The translations under genes and the position numbers were made by a program. Positions 1-64,000 of a DNA stretch of 64,000 nucleotides are shown in pieces (within the stretch, counting starts at the first letter, position 1; every line of letters begins with the position of its first letter). The notes under the pieces are model-generated. The model ran no database searches. It was given only the letters and a program-made list of their open reading frames with translations, and was not told the origin of the DNA. Where the stretch lies: contig NAEP01000034.1 in assembly GCA_002529645.1 (NCBI GenBank), forward strand, positions 1 through 64,000, written 5' to 3'. This stretch comes from Candidatus Lumbricidiphila eiseniae (GTDB lineage: Bacteria > Actinomycetota > Actinomycetes > Actinomycetales > Microbacteriaceae).

Positions 1-120
1 CCTGACCCCTCTCCGAGGGTATTTTCAGAACCCCGAGAACAAGCAGGAAAGCTATGACCCCATGACCAATAAACCCCCAAACTCGCAACCAACACACAGA
101 ACTTACCCAATAACCACACC

Positions 121-146
121 AGCAACAGCAACAGCAACAGCAACAG
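121..146. repeat. short hexanucleotide repeat (AGCAAC)n
   Basis: Four copies of AGCAAC plus two further bases in a row. It lies beside the IS3 remnant in A/C-rich, G-poor non-coding DNA and has no recognisable function. Confidence 0.8.
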
Positions 147-209
147 ATAGGTCTGCTGCACGGATTGGCGACGGGTTTGGTTTGGGCCGTGGGGGTCGGG
201 GTTTGGTTC

Positions 210-838
210 GTGGTGGTGGGGGATGTTCTTCTTTAACAGGTTGAGAAGATTTTCCATGGTGGTGGTGTCGTAGGACGCGATTGGGCTCATCGATCTGATC
301 AGACAATGGTGGGCCAGGGCAGGCAGGAGCTTCCGGCTGCGAAATTGTGACCCGCGGTCTGAGTGAGCCAGAGCTGGTTCGGGCCGTTGGCGGTGAACTC
401 GTGCCGGATCCGACCGTCCTTGTCGGTGACAGTGCAGATCTCGTCAGGAACCGCAAGGGTCGGGCTTCTTCTCGTTGCGGCACCATAATTCTTCCCGAAC
501 ATGCTCCATCAGCTGTTGTCCGAGGTGATCTGCCACGAGTGGGTACATCAATTTTCCCCGCAGATTCGCCTACGACAGATACACCCCCGCCTTCCGGAAC
601 ACCCCATTCTCCTGCTCGAGGAGCCGGTTACCGCGGCGCAACTCCCACAGCTGCACCACCTCGCTCGTCATCACGCCGGACTGCCTACCCGCCTCGACGC
701 GCTCGACACACATCTAGTTCCCCAGGGTGCCGGGATGGAATCCGAAGTCCTGCACGATCTGCACGATCATGACCCCCGACTCACGGTCCCAGACCACACG
801 CAGAACATCCCCACGAAACCCCTCCAGAAATAGCATCG
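210..838 (-). pseudogene. decayed IS3-family transposase (orfA + orfB remains)
   Basis: Read on the minus strand, translated pieces line up with an IS3-family element. An OrfA tail comes first (VQDFGFHPGTLGN, then ELRRGNRLLEQENGVFRKAG), then YLS, a stop, and ANLRGKLMYPLV, which resembles the OrfA/OrfB junction. The integrase core follows as EFTANGPNQLWLTQTAGH, where intact relatives read roughly WLTDITEH, so the first catalytic Asp is gone. Near 275-230 comes TTTMENLLNLLKKNIP, corresponding to the conserved block with the catalytic Glu. In-frame stops, frameshifts and a large internal deletion between the two OrfB blocks make it non-functional. Family assignment is from remembered motifs. Confidence 0.7.
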
Positions 839-917
839 GACACGATGACACCCCTCCAACACAGTCCCACAACCAAACAGATCAGATATCACCCACCCGT
901 GCAACAGACCCCAACGC

Positions 918-2222
918 TCACAGCAACCCGACGGCACCACAACCGAAACCCACTCGACCCGACATAAAACGCTCAACATCCGGATCGACCATAATGTCGC
1001 TCGGGCGAAGTGGCCGAGCAAGGTACAGCCCCTCAAGCGACGTAAGTCGGCTGAGCGCAACATAGGTCTGACCGGGAGTGAACGCTCGCGCCCCCAGATC
1101 CACAATCGCGGCCTCGTAACTGGCCCCCTGCGACTTGTGGATGGTCACCGCCCACGCCAACCGCAGTGGATACTGGGTGAACTCAGCGACAACATCCCGT
1201 TCCAACTTCTTGGTCCGAGCATCCCAGCTGTATCGAAACCGCTCCCAGGTCACCGGTTCGACGGTGTGTTGAACACCGTCGACCGTGACCTTCACGTCGT
1301 CACCAAGAACCGTCACTTCGCCGAGCGTGCCATTGACCCAGCGCTGCTTATCTGTTCCACTCACGGTATCGTTGCGAAGAAACATCACCTGAGCGCCAAC
1401 TTTTAGTTCCAACCGCTCCTCGGCAGGAAAGGCTCGCCCGCCGAAATCGCCGTTGATCTCCGCCTCTCGGGTTCGGGAATGCCCCGGCAGCCGGTGCAGC
1501 GCAGTGGCGTTGATCTGGTTGACCGTGTCATTGCGGGTGGCGAGCGTGAGAACACCCTGTTCCGGCAGCGGCCGCCGGGCACCAACCTCGTTCAGGGTGC
1601 CCGCGATGTCCGAGGTCACCTGGCCGTGCCGTACCGCGTTCAACATGTGCCTGAAATTCGCATCGTGCTGCCGGTGAACGTCACTCAGCTCAAAAATCCG
1701 CAGGGATGCTTCGCGCCACACCCTCGCGTCGAAGAACCACATCGACGCGTACGTGTCAGCAAAGTAGGCCCGCTCCGGGCCATCCCCTGGAACCGGTGCC
1801 AACTGGTACGGATCACCAAACAGCACCACCTGCGCACCACCGAATGGCTCGCGGCGGCGCTGGCGCGCCTGGCGTAACGAGCGATCTATGGCGTCCATCA
1901 GGTCGGCGTTCACCATAGAAACCTCGTCAATAACAAGTGTGTCCATGGCGTTGAGAATCTTCCGCACGCTGTCGTTCTGCTCGATATCGTGATCGGCGAT
2001 GACACCGATCGGCAACCGAAACAGCGAGTGAATCGTCTGGCCGCCGACGTTCAGCGCGGCCACTCCGGTCGGCGCGGCGATAACAATGTTCTTGTCGGTG
2101 TGCCAGTTGAGGTGGGTGAGCAGGGTCGATTTCCCGGTGCCCGCCCGCCCCGTGACAAATATGTGATCACGCGTCGACTCAATCGCCTCGAAAACGGCGG
2201 CCTGTTCGCCACTCAGTTCCAT
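918..2222 (-). CDS. Pif1/RecD-like AAA ATP-dependent DNA helicase
   Basis: A 434-residue SF1B-type helicase. Residues 22-32 hold the Walker A motif (GRAGTGKST). Walker B with the DE pair is LVIDEVSMVNADLMDAID near residue 96. The C-terminal UvrD/RecD-type motif is AWAVTIHKSQGASYEAA, followed by YVALSRLTSLEGLYLARPL. This matches the compact Pif1-like family common in actinobacteria, which probably unwinds DNA 5' to 3' during repair or replication; the substrate is not evident here. The ATG at 2222 is preceded by a strong GGGGAGGATGAGG ribosome site. The gene stands alone, with IS remains downstream. Confidence 0.85.
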   Translation of the reverse strand: MELSGEQAAVFEAIESTRDHIFVTGRAGTGKSTLLTHLNWHTDKNIVIAAPTGVAALNVGGQTIHSLFRLPIGVIADHDIEQNDSVRKILNAMDTLVIDEVSMVNADLMDAIDRSLRQARQRRREPFGGAQVVLFGDPYQLAPVPGDGPERAYFADTYASMWFFDARVWREASLRIFELSDVHRQHDANFRHMLNAVRHGQVTSDIAGTLNEVGARRPLPEQGVLTLATRNDTVNQINATALHRLPGHSRTREAEINGDFGGRAFPAEERLELKVGAQVMFLRNDTVSGTDKQRWVNGTLGEVTVLGDDVKVTVDGVQHTVEPVTWERFRYSWDARTKKLERDVVAEFTQYPLRLAWAVTIHKSQGASYEAAIVDLGARAFTPGQTYVALSRLTSLEGLYLARPLRPSDIMVDPDVERFMSGRVGFGCGAVGLL

Positions 2223-2576
2223 TGCGGCTACCTCATCCTCCCCACCAACCTGTCATACCTTCATCGCGCCCGCGCGCGCCACCGGGTGTGGGTGCCGTGC
2301 ATGATGATAACTGTAGCCGTGGACCACCCGCAGTGGATGTCCCACTCCTGAGCCCTGAGCAGAAGTTTTCGATGAGCCGACAAAACGGGTTGCGGTCACG
2401 TTCTGCTCCCCGACCGAATTCTGCGTAGAAGATGTTCGGCTTCTTTGGCAATCACCTCCAACCTCGTCACCCCATGAAGCGTATAGATTACGACCCCGCC
2501 GTTCGAATTCGAGAACCTGCCGAGCACCCTCACTGCTGGCGTGCCGGTTTTGTGTCTGTCTGTTTGCAGGCTGACT

Positions 2577-2726
2577 CTGTGCTGGGTGGGTGTGGGGATG
2601 GCCCCAGCTGAGCGAGCGTGTCGACACCGATGCGAGCCTGTGCTGGGTGGGTGTGAGGATGGCCCGGTGTCGGTCATTCGGTCTGTGTTCGCTGGCTTCT
2701 ATGCTGGGTGGGTGTGGGAACGACGG
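2577..2726. repeat. three ~28-bp direct repeats, 61-bp period (locus E)
   Basis: Copies lie at 2577-2604, 2638-2665 (27/28 identical to the first) and 2699-2726 (22/28, decayed at its 3' end). Each starts CTGTGCTGGGTGGGTGTG or a close variant. The two 33-bp inserts (2605-2637, 2666-2698) are unrelated to each other. Equal spacing, unique inserts and a degenerate last copy are array-like, but the sequence lacks the palindromic arms of a normal CRISPR repeat and no cas genes are near. The last copy abuts the GTG of the next gene. The rest of 2223-2576 shows no gene I can support. Confidence 0.8.
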
Positions 2727-3758
2727 GTGAGTGCGCTGAGACCGTTGCTTGTGTTTGTGCTCGGGTGGTTCGGGCTGGGGCTGGTTGTGCTCGGTGCTTT
2801 TGTTATCGTCCTGAACGTGCTCAACCACACACTCTACGGGGCACCGGTTTTTGTTCAGCGGTACCTCTCGGCCATCGCCAGTGACAACATCACCGAAGCG
2901 ATGAGCACCCCCGGGGTCGATATCGACGCAACCACACTCACCTCACGCGGTATCAACGGGCCGGTCTCACGAGCGATGCTCCGCACAGGAGTGCTGAACA
3001 CCGGACCCAAAAAAGTCACCATCACCACCGATACAACCCACCCCGACGGGAGACACTCCATCACCGCGACATACACCCTCGCCGGAACCTCCCACACAAC
3101 AACCTTCGACGTCGTGCCCCTCGACCCGCTCTACGGTCTGATCAACCGATGGAAATTCGCCACAAGCCCCCTCACTGTGCTCGATGTCACCACCAACAAC
3201 ACCCCCTTCTTCACTGCAGGACACCTCACCCTTGATGCCCGAGCAAACAAACCAGACACCCTCCGAGCGGCATTCAGCCAACAAACCCCCTATCTCACCC
3301 TCGCACCCGCAGCCTACCTACTCAGCTACACCTCCCCTCTCCTAACCATCCCTGCTGTCACCACAACCACCACACCGAACCACGTGACCCCGGTAGAACT
3401 TGTCGCACAACCAACACACGACTTCATCCAACGCGTCCAAACAAAACTAGACCAATTCCTCACCACCTGCACACAACAACAGGTACTCATGCCCACACAA
3501 TGCCCCTTCGGCACCCAAATCAATGACCGCATCATCGGCACCCCCCGCTGGACAATAACCTCCACCCCCCAAGTCACCCTCACACCCGGCACCGACTCAT
3601 TCATCATGCCCCCCACCACCGGCATCGCCCGCATCAGCGTCGATGTCCAATCACTCTACGACGGAACAAAAAAGCACCTCATCAAAAACCACCCCTTCAC
3701 CATCGGGCTCAACGCCCAAATCCAACCCAACAACACCATCACCATCCAACTCCAATAG
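2727..3758 (+). CDS. unrecognised membrane-anchored extracytoplasmic protein
   Basis: I do not recognise this 343-residue protein. Residues 6-32 form a membrane segment (VFVLGWFGLGLVVLGAFVIV), so it is probably anchored with its body outside. The rest is rich in Thr, Pro, Asn and Ile with alternating hydrophobic positions, as in beta-rich domains; single Cys residues near 253 and 262 could pair. The GTG at 2727 begins VSALRPLLV just before the anchor; the frame stays open upstream, but only through the repeat region. The coding strand from about 2870 onward is strikingly poor in G and rich in A and C, unlike neighbouring genes. Its 3' end faces the CopD-CtaG gene. Confidence 0.6.
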   Translation: MSALRPLLVFVLGWFGLGLVVLGAFVIVLNVLNHTLYGAPVFVQRYLSAIASDNITEAMSTPGVDIDATTLTSRGINGPVSRAMLRTGVLNTGPKKVTITTDTTHPDGRHSITATYTLAGTSHTTTFDVVPLDPLYGLINRWKFATSPLTVLDVTTNNTPFFTAGHLTLDARANKPDTLRAAFSQQTPYLTLAPAAYLLSYTSPLLTIPAVTTTTTPNHVTPVELVAQPTHDFIQRVQTKLDQFLTTCTQQQVLMPTQCPFGTQINDRIIGTPRWTITSTPQVTLTPGTDSFIMPPTTGIARISVDVQSLYDGTKKHLIKNHPFTIGLNAQIQPNNTITIQLQ

Positions 3759-3822
3759 CCACCACCCAGCCCACCCAGAAACCCACTGCCACCCACCATC
3801 CTGCAGTCCGCGCCATCCAAGA

Positions 3823-3840
3823 CCCCCCCCCCAAAAAAAA
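3823..3840. repeat. C10-A8 homopolymer run between convergent genes
   Basis: Ten C followed directly by eight A, in the 93-bp gap between two convergent genes. Such runs are prone to slippage and sequencing error. No hairpin is evident beside it. Confidence 0.7.
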
Positions 3841-3851
3841 CACCCAGCCCC

Positions 3852-5867
3852 CTACTCGTGACCGCCACGACCCGCACGACCATCGCGTTGCGCCAGCTCG
3901 ACCAGCCGCTCGTTGTAGGCACGCAGCTCTGCGTCGCCGGTACGGTCAGCGTGACGATCCCGTCTCCTCGACTCACGTTCGTCGGTCCGTGACCACCGAA
4001 TAGCAACCGTCATGGCCAGTGCGAGCGTCGGTATCTCGCCAATGCCCCACGCGATTCCACCGCCGAGTTGTTGATCGGTTAGCGCATCTGTGCCCCAGCC
4101 CATCGCACCATACCAATCGGAGAGCAAAAGGTTACTTCCCAGCATGAGCGCGAGGCCAAAAAAAGCGTGGAACGCCATCGTGCCGAGCAGAAGCAGAAGC
4201 CGGAACGGATAGGACAGCCGTTGTTTCACCGGGTCAATCCCGATCATGGACTGCACAAAGAGATAGCCGGTCACCAGGAAGTGCACAATCATCCACTGGT
4301 GACCCACGTGGTCAACGGTTGCCCAGCGAAATAACGGTGAGTAGTAGAACAACCAGAGCGATCCGGCAAACAATCCGGCCGCAACAAGCGGGTGTGTGAG
4401 GATGTCTGCGACCCGCGAGTGTATGGCGAACAACAACCACTCCCGGGCACCCCGGCTGCCGTCTTTTCGCGGTCGGATCGCCCGCATTGCAAGCGTAATG
4501 GGCGCACCGGGCACCAGTAGCACCGGCACCGCCATGGTGAGAATCATGTGCGCCGCCATGTGGCTCGAGAAGAGATACTCCTCATACACATTCACCCCGC
4601 CGTTCGTGGTGTAGCCGAGCACTGCAATTCCCGCCACCCAGAGCACAGTGCGGTACATCGGCCAACGATCGCCGCGCCGTCGCACTCGCCACACACCGGC
4701 AAGGTAAAAGAAGAGCGCGAACCCACAGATAATCAGCCACAGCAGGTCAAAGTTCCACTCGGTGATATACCGCTGCCAGTCAGGCCACGGTGGCAACGGA
4801 GAATTGGTGAGCACGCTGGCCGGGGTCTGCGCACCGCCGGGAAGCTCAGCAGTCCCCCCCGGGGTGGCAGTGCGTGCAAGCGCGGTTGCGAGGCCAGAGG
4901 CCACGCCCATGAGGAGGCCTTCGCCGGTCACTAGCACCCAAAACGGGCTGGACCGAGCGGCGGCGGAACGGGACATCCGACGAATACTAACCGTGCGCTG
5001 GATGGCCCCGAAGCCCCCGAGTGCAAGCAGTGCGCCGATCTTGAGCAGCACCAGGACACCGTAGGGTGTCCCCAATTCCGCAACCGTGCCCATCCGGATG
5101 GCAGCACTCACGTACCCGGAGATCGCCACGATGATAAAACACACGAGCGCAAGCGTCGAGTATCGCCGAACAACCTCGACGAGGCGATCTCGCGCAAGAT
5201 CCCGCCGGATGACAACAACCGTCGCAAGGCCACCCACCCAGGTCGCGATGAAGATCACATGAAGTCCGAGCGCCGTCACCGCCGCGTCGTGGTTGGCGGC
5301 GCCGGCCGCGTGTCCCTGTTGCGCGAGCGGCACAAAACTCACGGCGGCAAGAATTGTGACGAACACGAGCGCGGTTCGGTTTCGCACCGCCACGCAGAGC
5401 ACGGTTGATGCCGCCGCAAGAAGGGTCGTGGCAAGCCACGCTTGACCAAGCTCAACTGAGGTGAGAAATTGCCCAATTTTTTGACCAAAGTCGGCATCGA
5501 AGCTGGGCGGAACCGCAGTGATCTGTTCAAAGACCAGAAATCCGGTGACCGCGCTCGCCACGGTCATCACCGCGGCGGATGTCGCGGCCATATCCAGCGC
5601 TCGCGCTGACGCCTTCTCGGTGGGACTCAGTGCCCACAGGACAAGGACAAGAGCACCGAGCATTCCCGCGGCACTGAGGTTGACCACAAGCCGTGCGATC
5701 GGCAGCCCGTATCTGACAAGCGGGCCGGGATCCTGCAGTTTCTCGGGGGTGGCTCCCCCACCCACAGCAAGACCGAGGAACACCGCCGCCACGGCCACAA
5801 CAAGCAGAGCAGCCACCGTGCACACAATCGTTACCGCTCGCAGACTGCTCGGCGATGGTACGGGCAT
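3852..5867 (-). CDS. CopD-CtaG fusion: copper import / cytochrome oxidase assembly membrane protein
   Basis: A 671-residue polytopic membrane protein. Roughly residues 10-330 form a CopD-like domain with about eight membrane helices and the conserved GLHVIFIATWVGGL segment. Residues 365-640 form a caa3-type oxidase assembly factor (CtaG) domain with NGGVNVYEEYLFSSHMAAHM, whose His and Met are probable copper ligands. The C-terminus is an Arg/Glu-rich cytosolic tail. Fused CopD-CtaG proteins are common in actinobacteria and are thought to move copper for cytochrome oxidase; that role is by family. The ATG at 5867 precedes a short basic region and the first helix. It is transcribed alone. Confidence 0.85.
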   Translation of the reverse strand: MPVPSPSSLRAVTIVCTVAALLVVAVAAVFLGLAVGGGATPEKLQDPGPLVRYGLPIARLVVNLSAAGMLGALVLVLWALSPTEKASARALDMAATSAAVMTVASAVTGFLVFEQITAVPPSFDADFGQKIGQFLTSVELGQAWLATTLLAAASTVLCVAVRNRTALVFVTILAAVSFVPLAQQGHAAGAANHDAAVTALGLHVIFIATWVGGLATVVVIRRDLARDRLVEVVRRYSTLALVCFIIVAISGYVSAAIRMGTVAELGTPYGVLVLLKIGALLALGGFGAIQRTVSIRRMSRSAAARSSPFWVLVTGEGLLMGVASGLATALARTATPGGTAELPGGAQTPASVLTNSPLPPWPDWQRYITEWNFDLLWLIICGFALFFYLAGVWRVRRRGDRWPMYRTVLWVAGIAVLGYTTNGGVNVYEEYLFSSHMAAHMILTMAVPVLLVPGAPITLAMRAIRPRKDGSRGAREWLLFAIHSRVADILTHPLVAAGLFAGSLWLFYYSPLFRWATVDHVGHQWMIVHFLVTGYLFVQSMIGIDPVKQRLSYPFRLLLLLGTMAFHAFFGLALMLGSNLLLSDWYGAMGWGTDALTDQQLGGGIAWGIGEIPTLALAMTVAIRWSRTDERESRRRDRHADRTGDAELRAYNERLVELAQRDGRAGRGGHE

Positions 5868-5947
5868 CCCTCAAGACTACGTGGGCACTGCCGTGCAAAA
5901 CGCAACGAGGGGCACCGAGACCGGATACCCCTCGCGAACTGCGCGAA

Positions 5948-6238
5948 CTACTTCTTGACAGCAGCCTTGAGTTTCGTGCCCGCCGTGACCTTCACGGAGT
6001 GGCCAGCAGCGATCTGAATCTCTGCGCCGGTCTGGATGTTGCGACCGACCCGCGCGGCGCGGAAGGTGCGCTCAACCGCGAGCCATCCCGGGATGGTCAC
6101 CTTGACGCCGTCACTGATCGCCTCAGCCACCGTGTCGAACAGCCCACCAAGCACGGAGTCAACCGTGGCCTGACTGTGTCCTGTTGACGCGGCGATTTTT
6201 GCGACGAGCTCAGTCTTGTTCAGAGTCTTGTCAGCCAT
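5948..6238 (-). CDS. hup: HU-family nucleoid DNA-binding protein
   Basis: A 96-residue HU/IHF-fold protein starting MADKTLNKTELVAKIA with the dimerisation helices, then GVKVTIPGWLAVERTFRAARVGRNIQTG. This is the beta-arm region, where the usual RNPxTG motif appears as RNIQTG, missing the Pro that intercalates in DNA. It ends in VTAGTKLKAAVKK and lacks the long Lys/Ala/Pro tail of mycobacterial HupB. The start has a GGAGGA ribosome site (6243-6250). The product bends and compacts the chromosome. Confidence 0.92.
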   Translation of the reverse strand: MADKTLNKTELVAKIAASTGHSQATVDSVLGGLFDTVAEAISDGVKVTIPGWLAVERTFRAARVGRNIQTGAEIQIAAGHSVKVTAGTKLKAAVKK

Positions 6239-6346
6239 TGATTGTCCTCCTCGGACTTTAGCCGTTCAGAAGAACAGCGATAGTTGGTTTTCGAGAGCGT
6301 AGATAACCTGCTCCGTGGCCGGTACGACCGCCACGAATGTAACAGA

Positions 6347-7132
6347 TCACGGCGACGAAATCCCCAAATCTGTGGGGTGTCGCGGCAATATAACACTCAC
6401 AGGTGAGGTATTTCTGATGCTGGAGGGGTGGGCAACAATCGGAGGGGCATGTCGTTCGGTGCTGGCTGCCCACCGGGCGGCGTTCGCGAGGACGCGTTGG
6501 ATATCGGGGTGATTGTAGATCGGGTATTTTTGGTCGCCAGGGCTGAAGTAAAAGATGCGTCCGCGCCCGCGTCGATAGGTCAGGCCGGAACGGAACACCT
6601 CTGATCCGCTGAAGGAACTGATAAAGATCGTTTCGTCGGGTTCTGGTACGTCAAAGAATTCTCCGTAGGTCTCGTGGGCGTCAACCACGAGCGGCGAGGG
6701 AACACCTTCGGTGAGCGGATGTCCCGGTGCCGTCACCCACAGAACCTCGCGGTCACCGTCATCCCGCCAGGAGAGAGAACAGCTGGTTCCCATCATCCGG
6801 GTGAAAATCTGCGAGAAATGGCCGGAGTGCAGGACCACGAGCCCCATCCCTCCGAGCACATGCCGCTGCACCCGTTCGACGATCTCATCGGCGACCTGAT
6901 CGTGCGCGAGATGGCCCCACCAGAACAGCACGTCTGTCGCCTCGAGGCGTTCCTCGGTTAGCCCGTGGTCAGTCTGTTGCAGCGTGGCGGTGTGCACCCG
7001 GACTTCGTCGCCGAGCACTCCGTCGAGCGCCGCGGCAACGGCACCGTGGATGCCGTCCGGATAGAACGGCATGATGTGCGGTTCCGTGGTCTCGTGAATA
7101 TTCTCGTTCCACATCGTCACGGCAATCGTCAT
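6347..7132 (-). CDS. ThuA-like trehalose/sugar utilisation protein
   Basis: A 261-residue ThuA-domain protein with the class I glutamine-amidotransferase-like fold. Segments such as [30 protein letters not shown] and [20 protein letters not shown] are typical. The ATG at 7132 overlaps the stop of the upstream glycosidase gene as ATGA, so translation is probably coupled. It is last in a four-gene minus-strand operon. Family members take part in trehalose or disaccharide metabolism; their exact reaction is unsettled. The last 30 residues are unlike the fold and may be a recent read-through extension. Confidence 0.85.
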
Positions 7133-8409
7133 CGTGGCGCTCCGATTCTTGTGGACGCATCGAGTGCGAGGGCGGCGGTCCAACTGAATCGCGTGGTGCC
7201 CCGGGGTGCGAAGGAGTGCGGGTCGAGGTACTCGGGGAAGTCGTGTTCAAGCGCCGCGTTCTCCATGCCGCGTGATAACTGTTCCGCCTCGGTGGTGAAT
7301 CCGCGCTCGTAGAGCGCTTCCGCGATCAGCCAGGCGGTGTTGAACCAGGATGGCCCTCGCCAGTAGCGCGACGGGTCGAACGTGACCGCGGTCAGGTCGT
7401 GGCTGGGTACCATCGCAACCTCACCGAGCCGGAAATGTGGCCCGCGCACCAGGTCGAGCAGTTCCCGCGTGTGGCGTATCCCCGGCAGGAGCAGGGGCAC
7501 GAGCCCGGCCACCGTTCGGTACTGCTGAAGGGTTCCGCTCAGGATATCGCGCGCAACGTAGCATCCCCGTTCAGTGGACCACAGCGTTTCGAGCGCCTCG
7601 GTGATCCTGCAAGCCTCGAGCCGGTGTGGCAGCGGATCGGCGGCCACGAGGGTCGCGATGGTTGCAAGCGCGAGCTCGGAACGAGCCCAGAGTCCATTGA
7701 ATGCGGGGTCTTCGAATTGGAACGGGAAGCTCTCGTCCGCGTCGTCGCACCCGTGGTCGCGGTAACGGGCGGCGAAATAGAGGTACTTGCCGTATTCACC
7801 GTCGGATGGCCGGTGGTCTGCGTCCGCGTGCAGGAGGTCGGGGCGTGGGATCAGTGCGGTGTATGTCTCGGTCATCGCCTGCAAACAGGCATCCCAGAAC
7901 GGAGAATTGTCCATGCCGCTCTCCCAGGGGTGCACAATGCGAGCGAGGCCACCGCGACCACCGCGCCGGTTCCTCAGGTAGTCGTGCCAGCGCACTAGCC
8001 GCGGATACGCTCGCTCAAGGAATCGACGTCGCTGTGACTCCGCCGGGTCTGCCTCGTGCACGAGAAGTGCGGCAAGGGCGTGGGTGGGTGGCTGGATAAG
8101 CCCGGCGGTCGCCACGGGCGCAGCACCCGGGATCTGCTCGCTGTGCCAGAAACTCGCTCCGGGGGAGTACCCGTCATCGCGCCCGGAATGGAACACAATC
8201 TGCGGGAGACGCCCATCCTCCCACTGTGCACTGAGGATGGTGTCAAGCTCCAGTTGTGCCCGTCGAGGTGATAGATGACGCAAACCGACGGCGATAAACG
8301 CCGAGTCCCAGCTCCACTGGTGCGGGTAGAGCCCGCCGGCCGGAACGGTGTAGCTGCCACGCCAGTTTCTGAGCAGGACGCGGGCTGCAGACGGTTTGAT
8401 CGCGCTCAC
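7129..8409 (-). CDS. MGH1/GH63-like glycoside hydrolase ((alpha/alpha)6 barrel)
   Basis: A 426-residue protein of the MGH1-like glycosidase group. The N-terminal [20 protein letters not shown] holds the conserved WDSAF element. [14 protein letters not shown] in mid-protein carries acidic residues usual for this clan, and [18 protein letters not shown] is a C-terminal signature. It probably cleaves a glucosyl or mannosyl oligosaccharide in the cytoplasm, since no signal peptide is seen. Both ends overlap neighbours by four bases (ATGA), placing it firmly in the operon. The substrate cannot be read from the sequence. Confidence 0.85.
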
Positions 8410-9206
8410 AGGTATCGCCGAAGCAGTGGCGGCACGGTCGGGAGCACGGTCGCGGCTTCGCCGGAGAGTCGGCTCTCAATGGCGATCGAGCGCTTGTAGC
8501 CGATCGCGGCGACCGTCGCCCCGAAGAGCGCCCAGTCTAGGTGTCCGGCACCGGGTTCTAGGCGGTTGGAGTCGCTCGCCTGAAGATGGCCGATGTGTGG
8601 AGCCACCTCGAGCAGGGCACCGGCGGGATCGGCTTCCTCGATGTTCATGTGGTAGGTGTCCGCGACGATCAGCACCGCGGGCGATCCAATTTCGACAATG
8701 AGAGCGGCGGCTCCGGAGAGTGTGTTGACGAGGTAGTCCTCGTAGCGGTTGAGGGGTTCGAGAAAAAGTTCGACACCCTCGCGCTCGGCGTGCTCGCCCA
8801 ACCGCCCGAGCGCATCCACCAGGATACGGTGGTCGCTCTCGGGCGAGCGAGGCGGCTCGAACGGGGGCAGACGTCGGGAGAACATGCCGTACGAGCCGGG
8901 GGTCATGACTCCGACGCCGCCGAGTTCGGCCATGACGCTCAGCTGCGAGGCGAGCTGTGTGATCGCATCCTCGCGAAGCTCCGCGTCGAAGGCTCCGATG
9001 AAGTGAGACATCTCGACGCAGGCCGTTGGCATGATGACACCGGCATCGCGCGCCCGGCGGAGTTCGGGGAGCCTGGATGCAAAGTGGAAATCGCCCCGGC
9101 TCCGGAGCTCGATGCCGTCGAACCCCCAAGCGAGGGCAACGTCGAATTTCTCCTCCAGCGATGAGCCGGGAAGGTGGTGTTCCTGCAGGGTGATCGCGTT
9201 CGTCAT
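8406..9206 (-). CDS. sugar phosphate isomerase/epimerase (xylose isomerase-like TIM barrel)
   Basis: A 266-residue AP-endonuclease-2-like TIM barrel. GFDGIELRSRGDF, VELFLEPLNRYEDYLVNT and ADTYHMNIEEADP carry the Glu, Asp and His residues that bind the metal in this family. SRLEPGAGHLDWA-like spacing near residue 220 (NRLEPGAGHLDWALFGA) is the usual substrate-side signature. It probably isomerises or epimerises a keto-sugar made by the adjacent oxidoreductase. The gene overlaps both neighbours by four bases. Confidence 0.85.
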   Translation of the reverse strand: MTNAITLQEHHLPGSSLEEKFDVALAWGFDGIELRSRGDFHFASRLPELRRARDAGVIMPTACVEMSHFIGAFDAELREDAITQLASQLSVMAELGGVGVMTPGSYGMFSRRLPPFEPPRSPESDHRILVDALGRLGEHAEREGVELFLEPLNRYEDYLVNTLSGAAALIVEIGSPAVLIVADTYHMNIEEADPAGALLEVAPHIGHLQASDSNRLEPGAGHLDWALFGATVAAIGYKRSIAIESRLSGEAATVLPTVPPLLRRYL

Positions 9207-10258
9207 GAGAACTCCAGCACGACCTGCAGCGCAGCCGCCGGATCGGTATCGAGCAGCTGGTACGCTTCCGCTGCATCCTCAATGCGAAATCGGTGCGTCA
9301 CCAGCGGCGTTGCGTCGAGTCGGCGGTCGGCCAGTGCGTCGACCACCGTGCGCTGGAGTCGGGGCACGTCCCATCGGGCTCGGAGCCGGTTGGGCACAGA
9401 CCCGATCTGTGAGGCGAGCACCTGCACCCGGTTGTGATGAAATTCCTCCCCGAGTCGCAGTGGCGTCGCCTCTGCCTGGTAAAACCCGGATGCGATGACG
9501 GTGCCGTCGGCACCGACGGCGCGCACTGCCGCCTGAAGGGCGTGGTAACTGCCGCTCAGTTCGATCGCGACGTCGGCGCCCGCGCCCGCCGTGACGTCGC
9601 GGATCGAGTGGGCAAGCTGCTCGTCTGGAACGAAGGCGTGCGCTGCGCCCTGGCGTTCGGCGGCCTCACGCCGCGCGGGGATGCCGTCAACGGCGATCAC
9701 GGTCGCACCGTTGAGAACAGCGAACCGGGTGGCGAGGAGGCCGATGACACCCTGACCGAAAATTGCAACCGTCGAGCCGACTCCGAGGTCAGCAGCGAGA
9801 ACTCCGTTCAGCGCGATGGCCCCCACGCGCACGAACGCGGCCGCGAGCGGATCAAGGTGAGCGGGGAGGACGTGGCCGCGGAGGGTTTCGATGGTCAAGA
9901 TGCCCTCGGCGCGGTGGCCCCAGATGCCCCAGACTCTGTCCCCGAGGCGGGGCGCGTCCGGGGGGCCAGCCGCGGGATCGGCGGCGATCTCGATCACCTC
10001 GCCGACCTCCGAGTATCCCCATCCGTCAAGAGGGTACGCAAGCTGTCCGTGCTCCGTCGCTCCGCGGAAGAGCCGGAGTTCCGGGTCCCACTCGGATGTG
10101 AGGTACGGATTGGTGCCGCGGTATGCGGTCAATTCGGTTCCTGCCGAGATACCCGAATACAGGGTGCGGACACGCACCTGTCCGGGCTGGAGCTCCTGAT
10201 GCGGGGCGTCGATGATATCGACCGTGCGAGGAGCCGAGAAGCGAAGGAGGCTGTTCAT
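9203..10258 (-). CDS. zinc-binding dehydrogenase (MDR alcohol/sorbitol dehydrogenase family)
   Basis: A 351-residue medium-chain dehydrogenase. It has the GroES-like domain (SGISAGTELTAYRG, LGDRVWGIWGHRAEG) and a Rossmann fold with VGSTVAIFGQGVIGLLATRFA as the nucleotide motif. The usual catalytic-zinc Cys is not obvious: the expected position reads SGISAGTE, so it may be one of the zinc-independent members. It is first in the minus-strand sugar operon, so it probably oxidises a sugar or polyol. The ATG at 10258 is chosen because GAAGGAGG-type context and the GroES domain begin there. Confidence 0.8.
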   Translation of the reverse strand: MNSLLRFSAPRTVDIIDAPHQELQPGQVRVRTLYSGISAGTELTAYRGTNPYLTSEWDPELRLFRGATEHGQLAYPLDGWGYSEVGEVIEIAADPAAGPPDAPRLGDRVWGIWGHRAEGILTIETLRGHVLPAHLDPLAAAFVRVGAIALNGVLAADLGVGSTVAIFGQGVIGLLATRFAVLNGATVIAVDGIPARREAAERQGAAHAFVPDEQLAHSIRDVTAGAGADVAIELSGSYHALQAAVRAVGADGTVIASGFYQAEATPLRLGEEFHHNRVQVLASQIGSVPNRLRARWDVPRLQRTVVDALADRRLDATPLVTHRFRIEDAAEAYQLLDTDPAAALQVVLEFS

Positions 10259-10304
10259 TGCGTTCGTCCGATCAGATTGCGTGGTGGCACAAACATTAGC
10301 ACTC

Positions 10305-10329
10305 GGTCTAGACCACTTGTGTATAGACA
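10305..10329. promoter_or_regulatory. paired palindromes, candidate ROK-regulator operator
   Basis: In the 124-bp gap between the divergent sugar operons, GGTCTAGACC (10305-10314) is a perfect palindrome and TGTATAGACA (10320-10329) is a close relative sharing the TAGAC core, centres 15 bp apart. The position suits an operator serving both directions. The ROK regulator encoded at the end of the plus operon is the obvious candidate binder; this is inference. Confidence 0.4.
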
Positions 10330-10382
10330 TTATGCAGAAGGTGCGTTACTCTCCAAACACCCCCACCCAGAGAGGAGATGCG

Positions 10383-11780
10383 ATGAGGATGTCGCGTATC
10401 ACTAAAGTCGTCGCGAGCGCAACGCTCCTGTTCACCGCCGCCGCGCTCACCGGTTGTTCGAACAGCGCACGCAGCGATAATGACAGCAAGACCATCACAG
10501 TGTGGTCACAGGAGAATCAGCCAGACCGGGTCAACGCAACCAAAACGATCATTGAGGGTTTCACGAAAAAGACCGGCATCAAGGTCAAGCTCGTGCCCGT
10601 GGACGAGAACCAGATACCCCAGCTTGTCGCCTCCGCTGCGATCTCCGGAAGCCTACCGGATGTCATGGGGGCGATCTCGCTCTCAATCGTCCGCCAGCTC
10701 GACACACAGAAACTGCTCAACACGGATGCCGCCGCCAACGTGGTTACAGCGCTGGGCGAGAAGACGTTTGTCGGCTCCGCCCTCGACCTCGACAGGGACG
10801 GGGACCGACAGCTGGCGGTTCCAGACTCCGCGTACGCACAGATTCTGGTCTACCGTAAAGACCTGTTCGAGAAGGCCGGCTTGAAGCCACCGACCACATA
10901 CGCCGACCTTGAGAAGGCGGCGAAGACCCTGACAAACGGCAGCACCTACGGCATCACGCTCGCAACCGACCCGGCCGACGTTTTCACGTCTCAGACGTTT
11001 GAATCACTGGCACTCGGCAATAACTGCCAGCTCGTCGATAAGAGCGGCACCATCGGTCTGAATTCGAGCGCGTGCGCAACCACGTGGAACCTGTACGGAG
11101 CACTCGCCCAGCACTATTCACCGCAGGGCACGCAAACCGTCGACACAACCAGAGCGACGTATTTCGCAGGCCAGGCGGCGATGGTTGACTGGTCAACCTA
11201 CATTCTTGACGAGCTCGGCGGCCTCAGAAACGATGCTCTGCCGACGTGTCCACAGTGCACATCCGACCCGACCTGGCTGGCCAAGAACAGCGGAATCGTC
11301 ACTGCCATCCAGGGCCCCGATGGCACACAGGGTGCCACGTACGGGGAGGCGACGTCGTGGCTGGTGACCAAGAACGCCAATGCACCCGCGTCCGAGAAGT
11401 TCCTCGAGTACATGCTCTCCGACGGGTACCTGGAATGGCTCGGCGTGGCCCCGGAGGGCAAGTTTCCACTGCGCACCGGAACCGCGGAGGCATCCACGAA
11501 GTTCACCGACGGGTGGAAGAGCCTGGAGGCGGGTGTGGACACCAAGAAGAAGCTGTCTGACCTGTACGACGCAGCGACGATCGATGCTCTCCTCCGGGTG
11601 CCGTCCGAGATCAACCGCTGGGCCATCCCGCAGGGGCAGGGAGCGTTGCTCGGACCGGTAAACGCACAGTTGCCGGTGTCGAAAGCCGCCGCGAGTCTCA
11701 GCTCGGGGACAAGCCCGAGCGATGCGGCGGCGGCGGCAACCAGTGCCGTCGATCAGCTGCAGGCGAAGCTGAAGAAGTGA
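10383..11780 (+). CDS. sugar ABC transporter substrate-binding lipoprotein
   Basis: A 465-residue extracellular solute-binding protein, family 1. The N-terminus MRMSRITKVVASATLLF leads to a lipobox LTGC at about residue 24, so it should be lipid-anchored. ITVWSQENQPDRVNATKTI and VKLVPVDENQIPQLV are typical of carbohydrate binders. The ATG at 10383 has an AGAGAGGAG site just upstream. It starts a plus-strand operon with two permeases and a ROK regulator. No ATPase gene is present, as usual in actinobacteria, where a shared MsiK-type ATPase serves such importers. Confidence 0.9.
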   Translation: MRMSRITKVVASATLLFTAAALTGCSNSARSDNDSKTITVWSQENQPDRVNATKTIIEGFTKKTGIKVKLVPVDENQIPQLVASAAISGSLPDVMGAISLSIVRQLDTQKLLNTDAAANVVTALGEKTFVGSALDLDRDGDRQLAVPDSAYAQILVYRKDLFEKAGLKPPTTYADLEKAAKTLTNGSTYGITLATDPADVFTSQTFESLALGNNCQLVDKSGTIGLNSSACATTWNLYGALAQHYSPQGTQTVDTTRATYFAGQAAMVDWSTYILDELGGLRNDALPTCPQCTSDPTWLAKNSGIVTAIQGPDGTQGATYGEATSWLVTKNANAPASEKFLEYMLSDGYLEWLGVAPEGKFPLRTGTAEASTKFTDGWKSLEAGVDTKKKLSDLYDAATIDALLRVPSEINRWAIPQGQGALLGPVNAQLPVSKAAASLSSGTSPSDAAAAATSAVDQLQAKLKK

Positions 11781-11784
11781 ATCG

Positions 11785-12741
11785 ATGACACGGTCGGCAC
11801 CACCGCCCACGCCGCCGCGGGCGGCCCTGCACAGGGGCCGTCCGCGGCGCTCGGTCATCGCAAGGCGGGATAACCGCGCCGGATTAGTGATGGTTCTGCC
11901 AACGACGATCATCGTCCTCGCGATCGTCATCATCCCGGTGATCTGGAACCTGGTTCTCGCCTTCCAGGAGACGGACTTCACCAGCATCGCTGAGAACGGG
12001 CTCGTTAACCCGCTCACTCTGGATAACTTCGCCACCGTCTTAACCGACCCCGGGTTCTGGATGTCGCTGTGGACGACGATCGTCTATTCGGTGTTCTCGA
12101 CGGCAGGCTCTATCGTTGTCGGCCTTGTGGCGGCGCTCGCCTTCCGGGTGCCGTTCCGAGGTCGCGGCCTCGCGCGTTCTCTCATGCTGCTGCCGTACGT
12201 CGCACCCGTCGTCGCGGTCACGTTCGTCTGGCAGATCATGCTGAACGCACAGTTTGGCATCGTGAACACACTCGGCAAACAGTGGCTCGGGTGGGAACAT
12301 CCGGTCGACTTCCTCGGCAAAGCGCCCTACGCGCTCATCACCGTGATCGTGTTCGAGATTTGGCGCTACTTCCCGTTCGCATTTCTCTTCATCACCGCAC
12401 GCCTGACTGCCCTTCCCCGGGATGTCGAGGAGGCCGCACTCGTTGACGGAGTGACCCCGTGGCAGAACTTCCGGCACATCGTGTTCCCGCAGCTGCTGCC
12501 GGTGATCTCGCTGTTGTCCGTGCTCCGGCTCATCATGACCTTTAACAAGTTCGATGACGTCTACCTGCTGACCGGCGGCGGCGCGGGAACCGAGATCTCG
12601 GCCGTCCGTGTCTACGACACACTCGTCGGCAGCTTTGACATCGGCGGGGCCGCAGCCAATGCGTTCGTCCTGTCCGCCATCCTCAGCGTGTTCTTGTTCA
12701 TCTACGTGAAGTTTTTTGTCGGCAGAGGAGATGAGGAGTGA
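11785..12741 (+). CDS. sugar ABC transporter permease (MalF type)
   Basis: A 318-residue inner-membrane permease with six predicted helices. The EAA loop reads EEAALVDGVTPWQNFRHIVFP, the contact site for the ATPase. A 30-residue basic, Pro-rich N-terminal tail precedes the first helix. It follows the binding-protein stop by four bases and overlaps the next gene by four bases, so the three form one transporter. The substrate is likely the oligosaccharide handled by the divergent operon. Confidence 0.9.
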   Translation: MTRSAPPPTPPRAALHRGRPRRSVIARRDNRAGLVMVLPTTIIVLAIVIIPVIWNLVLAFQETDFTSIAENGLVNPLTLDNFATVLTDPGFWMSLWTTIVYSVFSTAGSIVVGLVAALAFRVPFRGRGLARSLMLLPYVAPVVAVTFVWQIMLNAQFGIVNTLGKQWLGWEHPVDFLGKAPYALITVIVFEIWRYFPFAFLFITARLTALPRDVEEAALVDGVTPWQNFRHIVFPQLLPVISLLSVLRLIMTFNKFDDVYLLTGGGAGTEISAVRVYDTLVGSFDIGGAAANAFVLSAILSVFLFIYVKFFVGRGDEE

Positions 12742-13604
12742 GCCGCACCGTGATCCAAAAACGCATATTCGGTACCCTGCGATGGGTGATTATTGCCGTT
12801 CTGATCATCGCGACAGTGTTCCCGTTCTATCACATGATCCAGCTCAGCCTGGTGCCGATCGAACAGGTGCTCCTGCACCCCGAGCGCCTCTGGATCCCCA
12901 TCCAGAACATCACGCTGCAGACCTACGCTGATGTGCTCACGCCACAGGATGACGGCGGTCAGGGTTTTGCCCAGTTCATGCTGAACTCAGCAATCGTCGC
13001 CACCGCCACGGCCGCGGTCACCCTCGTGGTTGCGATCCCCGGGTCGTACGCGGTGTCGCGGCTGAAGTTTTTCGGTCGGCGGCAAATCAGCGCACTCTTC
13101 CTGGCGGTATACCTGTTTCCCGTCATCATCATTGCAATCCCGCTATTCGTTGGATTCTCAGCACTGGGGATCCGGGAATCGCTCGCCGGTCTGGTTATCG
13201 TCTACATCGCGCAGACCATCCCCGTGTCGATCCACATGCTTCGCTCCTATCTGCAGTCGATCCCAGAGAGCGTCGAAGAAGCCGCGATGGTTGACGGAGC
13301 CGACCGTGCCCGCATCCTCTGGAAGATCACGATTCCGCTGGCCATGCCCTCGATCGTGTCGACCGGTCTCTACGTCTTCATGATCGCCTGGAACGAGTTC
13401 CTCTTCGCGCTGCTCTTCCTCGCAGCTGATCGAGACCAGTGGACCGTGTCGCTCGGGCTCTCGCAACTCGCGAACGGGATCGAGGTGTCCAAGACCGTCC
13501 TCATGGCCGGATCAGTGCTTCTTACCATTCCGATCATCGTCCTCTACGGGCTGGCCGAACGCTCACTCACCGAGGGTCTCACCAACGGAGCGGACAAAGG
13601 GTGA
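12738..13604 (+). CDS. sugar ABC transporter permease (MalG type)
   Basis: A 288-residue permease with six helices. Its EAA loop is EEAAMVDGADRARILWKITIP and its partner segment is AMPSIVSTGLYVFMIAWNEFLFALLF. It starts with GTG at 12738, overlapping the stop of the first permease (GTGA), with GGAGATGAGGA upstream as ribosome site. It pairs with the preceding permease as the heterodimeric channel. Confidence 0.9.
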   Translation: MSRTVIQKRIFGTLRWVIIAVLIIATVFPFYHMIQLSLVPIEQVLLHPERLWIPIQNITLQTYADVLTPQDDGGQGFAQFMLNSAIVATATAAVTLVVAIPGSYAVSRLKFFGRRQISALFLAVYLFPVIIIAIPLFVGFSALGIRESLAGLVIVYIAQTIPVSIHMLRSYLQSIPESVEEAAMVDGADRARILWKITIPLAMPSIVSTGLYVFMIAWNEFLFALLFLAADRDQWTVSLGLSQLANGIEVSKTVLMAGSVLLTIPIIVLYGLAERSLTEGLTNGADKG

Positions 13605-13672
13605 GCCCCTCAGAAGGGCAACCTCGTACGATAGAGCAGCAACAATGGATGCCTCCCGAAGAAAGGCGGCAG

Positions 13673-14818
13673 ATGAGCTCAGGACCGGGAGACGTGCTCC
13701 AACTGATCCGCCGTTCCACCGCCAACACGCGCCGCGAGATCCAGCAGGTCACCGGGCTCTCCCGCGTCACGGTCGCCCAGCGCGTCGAAACCCTCATGGA
13801 TGCGAGGCTCATCGCCGAGGTTGCCGGTGGTGGTGGTGCGACGGGTGGTCGCCGGCCCGGCCACCTTGAATTCGACGTTGAGCGCTCTGTCCTGGTTGTT
13901 GCGGCCGTTGACACGGCGCACTCACGAACGGCTCTCACCGACCTCAGCGGACGGATCCTCGAGACCGAGACGCTCGACGTCTCCATTAGGGAAGGCCCGA
14001 AAGTGGTGCTTGCCGCGCTCACCGCGTCAATGCGGCGACTCATTGAGGTCGCCGCAGACGGGCGCACGGTAGCCGGGGCTGGTATCTCCGTACCCGGCCC
14101 CGTTGACCCGAAGACCAGACGACCGTCGCAGCCACCGATCATGCCAGGGTGGGACGGGTATCCGATCACAGACCATGTGGGCGATACCATCCCTGTCCCA
14201 ATTTTCGTCGAAAACGACGCCGACGCGATGGCCTTCGGGGAGCAATCCACGAACTTCTCCACCAGCACTTCCGTCTGCCTCGTCAAGGTGTCAACCGGTA
14301 TCGGATCCGGGCTCGTCATCAACGGATCCGTGTACCACGGCATTGACGGTGGTGCCGGTGATATCGGCCACATCCGCATCGCGGGGGAAGACGCGCTGTG
14401 CCAGTGCGGGTCGCGCGGCTGCCTCGCGGCCATCGCGAGCGGACGCGCCATAGCCATACGGCTCAGTGACGGTGGAACGCCTGCCCGGTCTGGACGTGAC
14501 GTCAGACGGCTTCTCCAGCAGGGCGATACCGATGCGCTTCGGCTCACCCACGAGGCAGGGGTTCGCATCGGTGAGGTTATGGCCACGGTCGTTTCCATGA
14601 TCAACCCCGGCGTGCTGATCGTGAGCGGCGACCTCGCATCGAGCGCACTTCTTGCTGGCCTGCGGGAAGGCCTCTATCCGCGCTCCCTGCCCCGAGCCAC
14701 CCGCAACCTCGTTGTGTGCCTCGGTGCCCTTGATGCCAACGCCGGCATGATCGGTATGGCCAGGATCGTCACGGACAGCCTCTTCTCCGCCGAAGCGATC
14801 AACCACCAGTTCCGGTAA
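13673..14818 (+). CDS. ROK-family transcriptional regulator
   Basis: A 381-residue regulator. Residues 6-65 form a winged helix-turn-helix (RREIQQVTGLSRVTVAQRVETL). The rest is a ROK sugar-kinase-like domain with GAGISVPGPVD and FVENDADAMAFGE, plus the zinc-binding CQCGSRGCLAAIASG. The ATG at 13673 is favoured over the one at 13649 because GAAAGG lies about eight bases upstream. It sits 68 bp after the transporter genes and probably represses both sugar operons until an inducer sugar binds. Confidence 0.88.
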   Translation: MSSGPGDVLQLIRRSTANTRREIQQVTGLSRVTVAQRVETLMDARLIAEVAGGGGATGGRRPGHLEFDVERSVLVVAAVDTAHSRTALTDLSGRILETETLDVSIREGPKVVLAALTASMRRLIEVAADGRTVAGAGISVPGPVDPKTRRPSQPPIMPGWDGYPITDHVGDTIPVPIFVENDADAMAFGEQSTNFSTSTSVCLVKVSTGIGSGLVINGSVYHGIDGGAGDIGHIRIAGEDALCQCGSRGCLAAIASGRAIAIRLSDGGTPARSGRDVRRLLQQGDTDALRLTHEAGVRIGEVMATVVSMINPGVLIVSGDLASSALLAGLREGLYPRSLPRATRNLVVCLGALDANAGMIGMARIVTDSLFSAEAINHQFR

Positions 14819-14856
14819 CATCCCTGCGGCTCACGCCTGCGCACGAACCCACCACA

Positions 14857-14924
14857 CCCGTCGAAAGGTCACAAACTGTCGCTCCAACCGATAGCTTCGC
14901 GACACATCGTGGCCTTTCGACGGG
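14857..14924. terminator. long nested hairpin between convergent genes
   Basis: A 16-bp inverted repeat (14857-14872 with 14909-14924, one mismatch; arm CCCGTCGAAAGGTCAC) encloses a 36-base loop. That loop holds a second inverted repeat, TGTCGC near 14877 with GCGACA near 14899. It lies between the convergent ROK and siderophore-binding genes and could act as a bidirectional stop. There is no T-tract, so function is uncertain. Confidence 0.5.
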
Positions 14925-14943
14925 ACAGGCGGGCACGAAACGG

Positions 14944-15990
14944 CTACTTAAGAACCTTCGCGATGGTCGCAATCAGCGCGGGCATCCCATCCGACCAGGT
15001 CATACTGAGAGCCGTCGGTGGGGACACCGAGGAAACCGTCAACGGATCCGATACTTGGGCCACCTTACCGGCCTTGACGGCAGGGATCGCCTGCAGAGCG
15101 GGCTTCGTAAGGAAGGCTGCTGCCTCGCCCGCGTTGTTGTGGTAGCTGACAATGAAATCAGCCGTGAGCTGGTCGAGCTTCTCGTAGCTGAGCTTGTAGA
15201 AGAAGGCCGAGCCCTGTGAGGTGTCGAGTGCGGCGACACTCGGTGCGGCGACGAGACCGAGGTGCGTGAGCACACTGATCCGGGCATCCTGTGCCGTGTA
15301 GACATAGACGAATCCGTCACCGTCCCACACCCCGGCGAACGTTTTTCCGGCGAAACCGGGGTTGGCCTTTGCCTGCCCCGCCAGGTAGGTCGAGATGGTG
15401 CCGAGCACATCGGCACCGGCCTTGCTGCGGCCGAGTGCGGCGGCAGTGATCTTGATCGTGTCATCCCAGCTTGTGGTCCACGCCGTCGTCGGGAACGCAA
15501 CAGTGGGCGCAATCTTGCTCAGTGTCGTGTGCTGCTCCTGCGTGAGACCCGAGTAGGGCGCGAGGATGACATCCGGCTTCGCCGCGATGATCTGCTCATA
15601 GGGCACGGTCGCACCACCCTCGGAGTCTTTCAGCAGCACGGGTAGCGGCTTGTTCGCTGCGGTGTACGCTTCTTCGACCCAGGGCAGCAGCTTGTCTGCT
15701 CCCACGGTCCACACCTGCTCGGCCACCGCGACGGGATACACCCCCATGGCGATGGCAGCCTCGGTGGAGCCCCACCCCCACGTGGCAACCCGAGTTGGTT
15801 CCCGTGGAATGGTCGTCTTCCCAAAGGCATCGTTGAGCGTCACGGGGAAAGAATCCGAGACAGCCGCAGCGGTCGGTGCTGTCGGCGCTGTCGCTGTCGG
15901 CGTGCTCGCGGCGCAACCCGCGAGCACGGCAACGGCAACAGTGGTGGCAGCCGCAAGCGCGGTGATGCGGAAGGAATGGCGTACAGGCAT
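14944..15990 (-). CDS. iron-siderophore ABC transporter substrate-binding lipoprotein
   Basis: A 348-residue FecB/FhuD-type binding protein. The signal peptide ends in a lipobox LAGC at about residue 25, followed by a Thr/Ala/Pro linker. VTLNDAFGKTTIPREPTRVATWGWGS and PDVILAPYSGLTQEQ are family segments. An almost perfect iron box lies 27 bp upstream, indicating repression by iron-loaded DtxR/IdeR. It is read in the same direction as the permease/ATPase genes just upstream and completes the importer, but has its own promoter site. Confidence 0.9.
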   Translation of the reverse strand: MPVRHSFRITALAAATTVAVAVLAGCAASTPTATAPTAPTAAAVSDSFPVTLNDAFGKTTIPREPTRVATWGWGSTEAAIAMGVYPVAVAEQVWTVGADKLLPWVEEAYTAANKPLPVLLKDSEGGATVPYEQIIAAKPDVILAPYSGLTQEQHTTLSKIAPTVAFPTTAWTTSWDDTIKITAAALGRSKAGADVLGTISTYLAGQAKANPGFAGKTFAGVWDGDGFVYVYTAQDARISVLTHLGLVAAPSVAALDTSQGSAFFYKLSYEKLDQLTADFIVSYHNNAGEAAAFLTKPALQAIPAVKAGKVAQVSDPLTVSSVSPPTALSMTWSDGMPALIATIAKVLK

Positions 15991-16016
15991 GTAGAACTCC
16001 AGACGAATTTAGGGGA

Positions 16017-16035
16017 TTAGGTTAGCCTACCCTAA
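16017..16035. promoter_or_regulatory. DtxR/IdeR iron box
   Basis: TTAGGTTAGCCTACCCTAA matches the 19-bp actinobacterial iron-box consensus at all but one position. It sits between the ATPase stop and the binding-protein gene, so the latter is probably derepressed on iron starvation. Confidence 0.85.
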
Positions 16036-16071
16036 AAATTGGAAGTGGGCGTGTGAGAAAGAGTGCCCGCC

Positions 16072-16863
16072 TCAGTGCAGGGTCGACACGGGAACCACCA
16101 TCGGCGTCTCCGTGACCGGATCCGCAATAATGCAGGACTCCAAGCCAAACGCCCTCCGCACGGTGTCCACGGTGAGCACCTCGTGTGGTGCGCCGGCCGC
16201 GATGATCCGCCCGCCGTGCATGACGAGCAGGTGATCGGCATAGCGCGCGGCAAGCGCGAGTTCGTGCAGCACCATAATCACGCTCGCACCCCGCTCGCGG
16301 TTGCGAGCGGCCAGAACATCCAACAGGTCGATCTGGTGCGCAATATCGAGTGATGTGGTCGGCTCATCAAGCAGCAGGATGTCCGTGTCCTGCGCAAGCA
16401 CCATCGCCACCCACGCCCGCTGTCGCTGCCCACCCGACAATTCATCGACCGGACGATGCGCGAGTTCGACCATTCCCGTCGCGGTGAGCGCACTCAGCAC
16501 GACAGCGTCATCGTCGCTGGAATCTCGCCCGAACCAGCCCTGGTGTGGGTATCGGCCGCGCGCGACGAGGTCAGCGACCCGCACTCCATCGGGCACAATC
16601 GCGGACTGCGGAAGCACACCGATCAGCCGGGCGCACGCTCTACGAGACAGCGTAGACATGTCTGTGTCGCCACACATGACTCGTCCAGCATCGAGTGGAT
16701 GCAGCCGCGCTACCGCGCGCAACAGTGTTGACTTTCCACAGCCGTTGGGACCGAGGATGGCGGTAATCCGACCCGGCGGGAAGGCAACACTGACGTCGTG
16801 GAGAATCCGCGTGCTGTTGTAACTCACCGAGATCTCCTCGGCGACAAGCCTGTTGTCGGTCAT
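16072..16863 (-). CDS. iron-siderophore ABC transporter ATPase (FepC/FecE type)
   Basis: A 263-residue ABC ATPase: Walker A GPNGCGKST, Q-loop LPQSAIVPDGVRV, signature LSGGQRQRAWVA, Walker B DILLLDEPTTSLD and switch His in VLHELALAARYADHLL. These are hallmarks of the FecCD-type siderophore and cobalamin importers. The ATG at 16863 overlaps the upstream permease stop (ATGA). It powers uptake through the two permeases just upstream. Confidence 0.92.
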   Translation of the reverse strand: MTDNRLVAEEISVSYNSTRILHDVSVAFPPGRITAILGPNGCGKSTLLRAVARLHPLDAGRVMCGDTDMSTLSRRACARLIGVLPQSAIVPDGVRVADLVARGRYPHQGWFGRDSSDDDAVVLSALTATGMVELAHRPVDELSGGQRQRAWVAMVLAQDTDILLLDEPTTSLDIAHQIDLLDVLAARNRERGASVIMVLHELALAARYADHLLVMHGGRIIAAGAPHEVLTVDTVRRAFGLESCIIADPVTETPMVVPVSTLH

Positions 16864-17939
16864 TGGGGTCCTCTGCGATCGGTGCGAGCAAGAAGCCACA
16901 GAACATACGGTGCACCGAGGATGCCCGTGACAATCCCGACCGGAGCGACGAGTCCGGGAATCGCGAACTGTCCCGCGACATCCGCCGCCAGTGTCAGGGC
17001 TGCGCCGATAACCCCCGCCGTTCCCACGGCGGCAGAGCCGTGACCGACAAGCCGCCGGGCAATTGCGGGGGCGCACAGCGCGATAAACGAGATAGGCCCG
17101 GTCACGCTCGTCGCGAGCGCGACGAGCAGAACGGCGGCACCGAGAAGCTCACCACGTGCCGCATTGACGCGGACACCGAGGCTCCGAGCACGGTCATCAC
17201 CGAGCACGAGCGGTCGGAGCATCCGTGACCGCACGAGCACCCAACCCGCACACACGGCAGTTCCCACAGTAAGAAGCCCGAGGCTGTCGCCACGAACATC
17301 GGCAACGCTGCCCACTGTCCACTGAAATGCGGAGAGCGCCACCCGCACATTCGCGCTCGCAATGAGCCACCCGACAAGAGCGCCGCACAGGTAGGCCACC
17401 CCCACCCCGACCAGCACGAACCGAATGCCGTGCAGCCCTCGGTTCCACGCGACAGCCCAGATCACGAACGCAACACCCATCGCCCCGGCAAACGCGCCCA
17501 GCGCCACGAGCGGCCCGGTCGCACCCAGCACGAGTAGGCACACGAGCGCGCCGAGACTTGCCCCGCCAGAAATGCCCAGAATGTCGGGACTTGCGAGCGG
17601 GTTATGCAGGAGCGACTGGAAGGTTGCCCCCGCCATCGCAAACCCGACACCGGCCAGCAGTGCGGCTGCGATGCGTGGTGCGCGCAGGCCAAGCACAATG
17701 AGTTGTTCGCCCGGATCCCCACCGCCGAACAGGGTGGCCACCACCCGAGTAGCCGGCAGGCTTGTCGCACCAAGCAGCAACGCCGTGAACGCGAGGCCAA
17801 CAACACCCGCAACACAGAGACCAGCAACAAGGATGGCCCGGTGCCGTGCCCCAGCGCGCAGGGCAGACAGGCGCAGGGCAGGCACGTGTCCGTCGGCGCT
17901 GCACCCCGTGCCTCCCGCCACTCTCCGCCAGCCGGTCAT
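16860..17939 (-). CDS. FecCD-family iron-siderophore permease (second subunit)
   Basis: A 359-residue permease with about ten membrane helices. Family segments are LRAPRIAAALLAGVGFAMAGATFQSLLHNPLASPDILGISGG (split here only by family convention) and GPISFIALCAPAIARRLVGH. The ATG at 17939 overlaps the preceding permease stop by four bases. A 30-residue hydrophilic N-terminus precedes the first helix. It forms the membrane channel with its neighbour. Confidence 0.88.
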   Translation of the reverse strand: MTGWRRVAGGTGCSADGHVPALRLSALRAGARHRAILVAGLCVAGVVGLAFTALLLGATSLPATRVVATLFGGGDPGEQLIVLGLRAPRIAAALLAGVGFAMAGATFQSLLHNPLASPDILGISGGASLGALVCLLVLGATGPLVALGAFAGAMGVAFVIWAVAWNRGLHGIRFVLVGVGVAYLCGALVGWLIASANVRVALSAFQWTVGSVADVRGDSLGLLTVGTAVCAGWVLVRSRMLRPLVLGDDRARSLGVRVNAARGELLGAAVLLVALATSVTGPISFIALCAPAIARRLVGHGSAAVGTAGVIGAALTLAADVAGQFAIPGLVAPVGIVTGILGAPYVLWLLARTDRRGPQ

Positions 17940-18943
17940 AGCCCCGCCACCCGCCGACTGCGCGCAATCGCGATGAGGATGGGCGCGCCGAGAAACGCGG
18001 TGACCACGCCTGCTTCCAGTTCCGTATTCGGCACGACCAGCCGTCCGATGGTGTCGGCACCGAGCAGAAGTGTCGAGCCAAGCACGAGCGAGAGGGGACC
18101 AATCCATCGATAGTCGTGCCCGACAAGCCGCCGGGCCGCGTGGGGCACGACCAGTCCGATGAGGGCAAGCGGCCCGGCGAGCGCGGTTGCCACGCCGCAG
18201 AGCAGAATGAGGGATATCCCGGAGACAGCGTGGGTGAACCCAACCCGCTGACCCAACGAGCGGGCAACATCGTCACCGAGAGCGAGCAGGTTCAACCGGT
18301 TCACCATCCCGAGTGCAAGCAGAACGCCGAGAACAGCGAACGGCCACACTGCACTCACGGCGCTCAGGTCACGACCGGTGAGCGACCCCATTGCCCAGAA
18401 TCGGTACTGGTTGAAGGCGTCGGTGTTGCGCAGCAGGATGAGTCCGATAAGGGGGGTGAACAGCGCCGTGAGCGCCGCGCCCGCCAGCGCTACGCGGGCA
18501 GGTTGCCCGCGCCCAATCGAAAATACGAGGGATGCCGCAACCGCCGTTCCCACGAACGCAAACCAGATGTACCCGGCCGGAGAGGTGATGCCGCAGAACG
18601 CAATTGCCACGACGACCGCGAGCGAGGCTCCCGCGCTCATGCCGAGCAGTCCCGGATCCGCGAGCGGATTGCGGCTCACTCCCTGGCTGAGGGTGCCCGC
18701 CAGACCGAGAATAGCCCCGGCGATGATGCCAATAATGGTCCTCGGCACCCGCAGGCCGGTCACAACCTGCTGCCCGGGGTCCGCAGCGTCGGGGTGGGTG
18801 AGTGCCTGCCAGACGGTTACCGCGCTCACGGCGCGGGTGCCAAACAGCAGGCTTGCGGTGATGGCGGCACCGAGCGCGAGTACGCACACCGCACACACCA
18901 CTATTCGGCGAGTTCGTGGTGCCGTGCGTAGCCGACTATTCAC
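17936..18943 (-). CDS. FecCD-family iron-siderophore permease (first subunit)
   Basis: A 335-residue permease with about ten helices. GLRVPRTIIGIIAGAILG, SRNPLADPGLLGMSAGAS and GPLALIGLVVPHAARRLVGHD are FecCD signatures. The GTG at 18943 (VNSRLRTAPRTRR) overlaps the end of the siderophore-interacting gene by eight bases and places a short basic stretch before the first helix. It is translationally linked to genes on both sides. Confidence 0.88.
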   Translation of the reverse strand: MNSRLRTAPRTRRIVVCAVCVLALGAAITASLLFGTRAVSAVTVWQALTHPDAADPGQQVVTGLRVPRTIIGIIAGAILGLAGTLSQGVSRNPLADPGLLGMSAGASLAVVVAIAFCGITSPAGYIWFAFVGTAVAASLVFSIGRGQPARVALAGAALTALFTPLIGLILLRNTDAFNQYRFWAMGSLTGRDLSAVSAVWPFAVLGVLLALGMVNRLNLLALGDDVARSLGQRVGFTHAVSGISLILLCGVATALAGPLALIGLVVPHAARRLVGHDYRWIGPLSLVLGSTLLLGADTIGRLVVPNTELEAGVVTAFLGAPILIAIARSRRVAGL

Positions 18944-19940
18944 TTTCGGCGCGACCGCGCCGCCAGTACCCCATAAACGCGACCTGTCTGCGGTCGAGTC
19001 CGGCCTCGCGCACGAGAAACCGACGGAGCGTCGTGATAACGGATGACTCGCCCGCGAGCCACGCATAGAGTTCGCCGTCGAGACTGCGGCCCGCTGGGAC
19101 ATCCCAGAGCGGAGCATCCCCGAGCGGGACGTCCTCGAACGGGACATCTCCGAGCGGAGCATCCGCGCCTGCCGTCTCGTTGCGCGCGACCGCAAGCGCC
19201 CGGTCGATGCGGCACGTCGTACCACTGTGGCAGCCCTGCGGGCAGCAGGCCCGAGCGACCCAGTCGCGAACGGCCGGGATGAGTTGGTCGCCGGACACTT
19301 CGCCGGGGCGTCGTGCGAGCCACCGAACGGTCATGTTCACCGGGGCGTTGACGACGAGCGCGTCGGTAGCGTGTGGCACGTCGATGAGCGCGATTCCGCG
19401 GGTATTCCTCGGCACCTGCTCAAGGATCGCGCAGATCGCGGGGGCGGCTGTTTCGTCGCCCGCGATGAGGAGACGTTCGACGGAACCGGGACGGAAATCA
19501 ATGCCGACTGTTCGATCAGGGCTGCGCTCGTCCGGGCCGATGATGAGGATGGGGTCGCCCACTCGAACCCGGCTGGCCCATCGCGTTGCCGGGCCGTGGT
19601 CGCCGTGCAGGGCGAATTCGACATCGACTTCCCGAACGTCGGGCCGAACGTGGCGGACGGTGTATGTGCGGAATGCGTTTTGCCGGGCGGCGGGCAGTTC
19701 TCGCCAGAGCTGGTACCAGTCCTCGGAGCGGGGGAAGTCCTCGAATCCGGTGGCGGGGTGCGGAAACACGAGTTTGATTCGCTGGTCGAATCCGGCGGTG
19801 CCGAAGTCCGCGAGATCGTCTCCCGTGAAGCTCACACGGGTGAACGTGGAACCGAGGTGAACCACCCGTGCCGCCGTCGCCGCAAACACGCGGTACGCAG
19901 GGCGCGGCCGGGCTGACGTGGTGGCTAGTGAGGTAAGCAT
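18936..19940 (-). CDS. siderophore-interacting FAD/NAD(P) oxidoreductase (ViuB family)
   Basis: A 334-residue SIP-family protein that probably reduces ferric-siderophore to release iron in the cytoplasm. The FAD-binding motif is RTYTVRHVRPDVREVDVEF, followed by GPATRWASRVRVGDPI. The NAD(P) half has LLIAGDETAAPAICAIL and ends GYWRRGRAES. An Asp/Pro-rich insert near residues 255-285 is built of repeats like GDVPFEDVPLGDAPLWDVP, encoded by a 15-bp-unit minisatellite at about 19090-19165. It is first in the uptake operon. The ATG at 19940 lies inside the iron box. Confidence 0.9.
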   Translation of the reverse strand: MLTSLATTSARPRPAYRVFAATAARVVHLGSTFTRVSFTGDDLADFGTAGFDQRIKLVFPHPATGFEDFPRSEDWYQLWRELPAARQNAFRTYTVRHVRPDVREVDVEFALHGDHGPATRWASRVRVGDPILIIGPDERSPDRTVGIDFRPGSVERLLIAGDETAAPAICAILEQVPRNTRGIALIDVPHATDALVVNAPVNMTVRWLARRPGEVSGDQLIPAVRDWVARACCPQGCHSGTTCRIDRALAVARNETAGADAPLGDVPFEDVPLGDAPLWDVPAGRSLDGELYAWLAGESSVITTLRRFLVREAGLDRRQVAFMGYWRRGRAESE

Positions 19941-19947
19941 TACCTAA
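19929..19947. promoter_or_regulatory. DtxR/IdeR iron box overlapping the start codon
   Basis: TGAGGTAAGCATTACCTAA is a near-consensus iron box that contains the start codon of the siderophore-interacting gene. On the minus strand TAAGAC lies seven bases before the ATG, placing a transcription start at or next to the A. This suggests a leaderless mRNA with the repressor bound over +1. The box is clear; the leaderless reading is inference. Confidence 0.75.
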
Positions 19948-20106
19948 GTCTTACACGGGGTACGGAGTGGTGGCAACTGGGAATGTGCTGGTGGTCTCAG
20001 CGGATTCGTGCGTGACTGCACCCAGTCGCGCCATCCGTTGCCGAACTACTCAAGACCAGCTGAGATGCTGCAGGCACGTGAGTAGGGGAGATGCTTCACC
20101 GTATAA

Positions 20107-20769
20107 CTATCGACCGTGGTGTACGTACCTCTGCGTGCTCTGCACTATCAGCACTATCAGTACCAGTCCTACGAGCAGGAACGCTGCCACAGCCCCCATC
20201 GCAATGATCGGGTTGACCGGGACGCGTGAGAGATCTAGTGCAGGTGCGAGGTCAGCATTTGATGTGGCGGAAAACGCGGCTGTGTTTGCAGTACCCGATG
20301 AGTTCATGTTGCCCGATGGGCTTGTGGATGCATCTGATGGTGTCATCGTGGTCGCGGCGGACTGCGCCGCTGCATCCGCGTTTGCGTTCGCGACAGCAGA
20401 CCCGCCTGCGTTCGTAGACGATGTGTTATTTGCATTCGCCGCCGCGTTTGATGCCGGAGTTGGTGCCCCAACTGCAATCACCGATACCGAACCTGACAAG
20501 CCGTTGGCGACGTATGCGGTGCTCCCATCCGGACTAACTACCACCCCGATCGGACCCCAACCAACGGTAATAGTGCTGGCGACGGTGTCGTTACCGCCGA
20601 CACTCGAGGATAGAGTCCCCGACACACTCATACTGTTCTGGTTGGGTGTAGCAGCAGTTGTATTTGCGTTCACCGACGCCATCCCGATCGTTGTCAACAC
20701 TGCTGCCGCAGTCGTGACAATAACCGCCCTAACCATCCCCACACGACGATTCCTCGCTAATACTCTCAC
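20107..20769 (-). CDS. secreted, C-terminally anchored protein with one YVTN beta-propeller blade
   Basis: The start is uncertain: the frame is open to a TTG at 20832, and GTG at 20769 is preferred because CTGGAG lies upstream. The protein has a signal peptide (AVIVTTAAAVLTTIGMASVNA), then TITVGWGPIGVVVSPDGSTAYVANGLSGSVSVIA. That is one blade of a YVTN/NHL-type propeller, where intact proteins carry five to seven. A 100-residue Asn/Ala/Ser/Thr-rich stalk follows, then a membrane helix (IIAMGAVAAFLLVGLVLIVLIV) and a short basic tail. This is a wall-stalk architecture. It may be a shrunken relic of a longer surface protein. Confidence 0.6.
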   Translation of the reverse strand: MRVLARNRRVGMVRAVIVTTAAAVLTTIGMASVNANTTAATPNQNSMSVSGTLSSSVGGNDTVASTITVGWGPIGVVVSPDGSTAYVANGLSGSVSVIAVGAPTPASNAAANANNTSSTNAGGSAVANANADAAAQSAATTMTPSDASTSPSGNMNSSGTANTAAFSATSNADLAPALDLSRVPVNPIIAMGAVAAFLLVGLVLIVLIVQSTQRYVHHGR

Positions 20770-20879
20770 AAACACACACTCCAGACGAACGCCACCCAGA
20801 CGAGACCTTCCCACATCCCTCACGCTAAACAAACAGGACAGGTATTGACGGTCCTAAATTGGATTGTCTGTATCTGTCA

Positions 20880-21365
20880 AAGTAGACAATCTACCTGTTA
20901 GTGGGGGTGAAAGATTGTGTCCTTGCCCTAAGAATTCCTGGGAGTGAGGGGTTACACGGATGGTTCTGAGTCCGAGTTTTTCGGCCACCCGGTGCTTCCC
21001 GAAGGGGAACACCCATGACCTGCTCGATTCGGGGAATCCCGGAGGCGATGAAGGATGCTGCAGCGCGGGATAAGAATCCCGCACAGGTGCTCCCTTCTGA
21101 TCCGGGAGCACCTCTGAGTACGCGAGTCAGGTGTGGTCATCGACCAGGAAGTGAACGTAGTCGTATCCGATCCTGGGATGCTTACTCTTAGCCGCCTGTG
21201 TTGCTGCTCGGCCGTGGACTCACCACCCACCCCGTCCGGTATACGACCGAGTTTTTCACATCCATGTGCACCAGTTCGCCGGGGTGGGGGCGTTCGTAGC
21301 GAATCGTGGTTTTCCTTTCAGTCCCGGATGAGTTGCCCGGCCATCGGGTCTAAGTCCCATAACCG
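20880..21365 (-). pseudogene. decayed IS481-family transposase
   Basis: Minus-strand pieces in shifting frames resemble IS481 transposases: a segment like LRYERPHPGELVHMDVK (frames broken) near 21300-21250, RIGYDYVHFLVDDHT near 21170-21130, then a stop and LAYSEVLPDQKGAPV near 21120. The Asp residues of the DDE core are recognisable, but frameshifts and stops abound. The proximal end near 20865-20905 holds TGTCTGTATCTG-like sequence that may be the element terminus. Nothing intact remains. Confidence 0.65.
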
Positions 21366-21715
21366 GGGCATCACCATGGAATTCGATTCCACGATGTGAT
21401 GCCCTAATATTCCACGAATCCTACAGTCACACTAATCGTCAGATGTTGCACTTAAAACGTGAAGTCGGGGTCAGCTTCGACCTGCACCTCATGGTTTACC
21501 TGCATTGCATCTAACGACTGCAGACAATATATGATAGCCTTCACACCAAACGGTCAGCACCGCAAGCTGTCCTTTCCTCGGAAGTGTATTCGCCCCACCC
21601 AATGAAAAATGGATACAAGATCATGATGAGTGTATTGATGCACAACGCTAAACCCACTCGTTGGCAACCCGTCGGCATCCACTGACTGGCAATACGGAAA
21701 CTCGGCATCCATCAG
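21366..21715. other. intergenic, no gene seen
   Basis: About 350 bp between the IS481 remains and the CPBP gene. It has a lower GC content than its surroundings and short direct repeats of CGGCATCCA near 21673 and 21703. I see no open frame, RNA gene or clear promoter. Confidence 0.5.
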
Positions 21716-22501
21716 GTGCAGGTAGCCCGGGTAGCAACCAGCGCCGGTCGCCGCCGCGGCCGGGTGTTCCTCGCGGCAACCGGCGCTCTCTTGGTGGCAG
21801 CTGGGCAGGCTGCCGCCGGTTGGTCGATGGTTATCGGCTTCGCCGTGAGCGCGGTAGGAGCGCTCATTCTCCTTCTCGTCGGTGGGCAGGAGAATCGACG
21901 CCAGCGCATCGTGTTTCTGACGCTTGTCGTTGCCTTCCTTCTGGGGGCGACTCCGTTGGCTCTTGCCTCTCCTCTTTTCGCGCCGGTTCTTATTATCGCG
22001 TTGTGGCCGAAAAAAGAGCGATTCGATGCTTCAGCGGGTAAGGCACTTCTTGTCGGTGGCCTTGTCGCGATTCCCTGTGTGTTTGTCGTGTTCGTGTGGT
22101 GGACCAGTCAGACATCGATCGTCTTCTACTTCTTCCTTCCCAACTGGGCCGTCTCCTCGGTACCGGTGTTCGTGCCTATCGCACTGTGCGGGATCGCTGC
22201 CGCTTTCAATTCGACGTGGGAAGAACTTCTCTGGCGGAAACTCTTGGTCGAGAACATGCCCGGCGCGCGCAAATGGTCACGGGTCACCTCTGTGGCGGTC
22301 TTGTCAATCCTGTTCGGTCTCGCACACACCCACTCGCTTCCCAGCGGGCTGGCTGGTGTGATCATGACAGGTGTCTTTGCCGCCGTCGTTCACACCCTCG
22401 TGCTCACCCTTCGCCGCGGTATGCTTGCGGCGTTGATCGCACACTTCATCGCAGACTTCGTTCTGCTGCTGCTCATCACGTTTGGATTCACCTATGACTG
22501 A
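21716..22501 (+). CDS. CPBP-family intramembrane metalloprotease
   Basis: A 261-residue protein with about eight membrane helices. The family motifs are present: STWEELLWRKLL (EExxxR, motif 1), FGLAHTHSL (FxxxH, motif 2) and HFIADFVLLL (motif 3), so the glutamate and histidine active site is intact. Relatives cleave membrane proteins or confer immunity to peptide bacteriocins; the target is unknown here. The GTG at 21716 lacks a clear ribosome site, so the start may lie slightly downstream. Its 3' end overlaps the next gene by eight bases. Confidence 0.82.
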   Translation: MQVARVATSAGRRRGRVFLAATGALLVAAGQAAAGWSMVIGFAVSAVGALILLLVGGQENRRQRIVFLTLVVAFLLGATPLALASPLFAPVLIIALWPKKERFDASAGKALLVGGLVAIPCVFVVFVWWTSQTSIVFYFFLPNWAVSSVPVFVPIALCGIAAAFNSTWEELLWRKLLVENMPGARKWSRVTSVAVLSILFGLAHTHSLPSGLAGVIMTGVFAAVVHTLVLTLRRGMLAALIAHFIADFVLLLLITFGFTYD

Positions 22502-22961
22502 ACCTCGTTTCAACGCCCGGAGACTGCGCTCTCTCCTCGAGTCGTATCTCGCGGACCACGCGACACTCGCGTTCAGCAAAGACGGTCTGGTCACGTGGAT
22601 TTTTCCCCATCACCAGGGCACACCGATCCAACTTCGCCTCGAGGAGGACATGTGCCTCGTGATCGCCGGCTTCTCCTTCAGGCTGACGATCGCGGCCGGT
22701 GATTCCGGGTCGGAATGGATGATCTTCGACTGCATCGAGGCGATCATCGAGGGCAAGGCCTCGGAGTACTACGACTTCACCAACAACTATCTCGGCGGAG
22801 AACGCAGCGATGGAGTGGCAGGTGCGGCGTTCTCCGGGCGCAACATGGGCACGGAATCGGGGAAGGCCACCTCACGGTTTGTCCACCGGATCCCCGCATG
22901 GAAGACGATCCCGCCACGTCCAGTCGGTACCACGGCGGATGTGCTCTGGGGTCATAAATAG
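22494..22961 (+). CDS. unrecognised 155-residue protein coupled to the CPBP protease
   Basis: The ATG at 22494 lies inside the end of the CPBP gene, so the two are almost surely co-translated. The protein is soluble, without signal or membrane segment, and has a mixed composition (LLESYLADHATLAFSKDGLV, GSEWMIFDCIEAIIEGKASE). No family is recognised. Its strict coupling suggests a partner, substrate or regulator of the membrane protease. Confidence 0.65.
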   Translation: MTEPRFNARRLRSLLESYLADHATLAFSKDGLVTWIFPHHQGTPIQLRLEEDMCLVIAGFSFRLTIAAGDSGSEWMIFDCIEAIIEGKASEYYDFTNNYLGGERSDGVAGAAFSGRNMGTESGKATSRFVHRIPAWKTIPPRPVGTTADVLWGHK

Positions 22962-22976
22962 CGACCTGAGCATTCA

Positions 22977-23300
22977 ATGGGTCGTGCGAAAAGCGGGACG
23001 AACTGCGTCAACCGGAGAGTGTTCGGACACCAAGCCATCTTCCCGCGACAGTCTTTCTGCACGGTCGGGACGCTGGTGCTTATCCATGACGGCCAGGTGC
23101 ATGGGGATCGGCTGGGCTCGCGACCTCTAACCGGTGACCTCGGCGACTGCTACGAGTTCCACTTCGACCCTGATGGTTCCGGTAAGCCTCAGTTTCGCCT
23201 CGTCTCCCGACGAGCTCACAGCGGTCGCGGTGGAAACAGTCGCCGTGGGTCGACCTCAAATCAGGGGCGATCTACCAGCTGGATTTAGTAATACCGGGAA
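22977..23300 (+). pseudogene. frameshifted RelE/ParE-like toxin gene
   Basis: The first frame gives LTGDLGDCYEFHFDPDGSGKP then QFRLV; the next frame continues SPDELTAVAVETVAVG after about position 23205. Joined, these resemble the core and C-terminal strand of RelE-type mRNA interferases (usually ...KPxYRLVYR...ELxAVxVEAVAVG). A one-base indel near 23200-23210 breaks the frame, and the 3' end runs into the convergent rpsN. No antitoxin gene is visible beside it. Family call is from motif resemblance. Confidence 0.45.
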
Positions 23301-23577
23301 GCTCGCCCCGGTGTGCCATGTCCCGGAAGCGAACACGAGACACGCCGAACTTGGAGAGGACACCACGCGGACGTCCGTCCAGGGTGTCACGCGAACGCAA
23401 CCGCACCGGTGACGCATCGCGGGGCAACTTCTGCAATCCAACCCGAGCGGCCTCCCGACTCTCGTCAGTTCCTTTCGGGTCAATGAGCGCTTTCTTCAGT
23501 TCCACACGCTTGGTAGCATGGCGGGCAACGATGACCTCCCGCTGCTGGTTACGCACGATCTTGCTCTTCTTTGCCAT
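23272..23577 (-). CDS. rpsN: 30S ribosomal protein S14 (zinc-independent type)
   Basis: A 101-residue S14 starting [20 protein letters not shown] and ending [18 protein letters not shown]. It is the long form without the CxxC zinc ribbon, which actinobacteria use when zinc is scarce or as their only copy. It is third in rpmB-rpmG-rpsN, three bases after rpmG. The neighbouring zur and znu genes suggest zinc-dependent control. Confidence 0.95.
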
Positions 23578-23580
23578 GGT

Positions 23581-23748
23581 TTAGCGCTCTTCTCGGAACT
23601 CAACGTGCTTGCGCACTACGGGGTCGTACTTCTTGAGCACGAGACGGTCAGGGTTGTTACGACGGTTCTTACGGGTGACGTACGTGTACCCGGTGCCCGC
23701 GGTGGAGCGCAGTTTAATGATCGGACGAATGTCCTGTCCCTTTGCCAC
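23581..23748 (-). CDS. rpmG: 50S ribosomal protein L33 (cysteine-free)
   Basis: 55 residues, starting at GTG 23748 as [20 protein letters not shown] and ending [14 protein letters not shown]. No cysteine is present, so this is the zinc-independent paralogue type. Its GTG start overlaps the TAG stop of rpmB by one base, a tight coupling. It binds 23S rRNA near the E site. Confidence 0.95.
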
Positions 23749-23984
23749 TAGAGCTTCACCCCTCGAGCCTGAATGTCACGGACAACCGCCTCGATTCCCC
23801 GAGCGTCAATCACCTTGATGCCCTTGGCGGACACGTTGAGCGTGACGTTGCGACGAAGAGACGGAACGTAGTACGTCTTCTTCTGCACGTTCGGGTCGAA
23901 GCGGCGTTTCGTCCGACGGTGCGAGTGCGAAATGTTATGACCAAAGCCGGGAACGGCCCCTGTCACCTGGCACACTGCGGCCAT
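23748..23984 (-). CDS. rpmB: 50S ribosomal protein L28
   Basis: 78 residues: [29 protein letters not shown] and so on to [12 protein letters not shown] (shown in two parts by family; 29 residues are not quoted continuously elsewhere). It has one Cys only, so no zinc ribbon. The ATG at 23984 has GGAGGA upstream. It is first of the three-gene ribosomal operon. Confidence 0.94.
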
Positions 23985-24290
23985 AGTTTTCCTCCAATAC
24001 CGAGGGGCGGATGCCTCTCCCAAGATCTCTTGTCTGCGGACACGCCCACACCGAGCGATCAAACATCCCACGGGAGTAGATCGTGCGAATGGGGGCATCC
24101 ACGCATTGAGCTGCGGATACGCTCAACCAGCACGCGAGCCTAGCAGACCACCCGGTTATCCGACGAATCGGAGCCGCGCCTTGGCCACCAGCTGGCGACA
24201 CACGACAGTAACGTGGGCCGACAGAAACGCAACCCCTGACTCAGCGACCCCAAACACCACCGCGTGTCGCACCTAACCTTGAACACAGAA
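23985..24290. other. intergenic between zur and rpmB; probable promoter of the ribosomal operon
   Basis: On the minus strand a TAGGCT hexamer (24137-24142) could be a -10 element for rpmB, with a weak -35 17 bp further up. I looked for a Zur box like the one before znuA and saw none. No open frame stands out. Confidence 0.35.
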
Positions 24291-24746
24291 TCAGACAGCT
24301 CCCGTGGCATCCGCGGCACCGGGGGCCCGGCGAGCACTGGAAGCATCCTCAACACCGGATGCCTCGTCGGCACACTGCGCGCACCAGCCAAAGATGTCCA
24401 CGACGTGCGCGGCATCCACAAACCCGTTCTCCGCAGCGACCCGCTGCGCCCACGACTCCACTTCTGCGGCACCGATCTCGACGGTACGACCGCAGTGCCG
24501 ACAAATAAGGTGGTGGTGGTGCTCACCACTGGAACACGCACGGTACAGTGCCTCACCATCGGGCGACTGTAGCGAGTCCGCTTCCCCGATCGCCGCCAGA
24601 TCCGCGAGCGTACGGTAGACCGTCGCCAAGCCAATCGGCGACCCGCCAGCGCGCAAGGCCGCGTGCAGGGCCTGCGCGCTGATGAACCCGCCGATACCCG
24701 CGAGTGAGTCGCGCACCGATTCGCGCTGCCATGTGTTGCGCTTCAT
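24291..24746 (-). CDS. zur: Fur-family regulator, probably Zur
   Basis: A 151-residue Fur-family repressor: winged helix (RESVRDSLAGIGGFISAQAL, IGLATVYRTLADLAAIGEAD), metal site GEHHHHLICRHCGRTVEI and a C-terminal CAQCADE zinc clasp. Placement beside znu-type genes and zinc-free ribosomal genes argues for Zur rather than Fur. The ATG at 24746 lies 41 bp after the permease gene. It likely represses the operon through the box at 28503. Confidence 0.88.
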   Translation of the reverse strand: MKRNTWQRESVRDSLAGIGGFISAQALHAALRAGGSPIGLATVYRTLADLAAIGEADSLQSPDGEALYRACSSGEHHHHLICRHCGRTVEIGAAEVESWAQRVAAENGFVDAAHVVDIFGWCAQCADEASGVEDASSARRAPGAADATGAV

Positions 24747-24786
24747 GGGAGGAATCTTCTCACACACAGCTTGGGGTGTTCCGCCG

Positions 24787-25689
24787 TCATCGACGATCGG
24801 ACGGCCTGCGGGTGGGAGATTCCCGCCCGAGAAATTCCGTGCGAGAGGTTCCCGTCTGAGAGGGAATTTCCCGCACGGTTTCCGCCCGAATTCCTCGCGC
24901 CGCGGCACCCGCACGGCGCGGCAGCGCCAACGACAGCACGAACACGCCCGTGGCAATGAGCGTGATAGCCGGCCCGGCCGGGACATCCCATGACCGTGAC
25001 ACGAGCACACCGCACACCGCGGCACATCCGCCGACAATCGCCGATCCCAGCAGCAGGGTGCCAAACGTCGGTGCCCACCGTCGAACCGCCGCGGCAGGTG
25101 CCGCAATAAGCGCGATTGCAAGAATAGCCCCGACCGCGGGCAGTGCCGCCACCACGGTCATCGCGATCACCGCCAGCACGAGTGCCTCGATCGGCCACGC
25201 GCGATACCCAGCGGCACGATACCCAGTCGGGTCGGCGGTCGCGAATACGAGGTATCGGGCACACCCCACCACGAGAACCAGTGCGACAACGAGTACCGTC
25301 GCAGTGATCGTGAGATCCCCCCCGGTCACCGTGAGAATGGATCCGAAGAGAAACGACTCTACCTGCACGGGCAGCCCCGGCAAGCTCGCCTGAAGGAGAG
25401 TCCCGAGCGCAAACCCGCCGGTCAAAACAATGCCGGTTGCCGCGCTGGTGCCCTGCCGACGGAGTCGGCCCAACACGGTGAGCAACCCAACGAGGACGAT
25501 GGCGCTCATCGCCGCCCCAACCGGCACCGCCCAGCCGCACGCCGCCGCCACGACGGCACCCGGATACGTTGCGTGTGTCAGCGCCTGCGCAAAGAATGTC
25601 CGCCGCCGCAACAGAACGAGCGCTCCGACAAAGCCGCAGGTTACCCCGGTGAGAGCAGCGGCGAGGATGGCCCGCTCAAAGTAACTCAT
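24787..25689 (-). CDS. zinc ABC transporter permease (ZnuB family, second)
   Basis: A 300-residue permease of the ABC-3 family with about eight helices. LVLLRRRTFFAQALTHATYPG and DPTGYRAAGYRAWP are family segments, followed by LPAVGAILAIALIAAPAAAVRR. The last 40 residues are a charged cytosolic tail (RAETVREIPSQTGTSRTEF). The ATG at 25689 overlaps the upstream permease stop (ATGA). Together the two permeases form a heteromeric channel. Confidence 0.87.
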   Translation of the reverse strand: MSYFERAILAAALTGVTCGFVGALVLLRRRTFFAQALTHATYPGAVVAAACGWAVPVGAAMSAIVLVGLLTVLGRLRRQGTSAATGIVLTGGFALGTLLQASLPGLPVQVESFLFGSILTVTGGDLTITATVLVVALVLVVGCARYLVFATADPTGYRAAGYRAWPIEALVLAVIAMTVVAALPAVGAILAIALIAAPAAAVRRWAPTFGTLLLGSAIVGGCAAVCGVLVSRSWDVPAGPAITLIATGVFVLSLALPRRAGAAARGIRAETVREIPSQTGTSRTEFLGRESPTRRPSDRR

Positions 25690-26552
25690 GCCCGCCCCGT
25701 TCGACGACAACGAACAAGCACCGAACCCAACACAGTGAGCAGATAGCCACTGACAAACACGAGCGCGACGGTGGCACCGGCCGGAATATCCCACCCGTTC
25801 ATGGATGCCTCCGCACCCGCCGCGAGCCCCAGCCACGAGGCCAGCAGTGCGAAACCCACGGCGGTGGGAAAGAGCAACCAGAGCCGAGACGTTATGAGTC
25901 GGGCCGCCGCGCCGGGGACCAGCAGAAACGCAAGCACCAGTAACGACCCAATCGTTGCCGCCGCCGCGACAACAACCAACGCAATCGCCACCGTGAGCGT
26001 GAGGTCAGTGCCCAGGGCAGAAAACCCGATCGCGCGACTGCCGAGTGGGTCTGCGGCACGAAAAATCTGTTGTTTGAGGGTGATCAAAATAGCAGCGGTT
26101 GCCGTCGTTGTGACGACAATGAGCGGTGCCACATCGCTCGGAGCAATCGTGAGGATCCGACCAAAGAGCAGGCCCTCCAGGTGCCCGAGTTGCAACGCAC
26201 CGCCCCCGCGCGACACGATAATGACACCGACGCTAAAAGTCGCCGTGAGAACAATCGCGATGCTCGAATCAGAGGGTGTGCGTGACAGATTCAGGATGGT
26301 CAGCACCACCGCCGCAACGAGTGCTGCGATCACGGCCCCGGGCAGCACGCCCGCCATTCCTCCGACAGCGAGGCCGAGCGCGAGCCCCGGAAACACGGCG
26401 TGGCTGAGACCGTCGCTCATAAATTCAAGCCCCCGCAGGGAAGTGAGCACGCCGATAACTCCGGCGGCAACCGAGAGCGCGCAGAGCACGAGGAGCGCGC
26501 GGCCCAGAAACGGTGCCGCAAAGACCCCGAAGAGCACGTCAATGATGGTCAT
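25686..26552 (-). CDS. zinc ABC transporter permease (ZnuB family, first)
   Basis: A 288-residue ABC-3 permease with about eight helices. LTSLRGLEFMSDGLSHAVFP is the conserved first cytoplasmic loop that contacts the ATPase, and ATIGSLLVLAFLLVPGAAAR is the matching later segment. It overlaps the ATPase gene by 14 bases. Two-permease metal importers are also known for manganese, but the His-rich binding protein and Zur box favour zinc. Confidence 0.87.
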   Translation of the reverse strand: MTIIDVLFGVFAAPFLGRALLVLCALSVAAGVIGVLTSLRGLEFMSDGLSHAVFPGLALGLAVGGMAGVLPGAVIAALVAAVVLTILNLSRTPSDSSIAIVLTATFSVGVIIVSRGGGALQLGHLEGLLFGRILTIAPSDVAPLIVVTTTATAAILITLKQQIFRAADPLGSRAIGFSALGTDLTLTVAIALVVVAAAATIGSLLVLAFLLVPGAAARLITSRLWLLFPTAVGFALLASWLGLAAGAEASMNGWDIPAGATVALVFVSGYLLTVLGSVLVRCRRTGRA

Positions 26553-27270
26553 GGCCACCGAACGAGTCATCCACACACAACAGATCGTCGGATACCCCGT
26601 CCGGCCCCAGCACCTCCGACACCGGTCCCGCAGCAATCTGCCGCCCGTTCAGCAGTACCGCCGTGTCACACACCGCCACCGCAAGATCGGTGTCGTGCGT
26701 CGACACAAGAAAAGCCACTCCGCGCCGCTTGAGCACACGAATCGTCTCGACGAGCGCGTCGCGACTGCCCTGATCGAGGCCGTTAAACGGTTCGTCAAGC
26801 AAAATCGCAGCGGGATCTGCGACGAGAGCTCGGGCAAGCACCGCGCGCTGGCGCTGACCGCCCGACAGCTGGTTTACCTGCCGTTTTCTCAGCGCACGCA
26901 GGCCAACAAGATCCAGTGCCACCGCAACGGCGGCACGGTCGGCAGCGCCCGGCCAGCGCCACAGCCCTAACTTCCGGTACCGACCGAGCATGACCAGTTG
27001 CCCGACGGTGAGGGGAAAGTCGGGATCGAGTCCCGAGACCTGCGGCAGGTATCCGAGCCCGCCAGGCACGTGCATCTCACCCGCGGTGCAAGGAACAAGG
27101 CCCAGCAATCCGGCCAGAAGCGTAGACTTGCCCGCACCGTTTGGCCCGATGAGGGCAACCGCATCGCCGGGCAACACCGAGAAAGTCACGTCCGTGACGC
27201 CGTGACCGCCGGGGTGGCGGAAACAGGCACCGATGAGCGTAATGATCGGAGCAACCGGGGTGTACGACAT
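26539..27270 (-). CDS. znuC: zinc ABC transporter ATPase
   Basis: A 243-residue ABC ATPase: Walker A GPNGAGKST, Q-loop YLPQVSGLDPDFPL, signature LSGGQRQRAVLARAL, Walker B AAILLDEPFNGLD, His switch in VSTHDTDLAVAV. The C-terminus ends SFGGHDHH, a possible metal-binding tail. It begins 26 bp after znuA. It energises zinc import with the two permeases that follow. Confidence 0.9.
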   Translation of the reverse strand: MSYTPVAPIITLIGACFRHPGGHGVTDVTFSVLPGDAVALIGPNGAGKSTLLAGLLGLVPCTAGEMHVPGGLGYLPQVSGLDPDFPLTVGQLVMLGRYRKLGLWRWPGAADRAAVAVALDLVGLRALRKRQVNQLSGGQRQRAVLARALVADPAAILLDEPFNGLDQGSRDALVETIRVLKRRGVAFLVSTHDTDLAVAVCDTAVLLNGRQIAAGPVSEVLGPDGVSDDLLCVDDSFGGHDHH

Positions 27271-27295
27271 CCCGTGATTCTCCCCAGTCGACCCG

Positions 27296-28483
27296 CTATC
27301 GCGCAAGTGCTGTCGGCAATTGTGTTGGTGTGACGCCCCACGATTCGAGGATGACCCGTGCGTTGTGTATCTCGCTTTTGAGGTATGTGTCACCGTTGCT
27401 GCCCGCGACACCGAGCGAGTCACCGTACAGCGCATCCGGCCCGGAATACACTTTCACACCCGCCTCTGCTCCGATCACCTCGGCGGTTTTGGGTGAAATG
27501 GATGACTCGGAGAAGATTGCTGTCGTCCCGGTGGCCCGAATCTTTGTCACGAGTGCGTCAATAGCTGCAGCGCTCGGCTCGGCATTATCGTCAAAGCTCG
27601 GAATAACACTGCCGATAAAGGTGATGTGATACGCGGCAATAAAGTAGGCAAATGCGTCATGGTTCGTGACGAGCAATCGCTTGGCTTCCGGCACCGTTGC
27701 GATGTTTGCTGTGATCCAGCCGGTGAGGGCATCGAGTGATGCTCCGTAACGCTGAGCATTGGCGGTAAGCGTCGCCCGGTCCACCTTCGCCACCCCGGAG
27801 AGTCCATCCGTAATCGTGGTGACCATCTTTTTTGCGAGGGCCGGATCGGTCCAGACGTGCGGATTTCCCGTGGTTTTGGCCGCGGTGGCGGGTGTCGCGG
27901 TGGCGGGGCTCCTCGCAGGCGCAGCACTCGCTGTGGGCGCAGCACTCGCATCAGCGTGGTCGGCATCGTGGCCAGCGTGGCCAGCATCGTGATCGTGGTC
28001 AGCATCGTGATCGTGGTCAGCATCGTGATCGTGGTCAGCATCGTGATCGTGGTCAGCATCGTGATCGTGGTCATCAGTTGTGATGAGGGCGATTCCCGCG
28101 CTCGCGTCAATGAGCTTTCCCTTGAAGCCGGACGCGGTGATCGCATCATCAAGCCACACCTCCAGTCCGGCACCGTTGACCACAAGCGCATCGGCACGGC
28201 TCAGCGCCGTCAACTGCGCGGCGGAAGGGTCGAATCCATGGGCGCTCTGTCCGGCAGTCAACAACGGTGTCACCGTCGCCGTGTTACCAACCAGTTCCCG
28301 GGTGAAATCCGCGACCTGGGTGGTTGAGACGACGATGGTTGGTTTCGCTCCGGCGGATGTTGACCCCATCGCACCGGTCCCACACCCGGTCATCGCCACC
28401 ACCATCGATCCGACGGTGGCAAGAACCGCGAGCGCACGAGCACCGTCGTGAGAGTGGTTGGGTTGGTTGAGGTCGGTTCGCAT
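27296..28483 (-). CDS. znuA: zinc ABC transporter substrate-binding lipoprotein with His-rich loop
   Basis: A 395-residue cluster A-I binding protein. The lipobox is MTGC near residue 34. Metal-site regions are GQSAHGFDPSAAQLTAL, NPHVWTDPALAKKMV and VTNHDAFAYFIAAYHI. The loop over the site is a very His/Asp-rich stretch (DHDHDA repeated), then a Thr/Ala/Pro linker, a hallmark of zinc-specific binders. It is first in the operon with a Zur box 20 bp upstream of the ATG at 28483. Confidence 0.93.
   Translation of the reverse strand: MRTDLNQPNHSHDGARALAVLATVGSMVVAMTGCGTGAMGSTSAGAKPTIVVSTTQVADFTRELVGNTATVTPLLTAGQSAHGFDPSAAQLTALSRADALVVNGAGLEVWLDDAITASGFKGKLIDASAGIALITTDDHDHDADHDHDADHDHDADHDHDADHDHDAGHAGHDADHADASAAPTASAAPARSPATATPATAAKTTGNPHVWTDPALAKKMVTTITDGLSGVAKVDRATLTANAQRYGASLDALTGWITANIATVPEAKRLLVTNHDAFAYFIAAYHITFIGSVIPSFDDNAEPSAAAIDALVTKIRATGTTAIFSESSISPKTAEVIGAEAGVKVYSGPDALYGDSLGVAGSNGDTYLKSEIHNARVILESWGVTPTQLPTALAR
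27983..28072. repeat. five perfect 18-bp tandem repeats encoding DHDHDA units
   Basis: The unit AGCATCGTGATCGTGGTC occurs five times without mismatch inside znuA, encoding the His/Asp loop. Perfect copies imply recent expansion or contraction, so the number of zinc-binding histidines probably varies between strains. Confidence 0.9.
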
Positions 28484-28502
28484 GCCTCGACACTAAGGTT
28501 AT

Positions 28503-28517
28503 TGATAATGATTGTCA
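28503..28517. promoter_or_regulatory. Zur box upstream of znuA
   Basis: TGATAATGATTGTCA differs at one position from a perfect TGATAATNATTATCA palindrome, the actinobacterial Zur motif. It lies 20 bp before the znuA start, where a bound repressor would block transcription of the whole zinc operon. Confidence 0.85.
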
Positions 28518-28541
28518 AATAGAGCGAGGGTCCCGCGTGCC

Positions 28542-29855
28542 TCACTCAAGCAGCAGGGCCGGCTCCTCAATGATGGAGGCCACATCCGCCAGAAAGCGCG
28601 ACGCGACATCCCCATCAACGACTCGATGATCGAAGGATGCCCCGATCGTCGTCACAAATCGCGGTCGTACCTCGCCGTCCACCACCCACGGCTTCGGTTT
28701 GATCGTGCCCAGCGCAACAATCGCCACCTCGCCCGGATTGAGGATCGGGGTACCGGTGTCCATGCCAAACACACCGATGTTCGTCACGGTAATCGTGCCG
28801 CCGCGCATTTCCACCGGCTGCGTTGTGCCCTCTCGGGCGGTCAGCGTAAGCTGCTCCAGCGCGGTTGCAAGCTCCACCATTGTCATCGCGTGGGCATCTT
28901 TCACATTCGGCACAATAAGCCCACGCGGAGTCGCTGCCGCAACTCCAAGATTGACGTAGTGCTTGACGATGATTTCTGAGTCTGTCCACTGCGCATTGGC
29001 GCTCGGATTCCGCCGCACCGCCCAGATCATTGCCTTTGCCATGATGAGCAGCGGTGACACCTTCACCCCGGCAAAATCCGGCGAGGCCTTCAGTCGCTTG
29101 AGGTACTCCATTGTTCGCGTGGCATCCACATCGACGAAAACACTCACGTGCGGTGCCTGAAACGCGCTCTGCACCATCGCGGTCGCAATCGCTTTCCGAA
29201 CACCCTTCACCGGAATCCGATCTTCTCGGTCGGTTGGCAAGTCCGGGGTCTGAATGTTGCGGAAGACACTGGCCTGGTCGGCTTCCCGGATCACATCGTC
29301 CCGAGTAATATCACCAATCGGGCCGGTCGCCACCACCCGGGTAAGGTCAACACCGAGGTCCTTTGCGAGCCGCCGGATGGGCGGCTTCGCCACAACCGGA
29401 AGCGAAGGCTCCGGGTGAGGGCGAGCATCGGGCACAGGCGGCGGCTCTGACGCGGGTGCCGCGAGGTGTCCGTGCGCGCCCTCCGGCACCGCGTGTCGGC
29501 GGCGGCGAGTGGTCACGGGCCCGGATGCACCGTGGCCGACGAGCACCGCGCCACCGTCGTCGCTCGTGGCGGGCGGTTCGCCCACCGTCGCAGGTGGCGG
29601 TGCCTCGACCGCGACATCCGTCTGAATGACCAGAATCGGTGTGCCGACAGACACCGTTGTGCCCTCGGCCACCAGTATCTCGGTTACGGTACCCACATAT
29701 GCGCTCGGCAGTTCCACGAGTGATTTGGCGGTTTCAATCTCGACAAAAACCTGGTCGAGCACAATGCGATCACCGACAGCGACCCGCCACTGAACGATCT
29801 CTGCCTCGGTAAGGCCCTCGCCAACATCGGGGAGAGGAAAGCGAATGTCAGCCAT
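28542..29855 (-). CDS. bkdC: 2-oxoacid dehydrogenase E2 (dihydrolipoyl acyltransferase)
   Basis: 437 residues. A lipoyl domain comes first ([14 protein letters not shown], Lys about residue 44 carries lipoate), then a Pro-rich linker, a peripheral-subunit-binding domain ([19 protein letters not shown]) and the catalytic domain with [17 protein letters not shown] single lipoyl domain and the neighbouring alpha and beta E1 genes favour a branched-chain or related complex rather than the main pyruvate one; that choice is inference. No E3 gene is in the window. The ATG at 29855 overlaps a small ORF. Confidence 0.88.
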
Positions 29856-30009
29856 GAGGTACGTTCTCCTTCACCTGAGCAAGCGTGTGCGCGTGGTTGA
29901 GCAACTGTATCGGGCCGAGTGATTCCATCCGGTTGAACGGGTGCACTCGTCCCTGATCGAACGGGTGCACAAAACCTAGCCGATAAACCAGTTCGATCGG
30001 TACGGTCAT
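29848..30009 (-). CDS. 53-codon ORF coupled between E1 beta and E2
   Basis: Starts at ATG 30009, overlapping the E1 beta stop as ATGA, and ends eight bases inside the E2 start. The peptide begins [20 protein letters not shown], continues [20 protein letters not shown] and ends [17 protein letters not shown] is repeated because of a 24-bp direct repeat at 29935-29970. No family is recognised and there is no membrane segment. The perfect fit into the operon argues for translation; it may serve only to couple E1 beta to E2. Confidence 0.5.
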
Positions 30010-31121
30010 CAGAACGCCAGTACTCGGTCAACGGCTTCCAGCACCCGGTCGGGGCTTGGCAAATACTGCGTTTCCAGTGCCGCTGGCGGGTAGGGCGTAT
30101 CGAACCCGGACACGCGCAAAACCGGAGCTTCCAGCGAATAAAACGCACGCTCTGCGACGGTCGCAGCAATTTCAGACCCGAGCGATGCGTGTCCGTACGC
30201 CTCCTGTGCCACAACAAGTCGACAGGTGTGGCGCACCGACTCAAGCAGCGGGTCATAGTCCACCGGTGAGAGCGAACGCAGGTCAACAACCTCAATGCTC
30301 GTACCCTCCGTCGCCGCAATTTCCGCCGCGGCAAGCAACGTTGACACCATTGCACCGTGGCCGACAACCGTCACATCCGTTCCGGCACGAACAACACGGC
30401 TGTTGTGCATGGGCAGGCCCGGGTGATCGAAATCGACCGGCCCCTTAGACCAGTACCGGCTTTTCGGCTCGAGGAACAGCACCGGGTCATTGCAGGCGAT
30501 GGCCTCTTGAATCATCCAGTAGGCGTCGTGCGGCTGCGAAGGGCTCACGATTCGCAAACCCGGTGTGTGCGCGAAGTACGCCTCCGGGCTCTCCTGGTGG
30601 TGCTCAATGGAGCCAATGTGCCCACCGTAGGGAAGCCGAATAACAACCGGCATCCCGACCGACCCACCGTGTCGGAGCGTCTGCCGACTCAGTTGCGTCG
30701 TGATCTGATCAAACGCCGGAAAAATGAAGCCGTCGAACTGAATCTCAATGACCGACCGGATGCCCCGCATAGCGAGCCCAATCGCAGTGCCCACGATCCC
30801 CGACTCCGCGAGCGGCGTATCGCGCACCCGCTGGTCGCCGAACTCGGCCTGCAACCCTTCCGTAACCCGAAAAACGCCCCCCAGTGGGCCAATGTCCTCG
30901 CCCATGAGGATGACCCGATCATCCGCTCGCAGTGCCGCACGTAGGCCGGCCGTGATCGCTTTGGCCAGCGAGAGGGTGTGCACACCGTGCACCGTTTCGG
31001 CCACCGATGGTCTCGTGTCCCTCGTCGCGTCCGTCGGAACAGCGTGGTGCCGTGTGCTGTGGTTGTGTTGGTTATGCTCCCTCATCGCGTCTGTCGGGAC
31101 AGCGTCCTCGTGAGCGCTCAT
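30009..31121 (-). CDS. bkdB: 2-oxoacid dehydrogenase E1 beta subunit
   Basis: A 370-residue transketolase-like subunit. VILMGEDIGPLGGVFRVTEGL, ESGIVGTAIGLAMRGIRSV and FVFPAFDQI-like FIFPAFDQITTQLS are family segments, and the C-terminal domain has VVRAGTDVTVVGHGAMV. The first 45 residues are an unusual extension with AVPTDAMRE and AVPTDATRD in tandem, created by a 60-bp-period duplication (31018-31105). The ATG at 31121 overlaps the E1 alpha stop (ATGA); a start further in, near LSLAKAITAGL, would suit the normal family length. Confidence 0.88.
   Translation of the reverse strand: MSAHEDAVPTDAMREHNQHNHSTRHHAVPTDATRDTRPSVAETVHGVHTLSLAKAITAGLRAALRADDRVILMGEDIGPLGGVFRVTEGLQAEFGDQRVRDTPLAESGIVGTAIGLAMRGIRSVIEIQFDGFIFPAFDQITTQLSRQTLRHGGSVGMPVVIRLPYGGHIGSIEHHQESPEAYFAHTPGLRIVSPSQPHDAYWMIQEAIACNDPVLFLEPKSRYWSKGPVDFDHPGLPMHNSRVVRAGTDVTVVGHGAMVSTLLAAAEIAATEGTSIEVVDLRSLSPVDYDPLLESVRHTCRLVVAQEAYGHASLGSEIAATVAERAFYSLEAPVLRVSGFDTPYPPAALETQYLPSPDRVLEAVDRVLAF
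31018..31105. repeat. 28-bp direct repeat pair with 32-bp insert, inside E1 beta gene (locus H)
   Basis: Copies at 31018-31045 and 31078-31105 agree at 25 of 28 bases; all three differences are transitions. The 60-bp period keeps the reading frame, so the E1 beta N-terminus is lengthened by 20 residues. Confidence 0.75.
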
Positions 31122-32251
31122 GCTGACCCTTCCTCAAACGAGTGCTCGAATGCGTCCAGCCACGCCGCCTGTTCGACCATGAGCGGGTGGGGGTCTTGGT
31201 ACACATGGGCAAAAATCACGGATCGCGGCGGTGCGACCAGTTCCTGCGTTCGCCGACGAAGATCCGCGGCCATGTCTTCGGCTTCCTCCTCTACCTCAGC
31301 AAAAAAAGCAGCGGATGCCCCTCGGCCTGACAGCCACGTTTTGTACCGCACAATCGGATCGCGAGCAGACCACAGTTCAACCTCGGAGTCGGTGCGATAC
31401 TTGGTGGGATCATCCGCGGTCGTGTGAGCGCCCATCCGGTACGTCATCGCCTCAATGAGACTCGGCCCCTCGCCCGCCCGAGCCGCGTCAAGGTATCGGC
31501 GGGTGACAAGGTAGCTCGCGAGCACATCGTTGCCGTCAATACGAACACCGGGCATCCCGAATCCGCCGCCGCGGTGCGCGAGCGGGTGCCGCGATTGCCG
31601 CGACACCGGAACCGAAATGGCCCACTGATTGTTCTGGACGAAGAAGACCTGTGGACACTGGTAGCTCGATGCAAATACGAGCGCCTCGTTCGCGTCGCCC
31701 TGAGAAGTGGCACCGTCACCGTAATACACGATCACCGCGGCATCCCGATCGGGATCACCGGTCGCGGTTTCGCCGTCGAATTGCAGGCCCATTGCGTATC
31801 CGGTTGCGTGCAGGTTCTGCGATGCGAGCACGAGCGTGTAGAGGTGAAAGTTCCCCGTCTCACGCGGATCCCATCCACCGAGTGTCACCCCGCGCATGAG
31901 AGCAAAGAGTCGAACGGGATCAAGACCCCGAATCATCCCGACGATGTGTTCGCGGTAGGAGGGGAAGAGGTGATCCTGCGCTCGGGCCGCGCGCGCCGAG
32001 CCGACCTGGGCCGCTTCCTGCCCAAAACTCGGCGGCCAGAGAGCAAGCTGCCCCTGTCGCTGCAAATTCGCGCCCGTGATATCGACTCGGCGAGAGAAGG
32101 TCATGTCGCGGTAAAACTGCCGCAGGACCTCCTCCTTGATGCCCGCAACAAGCGGCGCGTATTCCTCTGCTGCCGCTGTCGGTTGCAACAGCCCGTCGGG
32201 GGTCAGGAGTTGAACCGTTGGTTCATCGCACTCTCGCTCTGGGGCAGTCAC
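31118..32251 (-). CDS. bkdA: 2-oxoacid dehydrogenase E1 alpha subunit
   Basis: A 377-residue thiamine-diphosphate enzyme subunit. The ThDP motif is YYGDGATSQGDANEALVFAS ending in FFVQNNQWAIS. The phosphorylation-loop region AMTYRMGAHTTADDPTKYR and the substrate-side FGQEAAQVGSARA are present. It pairs with E1 beta to decarboxylate a 2-oxoacid and load the acyl group on E2. The gene heads the operon, ten bases after the aminotransferase gene, which may be co-transcribed. Confidence 0.9.
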   Translation of the reverse strand: MTAPERECDEPTVQLLTPDGLLQPTAAAEEYAPLVAGIKEEVLRQFYRDMTFSRRVDITGANLQRQGQLALWPPSFGQEAAQVGSARAARAQDHLFPSYREHIVGMIRGLDPVRLFALMRGVTLGGWDPRETGNFHLYTLVLASQNLHATGYAMGLQFDGETATGDPDRDAAVIVYYGDGATSQGDANEALVFASSYQCPQVFFVQNNQWAISVPVSRQSRHPLAHRGGGFGMPGVRIDGNDVLASYLVTRRYLDAARAGEGPSLIEAMTYRMGAHTTADDPTKYRTDSEVELWSARDPIVRYKTWLSGRGASAAFFAEVEEEAEDMAADLRRRTQELVAPPRSVIFAHVYQDPHPLMVEQAAWLDAFEHSFEEGSA

Positions 32252-32260
32252 CGTTTTAGG

Positions 32261-33382
32261 TTACCGTTCGCCGGATGCCGCATCGGGAACCGGCGGCGGG
32301 GATGGTGCCGAGTCGGCAAGCGCCGTCAACACCAGCGGCACCGACTCCTCCTCCCCCACCGTGAGACGGATGCCCTCATCCACAAACGGTCGCACAATGA
32401 GGCCCCGCTGCCACAGCTGCTCGGCGATGGTTGTGGTGGCCGGGCCGGTGGGTAACCAGAGGAAGTTACCCTCTGCCTGCGGAATCGACCACCCGTGGGC
32501 ACACAGACCGGCACGAAGCCGGTCACGACGCTCGGCAATCGCGGACACTCGACGCCTAAGCTCCGGCTCGGCGTCAGGAGCAAGAGAGGCAATCGCGGCC
32601 GCGGTGGCGAGCCCGGTCACCTGCAGTGGGATGGCCGCGGAGCGCGCGGCATCCAACAGGTCTCGTGGTCCGACCGCGTAGCCGACCCGCAGACCGGCCA
32701 AGCCGTAGGCCTTTGAAAAGGTGCGCATGATGACCAGATTGGGGTACCGGCCCAGCAGCGTACGACCATCGACTGCGCTGTCGGTGCATACAAATTCCAC
32801 ATAGGCTTCGTCAAGAATGACGAGCACAGTGGGCGGCACCGCGGCCATGAACTCCACACACTCACTCAGTGAGACGGTCACCCCGGTTGGATTGTTGGGT
32901 GAGCACACAAGAACGACCCGGGTGCGGGCGGTGACCGCCGCCGCCATCGCCCCGAGATCATGACCGTGATCGGGTCGATTCGGCACCTGGATGCTCCGGG
33001 CCCCCGCGACCGTCACAAGCCCCGGATACGCTTCAAACGACCGCCAGGCATAGACAACCTCATCGCCTGGCCCGGCGGCAGCCTGGATGAGAGCTGCGAG
33101 CAAGGACACCGACCCCGCGCCGACCATGACCTGCTCAGCACTCACCGAAAACCGGGTCGCGAGGTGTTCCCGGAGTGTGAGCGCGGTGGCGTCCGGGTAT
33201 CGATTGAGCTGGGCGGCGCTGTCGGCAACCGCCTGCAGCACAGACGGCAGTGGCGGGAAGGGGTTTTCGTTGCTCGAGAGCTTGAACCCGTCGGTGGGGG
33301 CGAGGCGGCCCTGTCGATAGGGGGGCAACGCCGCGATCTCCGAGCGAAAAATCACGGAGGGAGTCGGCTCCGACACGGTCAT
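32261..33382 (-). CDS. hisC: HisC-like histidinol-phosphate / aromatic aminotransferase
   Basis: A 373-residue class I/II PLP aminotransferase. [16 protein letters not shown] is the HisC-type N-terminal signature, [10 protein letters not shown] and ILDEAYVEF bind PLP, and [19 protein letters not shown] carries the Schiff-base Lys. Stand-alone copies outside his operons in actinobacteria often act as aromatic (phenylalanine) aminotransferases, so the substrate is open. Its place ahead of a 2-oxoacid dehydrogenase operon fits a role in feeding it amino-acid-derived keto acids. Confidence 0.85.
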
Positions 33383-33442
33383 TGTTCCACCGTATCGGGT
33401 GTGTGGCTGCTGGGGGCAGATTCACCAGTAGATATGGTGCAC

Positions 33443-33525
33443 AATCCACCAAAATTTGGATGCGAATCCACCAAGGTTTGCGTGCGAATCCACCAAAATT
33501 TGGGTGCGAATCCACCAAAATACGG
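33443..33525. repeat. 22-bp tandem repeats overlapping the ATPase promoter
   Basis: Units starting AATCCACCAAAATTTGG occur at 33443, 33465 (two changes), 33487 and, truncated, 33509. Each holds the near-palindrome CCAAAATTTGG. The last copy covers the -35 position of a promoter whose -10 is TAGATT (33526-33531), so a protein binding the repeats would control the gene that follows. Iteron-like spacing is equal to about two helical turns. Confidence 0.8.
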
Positions 33526-33537
33526 TAGATTTAACAT

Positions 33538-34785
33538 GTGACACACCTCCAACGGCACGTGAAGGCCCGAGCATTAGAGGCCCTGCATGACACCCGGATT
33601 GTGGTCATCCAGGGTGCCCGTCAAGTGGGAAAAACCACACTCGTTCAAGAGATATTGACCCACGTCGGTGGCCAATACGTCACGTTAGACGACCCGTCTA
33701 TCCGTGCTGCTGCTCAACTCGACCCCGTCGGATTTGTCATGCAAAATCGCACTGGATTGCTCGCGATTGACGAGGTGCAACGGGTGCCAGAACTGATGTT
33801 GGCGCTCAAGCTAGAAGTTGATCGTGACCCGCGTCCGGGACGATTCTTGATCACCGGTTCAGCCGATCTACTCCGCCTACCCACCGTTGAAGACAGCCTG
33901 GCCGGGCGAGCAGAGAGCATCGAGTTACACGGATTCAGTCAGGGAGAACTGAACCAACACCTAGAGCAATTCATCGACCACACCTTTGCCAATAACATCG
34001 TTACTCATCACACAAGCCAACTCGGTCGCACAGACTACCTTGAGCGAGCAATGGCAGGTTCCTTCCCCGAAGCGATCAACCGATCTCCCGGACGTCGTCG
34101 ACAGGATTGGCTTGACAATTACCTCACACGAATAACAGAACGGGATGCGCCCGATATCTCGTCACTGCGGAGCATTCCAGAGCTTTCGCTCGTTTTACGA
34201 CTAATTGCTGCGCAAAATAGCGGGGAACTCAATACCGCCAAACTCTCACAGCGCAGCGGAATCCCCACCACGTCGCTTACCCGTTTGTTGGCTCTACTGG
34301 AAACTCTCTACCTCGTTCAACGTATTCCCGCTTGGTCGACCAATCTCACAAAACGGGTTGTCGCTCGCCCCAAAGTGGCACTACTTGACACGGGTATGGC
34401 AGCACGTCTACAAAATGTTTCACCCGCTTCCGCATCCCCGGATGTCTCACCGACCCTTGCTGGTCACCTACTCGAGGGGTTTGTTGCCGGTGAATTGCGG
34501 CGCCAGCAAGCGTGGGCAGAAGAGGTGGTGCAACTGTGCCACTTCCGCGACCGCTCAGCCGGCGAAGTCGATCTTGTCTTGGAATCGATCGACGGCCGAG
34601 TGGTGGGAATTGAGGTCAAGGCTGCCGCCACCGTGGGCGCAAAGGATGTTCGTGGGCTGGGGCTGCTGCGAGATCGACTCGGTGCCCGATTCATCCGGGG
34701 CTATGTCCTGTACACCGGCGCAGAGTCTGTGCCGTTTGGCGATCGAATCACGGCTGCCCCGCTCGACCTGCTGTGGAGTAGCTAA
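33538..34785 (+). CDS. AAA ATP-binding protein, DUF4143 type
   Basis: A 415-residue ATPase: Walker A QGARQVGKTTL at about residue 26, Walker B LLAIDEVQRVPEL, sensor LITGSADLL. The C-terminal DUF4143 half has a winged-helix-like region (AKLSQRSGIPTTSLTRLLALLE) and a nuclease-like core with EVDLVLESIDGRVVGIEVKA. Function of the family is not established; many lie in defence or mobile regions. The GTG at 33538 lies seven bases after the TAGATT -10 with no ribosome site, suggesting a leaderless mRNA. Codon use is lower in GC than its neighbours, suggesting transfer. Confidence 0.82.
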   Translation: MTHLQRHVKARALEALHDTRIVVIQGARQVGKTTLVQEILTHVGGQYVTLDDPSIRAAAQLDPVGFVMQNRTGLLAIDEVQRVPELMLALKLEVDRDPRPGRFLITGSADLLRLPTVEDSLAGRAESIELHGFSQGELNQHLEQFIDHTFANNIVTHHTSQLGRTDYLERAMAGSFPEAINRSPGRRRQDWLDNYLTRITERDAPDISSLRSIPELSLVLRLIAAQNSGELNTAKLSQRSGIPTTSLTRLLALLETLYLVQRIPAWSTNLTKRVVARPKVALLDTGMAARLQNVSPASASPDVSPTLAGHLLEGFVAGELRRQQAWAEEVVQLCHFRDRSAGEVDLVLESIDGRVVGIEVKAAATVGAKDVRGLGLLRDRLGARFIRGYVLYTGAESVPFGDRITAAPLDLLWSS

Positions 34786-35286
34786 AACTGCTAGTTCCCG
34801 TGTTCAGGGTAGAAGCACAACACCCGGTGATGTTCATATTCACTGAGTCAAGGGTTGCGCTTCTGTGGGTATACATGACGGTCATGTGTCATTAGGTTGA
34901 GCGGGTTCAGATCGGAGAGGGAGTAGGGGAGTAGATGCCGGGTGGTCTGTCCGGCAGATCGCTGCGGTGCTGAGTCAGTCTGGGTCTACGGTGTCGCGGG
35001 AGATCAACGGAACAAGACCGAACTTCCGTGCTGCTTCGCCGGATCCGCGCGCCTGCATGTCGGCGGTTCCCGCGAAGATATCCTCTGTTGAGGACGGTTG
35101 GCGGGGGGCGCGCCCGTTTCTGGTGATCGAGCTGCCGACTGGCCGTCGCCACGATATCGCGGTGCGCAATACGGCCCTCTGCCGCACGGAACAGACGCCA
35201 TCGCCCCCGAAGTCGGATACTCGACCTAATCGTGACGTTACTGACTATTCACACTCTTTCCAGCACCATGCCGCGAGAATTGACGT
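34786..35286. other. intergenic with a perfect 7+1+7 palindrome and an IS30 scrap
   Basis: ACATGAC and GTCATGT flank a single G at 34873-34887, just before the IS30-like remnant, and could be an element end or operator. Past 35075 I see nothing until the phosphatase gene. Confidence 0.45.
34890..35075 (+). pseudogene. IS30-family transposase N-terminal fragment
   Basis: In shifting frames the plus strand gives VERVQIGEGVGE, then VRQIAAVLSQSGSTVSREIN, the helix-turn-helix characteristic of IS30 transposases, before losing homology. No DDE domain follows. The scrap sits between the ATPase and the phosphatase. Confidence 0.55.
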
Positions 35287-35817
35287 ATGGTGCCCCACTC
35301 CCCACCCGCTGACGGATCGCCGCCGGGACGCGGTGCCCGCTTCCGGGTGTCTTTTGTGTGCACGGGAAACATTTGCCGCTCCCCCATGGCCGAGGTGCTG
35401 TTGCGCACACGTATTGAGCAAGCCGGGCTGGCGAGTCGGGTACACATTGAGTCCTCCGGGACCGGTGATTGGCATGTCGGCGAGCCGGCCGATCCGCGCA
35501 CCCTCGCCGCGCTGAATCGCGCTGGATACGACGGCTCACGACATCGAGCCCGCCAATTCGACCCGACTGATTTTTCACTGCTCGACCTCGTTGTCGCCTT
35601 TGACCGCAGTCAGGAACGCACTCTGCGAGCCTGGGCACCGACGGATGTGGACTGGGCAAAGGTGCGGATGCTGCTCGAGTTTGATCCTGATCTCGCGCCG
35701 CTCCGCGAGGTTCCCGACCCGTACTACTCCGATGACAATACGTTTGACCGGGTTCTTGGGATGATAGATCGGTCAGTTACCGCACTCTTCCACCAGCTTG
35801 CCCCCGCGCTCAGATAA
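35287..35817 (+). CDS. low-molecular-weight protein-tyrosine phosphatase
   Basis: A 176-residue LMW-PTP. The P-loop is VCTGNICRSPMAE with the catalytic Cys near residue 25, and the acid DPYYSDDNTFDRVL supplies the general-acid Asp. The N-terminal 20 residues are Pro/Gly-rich and not part of the fold. It dephosphorylates protein tyrosine or small arginine-phosphate groups in the cytoplasm. It is 11 bp upstream of purB and probably co-transcribed. Confidence 0.9.
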   Translation: MVPHSPPADGSPPGRGARFRVSFVCTGNICRSPMAEVLLRTRIEQAGLASRVHIESSGTGDWHVGEPADPRTLAALNRAGYDGSRHRARQFDPTDFSLLDLVVAFDRSQERTLRAWAPTDVDWAKVRMLLEFDPDLAPLREVPDPYYSDDNTFDRVLGMIDRSVTALFHQLAPALR

Positions 35818-35828
35818 GGAATTTACCC

Positions 35829-37211
35829 ATGACCTTCCCACCGCAACCGCTGAGTCCTCTCGATGGTCGCTACCGTGAGACGGTCGGAGCGCTCGGGGAA
35901 TTCCTCTCCGAGGCGGGCCTCAATCGTGCCCGAGTTTATGTCGAGGTCGAGTGGCTCATCTGCCAAACCCAGCAGCGGCTGTTCGGCACAACACCACTCT
36001 CAGACACGGCACAGCAGCAGTTACGCTCACTCGTCACTGATTTCGGCCCCACCGATATCGCAGAACTAGCATCCCTGGAGGCGACCACCCGGCACGATGT
36101 CAAGGCCGTTGAGTATTACCTTCGACGCCGAATCGAGTTGCACGGCCTCGGACACATCGCAGAACTCATTCATTTCGCCTGCACGAGCGAAGACATCAAC
36201 AATCTCGCGTACGCACTGACAGTTCGGGATGCCCTTCACACCGTGTGGCTTCCGCGCTTCGATGCCGTCATCACGCGATTGACCGACCTTGCCCACAAGT
36301 ATGCGGATGCCGCGATGCTCTCGCACACCCACGGCCAACCCGCCACACCCTCGACGATGGGTAAGGAGCTCGCAGTGCACGCGTACCGACTGACACGGGT
36401 CCGCGCGCAGATCGCGGGATCTGAGTTTCTCGGCAAGTTTTCCGGCGCAACCGGCACGTACTCGGCACACGTTGTCGCAGCCCCGGAGGTCGCATGGCTC
36501 GATATTTCTCGCGGGTTTGTCGAGTCGCTCGGCCTGCAGTGGAATGGATTGACCACCCAGATTGAGTCGCACGACTGGCAGGCCGAGCTCTACTCTCGGA
36601 TCGCTCACGCCAATCGAATCTTGCACAATCTGGCCACAGATATCTGGACCTACATTTCCATCGGGTATTTTCGACAGATCCCGATCGTGGGTGCCACCGG
36701 TTCTTCCACGATGCCGCACAAGATCAACCCGATCCGGTTCGAAAACGCCGAAGCCAACCTTGAGCTCTCCTGTGCCGTTCTAGATTCGCTCGCCGCAACA
36801 CTCGTCACGAGTCGACTACAGCGCGATCTGAGCGACTCCAGTGCTCAGCGCAATATTGGTCTGGGCTTCGGACATTCCCTGTTGGCGCTTGATAATCTGT
36901 GCCGCGGCCTGAATGAAATCGACCTGGATCGCAGCGCGCTCAGTGCTGATCTTGACACCAATTGGGAAGTGCTCAGCGAAGCAATCCAAACTGTCATTCG
37001 AGCGGAGGTTGTTGCCGGACGCTCTACAATTTCCGATCCGTACACGCTCTTAAAAAATCTCACTCGTGGCCAGCGTCTCGGTGCTCCCGAGTTGGCCACC
37101 TTTGTGTCCGGCCTAGAAATTGGGGATGCCGCGAAGCAGCGCTTGCTCGCGCTTACTCCTGCCGCATACACCGGGCTGGCGGCCGAGCTCGCCGCGACGC
37201 TGGAGCGCTGA
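35829..37211 (+). CDS. purB: adenylosuccinate lyase
   Basis: A 460-residue fumarase/aspartase-superfamily lyase. It has the signature GSSTMPHKINPIRFENAEAN, plus HFACTSEDINNLAYALT and SHTHGQPATPSTMGKELAV with catalytic His. It catalyses two steps of purine synthesis, SAICAR to AICAR and adenylosuccinate to AMP. The ATG at 35829 follows AAGGAATTTACCC. It is convergent with the downstream minus-strand gene, with 26 bp between. Confidence 0.95.
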   Translation: MTFPPQPLSPLDGRYRETVGALGEFLSEAGLNRARVYVEVEWLICQTQQRLFGTTPLSDTAQQQLRSLVTDFGPTDIAELASLEATTRHDVKAVEYYLRRRIELHGLGHIAELIHFACTSEDINNLAYALTVRDALHTVWLPRFDAVITRLTDLAHKYADAAMLSHTHGQPATPSTMGKELAVHAYRLTRVRAQIAGSEFLGKFSGATGTYSAHVVAAPEVAWLDISRGFVESLGLQWNGLTTQIESHDWQAELYSRIAHANRILHNLATDIWTYISIGYFRQIPIVGATGSSTMPHKINPIRFENAEANLELSCAVLDSLAATLVTSRLQRDLSDSSAQRNIGLGFGHSLLALDNLCRGLNEIDLDRSALSADLDTNWEVLSEAIQTVIRAEVVAGRSTISDPYTLLKNLTRGQRLGAPELATFVSGLEIGDAAKQRLLALTPAAYTGLAAELAATLER

Positions 37212-37237
37212 CCGCCCACTCCGGCGTAGCCGAGCGC

Positions 37238-37558
37238 TTACTCCGGTGTGGGGGGTTGCTTTTCTTCGCGTTCTGCACGATCTTCGGCGGCTTCCTTCGC
37301 CAACGCCGCAAGTTCCGAGCCATCCGGCTTGAAAACCATGGCCACGAGCGCGGTCACCATGAGCACAACGATGAACACAACTCCCGCTGCAATGAGAGTG
37401 AGGTTCCACTGCCGGGTGGCACCAAAAACGATCACTCCGACGAACACGGCTGCGATCGCCGCTCCACCAACGTACTCAACGGGACGAAGCAATTCGCGAC
37501 GAGTCGGTGGTGTCACACCGTCGGTGGCCACACCCGGCGAGTCGTCCCCGGCACTCAC
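37238..37558 (-). CDS. small membrane protein with two helices
   Basis: 106 residues from GTG 37558, which overlaps the upstream stop as GTGA. Two membrane helices (GGAAIAAVFVGVIVFGA and LIAAGVVFIVVLMVTALVAMVF) are followed by a charged Glu-rich tail (EAAEDRAEREEKQPPTPE). No specific function is recognised. It is the last gene before the convergent purB. Confidence 0.7.
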   Translation of the reverse strand: MSAGDDSPGVATDGVTPPTRRELLRPVEYVGGAAIAAVFVGVIVFGATRQWNLTLIAAGVVFIVVLMVTALVAMVFKPDGSELAALAKEAAEDRAEREEKQPPTPE

Positions 37559-38151
37559 GTCACACCGATTCTTTCTGTCGCCCACCGTACGCTGAGGCCA
37601 CCAATCAGCTGAATGACGCCCACAATGGCAAAATACGCTGTCACCAACCCGACGGCGGTAAGGGGCCCACACGGAACCGCACAGAATATGACCGCAAGCA
37701 GGAGCGTACACCCCCCGACGACAAACGCGTCTCGAGAAACACCTCGGCGCAGGTAGCCGATGACACACTCCAGGCCACCGACAACGCCCGCCCATAATCC
37801 CACGAACACGACAAAAAAGTGCTCGCCACCGGGCAGAGTAAGTGCCACAGTGCCAACGGTAACCGACACCACAGCGCTCGTCATGATGAGTGACCGGATG
37901 CCGCGAGCCGCCGCTGATCCGAGGGCAAGAGCACCCCCGACCAGTCCCGATACGACCGCCCATATTCCGAACGCGAAGAGTCCGAGGCTAAGCCAGCGCT
38001 GACCGTCAGTATCATCAGATACCCGGGAGAAGGTCAGGATAAGCGGCGGAACAACGGCGATTCCACCCCGCACAACGAGCGTCACCCAGCTCGGAACCTC
38101 CACCGTGTGAGTATCACCCGCTCTCGCCGTCGCAGTTTTTTCGTCGATCAC
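37555..38151 (-). CDS. six-helix membrane protein, DUF308/HdeD-like
   Basis: A 198-residue protein with about six evenly spaced hydrophobic helices (LVVRGGIAVVPPLILTF, FFVVFVGLWAGVVGGLE, VGLVTAYFAIVGVIQLIGGL). The helix pattern resembles HdeD/DUF308 proteins; function unknown. Its stop overlaps the next GTG, so the two are coupled. The 130 bp upstream (38152-38281) shows nothing else. Confidence 0.7.
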   Translation of the reverse strand: MIDEKTATARAGDTHTVEVPSWVTLVVRGGIAVVPPLILTFSRVSDDTDGQRWLSLGLFAFGIWAVVSGLVGGALALGSAAARGIRSLIMTSAVVSVTVGTVALTLPGGEHFFVVFVGLWAGVVGGLECVIGYLRRGVSRDAFVVGGCTLLLAVIFCAVPCGPLTAVGLVTAYFAIVGVIQLIGGLSVRWATERIGVT

Positions 38152-38281
38152 CGAACCATCCTAGGTGTACCCGGCCACTACGTTGGTGTCAGTCGGCTGG
38201 TGGGTGGTTTGTTTCCGAGCGCGGTGTGGCGTCTTTGCGCTGAACCGCGGAGTGGACGACACCTCTTGCGTTCTTTGCTTG

Positions 38282-38473
38282 CTACGAACGCGTGCGGCTG
38301 CGCGTGATGAAGGTCACCACAGCAGCTATCACACCGACAACTACGGCGACGAGCCCACGAACGACTATGTGCCAGTCAGTCCACAGCGCCAGAGCGATGC
38401 TCACCAGGAGGATCGTAACAAACAATGCTGCTGTGGCGGCGCTGTCACCCTTTTGCTTCCATGATGCTGTCAT
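38282..38473 (-). CDS. 63-residue membrane protein at the end of the bacteriocin cluster
   Basis: Starts at ATG 38473 after GGAAT. Two hydrophobic helices (AATAALFVTILLVSIALAL and IVVRGLVAVVVGVIAAVVTF) and a basic end (TRSRTRS). It follows the ABC permease by 31 bp. Small two-helix proteins are common accessories in bacteriocin loci, often for immunity, but nothing in this sequence proves it. Confidence 0.6.
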   Translation of the reverse strand: MTASWKQKGDSAATAALFVTILLVSIALALWTDWHIVVRGLVAVVVGVIAAVVTFITRSRTRS

Positions 38474-38504
38474 TGAGGATTCCTTCGTTTTGGTTAGGGT
38501 TCGG

Positions 38505-39308
38505 TCAGTTGGCATCACGGCGGAGAAAAATCGTGCACGCAACAAATGTAGTTGCGAGTGTCCAGCAGAGGAGCCCGAGGAGCCCGGTCACGAGGTTCCC
38601 CGAACCTTCAGTTGGGAGCGTTGACACGGCGAACGCCTGCATCAGCAACGGTGCCGGAGTCCATGCACTTGCACCTGCGATCACAGACCCCGCTCCGCCG
38701 GGTACCGCCGCTGCGCCAACGGCCAGTGCAAGCGGAAGGAGCACCAGAAGCGCAAGGTAGACGAGCACAGCCGGGGTCGATCGGCGGAGGATGGTGCTCA
38801 GCTCAAACGAGATCAGCGCAATTAACCCGGTGCCTAGCACGTGCACGCCAATCGCCAAGCCCGCAAGTTCGAAAGCGCTCACCGTGCTATTCGTCGAGAT
38901 GATTAGACCGACTCCGGCAACGGCGGTCGAGCAGACGAGGGTGCCGAGCATTCCCAGCACCACTGTAGTCAGCGCACGAGCGGCGAACAGCCGCGGACGT
39001 ACAGTCGTGCGCAGCATGGTGAACGCTAGTCGTCCCTCCGCATCGCGACCCACCGCGATGGTGATGATGAGTCCGAAAACCAAGGCGAAAGTGGTCGACG
39101 AAGCCTCAATGGGTGCACTCAAGACCACATGACTTGGCTCCCGGGCGATGGCATTGAGCACGAGAAGGGCAATCGTTCCGGTCGCGATGGCGGCGGCGGC
39201 GGCGATAATCGTACCCACGCAAGTCCCGCCCGGGAGCCATAGCGCGCGCCACTCGGCCTTGACGACGGACCCCAGATTCTGCGTCGCGGTCGTATCGTCC
39301 GACCTCAT
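38505..39308 (-). CDS. ABC-2 type permease, bacteriocin export/immunity
   Basis: A 267-residue protein with six helices (TCVGTIIAAAAAIATGTIALL, TTVVLGMLGTLVCSTAVAGV, VYLALLVLLPLALAVG). It overlaps the ATPase gene by four bases, so both form one transporter. In leaderless bacteriocin loci such two-part transporters export the peptide and protect the producer; that role is inferred from context. Confidence 0.75.
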   Translation of the reverse strand: MRSDDTTATQNLGSVVKAEWRALWLPGGTCVGTIIAAAAAIATGTIALLVLNAIAREPSHVVLSAPIEASSTTFALVFGLIITIAVGRDAEGRLAFTMLRTTVRPRLFAARALTTVVLGMLGTLVCSTAVAGVGLIISTNSTVSAFELAGLAIGVHVLGTGLIALISFELSTILRRSTPAVLVYLALLVLLPLALAVGAAAVPGGAGSVIAGASAWTPAPLLMQAFAVSTLPTEGSGNLVTGLLGLLCWTLATTFVACTIFLRRDAN

Positions 39309-40195
39309 GCTTGGGTTCCGCTCTTCGCCAACCGCCCGAAGTAGGTTTCTTCGAGTGATCTCGAAACCGTTTGGAGGTGCAGAACGTCTAGCCCGGCCTC
39401 GAATACGATCCGTCCGACCTCAGGCGTAGTTGTCCCCGAGACAATCAAGGCTCGCCCGCTCTCAGTGAACGCCAGTCCGTGGGCACTCAATGCGTGTCTG
39501 GCACTTTCCACGCTCGAAACCTCGACGAGAACTCGCTCTGCTTCACGTTCCGCCACAAACTCTGCGAGCGTGCCCTCAGCCACGACCCTGCCTCGATCTA
39601 GCATAACGATTCGGTCTGCCATCTGTGAGAGCTCCGACATCACGTGCGACGAAAGTAGCACGGCTGTGCCGTGCTCGGCGACCTGCCTCAAATGGTGTCG
39701 GATCCAATGGATGCCGTCGGGATCCAACCCGTTGAGTGGTTCATCCAGCATCAATGCCCGAGTCCTAGGCAGTAGCGCGACGGCTAGGCCGAGGCGCTGT
39801 TTCATCCCCACCGAAAAGGTCCGGATGCGTTTGGTCGCGGTCTGATCGAGACCGACGACCTCCAGCAGCTCGTCGGCATCCCGATGCGGCATCCCGCGAG
39901 TGTCACACACGTAGCGCAGAACACCCCGGGCCGTCGCCCGACCAGGCAACTCCTCGGACGAAAGGTAAACCCCCAATAGGCCTGAAGTATCGAGCCCTCG
40001 CGTCTCACGCCCGTCGATCCGCACGTTACCCGAATTCGGCATTACCAGCTGCGCGATCGCGCGGAGAACAGTTGATTTTCCTGCGCCATTTGGTCCAACG
40101 AAGCCGGTAACGGCACCGTCAGGCACTGTGAAGCTCGCCTGATCCACCGCGAGCACTCGTCCATAGGACTTGCTGAGATTGACCACCTCGATCAT
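39305..40195 (-). CDS. ABC transporter ATPase, bacteriocin export/immunity
   Basis: A 296-residue ATPase of the drug/bacteriocin type: Walker A GPNGAGKST, signature FSVGMKQRLGLAVALL (VG in place of SGG, as common in this group), Walker B ALMLDEPLNGLDPDG, switch His in LLSSHVMSELSQMAD. The C-terminal 80 residues form the accessory domain typical of BcrA-like proteins. It overlaps both neighbours by four bases. Confidence 0.88.
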   Translation of the reverse strand: MIEVVNLSKSYGRVLAVDQASFTVPDGAVTGFVGPNGAGKSTVLRAIAQLVMPNSGNVRIDGRETRGLDTSGLLGVYLSSEELPGRATARGVLRYVCDTRGMPHRDADELLEVVGLDQTATKRIRTFSVGMKQRLGLAVALLPRTRALMLDEPLNGLDPDGIHWIRHHLRQVAEHGTAVLLSSHVMSELSQMADRIVMLDRGRVVAEGTLAEFVAEREAERVLVEVSSVESARHALSAHGLAFTESGRALIVSGTTTPEVGRIVFEAGLDVLHLQTVSRSLEETYFGRLAKSGTQA

Positions 40196-41700
40196 GCTTC
40201 TCCTCTTAGAAGCGGCACGCATGTTCGCGCTGACGGTGTCGGCCGCCCCGTCACGATCTTCATAGCCATCACGATGTCATCAACCGCTGAGTCACTCATC
40301 ATCAGGCCGCTGCGATGTCGCGGAGCGCCTGCGAAGTAGGTCAACTTCACAAGGCGAAGGGGCAGACGCCTCAACCGACGCTTACGAAGGAGGTGTATCG
40401 CGTCACTGCGCACTCGCTCCTCGTGATCCTCCGTGAGGTGCCAGTGCGCGACGACTACTGATGCGGTCGCCTCAAAGCGGGTACCCAGCAGTCGAGCGAA
40501 GACACATCCAGCGAGGAAAAGCACGAGCGCCGCAAGCACAGAGAGCCACGGTGTCGATGACAACGCCATCACGCCCCACCAAACGGCGACCGTCGAAGTG
40601 GCACACAGCGCGAGCACCCCCGTCGCTCGCAGTGCGCCCGGGGTTCCATTAGAGCTAAGGATGCTGGACTGAACAAGATCTGGATCGAGTATCGTTAATG
40701 CCTCGCGCACTGCCTGCCGAGGGATCGTGGGAAGCACGAGGTTCTGCCCAAGTCCGCCAATGCCATCTGATGTAATCAGCGAGACACGCACGCGATCGCA
40801 AATCATCTCGAGCAAATTCCGACGAACAATCACGCCGACGAGCGCATCGCCTGTCACGACTCGAGTCGTCCGATCAAGAAGACCGTACTGGAGCTCTAAG
40901 GAATCGTCTCGTTGCCGGATGACCAACCTGCCATATCGAACGAATGTCACAGCGATCGCACCTGCGGCTATGAAGGTGCCAACGATCAAACCGGCGGCAA
41001 TCATGTTGTCGTGAGCCCAGGTGAACGCCGCATCATCCACGCCGAAACGCGACAGCAAGTCGTATCCAGCGAACGCAGTGCTGAGGGCAATGAAAACGAC
41101 TTTCCCCTGAACGATGCACGAAAGTAGGAGCTCACCCGTGTTTGGTCGATACTGTTTCACGCCGCCGAGCAAAACAACGCCCCGAGGAGCTTCCGTCGAT
41201 GGCTCGCTCACCTGCTGGAGTTCTTCGCGTGCATCCGCAAGCACAGCGCCTGCAAGCCTGCGAGCTCGCTCCACTTCGTCGCGAAGTCTCTCGACCGTAT
41301 GGCGACCCACGCCGTCTAGGCGGATTTGTGTCTCAGCATCACCTGCGGGAAGCAACCTCACAACCGTGAGTCCGAGGAGTCGGTGTGCCCAAGGTTCGTC
41401 AGCCTCGATAACGCGGATATCACGCCAGGCGACGGCATCCCGCCGGACGCTCAGCATTCCTGTGGTCGCCACAACTCCCCGTTGTTCGATGACGAAACGC
41501 GTGGTCGCCCAGAAGTATATCGGAGCAACTAGTCGCACGCCGATCAACATAACCGCGACTGTGCGTATCCATCCGGTAATCTGAGTCGGAGGTTGCAAGG
41601 ATGCCACGTGGATGACGATGATCATTCCGACAACAGCGGGCAAACCGCGAAGCCATTCCGCGAGAATCGAACGGCGCGGCAATCGTCTACCCTTCAGCAT
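40192..41700 (-). CDS. large bPH2-domain membrane protein (YdbT-like)
   Basis: A 502-residue protein with paired membrane helices followed by bacterial PH-like (bPH2) domains. FVIEQRGVVATTGMLSVRRD and ELQYGLLDRTTRVVTGDALVG show the characteristic strands that start a domain, and a third, weaker copy lies near residue 430. Helices near residues 22-55, 215-265 and 385-420 separate them. YdbT/YdbS-type pairs accompany aureocin A53-like leaderless bacteriocins, where they are linked to immunity. It overlaps the smaller bPH2 gene by 14 bases. Confidence 0.8.
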   Translation of the reverse strand: MLKGRRLPRRSILAEWLRGLPAVVGMIIVIHVASLQPPTQITGWIRTVAVMLIGVRLVAPIYFWATTRFVIEQRGVVATTGMLSVRRDAVAWRDIRVIEADEPWAHRLLGLTVVRLLPAGDAETQIRLDGVGRHTVERLRDEVERARRLAGAVLADAREELQQVSEPSTEAPRGVVLLGGVKQYRPNTGELLLSCIVQGKVVFIALSTAFAGYDLLSRFGVDDAAFTWAHDNMIAAGLIVGTFIAAGAIAVTFVRYGRLVIRQRDDSLELQYGLLDRTTRVVTGDALVGVIVRRNLLEMICDRVRVSLITSDGIGGLGQNLVLPTIPRQAVREALTILDPDLVQSSILSSNGTPGALRATGVLALCATSTVAVWWGVMALSSTPWLSVLAALVLFLAGCVFARLLGTRFEATASVVVAHWHLTEDHEERVRSDAIHLLRKRRLRRLPLRLVKLTYFAGAPRHRSGLMMSDSAVDDIVMAMKIVTGRPTPSARTCVPLLRGEA

Positions 41701-42217
41701 TGGCTGGCCTCCCGTTCGGCATAATCTCGGTACCGCTGTCCTGATGCCCCTGTACTTCAGCTCGCAAGCGTATGGCATCGTCAAGAAACAGAGGGCCTAA
41801 CGCTTCAAAATGGGATATTGCCACGAAACGGATCCTCGCCAATCCAAATAGTCGAAGGATTGGACCCTGAACTATTGCAACGTTCAAAATGCGGTCGGTA
41901 GGCACGATAATATCCTCGGCAAAAAGGATTCCACGCCGGATCTGCACAAACCCCTCATCGATATCGTATGAGGTGTTGGAGATTCGCATCCTGTCGATGA
42001 AAGGTATCTCGATGGTGAGTGCTACAAGCACCAGAACCCCAGCCACAGTGAACAACACCGGTCTCCACATATCGGGCGCAATTGTGAAAACGATTGCAAC
42101 GAAAATTGCCACGGCTACGCCGACGTCAATGCACGTGCGCGTGCGCGCATACGCGATGGAGCGCGCTGGTAAGCCTCGCTGTAAAGTCGTGGGCGCCTGT
42201 TCGTTATGAGCCGACAT
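41687..42217 (-). CDS. small bPH2-domain membrane protein (YdbS-like)
   Basis: A 176-residue protein: two helices (VGVAVAIFVAIVFTIAP, PVLFTVAGVLVLVALTIEI), then a bPH2 domain with SYDIDEGFVQIRRGILF and IIVPTDRILNVAIVQGPILR. ATG 42217 is chosen for GGTGGG just upstream; an in-frame GTG at 42235 lies in a duplicated 16-bp stretch. It is the first gene after the bacteriocin hairpin and forms a YdbS/YdbT pair with the next gene. Confidence 0.78.
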   Translation of the reverse strand: MSAHNEQAPTTLQRGLPARSIAYARTRTCIDVGVAVAIFVAIVFTIAPDMWRPVLFTVAGVLVLVALTIEIPFIDRMRISNTSYDIDEGFVQIRRGILFAEDIIVPTDRILNVAIVQGPILRLFGLARIRFVAISHFEALGPLFLDDAIRLRAEVQGHQDSGTEIMPNGRPANAEG

Positions 42218-42227
42218 TACCCACCAT

Positions 42228-42266
42228 TCAATCACCCTGAGGCCTAGCGGTCAATCACCCTGAGGC
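42228..42266. repeat. 16-bp direct repeat before the bPH2 gene
   Basis: TCAATCACCCTGAGGC occurs at 42228-42243 and 42251-42266. Read on the minus strand each copy carries GTGATTGA, so the alternative GTG start is duplicated; the upstream copy soon meets a stop. Confidence 0.8.
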
Positions 42267-42304
42267 GTGGTGGTGGGGCCCAAGATGAACCCCACCACCA
42301 CGCC
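42264..42304. terminator. perfect 15-bp hairpin after the bacteriocin gene (attenuator)
   Basis: GGCGTGGTGGTGGGG (42264-42278) pairs fully with 42290-42304 around an 11-base loop. It starts 17 bases past the bacteriocin stop and lies before the bPH2 genes. There is no T-run, so partial termination or mRNA stabilisation is likely, giving much more peptide mRNA than immunity mRNA. The hairpin is plain; the role is inferred. Confidence 0.8.
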
Positions 42305-42321
42305 AACCACTGCTTCTTCGC

Positions 42322-42510
42322 TCAGGCTAAGCCCAGTATCTGCATAATCCAATGGATGATGGTTGCTCCTGATACACCCTTTTCGAGCCAGGAAAGGACT
42401 CGTTTCCAGTTTTGCCTGACCCACTGGGAGATGGCACCAATGATGCCGACTCCCAAACGCCACATTTGAGCGGCGAGCCATGCGAGGAAGCGGAGAACTG
42501 CTCCAGCCAT
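42322..42510 (-). CDS. leaderless bacteriocin, aureocin A53/lacticin Q-like
   Basis: A 62-residue cationic, Trp-rich peptide beginning MAGAVLRFLAWLAAQMWRLG and ending WLEKGVSGATIIHWIMQIL, then GLA. The C-terminal half (WKRVLSWLEKG...IIHWIMQILG) parallels lacticin Q (WANKGKILDWLNAG...WVVSKIKQILG) in Trp, Lys, Leu and Gly positions. There is no double-Gly or Sec leader, as expected for leaderless types, where formyl-Met is kept. It is about ten residues longer than the classic members. AAAGGAAT precedes the ATG at 42510. Neighbouring bPH2 and ABC genes match known leaderless loci. It should permeabilise Gram-positive membranes. Confidence 0.8.
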   Translation of the reverse strand: MAGAVLRFLAWLAAQMWRLGVGIIGAISQWVRQNWKRVLSWLEKGVSGATIIHWIMQILGLA

Positions 42511-42629
42511 TATGTATTCCTTTCAGAGGTGATTTCGATAACCGCGAGAAGGCATTCCGCCGTGTCACGGTTATCTACGTTACTCACCACCGGCATCGCC
42601 AGGCAGCCTCCAAAGTATTCGTTCGGTGC

Positions 42630-42663
42630 TACATATGTACTCTTTTCTAGTACTTTGGTATAC
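42630..42663. promoter_or_regulatory. inverted repeats upstream of the bacteriocin gene
   Basis: TACATATGTA (42630-42639) is a perfect palindrome; GTACT (42637-42641) and AGTAC (42649-42653) form an inverted repeat with seven bases between; GTATAC follows at 42658-42663. They lie just after the LuxR gene, about 130 bp before the bacteriocin start, where an activator site would be expected. Confidence 0.45.
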
Positions 42664-42673
42664 ATACTTCTGT

Positions 42674-43342
42674 TCACTGCAGATCCTCCGGCTGAGTCAG
42701 ATTGTGCGGGTTTGCGTGCATAGCTTTGAGGACAACTTGCACGCGATCGCGCACACCCCATTTTGCCATGATCCGTCCGAAGTGCGATTTCACTGTCTGC
42801 TCAGCGAGAAACAACTTGCCGGCAATCTCTTGATTGGTCATTCCCAGCAGCAGCAGACTGACTATAGATATCTCTCGCGCAGTGAGGCCCTCGAAACAGT
42901 AAGACGAGTTGATCTCTCTCACCGAGGGTTGAGAAGTTGAACCGATAAGACCACGAAGGACCGCCCGAGACACATACAGGTGACCTGCGGCGACCTCGCG
43001 GACGCTTGCGAAGAGCTCGCCATCTGTGGAATCCCATCGCACGACACCTGCTGCTCCTGAAGCGAAGCACTCTATGGTGAGATCGTCCCCGACGGCTGTC
43101 ACGGCAATGATCTGGCGATCGGGCTTTTCGCGGACTAACCGCTTGATTTTTTCCGGTGCCGACATCAAAGCGTCAGTAGTATCACACACAATAACACTCG
43201 GCTCAGGCTCCCGCGTACCGCTCGGTCGTTGTGCTTCAAAGCTACGTGCTGTCACGGTGAAATCTGGGCATGTGGCAAGGAGGCTGCTGAGCGCCTCGGC
43301 CCGAAGAATCGCATCCGCGACAACTAAAATTTCCAATTTCAT
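42674..43342 (-). CDS. LuxR-family (NarL-type) regulator of the bacteriocin cluster
   Basis: A 222-residue regulator. Residues 1-120 look like a receiver domain (LEILVVADAILRAEALSSLL, SVIVCDTTDAL) in which the usual early acidic pair is reduced, so phosphorylation is doubtful. The C-terminal GerE helix-turn-helix is complete (LTAREISIVSLLLLGMTNQE, then VKSHFGRIMAKWGVRDR). It lies upstream on the same strand as the bacteriocin gene with no partner kinase nearby, and is the likely activator of the cluster. Confidence 0.85.
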   Translation of the reverse strand: MKLEILVVADAILRAEALSSLLATCPDFTVTARSFEAQRPSGTREPEPSVIVCDTTDALMSAPEKIKRLVREKPDRQIIAVTAVGDDLTIECFASGAAGVVRWDSTDGELFASVREVAAGHLYVSRAVLRGLIGSTSQPSVREINSSYCFEGLTAREISIVSLLLLGMTNQEIAGKLFLAEQTVKSHFGRIMAKWGVRDRVQVVLKAMHANPHNLTQPEDLQ

Positions 43343-43766
43343 ATGCCCTCAGCATTCTTCGACTGAGCCTACAGCGATTCGAGGGTCGTGGTTGGCGCGA
43401 TCAGGCCGGTGTCAGCACCGATCGCCTCCAGCTGGTCGATGACGAACTCCCGATCGACTCTCGGTCATGGGCGGCAAACGGGGCAACTGACATTGAAACT
43501 TCCGACTTTGTCAGACTTAGTTGTTGTTCCCAGGGACGTTGTGTGGGGTGATGGGTAGGGACCTCTTAGTATCGATATGGGATAGAAAAACTCATTCGAT
43601 GTCAGGAGATTCTCATGTCCTACGCTTGTTGTTCCCACGGAGGTCGTATGCAGCATGGCGTGGGTCGATGGGCGAGTGCGCCGGGCGCCCACTGCCGAAT
43701 CTCACCCCTCAGTAAGACCCACCGCCCGACCCCGCATCTTCTCCGACCTGGGGCAACGATCTTGTC
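43343..43766. other. 424-bp intergenic with degraded sequence
   Basis: Near 43372-43460 the minus strand reads EFVIDQLEAIGADTGLIAPT and a stop, which looks like the tail of a lost gene I cannot name. TTGTTGTTCCCA occurs at 43521 and 43626 with related flanks (105 bp apart), possibly remains of a small mobile element. No complete gene is seen. Confidence 0.45.
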
Positions 43767-45140
43767 TCAGGAATCCTTCATGTCGGCGAATCGCGAATAA
43801 TGGCCGAGGAAGGCCACTGTCAGCGTGCTGGTCGGACCATTGCGGTGTTTGGCAACGATAAGGTCGGCCTCGCCCGCACGCGGACTCTCGCGCTCGTATA
43901 TTGCCTCGCGATGCAACAGTATGACAACGTCGGCGTCTTGTTCGATTGAACCAGACTCACGCAGGTCGCTGAGCACAGGAATCTTGTCGGCGCGGGTTTC
44001 CGGGCCACGGTTGAGCTGAGAAAGCGCAATGACGGGAACATTGAGTTCCTTGGCCAGAAGCTTGAGGGCACGCGAGATGTCGGACACTTCCTGTTGTCGA
44101 TTCTCAACCCTGCGCCCGCTCGTCATGAGCTGAAGGTAGTCAATGACAACCAGTCTCAACCCGATCCGCTGCTTCAGTCGTCGACATTTCGCTCGAATCT
44201 CGACGAGGGTCATGTTGGGGGAGTCGTCGATATAGAGCGGAGCGCTGTTGATTCGACCCTGCGTTGCCGCAATCTTGGTCCAGTCACGATTGTCTTGAAG
44301 CCCCTTGCGCATCGATTGCAACGGCACGGATGACTCAGCTGAGAGCAATCGCATAGCGATTTCACTCTTTCCCATTTCGAGAGAAAACAGGATGGCCGGC
44401 AGGTCATGGCCGATAGAAGCGGCACGAGCAAAGTCCAGGGCAAGCGTGGATTTTCCCATGGCCGGACGGGCCGCAATGATGATCATCTGACCCGGATGGA
44501 ATCCGTTGGTCAGGTCATCCAGCTTGGCAAACCCCGTCGGTACACCGGTGAACTTCCCATCGGTACCCCGGGCCGCCTGAATGTCATCAATGGCAACAGT
44601 CACCGCCTCGGAGAGCGGGATGTAGTCCTCCGTGTCCACCGAGCCGGTCACCGAATAGATCTCGGCCTGGGCCGAATTCACCAGCTCGGTAACTTCGCCT
44701 TCTCCGGCGTAACCAAGCTGCACTATTCGGGTGCCCGCCTCTACGAGGCGGCGAAGCACGGCCCGTTCAGCCACGATTGAGGCATAGTAACCGGCGTTCG
44801 CCGCGGTGGGGACGAGGCTTGTCAGAGTGTGGAGGTACTCAACACCGCCGGCACGCTGAAGCACTCCTCCCTTCGTCAGGGTGTCGGTGACGGCGATAAC
44901 GTCGGTCGGCTCGCCGTGCGAGTACAGGTCAAGCACGGCGTCAAAAATTATGCCGTGCTTGGGAACGTAAAAATCGTGTGTTCGGAGTGTTTCGCTGACA
45001 TCAGCGACGGCGTCCTTAGACAGCATCATGCCACCCAGGGCACTCTGCTCCGCGAGCAGGTCGTGCGGCGGAACCCGTTCACTGCGCTGCGGTTCAACGT
45101 CGCTGAACGGCGTAACCAGATCGAGATGCGCAACCGACAA
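43767..45140 (-). CDS. dnaB: replicative DNA helicase DnaB
   Basis: A 457-residue DnaB. The N-terminal domain starts PPHDLLAEQSALGGMMLSKD. The RecA-like domain has Walker A AARPAMGKSTLALDFAR, LFSLEMGKSEIAMRLLSAES and Walker B LRLVVIDYLQLM, and ends FLGHYSRFADM. No intein is present, unlike some actinobacterial dnaB genes. I choose TTG 45140 (LSVAHLDLV), nine bases after GGAGG, over an ATG at 45188 with no ribosome site. It unwinds DNA at the fork. Confidence 0.93.
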   Translation of the reverse strand: MSVAHLDLVTPFSDVEPQRSERVPPHDLLAEQSALGGMMLSKDAVADVSETLRTHDFYVPKHGIIFDAVLDLYSHGEPTDVIAVTDTLTKGGVLQRAGGVEYLHTLTSLVPTAANAGYYASIVAERAVLRRLVEAGTRIVQLGYAGEGEVTELVNSAQAEIYSVTGSVDTEDYIPLSEAVTVAIDDIQAARGTDGKFTGVPTGFAKLDDLTNGFHPGQMIIIAARPAMGKSTLALDFARAASIGHDLPAILFSLEMGKSEIAMRLLSAESSVPLQSMRKGLQDNRDWTKIAATQGRINSAPLYIDDSPNMTLVEIRAKCRRLKQRIGLRLVVIDYLQLMTSGRRVENRQQEVSDISRALKLLAKELNVPVIALSQLNRGPETRADKIPVLSDLRESGSIEQDADVVILLHREAIYERESPRAGEADLIVAKHRNGPTSTLTVAFLGHYSRFADMKDS

Positions 45141-45303
45141 ACTCGTCAAACCTCCGACTATTTCCACATACGGGTGAGCCGTTCTCATCCGCGTCCAGCA
45201 TGACCTAACCCACTGACGTTGCCGTGATCGAGCGTGCGATCACTGCCCAGCGACGAGGGCGTTGCTTCACCATATTGAGACCTCCCGCGCCGCGCAACAC
45301 GGC

Positions 45304-45492
45304 CTGTGGAAACTCCTGTGGACAAACTGCGCGAAACGCCGACCACCATGTGCAATGTCCCTGTGGACAGCTGTGCATTATCCCCACCAGACTCAGAAAA
45401 AAATGTGGTTTGATCAGGAAATTTAGTTTTCCACACCTGTGCACAAGAAATATCTTTAGCTTGTTGCTGAGGAAGTGTCATCCTGTGCACAA
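45304..45492. promoter_or_regulatory. cluster of DnaA-box-like 9-mers
   Basis: Seven 9-mers resemble the actinobacterial DnaA box TTGTCCACA: on the minus strand at 45304-45312, 45317-45325 (exact), 45362-45370, 45438-45446 and 45484-45492 (the last two TTGTGCACA); on plus TTATCCCCA at 45378-45386 and TTTTCCACA at 45427-45435. A local A/T-rich patch (45394-45433) lies among them. The region is between dnaB and the rplI terminator, so DnaA may control dnaB or be titrated here. Confidence 0.55.
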
Positions 45493-45549
45493 CACTGGGG
45501 ATTGCATCGCACATTTTCCGGAAACACGCAAGTCCAAACAAGCACATAA

Positions 45550-45580
45550 AAGGGCGGCCCAGGAAATCCGGGCCGCCCTT
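45550..45580 (-). terminator. intrinsic terminator of the rpsF operon
   Basis: AAGGGCGGCCC and GGGCCGCCCTT form an 11-bp stem with a nine-base loop. On the minus strand it is followed by TTTTAT, so it should end transcription just past rplI. Confidence 0.88.
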
Positions 45581-45596
45581 CGTTCGTGCACGATGG

Positions 45597-46049
45597 CTAC
45601 TTCGCCGCAACCACCTGCAGGCCAATCGTCACGACGACGTCGCGAGAAAGCCGAACCGTAGCCTCGTGGTCACCAAGGGTTTTAATCGGCGAGGAGATTT
45701 CAATCTTGCGCTTGTCGATGTCACCAAAACCGGCCGTGAAAACGGCCGCCGCGACATCCGCGGGCTTGACGGAACCAAAGAGGCGGCCGCCAACACCAGA
45801 CTTCGCAGCCAAGAGAATCTTACCGCCCTCCAGTGCTGCCTTTAACGCCTGCACGTCCTCGAGAGAATGGAGCTCGCGAGCCGCACGCGCAGCCTTGATC
45901 TGATCAACCTGCTTCTGACCACCACGACTCCAACCGATGGCGAACCCCTGGGGGACCAGGTAGTTGCGAGCGAAACCGTTTTTGACGTCAACAACGTCCC
46001 CGGCAACGCCGAGGCCTGTGACCTCGTGGGTGAGAATGACCTTTGCCAT
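45597..46049 (-). CDS. rplI: 50S ribosomal protein L9
   Basis: 150 residues: [20 protein letters not shown], then [20 protein letters not shown], the L9 signature, then a long helix and the C-terminal RNA-binding domain ending [14 protein letters not shown]. Last gene of rpsF-ssb-rpsR-rplI. Confidence 0.96.
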
Positions 46050-46060
46050 ATCGTGCTCCT

Positions 46061-46318
46061 TTATCGACCAGAGCCCGCGTAGGGCAAAAGGGCCATTTCG
46101 CGGGCATTTTTCACGGCGCGGGCGATGAGGCGTTGCTCCTGAACGGACACGCCCGTGATGCGCCGCGCGCGAATCTTGCCACGCTCTGAGATGAACTTAC
46201 GGAGAGTCGCGACATCCTTGTAATCAATAACGCCAACTCGAATGGATTTTGCGGGTGCGATAACCTTCGCCGCCTTACCGCGGGGTTTGCGGCGATCACC
46301 GCTGCTTTTTCCTGCCAT
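46061..46318 (-). CDS. rpsR: 30S ribosomal protein S18 (cysteine-free)
   Basis: 85 residues with [20 protein letters not shown] and [20 protein letters not shown]. It lacks zinc-binding cysteines. It binds S6 on the platform of the small subunit. It is 11 bp upstream of rplI. Confidence 0.95.
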
Positions 46319-46389
46319 GTGCTTGTCCTGTCTGTGAATTCTTGTTCAGTGGTGGGGCGCCCTCCCGAGCACACCGCCACGCTGTCTGC

Positions 46390-46893
46390 TTAGAACGGGG
46401 TTTCGTCCTGGTAACCCTGTGACACTCCGGGGGTTCCCCACCCGTCACTCGACGCCGGAGCCGGAGCGCTCGAGGCCCACCCGTCTTCTTGCCCGCCACC
46501 ACCACCGCCACCAAGAGCACGACCGGATGACTGGCTGCGCGTGACCGTTGCCGTGGCGTACCGCAGGCTGGGGCCGATTTCGTCGATCTCGAGTTCGATC
46601 GAGGTGCGCTTCTCGCCCTCTTTCGTCTCGTATTGACGCTGACGCAGCCGTCCGGTCGCAATGACGCGTGACCCGCGGGTCAACGAGCTCGCAACGTGAT
46701 CGGCAAACTCACGCCAGCAACTCGCCCGAAGGAACAGGGGCTCGCCGTCCTTCCACTCACTGGTCTGACGGTCGAAGTTGCGGGGGGTAGAGGCAATCGT
46801 GAAGTTTGCGACCGCCAACCCGTTCTGGGTGTAGCGCAGTTCTGGATCAGCCGTGAGGTTACCCACGACGGTAATGGTCGTTTCGCCAGCCAT
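46390..46893 (-). CDS. ssb: single-stranded DNA-binding protein
   Basis: A 167-residue SSB: OB fold [20 protein letters not shown] ... [20 protein letters not shown] and [20 protein letters not shown], a Gly-rich linker ([11 protein letters not shown]) and the acidic tip DETPF, which recruits replication and repair partners. It lies five bases after rpsF. Confidence 0.95.
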
Positions 46894-46898
46894 GATCG

Positions 46899-47393
46899 TT
46901 ACGCGTCCGAATCGAGTGGGTCAGCGGGGGTGATCGCGGCCTCTGCGGGCTCCACGGGCGTCGCGACCGTTGCGGTCTTCTCGGCTGCCGCGGTCTTCTC
47001 GGCTGCCGCCGACACCGCGTTCACCCGGTCGGATGCCGACCTGGCTGCTGCCTTACGGGCGGCACGCTCTTCGCGCTCCTTTGTGTGTGCAGCAAGCTGT
47101 GCGATCGCTTCCTCTGCGCGGAGCACCTTCGTGCGCATGACAGTTTCGGACAGATTGAGTTGACGGCTCAGCTCCTTGGTGGTTGCCGGTGTCGCCGTGA
47201 AGTCAACGATGGCGTAAATGCCATCGGACTTCTTGTTGATCTCGTAGGCCAACCGACGACGTCCCCAGATATCTACCCTGTCGACCGTCCCGCCATCCTG
47301 ACGGATGACACTGAGGAACTTATCGAGACTGGGAGCTACCGTGCGCTCGTCGATACCGGGATCGAGAATGACCATGAGCTCGTATTGATGCAT
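46899..47393 (-). CDS. rpsF: 30S ribosomal protein S6 with long Ala-rich tail
   Basis: A 164-residue S6, against about 100 in most bacteria. The core is [20 protein letters not shown] to [13 protein letters not shown]. The extra 55 residues are Lys/Ala/Glu-rich, with [13 protein letters not shown] repeated from an 18-bp DNA duplication. The ATG at 47393 has a strong AAGGAGGTGGG. It heads the rpsF-ssb-rpsR-rplI operon. Confidence 0.94.
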
Positions 47394-47450
47394 GACTAAC
47401 CCACCTCCTTCGGACTAAACGGTTACAGACTCTCTGTAACAGGAGGGTTG
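47394..47450 (-). promoter_or_regulatory. rpsF mRNA leader structure, candidate S6:S18 site
   Basis: On the minus strand GTTACAGA pairs with TCTGTAAC (47422-47429 with 47433-47440), followed by a CCG. An outer stem pairs ACCCTCCT with AGGAGGTGGGT, hiding the rpsF ribosome site. A hairpin with CCG next to rpsF is what the S6:S18 autoregulatory motif looks like; the match is by eye. Confidence 0.45.
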
Positions 47451-47602
47451 TGCATACGCGCCCGGACAGTCACACCTCGACACCCAAGCAACTACGACAT
47501 TCTACGTGACGCGATGGCACCAAAAAACCATCCACCGTGTTCACGTGTGATGTGCCGCAACTTTGGCGGCCTGCGCTTCTACCCTGAGCACGGCCACCAC
47601 TC

Positions 47603-48487
47603 TCAGTGCTGAGTGAGCGCGAGCAGTCGGCCAGGATAATCCGTGACGATGCCGTCCACTCCGGCCTTCATCTGGACCACCGCGTCCTCCTCGGTGTTGA
47701 CTGTCCACACCAGCACCGCGATGCCGCACTGGTGGCTCCGCGACACAAAGTCTGCAGTGACCCCCAGGAAGTGCGGCGAGACCACAGCGGCACCCAGTTC
47801 TGCGACAGCACCGGGCAGGTCATCACCGTGGTCCTCCCATCGAATGCTTCCCAACCACGCGCTTTCGGGTCGGTAGGTTTCACCAACAACCGCCAGTGCT
47901 GAACGGAGCACCGTCGGGGCAAGTGTGCGGGATAACTCCAGCACGGCCCAGTCAAACGAGTGAACAAAGCAGCGATGGGTGATGTCCGCATCGCTGATGA
48001 TCTGTAAAACCTTGTTGACCAGGATCTCCCGAGTCGCCACCTCCCGCGGGTCGGTCGGGTTCACCTTCAGTTCGATCGTCCACCACAGTCCGGGATGATC
48101 GCAGGCGGCAAGAACCTCGGGAAGCGTTGATATCCCGAGACCAGGAACGGGACGCTGTTCGGGAAAACCGGGCAACACGAGGCTGCCCACGTCAATGGTG
48201 CGAAGCTGTTCCAGGGTGAGCTCGTCAAGCCGAGCACCCCGAAAGTCGGTGCCCGTCGGCAGACACTTGTCGGCCTGAACCGTCGGATCGTGCCAGACGA
48301 TGACCTCGTGATCGGCGGTCAACCGCACATCGAGTTCGAGCCCACCCACTCCGGCGGCGACGGCGTGTTGGAAACTCGGGATGGTGTTCTCGGCGAGGTA
48401 TCCCCGGGCACCGCGGTGCCCTTGAATGTCAAGCCTGCCGCCCGGAGGCCAGAGCAGTTCCGGATCGGTGTCGGGTGGGCGTACCAT
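47603..48487 (-). CDS. glpQ: glycerophosphodiester phosphodiesterase
   Basis: A 294-residue GDPD TIM barrel: GHRGARGYLAENTIPSFQHA (catalytic HR and EN), GGLELDVRLTADHEVIVWHD (metal-binding E, D and H). No signal peptide, so it probably hydrolyses glycerophosphodiesters to glycerol-3-phosphate and alcohol in the cytoplasm. ATG 48487 is chosen over a GTG three bases upstream. It is a monocistronic unit. Confidence 0.9.
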   Translation of the reverse strand: MVRPPDTDPELLWPPGGRLDIQGHRGARGYLAENTIPSFQHAVAAGVGGLELDVRLTADHEVIVWHDPTVQADKCLPTGTDFRGARLDELTLEQLRTIDVGSLVLPGFPEQRPVPGLGISTLPEVLAACDHPGLWWTIELKVNPTDPREVATREILVNKVLQIISDADITHRCFVHSFDWAVLELSRTLAPTVLRSALAVVGETYRPESAWLGSIRWEDHGDDLPGAVAELGAAVVSPHFLGVTADFVSRSHQCGIAVLVWTVNTEEDAVVQMKAGVDGIVTDYPGRLLALTQH

Positions 48488-48570
48488 CACCCTGCCACCG
48501 TACCCGACACCGGTTGGGTGTTGTCTCGCGCACGGTGGCGAGACGGTGATTATGCCCAAGGATCAGGCCG

Positions 48571-48780
48571 TCACCCTTCTGAGACGTAGATTGCAAACAT
48601 CAGCAGGCTCCCGCTAATAACAACATCGGCCAGTAGATGCACGATGAACGCGGATAACACTCCGAGTTTGTGCTGAGATACGTGACCATAGCCGAGAACA
48701 GTGTGGCCGCGACAATTCCGGTCCAACCATACGGTCACACGGACCGGTTGCTGATGTGTGTCAGGCGTTCCCGGTAGACA
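48571..48780 (-). pseudogene. remnant of a CPBP-like membrane protease
   Basis: Two overlapping frames give GWTGIVAATLFSAMVTYLST and KLGVLSAFIVHLLADVVISG with a helix and tail SLLMFAIYVSEG. Together they resemble the last helices of a CPBP protein (the HLLAD matches the third motif). A frameshift near 48660 separates them, and the N-terminal part is missing beyond the repeat pair at 48829. Confidence 0.4.
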
Positions 48781-48828
48781 CCCGGAACAAGATACGGTCT
48801 GAACCCACCCGTCTACCCCGGAACTTGC

Positions 48829-48918
48829 GACGATATCATGCGCGCACGGGGCAGACTTGCCGAAGCCATTTCTTAAAGCGTGGGGACAAGACGATATCAT
48901 GCGCGCACGGGGCAGACT
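48829..48918. repeat. perfect 29-bp repeat pair with 32-bp insert (locus A)
   Basis: 48829-48857 and 48890-48918 are identical over exactly 29 bases (beginning GACGATATCATGCGCGCACG), with different bases immediately outside both ends. The insert 48858-48889 is 32 bp. Repeat 29, insert 32, period 61. The youngest-looking of the eight such pairs. Confidence 0.92.
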
Positions 48919-49077
48919 CGCTTCCGACATCGGTGTTCTACTCGTTCTGCCCGGTACTGCGCTGTGGTCACCGGACCAGATACGTAACCGAACATCCCGA
49001 TCACGCCAATCACGGCCAACCCCTCCCGGATCAAGCCAGACCCCACACACCGTTATTCAGACAGCCCCGGAACAATC

Positions 49078-49118
49078 GAAAGAGGGCCGGACGTAGAGGC
49101 AACGTCCGGCCCTCTTTC
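49078..49118. terminator. strong bidirectional terminator
   Basis: A perfect 17-bp stem (GAAAGAGGGCCGGACGT at 49078-49094 with 49102-49118) and a seven-base loop, bordered by A and T runs. It lies downstream of the winged-helix gene on minus. The stretch 49119-49264 shows nothing else. Confidence 0.85.
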
Positions 49119-49264
49119 TGCACCAAGAGTGTCTTGCAATCACATCACGCCGTCCGCCACAGCAAACGTTCGACGCATCCCAACTATATAACAAATTGGT
49201 AACGAAGCGCCAGTGTTCTGCGAAAATTTTTTGGCCCGGACGCAGGATCGCCTCCGCGGGCGCC

Positions 49265-49954
49265 TCAGAAAAGATCGGGACTCGGTGCAGAAATCTGCCG
49301 GATTGAGACATCCGCGTGGCGATCAAACCGGTACCCCACCCCCCGAACGGTGCGCACGATGTCTTGATAGTGCGCGAGCTTAGCCCGGAGGCGACGCACG
49401 TGGACGTCAATGGTGCGCTCGCTCGGAGCGTCATCCTCTGCGCCCCAGAGATGCTCGATGATCTCGTTGCGCTCGACGGTGCGCCCTTCGCGCAGCACGA
49501 GATACTGCAGCAGCTCGAACTCTTTGTACGTCAGACCGGCAGGTTCACCGTCAAGCAAAACCCGCTTGCGGGAGATATCCACGATGACGCCATCCGGGTG
49601 ACGGTCGGCGTCCTGCTGCGAGCCACCACCGTCCCCGCGTTGCTTCGCGAGGGCAGCCGGGTCCTGCAACGCTAGGCGCACGACGTCAACGTCACGGCCA
49701 CCGACTCCGGCCGGGGCGAGCGCGACGGCCGCGTACGTTTCGGCCGAGGGGGCAACCTCCGCGGTAAGTTCCCGAATGGCGTCAACCAGCTGCGCCAGGG
49801 ACGTGCCATCGGTGGCTGCTTTCGTCTCGTCGAGGCCAACGTAGATGACAAAACCGCGCGGTTCCACGGGTCGGGATGCCTCGGTGTCCGGCTGATTACG
49901 AGTGGGGGAGTGTGGGGCGACGGCGGGAGCGGTCGCGGTGAGTGCCAGTGTCAT
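49265..49954 (-). CDS. OmpR/PhoB-type winged-helix regulator without a standard receiver
   Basis: A 229-residue protein. Residues 120-210 are a complete OmpR-type winged helix (LTYKEFELLQYLVLREGRTV, SERTIDVHVRRLRAKLAHYQ, VRGVGYRF). The N-terminal 115 residues (FVIYVGLDETKAATDGTSL) are not a receiver domain and no phosphorylatable Asp pattern is visible. Such proteins are widespread in Microbacteriaceae; targets are unknown. No kinase is adjacent. Confidence 0.82.
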   Translation of the reverse strand: MTLALTATAPAVAPHSPTRNQPDTEASRPVEPRGFVIYVGLDETKAATDGTSLAQLVDAIRELTAEVAPSAETYAAVALAPAGVGGRDVDVVRLALQDPAALAKQRGDGGGSQQDADRHPDGVIVDISRKRVLLDGEPAGLTYKEFELLQYLVLREGRTVERNEIIEHLWGAEDDAPSERTIDVHVRRLRAKLAHYQDIVRTVRGVGYRFDRHADVSIRQISAPSPDLF

Positions 49955-50434
49955 GATGAATCCTTAATGTCTCGCGCACGGGGCGTGCACACGCTGTGCT
50001 CCGATGCCGGAGCTATAGAAGTGGGGGGTTGTGCGGGCCGGAAACTCACGAAAGTTCAACCGGCGTTATCGTGAACCGTTGCCACCCGGGAAACGGGGGC
50101 CGGAGTGTGGGCGATGTCTTCGCCTAGCACATTCGACACGGCGCGCTCATCGGCATCACGGTGCCGAGTCCGAGGTGAGACACGATGGCTCCCCGGTTCT
50201 GTCGCGTGTTCATGAGGGAAAGTCAAACGAAAATCATGGAGTGTGTCAATTCGTGATGGTGGCTTCGCCGTCGATTCCAATGTACAGCGTGCATCCGCGA
50301 GGAGCGGATCTGAACGAGGCATCCCGTAAACACCGGGGTTGTGGTGATTCTTCGAAAAAATAGTGTTGAAAAAAATATTCTGTGATGACTCCGCCTGAGA
50401 GCGGGTTCCGGGCGCAGATTCTTGCCGACAGTGA
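49955..50434. other. intergenic, promoter region of the winged-helix gene
   Basis: 480 bp. Frames here look like chance openings with no family resemblance. A TAAGGATT ribosome site lies just before the winged-helix start. I see no RNA gene. Confidence 0.4.
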
Positions 50435-51070
50435 CTACTGCGCCGTTCCGTAGAGCCGATCTCCAGCGTCCCCGAGCCCCGGAACGATGTAGCCGTGCTC
50501 GTTGAGCCGCTCATCAACCGCCCCGAGCACAACGGTAACCTCACGACCACTGAGCGCTTTCTCCACTGCGGCAAGACCCTCCGGTGCGGCAAGGATGCAG
50601 ATAGCTGTGACATCCGTCGCCCCGCGTGCAAAAAGAAATTCAATCGCCGCGATGAGAGAGCCGCCGGTGGCGAGCATCGGATCCAACACAAAGCACTGAC
50701 GATCACCGAGGTCGGCGGGTAGCCGCTCGGCATACGTCGTAGGCTCAAGCGTCGCTTCATTGCGGACCATCCCAAGAAACCCCACCTCAGCGGTCGGAAG
50801 CACTTTAATCATTCCGCCGAGCATGCCGAGACCGGCACGCAGAATCGGCACGATGAGCGGCTTGGGATCGGCGATCCGCACACCCGTCGTGGTCGCCACC
50901 GGCGTGCGGATCCCGATCGGCCTCACGCGCACCCCGCGCGTGCCCTCGTAGGCGAGCAGTGTGAGCAGCTCGTCAACGAGCTCACGAAACAGTGGTGAGG
51001 GCGTTGTCACGTCACGGAGCACGGTGAGCTTGTGGGTGATGAGCGGGTGATCGGCGACATGGACTCGCAT
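50435..51070 (-). CDS. upp: uracil phosphoribosyltransferase
   Basis: A 211-residue UPRTase: [19 protein letters not shown] and [20 protein letters not shown], the PRPP-binding loop, then [20 protein letters not shown] for uracil. It converts uracil and PRPP to UMP in pyrimidine salvage. Divergent from tadA with only 35 bp between the start codons, so promoters overlap the coding ends. Confidence 0.95.
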
Positions 51071-51105
51071 AGGCTCGAGTCTAGGTTGAGAGTAAGGGGC
51101 TCGTC

Positions 51106-51612
51106 ATGCAGTCGGCACGTGTCCCCTCTCATCACGCGGCAAACCTGGTGGCACGCCACACTGACTGGATGGCTCACGCCCTCACCCTCGCCGCGCAGGC
51201 ACCACTCACCGGGGATGTCCCCGTGGGCGCGCTCATCGTAGACGAACACGCTACCGTCCTTGCCGCGCGGCACAACGAGCGGGAGTTGCACAACGACCCC
51301 ACCGGTCACGCAGAAATTCTGGCGCTTCGAGACGCGGCTGCCGCGCGCGCAGACTGGCGGTTGACCGACTGTACCCTTATCGTCACCCTGGAGCCGTGCA
51401 TCATGTGCGCCGGCGCAATTGTCGCCGCGCGTATCCCCACCGTGGTGTTCGGCGCCTGGGACGACAAGGCAGGCGCTGCCGGTTCGGTCTATGACCTCCT
51501 GCGCGACCGGCGACTAAACCACCGGGTGGAAGTGTTTGCGGGAGTCAACGCGGATGCGGCCGGTGCCCTGCTGACCGCGTTCTTCGAAGATCAGGCGCGA
51601 CGGACAAGCTAA
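51106..51612 (+). CDS. tadA: tRNA-specific adenosine deaminase
   Basis: A 168-residue CDA-fold enzyme: GDVPVGALIVDEHATVLAAR, GHAEILALRDAA (zinc His and catalytic Glu) and EPCIMCAGAIVAARI (two zinc Cys). It makes inosine at the wobble base of tRNA-Arg(ACG). ATG 51106 has AAGGGG upstream; it gives a 20-residue N-terminal extension to the core. Confidence 0.92.
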   Translation: MQSARVPSHHAANLVARHTDWMAHALTLAAQAPLTGDVPVGALIVDEHATVLAARHNERELHNDPTGHAEILALRDAAAARADWRLTDCTLIVTLEPCIMCAGAIVAARIPTVVFGAWDDKAGAAGSVYDLLRDRRLNHRVEVFAGVNADAAGALLTAFFEDQARRTS

Positions 51613-51668
51613 CCGGCACAACCGGTCACCGTGCTACCCGGTGAGCGATCGCGACCGGTGGGTGCGCG

Positions 51669-52628
51669 TTAGTCTGCGCTCCTAATGACAACGGCATCCG
51701 TTGACGGCGCGGGGCTCGGCTCGACGTAGACATCCGGTTCCAGATAAATCAGCCGAGCAACAGGCACCGCCGCTCGAACACGGGACTCGATCGCGTTGAT
51801 GCCACGCTGTAGTTCGGGCAGCGAGCTCTCGGGGCTGAATCCCAGCTTTGCCGCGACGAGAAGTTCCTCCGGACCGAGGTACAGCGTTTTCATGTGGATG
51901 ATTCGGTCGACCTCACCACCCTGCATGATAGCCGCCTCGATTGTTGCCACATCCGTGTCGTGCGCTCCCTCGCCAACGAGGAGGCTCTTGGTCTCAACAC
52001 CCAACACCACCGCCACGACAACGAGCAGTATTCCGATCGCGAGTGTGGCCGAGGCATCCCAGAAGCCACTGCCGGTAAGAGCCGTGAGCCCGACACCGCC
52101 GAACGCGAACACCAGACCCAGTAGGGCGGCCACATCTTCCAGCAGAACAACGGGCAACTCGGGTGCCTTTGCCCGCCGAATGAACTCAAGCCACCCCTGT
52201 GATCCGCGGACGCGGTTGGATTCTCGGATCGCGGTGCGCAACGAAAAGGATTCCAGCACAATCGCAACCGTCAAAACAACCATCGGGAGCCACCACAGGT
52301 CGAGGTGGTGCGGATCCCGCAGCTTGGCGATGCCCTCCGCAATCGAGAACACGCCCCCGATAGAAAACAGAATGATCGAAACGACGAAGGCGTAAACGAA
52401 CCGCTCCCGCCCGTATCCGAACGGATGAGCACGGTCAGCGGCGCGACGGGCACGCCTGCCGCCGATCATGAGCAACAGTTGGTTACCAGAGTCCGCGATC
52501 GAATGCACCGCCTCTGCGAGCATCGCGGCGGATCCAGAAAACATCCACGCAATAAGCTTCGTGACCGCGATCCCGAGATTGGCCAGCAGCGCCGCAACGA
52601 TTGCCCTGTTTCCGCCGGATGCACCCAT
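51669..52628 (-). CDS. cation diffusion facilitator family transporter
   Basis: A 319-residue CDF exporter with six helices. The metal site is formed by AEAVHSIADSGNQLLL (HxxxD) and the matching LLEDVAALLGLVFA (E/D pair). The cytosolic C-terminal domain ends with LIYLEPDVYVEPSPAP. It probably exports zinc, iron or manganese against protons; the metal is not evident. It is divergent from proC, 23 bp apart. Confidence 0.88.
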   Translation of the reverse strand: MGASGGNRAIVAALLANLGIAVTKLIAWMFSGSAAMLAEAVHSIADSGNQLLLMIGGRRARRAADRAHPFGYGRERFVYAFVVSIILFSIGGVFSIAEGIAKLRDPHHLDLWWLPMVVLTVAIVLESFSLRTAIRESNRVRGSQGWLEFIRRAKAPELPVVLLEDVAALLGLVFAFGGVGLTALTGSGFWDASATLAIGILLVVVAVVLGVETKSLLVGEGAHDTDVATIEAAIMQGGEVDRIIHMKTLYLGPEELLVAAKLGFSPESSLPELQRGINAIESRVRAAVPVARLIYLEPDVYVEPSPAPSTDAVVIRSAD

Positions 52629-52651
52629 GCGAAATATCCTAGGCTGGTCGC

Positions 52652-53491
52652 ATGAACAGGGTCACCCTGCCACCCACCGCGTTCCTCGGAGCCGGATCGA
52701 TGGCGCGAGCAATTATCGCGGGGTTACAAGCGTCGGATGTCGCGGTGGTCGGCGGTATTCGCACCACCAACCGCAGCGCGGAGCGAGCGGCAGAACTGGC
52801 ATCCAGCAGGGTTACCGCGTACGCCACCGAGACAGATGCCGAGGCCAACCGCCGCGCCGTGCGCGGAGCGGGACTGGTTATTATCGCTGTGAAACCGGCC
52901 ATGGTGCCCGATCTTCTGCTCGAGATCGCCGATGCCCTTGATCCGCACGCCGTCGTGGTATCGGTGGCGGCCGGGGTCACGACGGCTCGCTGCGAAGAGC
53001 TCCTTCCCGTGTCGGTGGCGGTGATCCGAGCGATGCCCAACACTCCCGCACTCGTGAGACGGGCAGTCACCGGGATCTCGGTTGGCAGTCGAGCCAGTGC
53101 CACGGACCTGGCCCTGGCCGTCACGCTGTTCGAGGCAGTGGGTGAGGTGCTCGTGGTCCCGGAAGGGCAAATCGACGCCCTGTCCGCGATCTCCGGATCG
53201 GGCCCGGCCTACGTTTTCTATCTCATCGAACAGGTGACCACAGCGGCCCGCACACAGGGGTTTACCGATGCTGAGGCAAAGACACTCGTGGAAGAGACCT
53301 TCCGGGGAGCGAGCGAGCTGCTCGCAGCGAGCAGCGAAGATCCGGCCGAGTTACGCCGCCGGGTTACGAGCCCGAACGGTACGACCGAACGCGCAATCGC
53401 GGTGCTCACGGCGGCAAACCTGGCTCAGGTGTTTGAAAGAGCAACAGATGCCGCGCTGGCGCGAGCTTACGAGCTGGCGACCGGGGTGTAG
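52652..53491 (+). CDS. proC: pyrroline-5-carboxylate reductase
   Basis: A 279-residue enzyme: Rossmann AFLGAGSMARAIIAGL, VIRAMPNTPALVRRAVTGIS and the signature SGSGPAYVFYLIEQV with TSPNGTTERAIAVL. It reduces P5C to proline with NAD(P)H. The ATG at 52652 follows GGTCGC and a short leader. Confidence 0.95.
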   Translation: MNRVTLPPTAFLGAGSMARAIIAGLQASDVAVVGGIRTTNRSAERAAELASSRVTAYATETDAEANRRAVRGAGLVIIAVKPAMVPDLLLEIADALDPHAVVVSVAAGVTTARCEELLPVSVAVIRAMPNTPALVRRAVTGISVGSRASATDLALAVTLFEAVGEVLVVPEGQIDALSAISGSGPAYVFYLIEQVTTAARTQGFTDAEAKTLVEETFRGASELLAASSEDPAELRRRVTSPNGTTERAIAVLTAANLAQVFERATDAALARAYELATGV

Positions 53492-53567
53492 CGTCCCGAA
53501 CCGAGTGCAGCGGCCTCCGCGGTCAACACTGTGCTGCACAGGGTCATGGATCCGGCTTCTCTGCGAA

Positions 53568-53656
53568 GCAGCGGCCCCGCGATCGACGACTGTGCCGGGC
53601 AGGACTCGCGCTGCTCAAAAATTCCACCGCAGCGCCCCTGCGATCGACGACTGTGC
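53568..53656. repeat. 28-bp repeat pair with 33-bp insert (locus C)
   Basis: 53568-53595 and 53629-53656 agree at 26 of 28 bases, sharing GCGATCGACGACTGTGC. Period 61, insert 53596-53628. It fills the 174-bp gap between the convergent proC and cca genes. Confidence 0.85.
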
Positions 53657-53665
53657 GATTGATGG

Positions 53666-55114
53666 CTACGGCGAGTCCGGCGCATCGTTCTGCCTCTGAG
53701 CCCACCACGCACGGAGGCGCTGCGCGGCGACATCCGAACCGACGGGCCCCTCATCGAGTCGCAGATCGAGCAGAAATCGATAGGCCTCGCCGACCACCGG
53801 GCCGGGTTTCACACCCAGCAGCGCCATGATCGCTGCACCGTCAAGCTCCGGACGAACGGCCGCGAGTTGCTCCTCGGCCGCAAGCGCGGCAATCCGCTCC
53901 TCCAGGTTGTCGTACGCAAACCCGAGCTGGTCAGCCTTGCGTCGGTTGCGGGTTGTGACATCGGCGCGAGCAAGAATGTGTAACCGCTCTAACTGGTCGT
54001 CGGCGTCTCGCACGTAGCGACGAACCGCCGAGTCGCTCCATTTTGCGTCGGAGTAGCCGAAAAATCGAAGGTGCAGCCCGACCAGTCGAGCAACCTGATC
54101 AACCGTCACGTTGTCAAACTTCAGTGCCCGAAGCCGCCTGCGAGCAAGCTTGGCACCGACAACGTCGTGGTGGTAAAAACTCACCGCCCCACCCGGCTCT
54201 AGCCGCCTAGTGGCCGGTTTCCCAATGTCGTGCAACAGCGCCGCCAACCGTACAACAAGATCGGGGGAGGCAAGCTGACCACGGGATGTCTCGTACTCAA
54301 TCGCCTGCTCAACCACCGTCAGTGTGTGCTCATAAACATCCTTGTGGCGGTGGTGCTCGTCGCGCTCAAGCTGTAGGGCGGGCAGTTCGGGCAACACCCG
54401 GGCGGCAAGACCCGAGTCGACCAGCACCCGCAGGCCGCGCACCGGCGCGGGCGAGAGCACCAGCTTTGTCAGTTCGTCCCGCACTCGCTCCGCCGAAATT
54501 CGCTCGATATCCGGAGCAAGGGCGGCGAGCGCGGCGAGCGTGTCGGGTGCAATGTCAAACCCGAGTTGCGCTGAGAACCGGACGGCACGGAGCATCCGAA
54601 GCGGGTCGTCGCCGAAGGAACGCTCGGGGCGAGCCGGGGTGCGTAGTACGCCCGCGAGAAGATCCTCCAGTCCGCCCGAGGGGTCGACCAGTTCAAGTTT
54701 CGGCAACCGCAGGGCCATCGCGTTCACAGTGAAGTCGCGGCGGGTGAGATCTTCGACAAGGGAGGAGCCGAACGCCACCTTCGGCTTGCGAGACTCTCCG
54801 TTATACGCGTCGGTTCGATACGTTGTGACCTCGACGGTGTTGCCGTCTATGCGGGCACCAATGGTGCCGAAGGCACGACCGACATCCCAGTGTGTCTGGG
54901 CGAGTGGTGCGAGAATCTCAAGGATCTCGTCTGGGTGAGCGGTCGTGGTGAAATCAAGGTCACTCACCGCACGACCCAGGAATGCGTCGCGTACCGGACC
55001 GCCGACAAGAGCGATCTCGTGGCCGGCTCTGTCAAACGAGTCGGAAAGCCGAGCCACTGTCGGTGTTGCGGCCAGCTCTGTCAACTGGGCAAGGGCCACC
55101 GCAACGCTCTGCAT
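53666..55114 (-). CDS. cca: CCA tRNA nucleotidyltransferase
   Basis: A 482-residue enzyme. The head has ALVGGPVRDAFLGRAVSDLD with the catalytic DxD at LDFTT, then RRDFTVNAMAL. An HD domain follows (LLHDIGKPATRRLE), as in the actinobacterial PcnA-like type. It adds or repairs the tRNA 3' CCA. ATG 55114 is preferred (GGTGGG just upstream); ATG at 55123 is possible. It is divergent from the DUF6049-murJ operon. Confidence 0.93.
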   Translation of the reverse strand: MQSVAVALAQLTELAATPTVARLSDSFDRAGHEIALVGGPVRDAFLGRAVSDLDFTTTAHPDEILEILAPLAQTHWDVGRAFGTIGARIDGNTVEVTTYRTDAYNGESRKPKVAFGSSLVEDLTRRDFTVNAMALRLPKLELVDPSGGLEDLLAGVLRTPARPERSFGDDPLRMLRAVRFSAQLGFDIAPDTLAALAALAPDIERISAERVRDELTKLVLSPAPVRGLRVLVDSGLAARVLPELPALQLERDEHHRHKDVYEHTLTVVEQAIEYETSRGQLASPDLVVRLAALLHDIGKPATRRLEPGGAVSFYHHDVVGAKLARRRLRALKFDNVTVDQVARLVGLHLRFFGYSDAKWSDSAVRRYVRDADDQLERLHILARADVTTRNRRKADQLGFAYDNLEERIAALAAEEQLAAVRPELDGAAIMALLGVKPGPVVGEAYRFLLDLRLDEGPVGSDVAAQRLRAWWAQRQNDAPDSP

Positions 55115-55183
55115 ACCCACCATGCTAAGCCGAGCCAGAGACACTCGGGCACGAGAAAGACATGGTTCTACTCCGTGATCGGG

Positions 55184-55273
55184 TGTAACCCTCCGCCGCC
55201 GGGCGGGACAGCGCAGCGAGCGGCAATCTCAACCCCGACGGGCACTGTAACCCTCCGCCGCCAGGCGGGGCAG
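55184..55273. repeat. 28-bp repeat pair with 34-bp insert (locus F)
   Basis: 55184-55211 and 55246-55273 agree at 26 of 28 bases (TGTAACCCTCCGCCGCC then GGCGGG). Period 62, insert 55212-55245. It lies between cca and the next small gene. Confidence 0.85.
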
Positions 55274-55281
55274 TGTTTTCA

Positions 55282-55455
55282 TCAGGCTGACGTTGTGCCC
55301 GTTGCAATTTTGTGCAGATCTGCTATTTCACGGTACACACCTATGCCCGATGTGACGAGCACGAATGCAACTAACACCAGTAGCCACGGTTCCATGGATT
55401 CTCTAGCCGCGACGAAGACTAGAAACGAAACCTGGGCAAAAATAATGAAATTCAC
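55282..55455 (-). CDS. 57-residue two-helix membrane protein
   Basis: From GTG 55455: VNFIIFAQVSFLVFVAARES, then MEPWLLVLVAFVLVTSGIGV and a polar end YREIADLHKIATGTTSA. Two clear membrane helices. No good ribosome site, so translation is uncertain. It sits between repeat loci F and B where relatives often have a NUDIX hydrolase gene. Confidence 0.45.
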   Translation of the reverse strand: MNFIIFAQVSFLVFVAARESMEPWLLVLVAFVLVTSGIGVYREIADLHKIATGTTSA

Positions 55456-55469
55456 AGAGGGGAGGTAAC

Positions 55470-55558
55470 GCTGAGACCTCGCGCGCGACGCACGCTTACC
55501 ACCTGCTCTGTCCACTGAGCTACGGGGGGTGCTGGGACCTCGCGCGTGACGCACGCTT
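55470..55558. repeat. 28-bp repeat pair around a tRNA 5'-half fragment (locus B)
   Basis: 55470-55497 and 55531-55558 agree at 26 of 28 bases, period 61. The 33-bp insert (55498-55530), read on minus, is CCCCCCGTAGCTCAGTGGAC followed by AGAGCAGG: the acceptor 5' strand and complete D-arm of a tRNA, ending in the anticodon stem. No anticodon loop or T-arm follows, so it is not a functional tRNA gene. Confidence 0.85.
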
Positions 55559-55691
55559 CCCGGGTTGGGTGCAGCCTCATGCTGGGCACACTGGCCTTAA
55601 TTCCTGTGAGAAAGCAACCCGACGCTGTTATCGCGATCAAGGCCGCGGGTGGCAAGCACGTTCCTCGATAGGGGGCAATAGAATCGCGTGT

Positions 55692-57872
55692 ATGGTGGCC
55701 GCCCCGAACTCCTCGCGCCGACGCGGGGGGAGGTGGGGGAGTCAGCGTCTGGGAACAGCCCTCGCCGCCGTGTGTCTCGGCCTTGAGCTGAGCAGCTTCT
55801 TTGCCCACGGTGGCCCCGCGAGCGCCACCGAGCTCGGTACCACCGCACCACCGGTAACCGCATTGATCAGTGAGAAAGGTTCAGCGTCCACCAAACCAGC
55901 CGCCGTCACGGTCTCGATCGCGCCGATCACGCCCACGATCACGCCGGGCACGCCGGTCACCGTGGACCTAGAGGTTCGCAACACCAGCACCGCAGACCTC
56001 CCGGCGGGCAGGCTCGGAGTCTTCCAATCCGACTCGTGGCTGACGAATATCTCGACCCTCAACACCTGGCTTACGAGCGACCCGGCGGTCGGGGCATCCC
56101 GCAACACGCTCTTGACAGAAATTGATTCCCGCCCGCTGCCGATTGGACAGGTCGCCCACTACACGGTCACGCTTGCGGGAAACGCCCTGGCCCCGTTTAG
56201 GGGAGCACAGATCATCGGACTCGGTGCAGAAGTCACGGTTGCGGGCACAATCGTCACCACCGACCGAGCCGTGTTTCCCGCGTCGTCGTCGGCACCGATC
56301 AGCAACCCGGTTCCCCTCGCGCTTGCATCCCCGATAACCGTTCCCGGCGTGACCGGAGGTCTACTCTCCGTGCCGGAGTTATCTGCTCTCACGGCGCCGC
56401 GCGGAACCCTCACCCAGCAGTTGGACGCGGTTGATAACCAACCCATCACGGTCGGAATCGACCCGCGAATCATTGCCTCCATCCGCCAGCTGGGCACCGA
56501 GGCTCCGGCGAGCGCCACGGCATGGCTGGCCCGATTAGGAGCCATGAACAACGAGGTCTTCCCGCTCGGTTACGGCGATGCAGACCTTGCAATTCAGGCG
56601 CAGCTAGGTCTGCCCGCACTCTTGGCTCCCACCTCATTTGCGGGCGCGAGCACGAGCACACCCGGGACAATAACGCCCGCGACTCCGACACCATCCGAGC
56701 CACCGAACACGGGCACAACCACGCAGGATGTGCTCGCGTGGCGGTACAACCGCACTGACCTCGCGTGGCCCGGTGACAACACCGTTGCCTCCGGCAATAT
56801 TCAGTACCTCGCTAGCGCGGAACTTCGCACGACAATCCTGGCCCCCCACAATGTGGCGCCGTCAGACTCCCGCGGCGCCGTTGCCGTGATCGACGAGGGA
56901 ACGGCACTCGTTGCGGACGACCGCGTCACAGCGGCATTCCGTGCAGCGCTGGATGCCTCGACCGACGTAGAATGGCGCGCAGCCATCGGGCGGTTGATGG
57001 CAGAGGTAACGCTGCTCGCACGCGGAGCGCAGCCCGCACCCACCCTGCTTGCCACGGCCGCCCGAAGCAGCGACCGCGGCCCGGGTCGCCTTCGGGAAAC
57101 CCTTGAGGTGCTCGCCACGAATTCCAGCGTCCGCCCCACCACGCTAACCCACGCCCTCACCACACCACCGGTCCCGCGAACTCTCGTCACCATGCCGGAG
57201 TCGAACGAACGCCGGAACACGGTGACCGCGCTCGTGGGTGCCGACAGCGCCATCCAGCAGTTTGCCAGCATCGTTCCGCAGCCGGAACTCATCTCCGCTC
57301 CGGCACGGCGCGACCTGCTCGCCCTGCTCGGTGTGTCCGCCACGGTCAGCGGCCCTCGTTCAGCCACCGTCAACACCGGGGCTACACCCCCCGGTTCTAC
57401 CGATGAGTGGAATCAGGCAACAACGGCCTGGCTCGCGGCGCAGCACGCGGTACTGCAGCAGGTATCGATCGTCTCCAGTAGCCAAATCAATGTTGTCTCC
57501 AGCAAGACCGGGGTGCCTACGACCATCCTCAATCAACTTCCGTACCCAGTGACGGTGGAGGTCAACGTTGTTCCCTCCAACGGCCGCCTCCGGGTGGAAG
57601 ACACGGTCAAGAGTGTTGTTGAGGCATTCTCACGAAGTACCGTGCGGGTGCCCGTTGCGGCCGGCGTGGGCAATGGCGATGTCATGCTCACGGTGTTGCT
57701 GAAGTCGGCCACTGGAACGCAGATTGGTAACGCGGTGCAACTCAAGGCAAACGTTCAGGCCGACTGGGAGGGCGTTGGGGTGGGAATCGTTGCGGTTGCG
57801 GCACTCGCCTTCTTTGCGCTGGGCATGTGGCGAAGCATCAAACGTCGTCGCGCCCGGGCGGTGCGCACATGA
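55692..57872 (+). CDS. DUF6049-family secreted, membrane-anchored protein upstream of murJ
   Basis: A 726-residue protein: basic start and signal segment (LGTALAAVCLGLELSSFFAH), a long extracytoplasmic body opening with VTVSIAPITPTITPGTPVTV (an immunoglobulin-like fold), and a C-terminal helix GVGVGIVAVAALAFFALGMW with a basic tail KRRRARAVRT. Genes of this family precede murJ in actinobacteria (Rv3909 in M. tuberculosis) and are presumed to act in cell-wall assembly. Its stop overlaps the murJ ATG. Confidence 0.85.
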   Translation: MVAAPNSSRRRGGRWGSQRLGTALAAVCLGLELSSFFAHGGPASATELGTTAPPVTALISEKGSASTKPAAVTVSIAPITPTITPGTPVTVDLEVRNTSTADLPAGRLGVFQSDSWLTNISTLNTWLTSDPAVGASRNTLLTEIDSRPLPIGQVAHYTVTLAGNALAPFRGAQIIGLGAEVTVAGTIVTTDRAVFPASSSAPISNPVPLALASPITVPGVTGGLLSVPELSALTAPRGTLTQQLDAVDNQPITVGIDPRIIASIRQLGTEAPASATAWLARLGAMNNEVFPLGYGDADLAIQAQLGLPALLAPTSFAGASTSTPGTITPATPTPSEPPNTGTTTQDVLAWRYNRTDLAWPGDNTVASGNIQYLASAELRTTILAPHNVAPSDSRGAVAVIDEGTALVADDRVTAAFRAALDASTDVEWRAAIGRLMAEVTLLARGAQPAPTLLATAARSSDRGPGRLRETLEVLATNSSVRPTTLTHALTTPPVPRTLVTMPESNERRNTVTALVGADSAIQQFASIVPQPELISAPARRDLLALLGVSATVSGPRSATVNTGATPPGSTDEWNQATTAWLAAQHAVLQQVSIVSSSQINVVSSKTGVPTTILNQLPYPVTVEVNVVPSNGRLRVEDTVKSVVEAFSRSTVRVPVAAGVGNGDVMLTVLLKSATGTQIGNAVQLKANVQADWEGVGVGIVAVAALAFFALGMWRSIKRRRARAVRT

Positions 57873-59464
57873 GCACCGATCACATCGGACGAGCGAGTGT
57901 CTACCTCGCGACGGGCACCGTCGTCTCCCGGGTCCTCGGTTTCCTGAAGGCAGTTGTTCTTGCCTCAACAATCGGGGTCATCGGATCTCCCGGTGCCGAT
58001 GCCTTCGCCGTCGCAAACGGCCTCCCCAATACCGTCTACGTCATCGTTGCCGGGGGTGTCCTCAGTGCCGTTCTTGTGCCGCAAATTGTGCAGGCTTCCC
58101 GCAGCACCGACGACGGCAGCGCGTACATCAATCGACTGCTCACTCTCGCGCTGGTGGTCATCGGGGCAGCCACTGTCATCGCGACGGCACTCGCACCCGT
58201 CCTCACGTGGTTCTACGCCGGATCGCAGCCGTCGATCCTGCCGCTTGCCATCGCGTTTGCGTGGTGGTGTTTGCCCCAGATCTTCTTCTACGGTCTCTAC
58301 ACCGTGCTCAGTGAGGTCCTCAATGCACGGCGGTCGTTTGGGCCATCCACGTGGGTTCCGGTCCTCAACAACGTTGTCGCGCTCGCAGGGCTCGTGCTGT
58401 TTGGGTGGGCATTCGGCTTCGATCATGACGGCAATCGGATGCTTGATGGCTGGTCTCCCAGCATGATTGCCCTGCTCGGCGGCTCAGCCACGCTCGGGAT
58501 TGTTGCACAAGCAGTCATCCTGTTCTGGTTTTGGCGGCGAGTCGGACTGCGCTATCGACCGGACTTCCGGTGGCGTGGCGTGGGTTTGGGCGCGGCTGGA
58601 CGGTTGGCTGGGTGGACATTCGGGATGCTTCTGCTCACAACTTTTGCCGGGGTTATCCAGACTCAGGTCACGCTTTTTGCCTCCGGTCACGGTGCCTCGC
58701 TCGCTGCTGTCGAGAGTGCGTGGCTCATTTTCATGCTGCCGCACTCGGTCATCACGGTGTCGATCGCAACCGCGTATTTCACACGCATGAGCGAGCATGT
58801 TCTGCAGGACTCGCTGGACAAGGTTCGCCAAGACTTTTCCAGTGCAGTGCGGACCATCTCTGTTATTCTCACGCTCGCAACAGCCGTGCTCGTGGTGCTT
58901 GCCTACCCGATTGCAACGGTGTTCCAACCCAACAACTACAGCGCCGCCTCGGCCCTGGGCAATGTGATCATCGCATTCGCGGTGGGTCTTCTCGGCTTCA
59001 GCGTTCTTTTTGTCGCACAACGCACGTTCTTCGCTCTCGGCGACACTCGCACACCGTTTTTCTTCACACTGTGTCAGGTTGTTATTTTCACCGCGGCGGC
59101 ACTCCTGTGTCTCCTGCTGCCCCTGCAGTGGGTGGCGGTCGGAGTCGCCGGTGCCACAACCCTCGCCGGTACCACTCAGCTGATCCTCGCGCTCGTGGCT
59201 CTTCGGCGCAGGCTTGGTGGACTCGACGGCGGGCGAATCGTAACGAGCATGCTCCGAAGCCTGGCGGCGGTCATCCTTCCGCTCGTCGGCGGCTTTGCTT
59301 TGTTGAACACGCTCGGCGGGTTCGCCGTGAGCTCCCGCGGCGGCGCGATGATCGCAATGGTGCTGGTAGGAGCCCTCATGTTAGTTCTCTACGCGGGATG
59401 TCTCGCCCTCGTGCGGTCGCTCGAACTGCAGACTCTGCTGCGGCGGCGGCGCGCCCGGGAATAA
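57869..59464 (+). CDS. murJ: lipid II flippase MurJ
   Basis: A 531-residue MviN/MurJ protein with about 14 helices. GTVVSRVLGFLKAVVLASTIG and DAFAVANGLPNTVYVIVAGG match the family start; RTFFALGDTRTPFFFTLCQV is the later signature. It moves lipid II across the membrane for peptidoglycan synthesis. It lacks the C-terminal pseudokinase and FhaA-binding extension of mycobacterial MurJ. ATGA overlap with the upstream gene. Confidence 0.92.
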   Translation: MSTDHIGRASVYLATGTVVSRVLGFLKAVVLASTIGVIGSPGADAFAVANGLPNTVYVIVAGGVLSAVLVPQIVQASRSTDDGSAYINRLLTLALVVIGAATVIATALAPVLTWFYAGSQPSILPLAIAFAWWCLPQIFFYGLYTVLSEVLNARRSFGPSTWVPVLNNVVALAGLVLFGWAFGFDHDGNRMLDGWSPSMIALLGGSATLGIVAQAVILFWFWRRVGLRYRPDFRWRGVGLGAAGRLAGWTFGMLLLTTFAGVIQTQVTLFASGHGASLAAVESAWLIFMLPHSVITVSIATAYFTRMSEHVLQDSLDKVRQDFSSAVRTISVILTLATAVLVVLAYPIATVFQPNNYSAASALGNVIIAFAVGLLGFSVLFVAQRTFFALGDTRTPFFFTLCQVVIFTAAALLCLLLPLQWVAVGVAGATTLAGTTQLILALVALRRRLGGLDGGRIVTSMLRSLAAVILPLVGGFALLNTLGGFAVSSRGGAMIAMVLVGALMLVLYAGCLALVRSLELQTLLRRRRARE

Positions 59465-59470
59465 CTCCAA

Positions 59471-59495
59471 CCTAGACTGGGTTGTCGGGTCTAGG
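59471..59495. promoter_or_regulatory. inverted repeat upstream of trxB
   Basis: CCTAGAC (59471-59477) and GTCTAGG (59489-59495) flank 11 bases, directly after the murJ stop and about 70 bp before trxB. It could be a weak terminator or an operator for a redox regulator. No T-run. Confidence 0.35.
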
Positions 59496-59562
59496 CACTG
59501 GGTTCAGGGCCCCACCGTGAGCGGCTCGCAGGCCGTGACACACGAGAGTCGAGGGAACGTCA

Positions 59563-60534
59563 TTGCGTGAGGTCATCATTATCGGTTCCGGCCCGGCCGG
59601 GTTCACAGCCGCCATCTATGCGGCGCGGGCTCAGCTCACACCGTTGCTCGTCGCGAGCTCGCTCGAAACCGGCGGTGAGCTTATGAAGACGACCGAGGTG
59701 GAGAACTTCCCCGGATTCCCCGAGGGCATTATGGGCCCCGATCTGATGGGCAAACTGCAAGAACAGGCGGAACGGTTTGGTACGGAGGTCATCTACGATG
59801 ACGCCATCTCGATTGATATCGCGGGTCCGGTGAAAAAGGTGACGCTCGAGAACGGGGGCACGGTCGAGGCATCCGCTCTGATTTTTGCTACCGGGAGCGC
59901 ATATCGAACTCTCGGCCTTGCCGAAGAGGAGGCCCTCTCTGGCCACGGATTGTCCTGGTGTGCCACGTGTGATGGATTCTTCTTCCGCGATAAGACGATC
60001 GCGGTAGTCGGGGGCGGCGACTCAGCGATGGAGGAGGCGACCTTCCTCACTCGATTCGCGTCAAAGGTGTACGTCATCCATCGTCGTGATTCGCTGAGGG
60101 CGTCTAAAATCATGCAGCAGCGCGCCTTTGACAACGAGAAAATAGAATTCGTGTGGAACTCCGACGTGGTCGCGATTCTGGGCGACACTGAGGTATCGGG
60201 GGTGCGATTGCGAAGCACAGGGGATGGCTCCGAGCGCGACCTCGCGCTCGATGGCCTGTTTGTCGCCATCGGCAACGATCCGCGCACCCACCTCGTCCAC
60301 GGGTTACTCGATCTCAATCCAGACGGAACCATCGCACTGCAGGGCCGTTCCACCAAGACATCCGTTGCCGGGGTTTTTGCGGCGGGGGATGTCGCGGACC
60401 CCACCTATCGACAGGCGATCACCGCCGCCGGCTCTGGTGCTGCAGCAGCAATCGATGCCGAGCACTACCTTGCAGCGCGCGGCACCGAAACCGCACATGC
60501 CGAGCAGCCAGGGCGGGGAGATTTGTCACGGTGA
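59563..60534 (+). CDS. trxB: thioredoxin-disulfide reductase
   Basis: A 323-residue flavoprotein: FAD motif VIIIGSGPAGFTAAIYAARA, redox disulfide SWCATCDGFFFRD, NADPH motif VVGGGDSAMEEATFL and the final FAD site GVFAAGDVADPTYRQAITAA. It reduces thioredoxin with NADPH. TTG start at 59563 after GAGGGAA. The SigM gene often found just before trxB in relatives is absent here. Confidence 0.95.
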   Translation: MREVIIIGSGPAGFTAAIYAARAQLTPLLVASSLETGGELMKTTEVENFPGFPEGIMGPDLMGKLQEQAERFGTEVIYDDAISIDIAGPVKKVTLENGGTVEASALIFATGSAYRTLGLAEEEALSGHGLSWCATCDGFFFRDKTIAVVGGGDSAMEEATFLTRFASKVYVIHRRDSLRASKIMQQRAFDNEKIEFVWNSDVVAILGDTEVSGVRLRSTGDGSERDLALDGLFVAIGNDPRTHLVHGLLDLNPDGTIALQGRSTKTSVAGVFAAGDVADPTYRQAITAAGSGAAAAIDAEHYLAARGTETAHAEQPGRGDLSR

Positions 60535-60549
60535 GTCAGATCGACCCGA

Positions 60550-60639
60550 CCACCGCCACCCATACACTGAACCATCCCGATGCCAAACCTAAGGTGGTTG
60601 AAGAGAGAGGCCACCGCTAATCACACACTGAACCATCTC
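60550..60639. repeat. 29-bp repeat pair with 32-bp insert (locus G)
   Basis: 60550-60578 and 60611-60639 agree at 24 of 29 bases, including a 13-base exact core ACACTGAACCATC. Period 61, insert 60579-60610. It lies between trxB and trxA, and its divergence suggests an old event. Confidence 0.65.
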
Positions 60640-60691
60640 ACAACACGAGCCGGGACCTCACCGGTCTCACCATGAGTTAAGGAGTAACACC

Positions 60692-61018
60692 ATGAGCAAC
60701 GCACGAGATGTGACCGCAGAGACGTTCGACACTGAGGTGCTGCAGAGTTCTAAACCGGTCGTCGTGGACTTCTGGGCGGACTGGTGCCGCCCGTGCCTCG
60801 CGTTCGCGCCGATCCTTGATCAACTCGCGTCTGACCACTCGGACAAGATCAACCTGGTTAAGGTCGATACCGAGGCCGAACCACAGCTCGCGGCAAAGTA
60901 CGGCATTATGGCGCTGCCAACACTCAAGGTCTTTGTGAACGGCGAGGTTGTCAACTCACTGAGCGGACTGCGGTCGAAGGCCGCGCTGGAAACTGAGCTG
61001 GCGGGCATCCTCAGCTAG
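60692..61018 (+). CDS. trxA: thioredoxin
   Basis: A 108-residue thioredoxin fold: VVVDFWADWCRPCLAFAPIL, cis-Pro in YGIMALPTLKVFVNG. The active site is WCRPC rather than the standard WCGPC, which should change redox potential or partner choice. TAAGGAG lies before the ATG. It is 157 bp after trxB, separated by repeat locus G. Confidence 0.94.
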   Translation: MSNARDVTAETFDTEVLQSSKPVVVDFWADWCRPCLAFAPILDQLASDHSDKINLVKVDTEAEPQLAAKYGIMALPTLKVFVNGEVVNSLSGLRSKAALETELAGILS

Positions 61019-61069
61019 ATACCCGTTCATTCGACGGTGCTCTCTGACCGGCTCGTCGTGAGCGCTCCT

Positions 61070-61160
61070 GCGCGCCCGGCAATTAGCATGGAGTCTTCGC
61101 GAGCACCCCACCCCTCGTCACCTCTGATGCGGTGCGCACGGCAATTAGCATGGAGTCTTC
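61070..61160. repeat. 29-bp repeat pair with 33-bp insert (locus D)
   Basis: 61070-61098 and 61132-61160 agree at 27 of 29 bases, with GGCAATTAGCATGGAGTC common to both. Period 62, insert 61099-61131. The second copy ends 18 bp before the aminotransferase start and may have altered its promoter. Confidence 0.85.
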
Positions 61161-61178
61161 AGTGGAACGGATCTGACG

Positions 61179-62510
61179 GTGATTTCTGACGTTACTCCTG
61201 CGAGCGCGGGAAACAACCTCGACCCCTGGTACGGGAACTACGCCGAACGCACGAGCGGCCTGGCGGCCTCGGAGGTACGTGCACTTTTTGCCGTGGCATC
61301 CCGGCCAGAGGTGGTGTCGTTGGCCGGCGGCATGCCCTGTGTCTCTGCACTGCCACAGGAGGTCGTTCTTGATTCGGTTGCGCGGGTCATGCGTGAGCAG
61401 GGACCAATTGCCCTGCAATACGGCTCTGGGCAGGGGATTCCCGCGCTTCGTGGGCAGATTCTTGATGTCATGGCCTTGGAGGGCATTCAGGGTTCGGTGG
61501 ATAATGTTGTGACCGCGACGGGATCACAGCAGGCACTTGATCTGATCTCAAAGCTCTTCCTCGACCCGGGTGATGTGGTGCTGGCAGAGTCGCCGAGCTA
61601 CGTCGGTGCCCTGGGTGTGTTCAGTGCCTACCAGGCACGGGTCGTGCATGTGGACACCGATGCTGACGGTCTCATTCCGGAAGCGCTGAAACAGACGATT
61701 ACCAGGGTGCACAACGAAGGTCGCCGAATCAAATTCCTGTACACAATCCCAAATTTTCACAACCCGGCAGGTGTGACGCTATCTGCCACGCGACGACCGG
61801 AGATTGTTGCCGTCTGTCAGAGCAACGGCATTCTCATTCTCGAGGACAATCCGTACGGGCTGCTCCATTTCGACGAGCCGCCACCGAACGCGCTGCAGTC
61901 GCTGGATCCCGACGGTGTTGTCTACCTCGGAACCTTTTCAAAGACTCTCGCGCCCGGATTTCGGGTCGGATGGACGCTCGCCCCGCACGCGATTCGAGAA
62001 AAACTCATCCTCGCGACCGAATCTGCCATCCTCTCACCAAGCTCGTTCAGCCAGCTGGTTGTCTCAGAGTATCTTGCGTCAACCGACTGGCAAGCCCAGA
62101 TTGATAGCTTCCGTGGCGTATATCGGGAGCGTAAAGAAGCCATGATCGACGCTCTCAGCGAGTTTTTACCGCACCTGACCTGGACCAACCCCCGCGGCGG
62201 TTTTTTTGTCTGGCTCTCACTACCCGACACGCTCGACTCCAAACAGATGCTGCCGAGAGCGGTTCGGGAGCTTGTTGCCTACACCCCCGGTACCGCGTTC
62301 TACGCCGACGGACGGGGACATCAGGCGATACGGTTGTCCTTCTGCTATCCAACACCGGACGCGATTCGGCTCGGCGTGCGACGACTCGCGACCGTCATTA
62401 ACGGCGAGCTTGAACTGCTCGACACATTCAAAGGCACCGGGCCGCTGCACGTGATCCACCGCGAGGCATCCTCGGCACTGGATTCAGCCCCTCCCACCAA
62501 TATCAAGTAA
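61179..62510 (+). CDS. PLP-dependent aminotransferase (2-aminoadipate/LysN-like, MocR-type fold without HTH)
   Basis: A 443-residue class I/II aminotransferase: VSLAGGMPCVSALPQEVV, YTIPNFHNPAGVTLS (PLP ring Asn), LEDNPYGLLHFDE (Asp) and GTFSKTLAPGFRVGW with the Schiff-base Lys. The closest group is LysN/Lysine-N or multi-substrate aromatic and aminoadipate aminotransferases; the substrate is not clear. GTG start at 61179 with a weak GGAACGG. A 25-residue tail extends past the fold. Confidence 0.85.
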   Translation: MISDVTPASAGNNLDPWYGNYAERTSGLAASEVRALFAVASRPEVVSLAGGMPCVSALPQEVVLDSVARVMREQGPIALQYGSGQGIPALRGQILDVMALEGIQGSVDNVVTATGSQQALDLISKLFLDPGDVVLAESPSYVGALGVFSAYQARVVHVDTDADGLIPEALKQTITRVHNEGRRIKFLYTIPNFHNPAGVTLSATRRPEIVAVCQSNGILILEDNPYGLLHFDEPPPNALQSLDPDGVVYLGTFSKTLAPGFRVGWTLAPHAIREKLILATESAILSPSSFSQLVVSEYLASTDWQAQIDSFRGVYRERKEAMIDALSEFLPHLTWTNPRGGFFVWLSLPDTLDSKQMLPRAVRELVAYTPGTAFYADGRGHQAIRLSFCYPTPDAIRLGVRRLATVINGELELLDTFKGTGPLHVIHREASSALDSAPPTNIK

Positions 62511-62582
62511 CCCACCAGACACCAACATCACACAGCTCGCCAAGCACCACTGTCACCGAGCCCACCGGGCAGCGCCCCCTAC

Positions 62583-62620
62583 CCCACCAGGAACAGCACC
62601 AACCCACCAAGAACAGCACC
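62583..62620. repeat. 20-bp tandem repeat
   Basis: CCCACCAGGAACAGCACC and CCCACCAAGAACAGCACC lie 20 bp apart in the gap before the ligase gene. The 190-bp gap otherwise shows only A/C-rich sequence. Confidence 0.7.
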
Positions 62621-62700
62621 CTTTAGCTCACCGGGAACACCTCCCTTTCCTTGCTGAAGCACCCGATTCTATTCCGTTTTTACTGGAGAAATACCTGATC

Positions 62701-63669
62701 ATGATTGATTTCAATGCTCTTGATGTGGTCGTCCTCGCCGGTGGCATTTCACACGAACGGGATGTTTCACTCCGCTCCGGCCGACGAGTTGCTGATGCCC
62801 TCACCACCGCAGGCCACCGCGTCACAATCCTCGACCCAAATGCAGATCTGCTACCGAATCTCAGTGCCCATCGCCCCGACGTCATTTTCCCCGCGCTGCA
62901 CGGCTCAAGTGGTGAAGATGGCTCGCTCCTGAGCCTACTTGCGGCACTTGCGCTCCCTACCGTCGGGTCAACCGCCGAAGCCGCACGTCGAACGTGGTCG
63001 AAACCTAACGCAAGTTCGATCGTTGCCAATGCGGGTGTGCGGGTGCCGCGATCGGTCAGCCTCTCACAGGAATCGTTTCGGGAACTCGGCGCCAGCGGTG
63101 TGCTACACGTTGTGAAGGATTATCTCGTGGGTGATGTTGTCGTGAAGCCCTCATCCGGAGGGTCGGCCCAGGGCGTCTCGATCGTGAAAGATCCGACCCA
63201 TCTCGCGCGAGCTGTTGTTGAGGCGTTTAACTACAACGATCATGCCCTTATTGAAGAACGCATTATCGGCACTGAACTTGCACTGACCATCCTCGACATT
63301 CCCGGCAATACCTCGGCGTTCCCGGCCGTCGAGATTGAACCGATAGACGGCACCTATGGATACGCAGCGCGCTACAACGCCGGACTCACCACCTTCTACA
63401 CACCCGCTCGCCTCGATGACACGGCTGCTGCCGCGGTTGCACACGCCGCACTGACGGCTCACCAGGCGCTCGGCCTTCGCGATATCTCAAGAATTGACTT
63501 TGTTGTGGATGCCTCGGGCACGCCCTGGTTTCTTGAGGCGAATGTGCTCCCCGGCTTCACCGAAACCTCGCTCGTGCCGCTCGCCATCGAAGCATCCGGT
63601 TGTTCGGTTCCTGACGTGTATGCCTCCCTCGTAACCGCCGCCTGGCAACGATCTCGACAGAACACGTAG
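62701..63669 (+). CDS. ddl: D-alanine--D-alanine ligase-like ATP-grasp protein
   Basis: A 322-residue ATP-grasp enzyme: VVVLAGGISHERDVSLRSGR, PALHGSSGEDGSLLSLLAAL, VVVKPSSGGSAQGVSIVKD (ATP loop), DFVVDASGTPWFLEANVLPG with the Mg ligands and GFTETSLVPLA. It probably makes D-Ala-D-Ala for peptidoglycan. GGAGAAA precedes the ATG. Many Microbacteriaceae carry this gene near parB besides a second ddl, so it may be one of two. Confidence 0.87.
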   Translation: MIDFNALDVVVLAGGISHERDVSLRSGRRVADALTTAGHRVTILDPNADLLPNLSAHRPDVIFPALHGSSGEDGSLLSLLAALALPTVGSTAEAARRTWSKPNASSIVANAGVRVPRSVSLSQESFRELGASGVLHVVKDYLVGDVVVKPSSGGSAQGVSIVKDPTHLARAVVEAFNYNDHALIEERIIGTELALTILDIPGNTSAFPAVEIEPIDGTYGYAARYNAGLTTFYTPARLDDTAAAAVAHAALTAHQALGLRDISRIDFVVDASGTPWFLEANVLPGFTETSLVPLAIEASGCSVPDVYASLVTAAWQRSRQNT

Positions 63670-63774
63670 CCGCCTCAACCCGACCCAAGAGCGACGGCGT
63701 GACGGCGAAGAACCAGCCTTTCGAGTCGATCCACGAGTGCGGTGCGGTGCGTTTCGCACGAGTGCGTCGTGTGA

Positions 63775-64000
63775 TTAGAGTCCGTTGAGATTTTCGCCGA
63801 GTTCCTCAAGGATGCGACGTAGATCGTTCACGGTGGAGAAATCAATCACGATCTGACCCTTCTTGGCGCCGAGCGAGACTTTCACCCGGGTGTTGAGCCG
63901 ATCGCCCAATCGCGCTGCCAGGTCGTCAAGAAAGTCCTGACGCTTTCCAGCTACCGCGGCGGCTTTCTGCACCTTGGGGGCCTTTGCGACGAGCGCTTCC
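63775..64000 (-). CDS. parB: chromosome-partitioning protein ParB, C-terminal end (partial)
   Basis: Only the last ~74 residues lie in the window; the gene continues past 64000. The end reads LNTRVKVSLGAKKGQIVIDF then STVNDLRRILEELGENLNGL, the ParB C-terminal dimerisation domain. ParB binds parS sites near oriC and loads SMC. Its presence puts the origin probably just beyond this end. Confidence 0.88.
   Translation of the reverse strand, partial: EALVAKAPKVQKAAAVAGKRQDFLDDLAARLGDRLNTRVKVSLGAKKGQIVIDFSTVNDLRRILEELGENLNGL

Follow-up and report, generated by a model that had tools for sequence, protein, structure and literature searches.

The window, that is, the whole stretch of DNA analysed here, comprises 64,000 nucleotides of a contig of Candidatus Lumbricidiphila eiseniae (Microbacteriaceae). 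Seven genes lie on its minus strand, each at the position given in the original prediction. In the direction of reading they encode a LuxR/NarL-type regulator, a peptide of 62 amino acids, a YdbS-like and a YdbT-like bPH2 membrane protein, an ABC transporter ATPase, an ABC-2-like permease and a small protein. The peptide gene is bracketed by two hairpins.

Comparison was possible with four loci that emerged from a contig scan with an alignment of YdbS sequences (a single YdbS sequence yielded none). They belong to Microbacterium sp. SA39, Leifsonia sp. ALI-44-B, Clavibacter michiganensis subsp. tessellarius DOAB 609 and M. aurantiacum. A further genome of the family, G228, contains part of the set.

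The YdbS-like protein (41687-42217, minus strand; 176 amino acids) starts with an ATG at 42217, a GTG at 42235 being another possible start. The YdbT-like protein (40192-41700, minus; 502 amino acids) starts with an ATG at 41700, and its gene overlaps the end of the YdbS gene. Pfam bPH_2 matches the former with 43.5 bits and the latter in two stretches with 42.1 bits, both above the cut-off of 22 bits. The gene of the ATPase (39305-40195, minus) begins with an ATG at 40195 behind a GAGGAG, the listed open reading frame opening at 40222. Its ABC_tran match (E 5.8e-26) also passes the Pfam cut-off. The best NCBIfam model for the ATPase is that of a lantibiotic-protection ABC ATPase, TIGR03740, with 178 bits and thus below the cut-off of 309.75.

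The permease (38505-39308, minus; 267 amino acids) finds no NCBIfam model and matches Pfam at chance level only; it is so called from its position, its hydrophobic sequence and its relatives (57% identity to the SA39 counterpart, 32% over 196 amino acids to that of Clavibacter). The last gene (38282-38473, minus) encodes 63 amino acids with two membrane helices on inspection. Its product shares 67% identity with its relative in SA39, 51% with that in Leifsonia, where the gene is convergent, and 39% with that in G228, a match that is weak when taken alone (tblastn E 0.048). Permease and two-helix protein had been predicted too and are in place. A role in export or immunity is probable for the YdbS-like protein, and the two-helix protein is a probable immunity protein.

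The core peptide

The peptide gene (42322-42510, minus) encodes MAGAVLRFLAWLAAQMWRLGVGIIGAISQWVRQNWKRVLSWLEKGVSGATIIHWIMQILGLA. Its start is well fixed, because a GAAAGG directly precedes the start codon and the frame remains open for only four more codons upstream. Met16, an internal start, has no counterpart in SA39 or Leifsonia. As is typical of aureocin A53-like bacteriocins, the product is small, cationic and rich in tryptophan: it contains 6 Trp, has a charge of +4.6 and a pI of about 12, the upper limit of the program. Its mass, calculated for the unformylated form, is 6973 Da.

The peptide was originally likened to aureocin A53 and lacticin Q. Profiles and model agree with this assignment. 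NCBIfam NF033881 matches the window peptide with E 8.6e-6, although the 25.3 bits fall 1.7 short of the curated cut-off of 27. It matches at E≤1 all five actinobacterial peptides, the window's included, that make up profile A5 (best E 4.8e-9). Against the PDB at E≤0.5, A5 places lacticin Q first (4.2e-7), BacSp222 second and third and epidermicin sixth of nine rows; aureocin A53 is absent from these rows, and two designed repeat proteins outrank epidermicin. When a row from Parageobacillus thermoglucosidasius is added, lacticin Q leads with 2.1e-10, and the top five of 42 PDB rows are lacticin Q, two of BacSp222, epidermicin and aureocin A53. The single window peptide finds no model in Pfam and, by phmmer, no match in the PDB. 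Its AlphaFold model (pLDDT 87.4) is a compact bundle of four to five helices, one of four having been expected. The best Foldseek matches of the model are aureocin A53 and lacticin Q, yet with weak E-values (best 1.7), and helical bundles match easily. Profiles and predicted fold together place the window peptide among the relatives of aureocin A53 and lacticin Q.

Its N-terminus differs from that of the classic members. An extension of about ten residues had been noted, and the alignments yield 9-10: profile positions 14 and 15 fall on residue 6 of lacticin Q and residue 6 of aureocin A53, respectively. The pattern M(A)GxxLRFxxWLxxQ, which precedes the part aligned with lacticin Q, is common to the peptides of the window, SA39 and Leifsonia, and the longer N-terminus thus to three genera. 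The Clavibacter peptide has 57 amino acids, that of M. aurantiacum 66 with a different start. On inspection the window peptide contains no leader motif, and it is predicted to lack a leader, as originally proposed.

One might nevertheless see in the extension a short leader, to be removed on maturation, or imagine a peptide circularised like the circular bacteriocins of the same fold. The roughly nine residues beyond lacticin Q, with their pattern conserved in three genera, would fit such a maturation, as would a weak PDB match (E 0.52) to NKR-5-3B, a circular bacteriocin. Leaderless and circular bacteriocins are, moreover, described as structurally alike (PMC11580447). Yet the first residues of the window peptide belong to a helix that spans residues 3-14 of the model, no protease was recognised in the cluster, and none of nine locus proteins matches at E≤10 the DUF95/SpoIIM type of membrane protein that is typical of circular bacteriocin clusters. 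In sequence and in fold alike, linear leaderless peptides match best. Further maturation is therefore unlikely, and we favour a peptide that would be used as translated.

Hairpins and the regulator

Between the peptide and the YdbS genes, a hairpin of 15 perfect pairs with 11 nt between the arms and no U tail occupies 42264-42304 (minus). It may be an attenuator, a terminator or a protector of the mRNA end. Its region (42240-42330) folds with z -6.0 against 200 shuffles, and the 90 nt past the peptide stop with z -3.5 against 60. Leifsonia, Clavibacter and M. aurantiacum have post-peptide hairpins of 13, 12 and 15 perfect pairs (z -4.1, -4.0 and -4.6). The stem in SA39, read from the fold, comprises 19 pairs including two G-U (z -6.2) and was missed by the scan for perfect stems. 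The hairpins of these five Microbacteriaceae clusters stand in the same place and are unrelated in sequence. In a more distant cluster, that of the 9.2-Mb genome G704, 16 perfect pairs follow about 40 nt past the peptide stop. A strong hairpin just 3' of the peptide gene was thus found in six of six clusters examined; no comparable stem follows the peptide gene of a P. thermoglucosidasius plasmid (L020). How rare are such stems? In 209,702 bases of twelve stretches, 16 perfect stems of at least 12 pairs with loops of 3-14 were counted, two of them within the window; five of the 16 are post-peptide hairpins named here. The expectation is about 0.007 per 90 nt, the true background being higher, as gene ends are richer in terminators.

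A second inverted repeat (42537-42575, minus), with arms of 17 nt that are 82% complementary, lies before the ribosome binding site of the peptide gene. Over 170 nt and 60 shuffles, a stem-loop at this place scores z -3.4 in the window, -5.7 in SA39 and -2.9 in Leifsonia; none is evident in Clavibacter (z -0.1) or M. aurantiacum (z -0.8). Since the stems keep their shape and not their sequence, an RNA structure appears likelier than a shared operator. Scans for promoters and terminators returned no more sites than in shuffled sequence, and at gathering scores no Rfam family matched the window. A small frame that lies between the regulator and peptide genes and ends in TAATG at the peptide start was discarded, its stop not being kept in SA39.

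The LuxR-type regulator predicted upstream of the peptide is encoded at 42674-43342 (minus). Its GerE domain is clear (E 1.8e-16). Its receiver is degenerate: Response_reg reaches 21.2 bits, below the cut-off of 30.2. In an alignment with the M. aurantiacum regulator as reference, at the positions of the receiver site (acidic pair, Asp, Lys), the Lys is replaced by Trp in the window and SA39 and by Ala in Leifsonia; the first acidic pair is one residue short in the window and SA39, and the Asp is retained in these two and lost in Leifsonia. The window regulator thus lacks the complete site of phosphorylated NarL-type regulators. No histidine kinase was seen on inspection of the frames of 36-48 kb. 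Presumably this regulator exerts its control without phosphorylation.

Related loci, distribution and genomic site

SA39 has all seven genes in the order of the window, i.e., regulator-peptide-YdbS-YdbT-ATPase-permease-small protein. Local identities amount to 55% for the regulator, 53% for the peptide, 59% for YdbS, 51% for YdbT, 67% for the ATPase, 57% for the permease and 79% over 39 residues for the small protein. In Leifsonia, peptide, YdbS, YdbT and ATPase are followed by a frame that looks permease-like on inspection and has no tblastn match to the window permease; the small-protein gene is convergent and the regulator gene divergent. Clavibacter has peptide, YdbS, YdbT, ATPase and permease, behind which stands a membrane protein without a match to the small protein. 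In M. aurantiacum the 66-residue peptide, YdbS and YdbT are followed, on inspection, by a histidine kinase and by a response regulator that looks intact and is encoded on the other strand; its 10.4-kb locus shows no match to the window ABC genes.

Is the neighbourhood of peptide and YdbS fortuitous? The SA39 and M. aurantiacum loci had been fetched via YdbS, not via the peptide, and a profile was built from the window, Leifsonia and Clavibacter peptides only. It recovered the SA39 peptide with 83.4 bits (E 1.6e-24) and that of M. aurantiacum with 21.0 bits (E 5e-5). Across 26 loci that surround other YdbS-like genes (87,380 bases, 1,553 frames of at least 20 codons), neither this profile nor A5 found a match at E≤1. 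By this measure the association is more than chance, because the peptides were recovered in YdbS-fetched loci and in none of the 26 others.

YdbS-like proteins as such are common: 314 of 398 family genomes have a match at E≤1e-8. Apart from the three rows of the query, a single genome, G228 with 112 bits, stands clear of the other YdbS-like matches among them (at most 64 bits). It has YdbS, YdbT and a 72-residue relative of the small protein, adjoining protein-kinase genes on inspection; its locus yielded no ABC match and, with either peptide profile, no peptide. The original prediction had been staked on the peptide not being absent from related clusters that keep the bPH2 and ABC genes. G228 corresponds to this case in part: it keeps the bPH2 genes with no peptide found, but it lacks the ABC genes as well. 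Because a peptide adjoins YdbS in all other close loci examined (five of six, window included), G228 reads best as an orphan immunity set. This one genome suggests that a non-producer may be protected by no more than YdbS, YdbT and the small protein.

More distant relatives exist. In G704 a peptide of 32.8 bits, above the NF033881 cut-off, is accompanied by divergent relatives of YdbS and YdbT. The plasmid L020, found via YdbS, encodes a peptide annotated as of the aureocin A53 family, its gene in divergent orientation, two PH proteins, an ABC ATPase and a permease; window YdbS, YdbT and ATPase match it by tblastn with 1.8e-10, 2.3e-8 and 8.6e-44, the window peptide with E 0.009 over 33 residues.

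The peptide is rare. In the 398 family genomes, a peptide profile (A1) had three matches, which are the rows from which it was built, and NF033881 had five, of which one exceeds the cut-off and two were taken as chance. No peptide match at E≤1 was obtained in the plasmid collection. Several weak matches were set aside as chance: those in G190 and G326, where the only match of ten query proteins is to a generic ABC ATPase (in G326), six that A1 returned from the class (E 0.001-0.008; an internal stop interrupts two of them), and one in G720 (L082; E 0.68 by the peptide profile).

Within the genus, only one of 60 genomes, the window's own, has the peptide; because of this it may be a recent one, and perhaps a silent one. 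Among ten genomes of the genus that were searched, five single-contig ones show a cluster-free interval of about 3-13 kb, flanked by purB, a homologue of the gene at 37555-38151 and dnaB; of the window cluster genes only the generic ABC ATPase matches this interval, in two of the five. The GC content of the YdbS, peptide and regulator genes is 53-55%, that of the other cluster genes 58-63%, that of the window 61.5%. Interval and GC data are compatible with, without proving, acquisition of the cluster at a variable site.

Such rarity, and the retention in G228 of YdbS, YdbT and the small protein where the profiles detect no peptide, could also mean that the cluster is mainly a resistance module of YdbS/YdbT-like proteins and ABC transporter, with a peptide gene that is no longer made or used. 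This is improbable. The frame, the Shine-Dalgarno sequence and both flanking hairpins of the window peptide gene are in place, and the peptide is conserved, with identities of 40-52% for SA39, Leifsonia and Clavibacter, if no more than 25% for M. aurantiacum.

Proposed working and known systems

By gene content and predicted fold, this chromosomal locus of a Microbacteriaceae bacterium very probably directs the biosynthesis of a leaderless bacteriocin that consists of one peptide and belongs to the same kind as aureocin A53 and lacticin Q. The regulator would switch on the operon. The peptide would be translated in its final, N-formylated form, need no processing, fold into the predicted compact cationic helical bundle and permeabilise membranes of competing Gram-positive bacteria. 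The hairpin past its stop codon would provide for an abundant short peptide message, while a smaller share of transcripts would extend into the genes for export and immunity. The two bPH2 proteins and the ABC transporter may carry the peptide to or through the membrane, and the transporter may also clear it from the membrane of the producer. The 63-residue two-helix protein would add immunity.

Export and protection by the bPH2 pair and the ABC transporter are proposed by analogy with two described systems. In that of the leaderless enterocin DD14, deletion of the PH-domain proteins DdE and DdF is reported to block export, so that the toxic peptide stays inside, and the membrane protein DdD confers immunity. 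For lacticin Q, LnqEF is described as the least unit of immunity and LnqBCD as its support (PMC10311245). A main target other than rival bacteria, be it a plant response as with the elicitor AMEP412 or the regulator that would read the peptide as a signal, is very improbable: four of the five peptides do match the model of this response elicitor, NF040841, at E≤1 (best E 4.9e-6), but the window peptide does so weakly (17.2 bits, cut-off 45), the bacteriocin family matches better, and bPH2 and ABC genes are what one would look for in export and immunity.

The export of leaderless peptides and the survival of their producers are still being worked out. The complete clusters, compared with G228, offer a minimal set of YdbS, YdbT and small protein, the immunity role of which is directly testable. 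The hairpin after the peptide gene suggests a common design, in which the peptide is dosed above the immunity genes, and provides a simple extra criterion for finding such clusters. With slightly more doubt than conviction, we may even think of a distinct actinobacterial leaderless subtype, characterised by about nine extra, conserved N-terminal residues, a hairpin-bracketed message, a kinase-less degenerate regulator and a two-helix immunity protein that would work with the bPH2 pair and be orphaned in a non-producer.

The classic relatives are lacticin Q, aureocin A53, BacSp222 and epidermicin, all known from Bacillota, unlike the window peptide. They resemble it in profile over its last 45 residues or so, lacticin Q and aureocin A53 also in predicted fold; they differ in having 50-53 instead of 62 amino acids and an N-terminus shorter by about 9-10. 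Geobacillin 6 of P. thermoglucosidasius (geo6ABCDEF) comes close in organisation: a lacticin Q/aureocin-like peptide, YdbS-like, YdbT-like and ABC proteins and permeases in the same order; its published table, however, contains two permease genes, and its short contig no regulatory gene (PMC10311245). The plasmid L020 of the same species has the same genes, but its peptide of 48 amino acids lacks the N-terminal extension, and the peptide gene is divergent from ydbS. The lactolisterin BU operon has a terminator after the structural gene, a strong terminator-like hairpin directly following it as in the window; yet an ABC gene and not YdbS comes next, and the hairpin sequence is unrelated to the window's (PMC6249370). 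The same source cites LsbB expression as depending on a terminator. A literature search for leaderless bacteriocin, stem-loop and terminator matched, among the papers listed, only one on enterocin DD14 transcripts.

The original prediction had implied that a system of this kind was new to actinobacteria. It is not. Hourigan et al. mined 757 peptides in 2024, 97 of them from Actinomycetota with a mean length of 55, and two synthetic actinomycetotal peptides were active (PMC11580447). bPH2 proteins and/or an ABC transporter nearby are described there as common, not universal, in aureocin A53-like bacteriocins; the window locus has both. Arcanocin, arachnicin and the 97 core peptides share phylum and kind with the window peptide, and several of the clusters contain PH-domain proteins and ABC transporters; one, that of Brevilactibacter, has a DNA-binding response regulator, like the window. 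Arcanocin and arachnicin, which were synthesised, have 52 amino acids, against 62 in the window peptide (PMC11580447). The main text of that paper does not mention a terminator, Leifsonia, Clavibacter or Cryobacterium. The window cluster thus belongs to a kind already described. What it adds is the hairpin after the peptide gene, the regulator with a degenerate receiver and, by way of G228, a pointer to an immunity module of YdbS, YdbT and small protein.

The purB-dnaB interval

The cluster lies between purB and dnaB (37211-43767 in the window). Judged from match positions, the length of this interval ranges from about 3 to 48 kb across ten genomes of the genus; it looks like a site where gene content varies. 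Immediately upstream of the YdbS gene, adjoining the hairpin between this gene and that of the peptide, a 23-nt repeat occurs twice in tandem (42228-42273), the two copies being 87% alike. When the window was scanned for perfect stems with loops of 3-14 nt, the sole other perfect hairpin of at least 12 pairs was found at 49078-49118, with 17 pairs and a loop of 7 nt.

Related gene sets in other genomes

A 9.2-Mb actinobacterial genome (G704) encodes a peptide at L083 5811-6065 that scores above the cut-off of NF033881, the aureocin A53/lacticin Q-type family. It is accompanied by divergent relatives of YdbS and YdbT, and its stop is followed downstream by a 16-pair hairpin. The genome G228 encodes YdbS, YdbT and a 72-residue two-helix protein (L055 7167-9329). 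No peptide was detected at this set, which possibly represents orphan immunity.

Leaderless bacteriocins and the AMEP412 elicitor

The term "bacteriocin" is absent from the available part of the AMEP412 paper (PMC6661057). Four of the five aligned actinobacterial peptides, a group that includes the one at 42322-42510, also match NF040841, the family of this plant-response elicitor, which hints at a kinship between AMEP412 and the leaderless bacteriocins.
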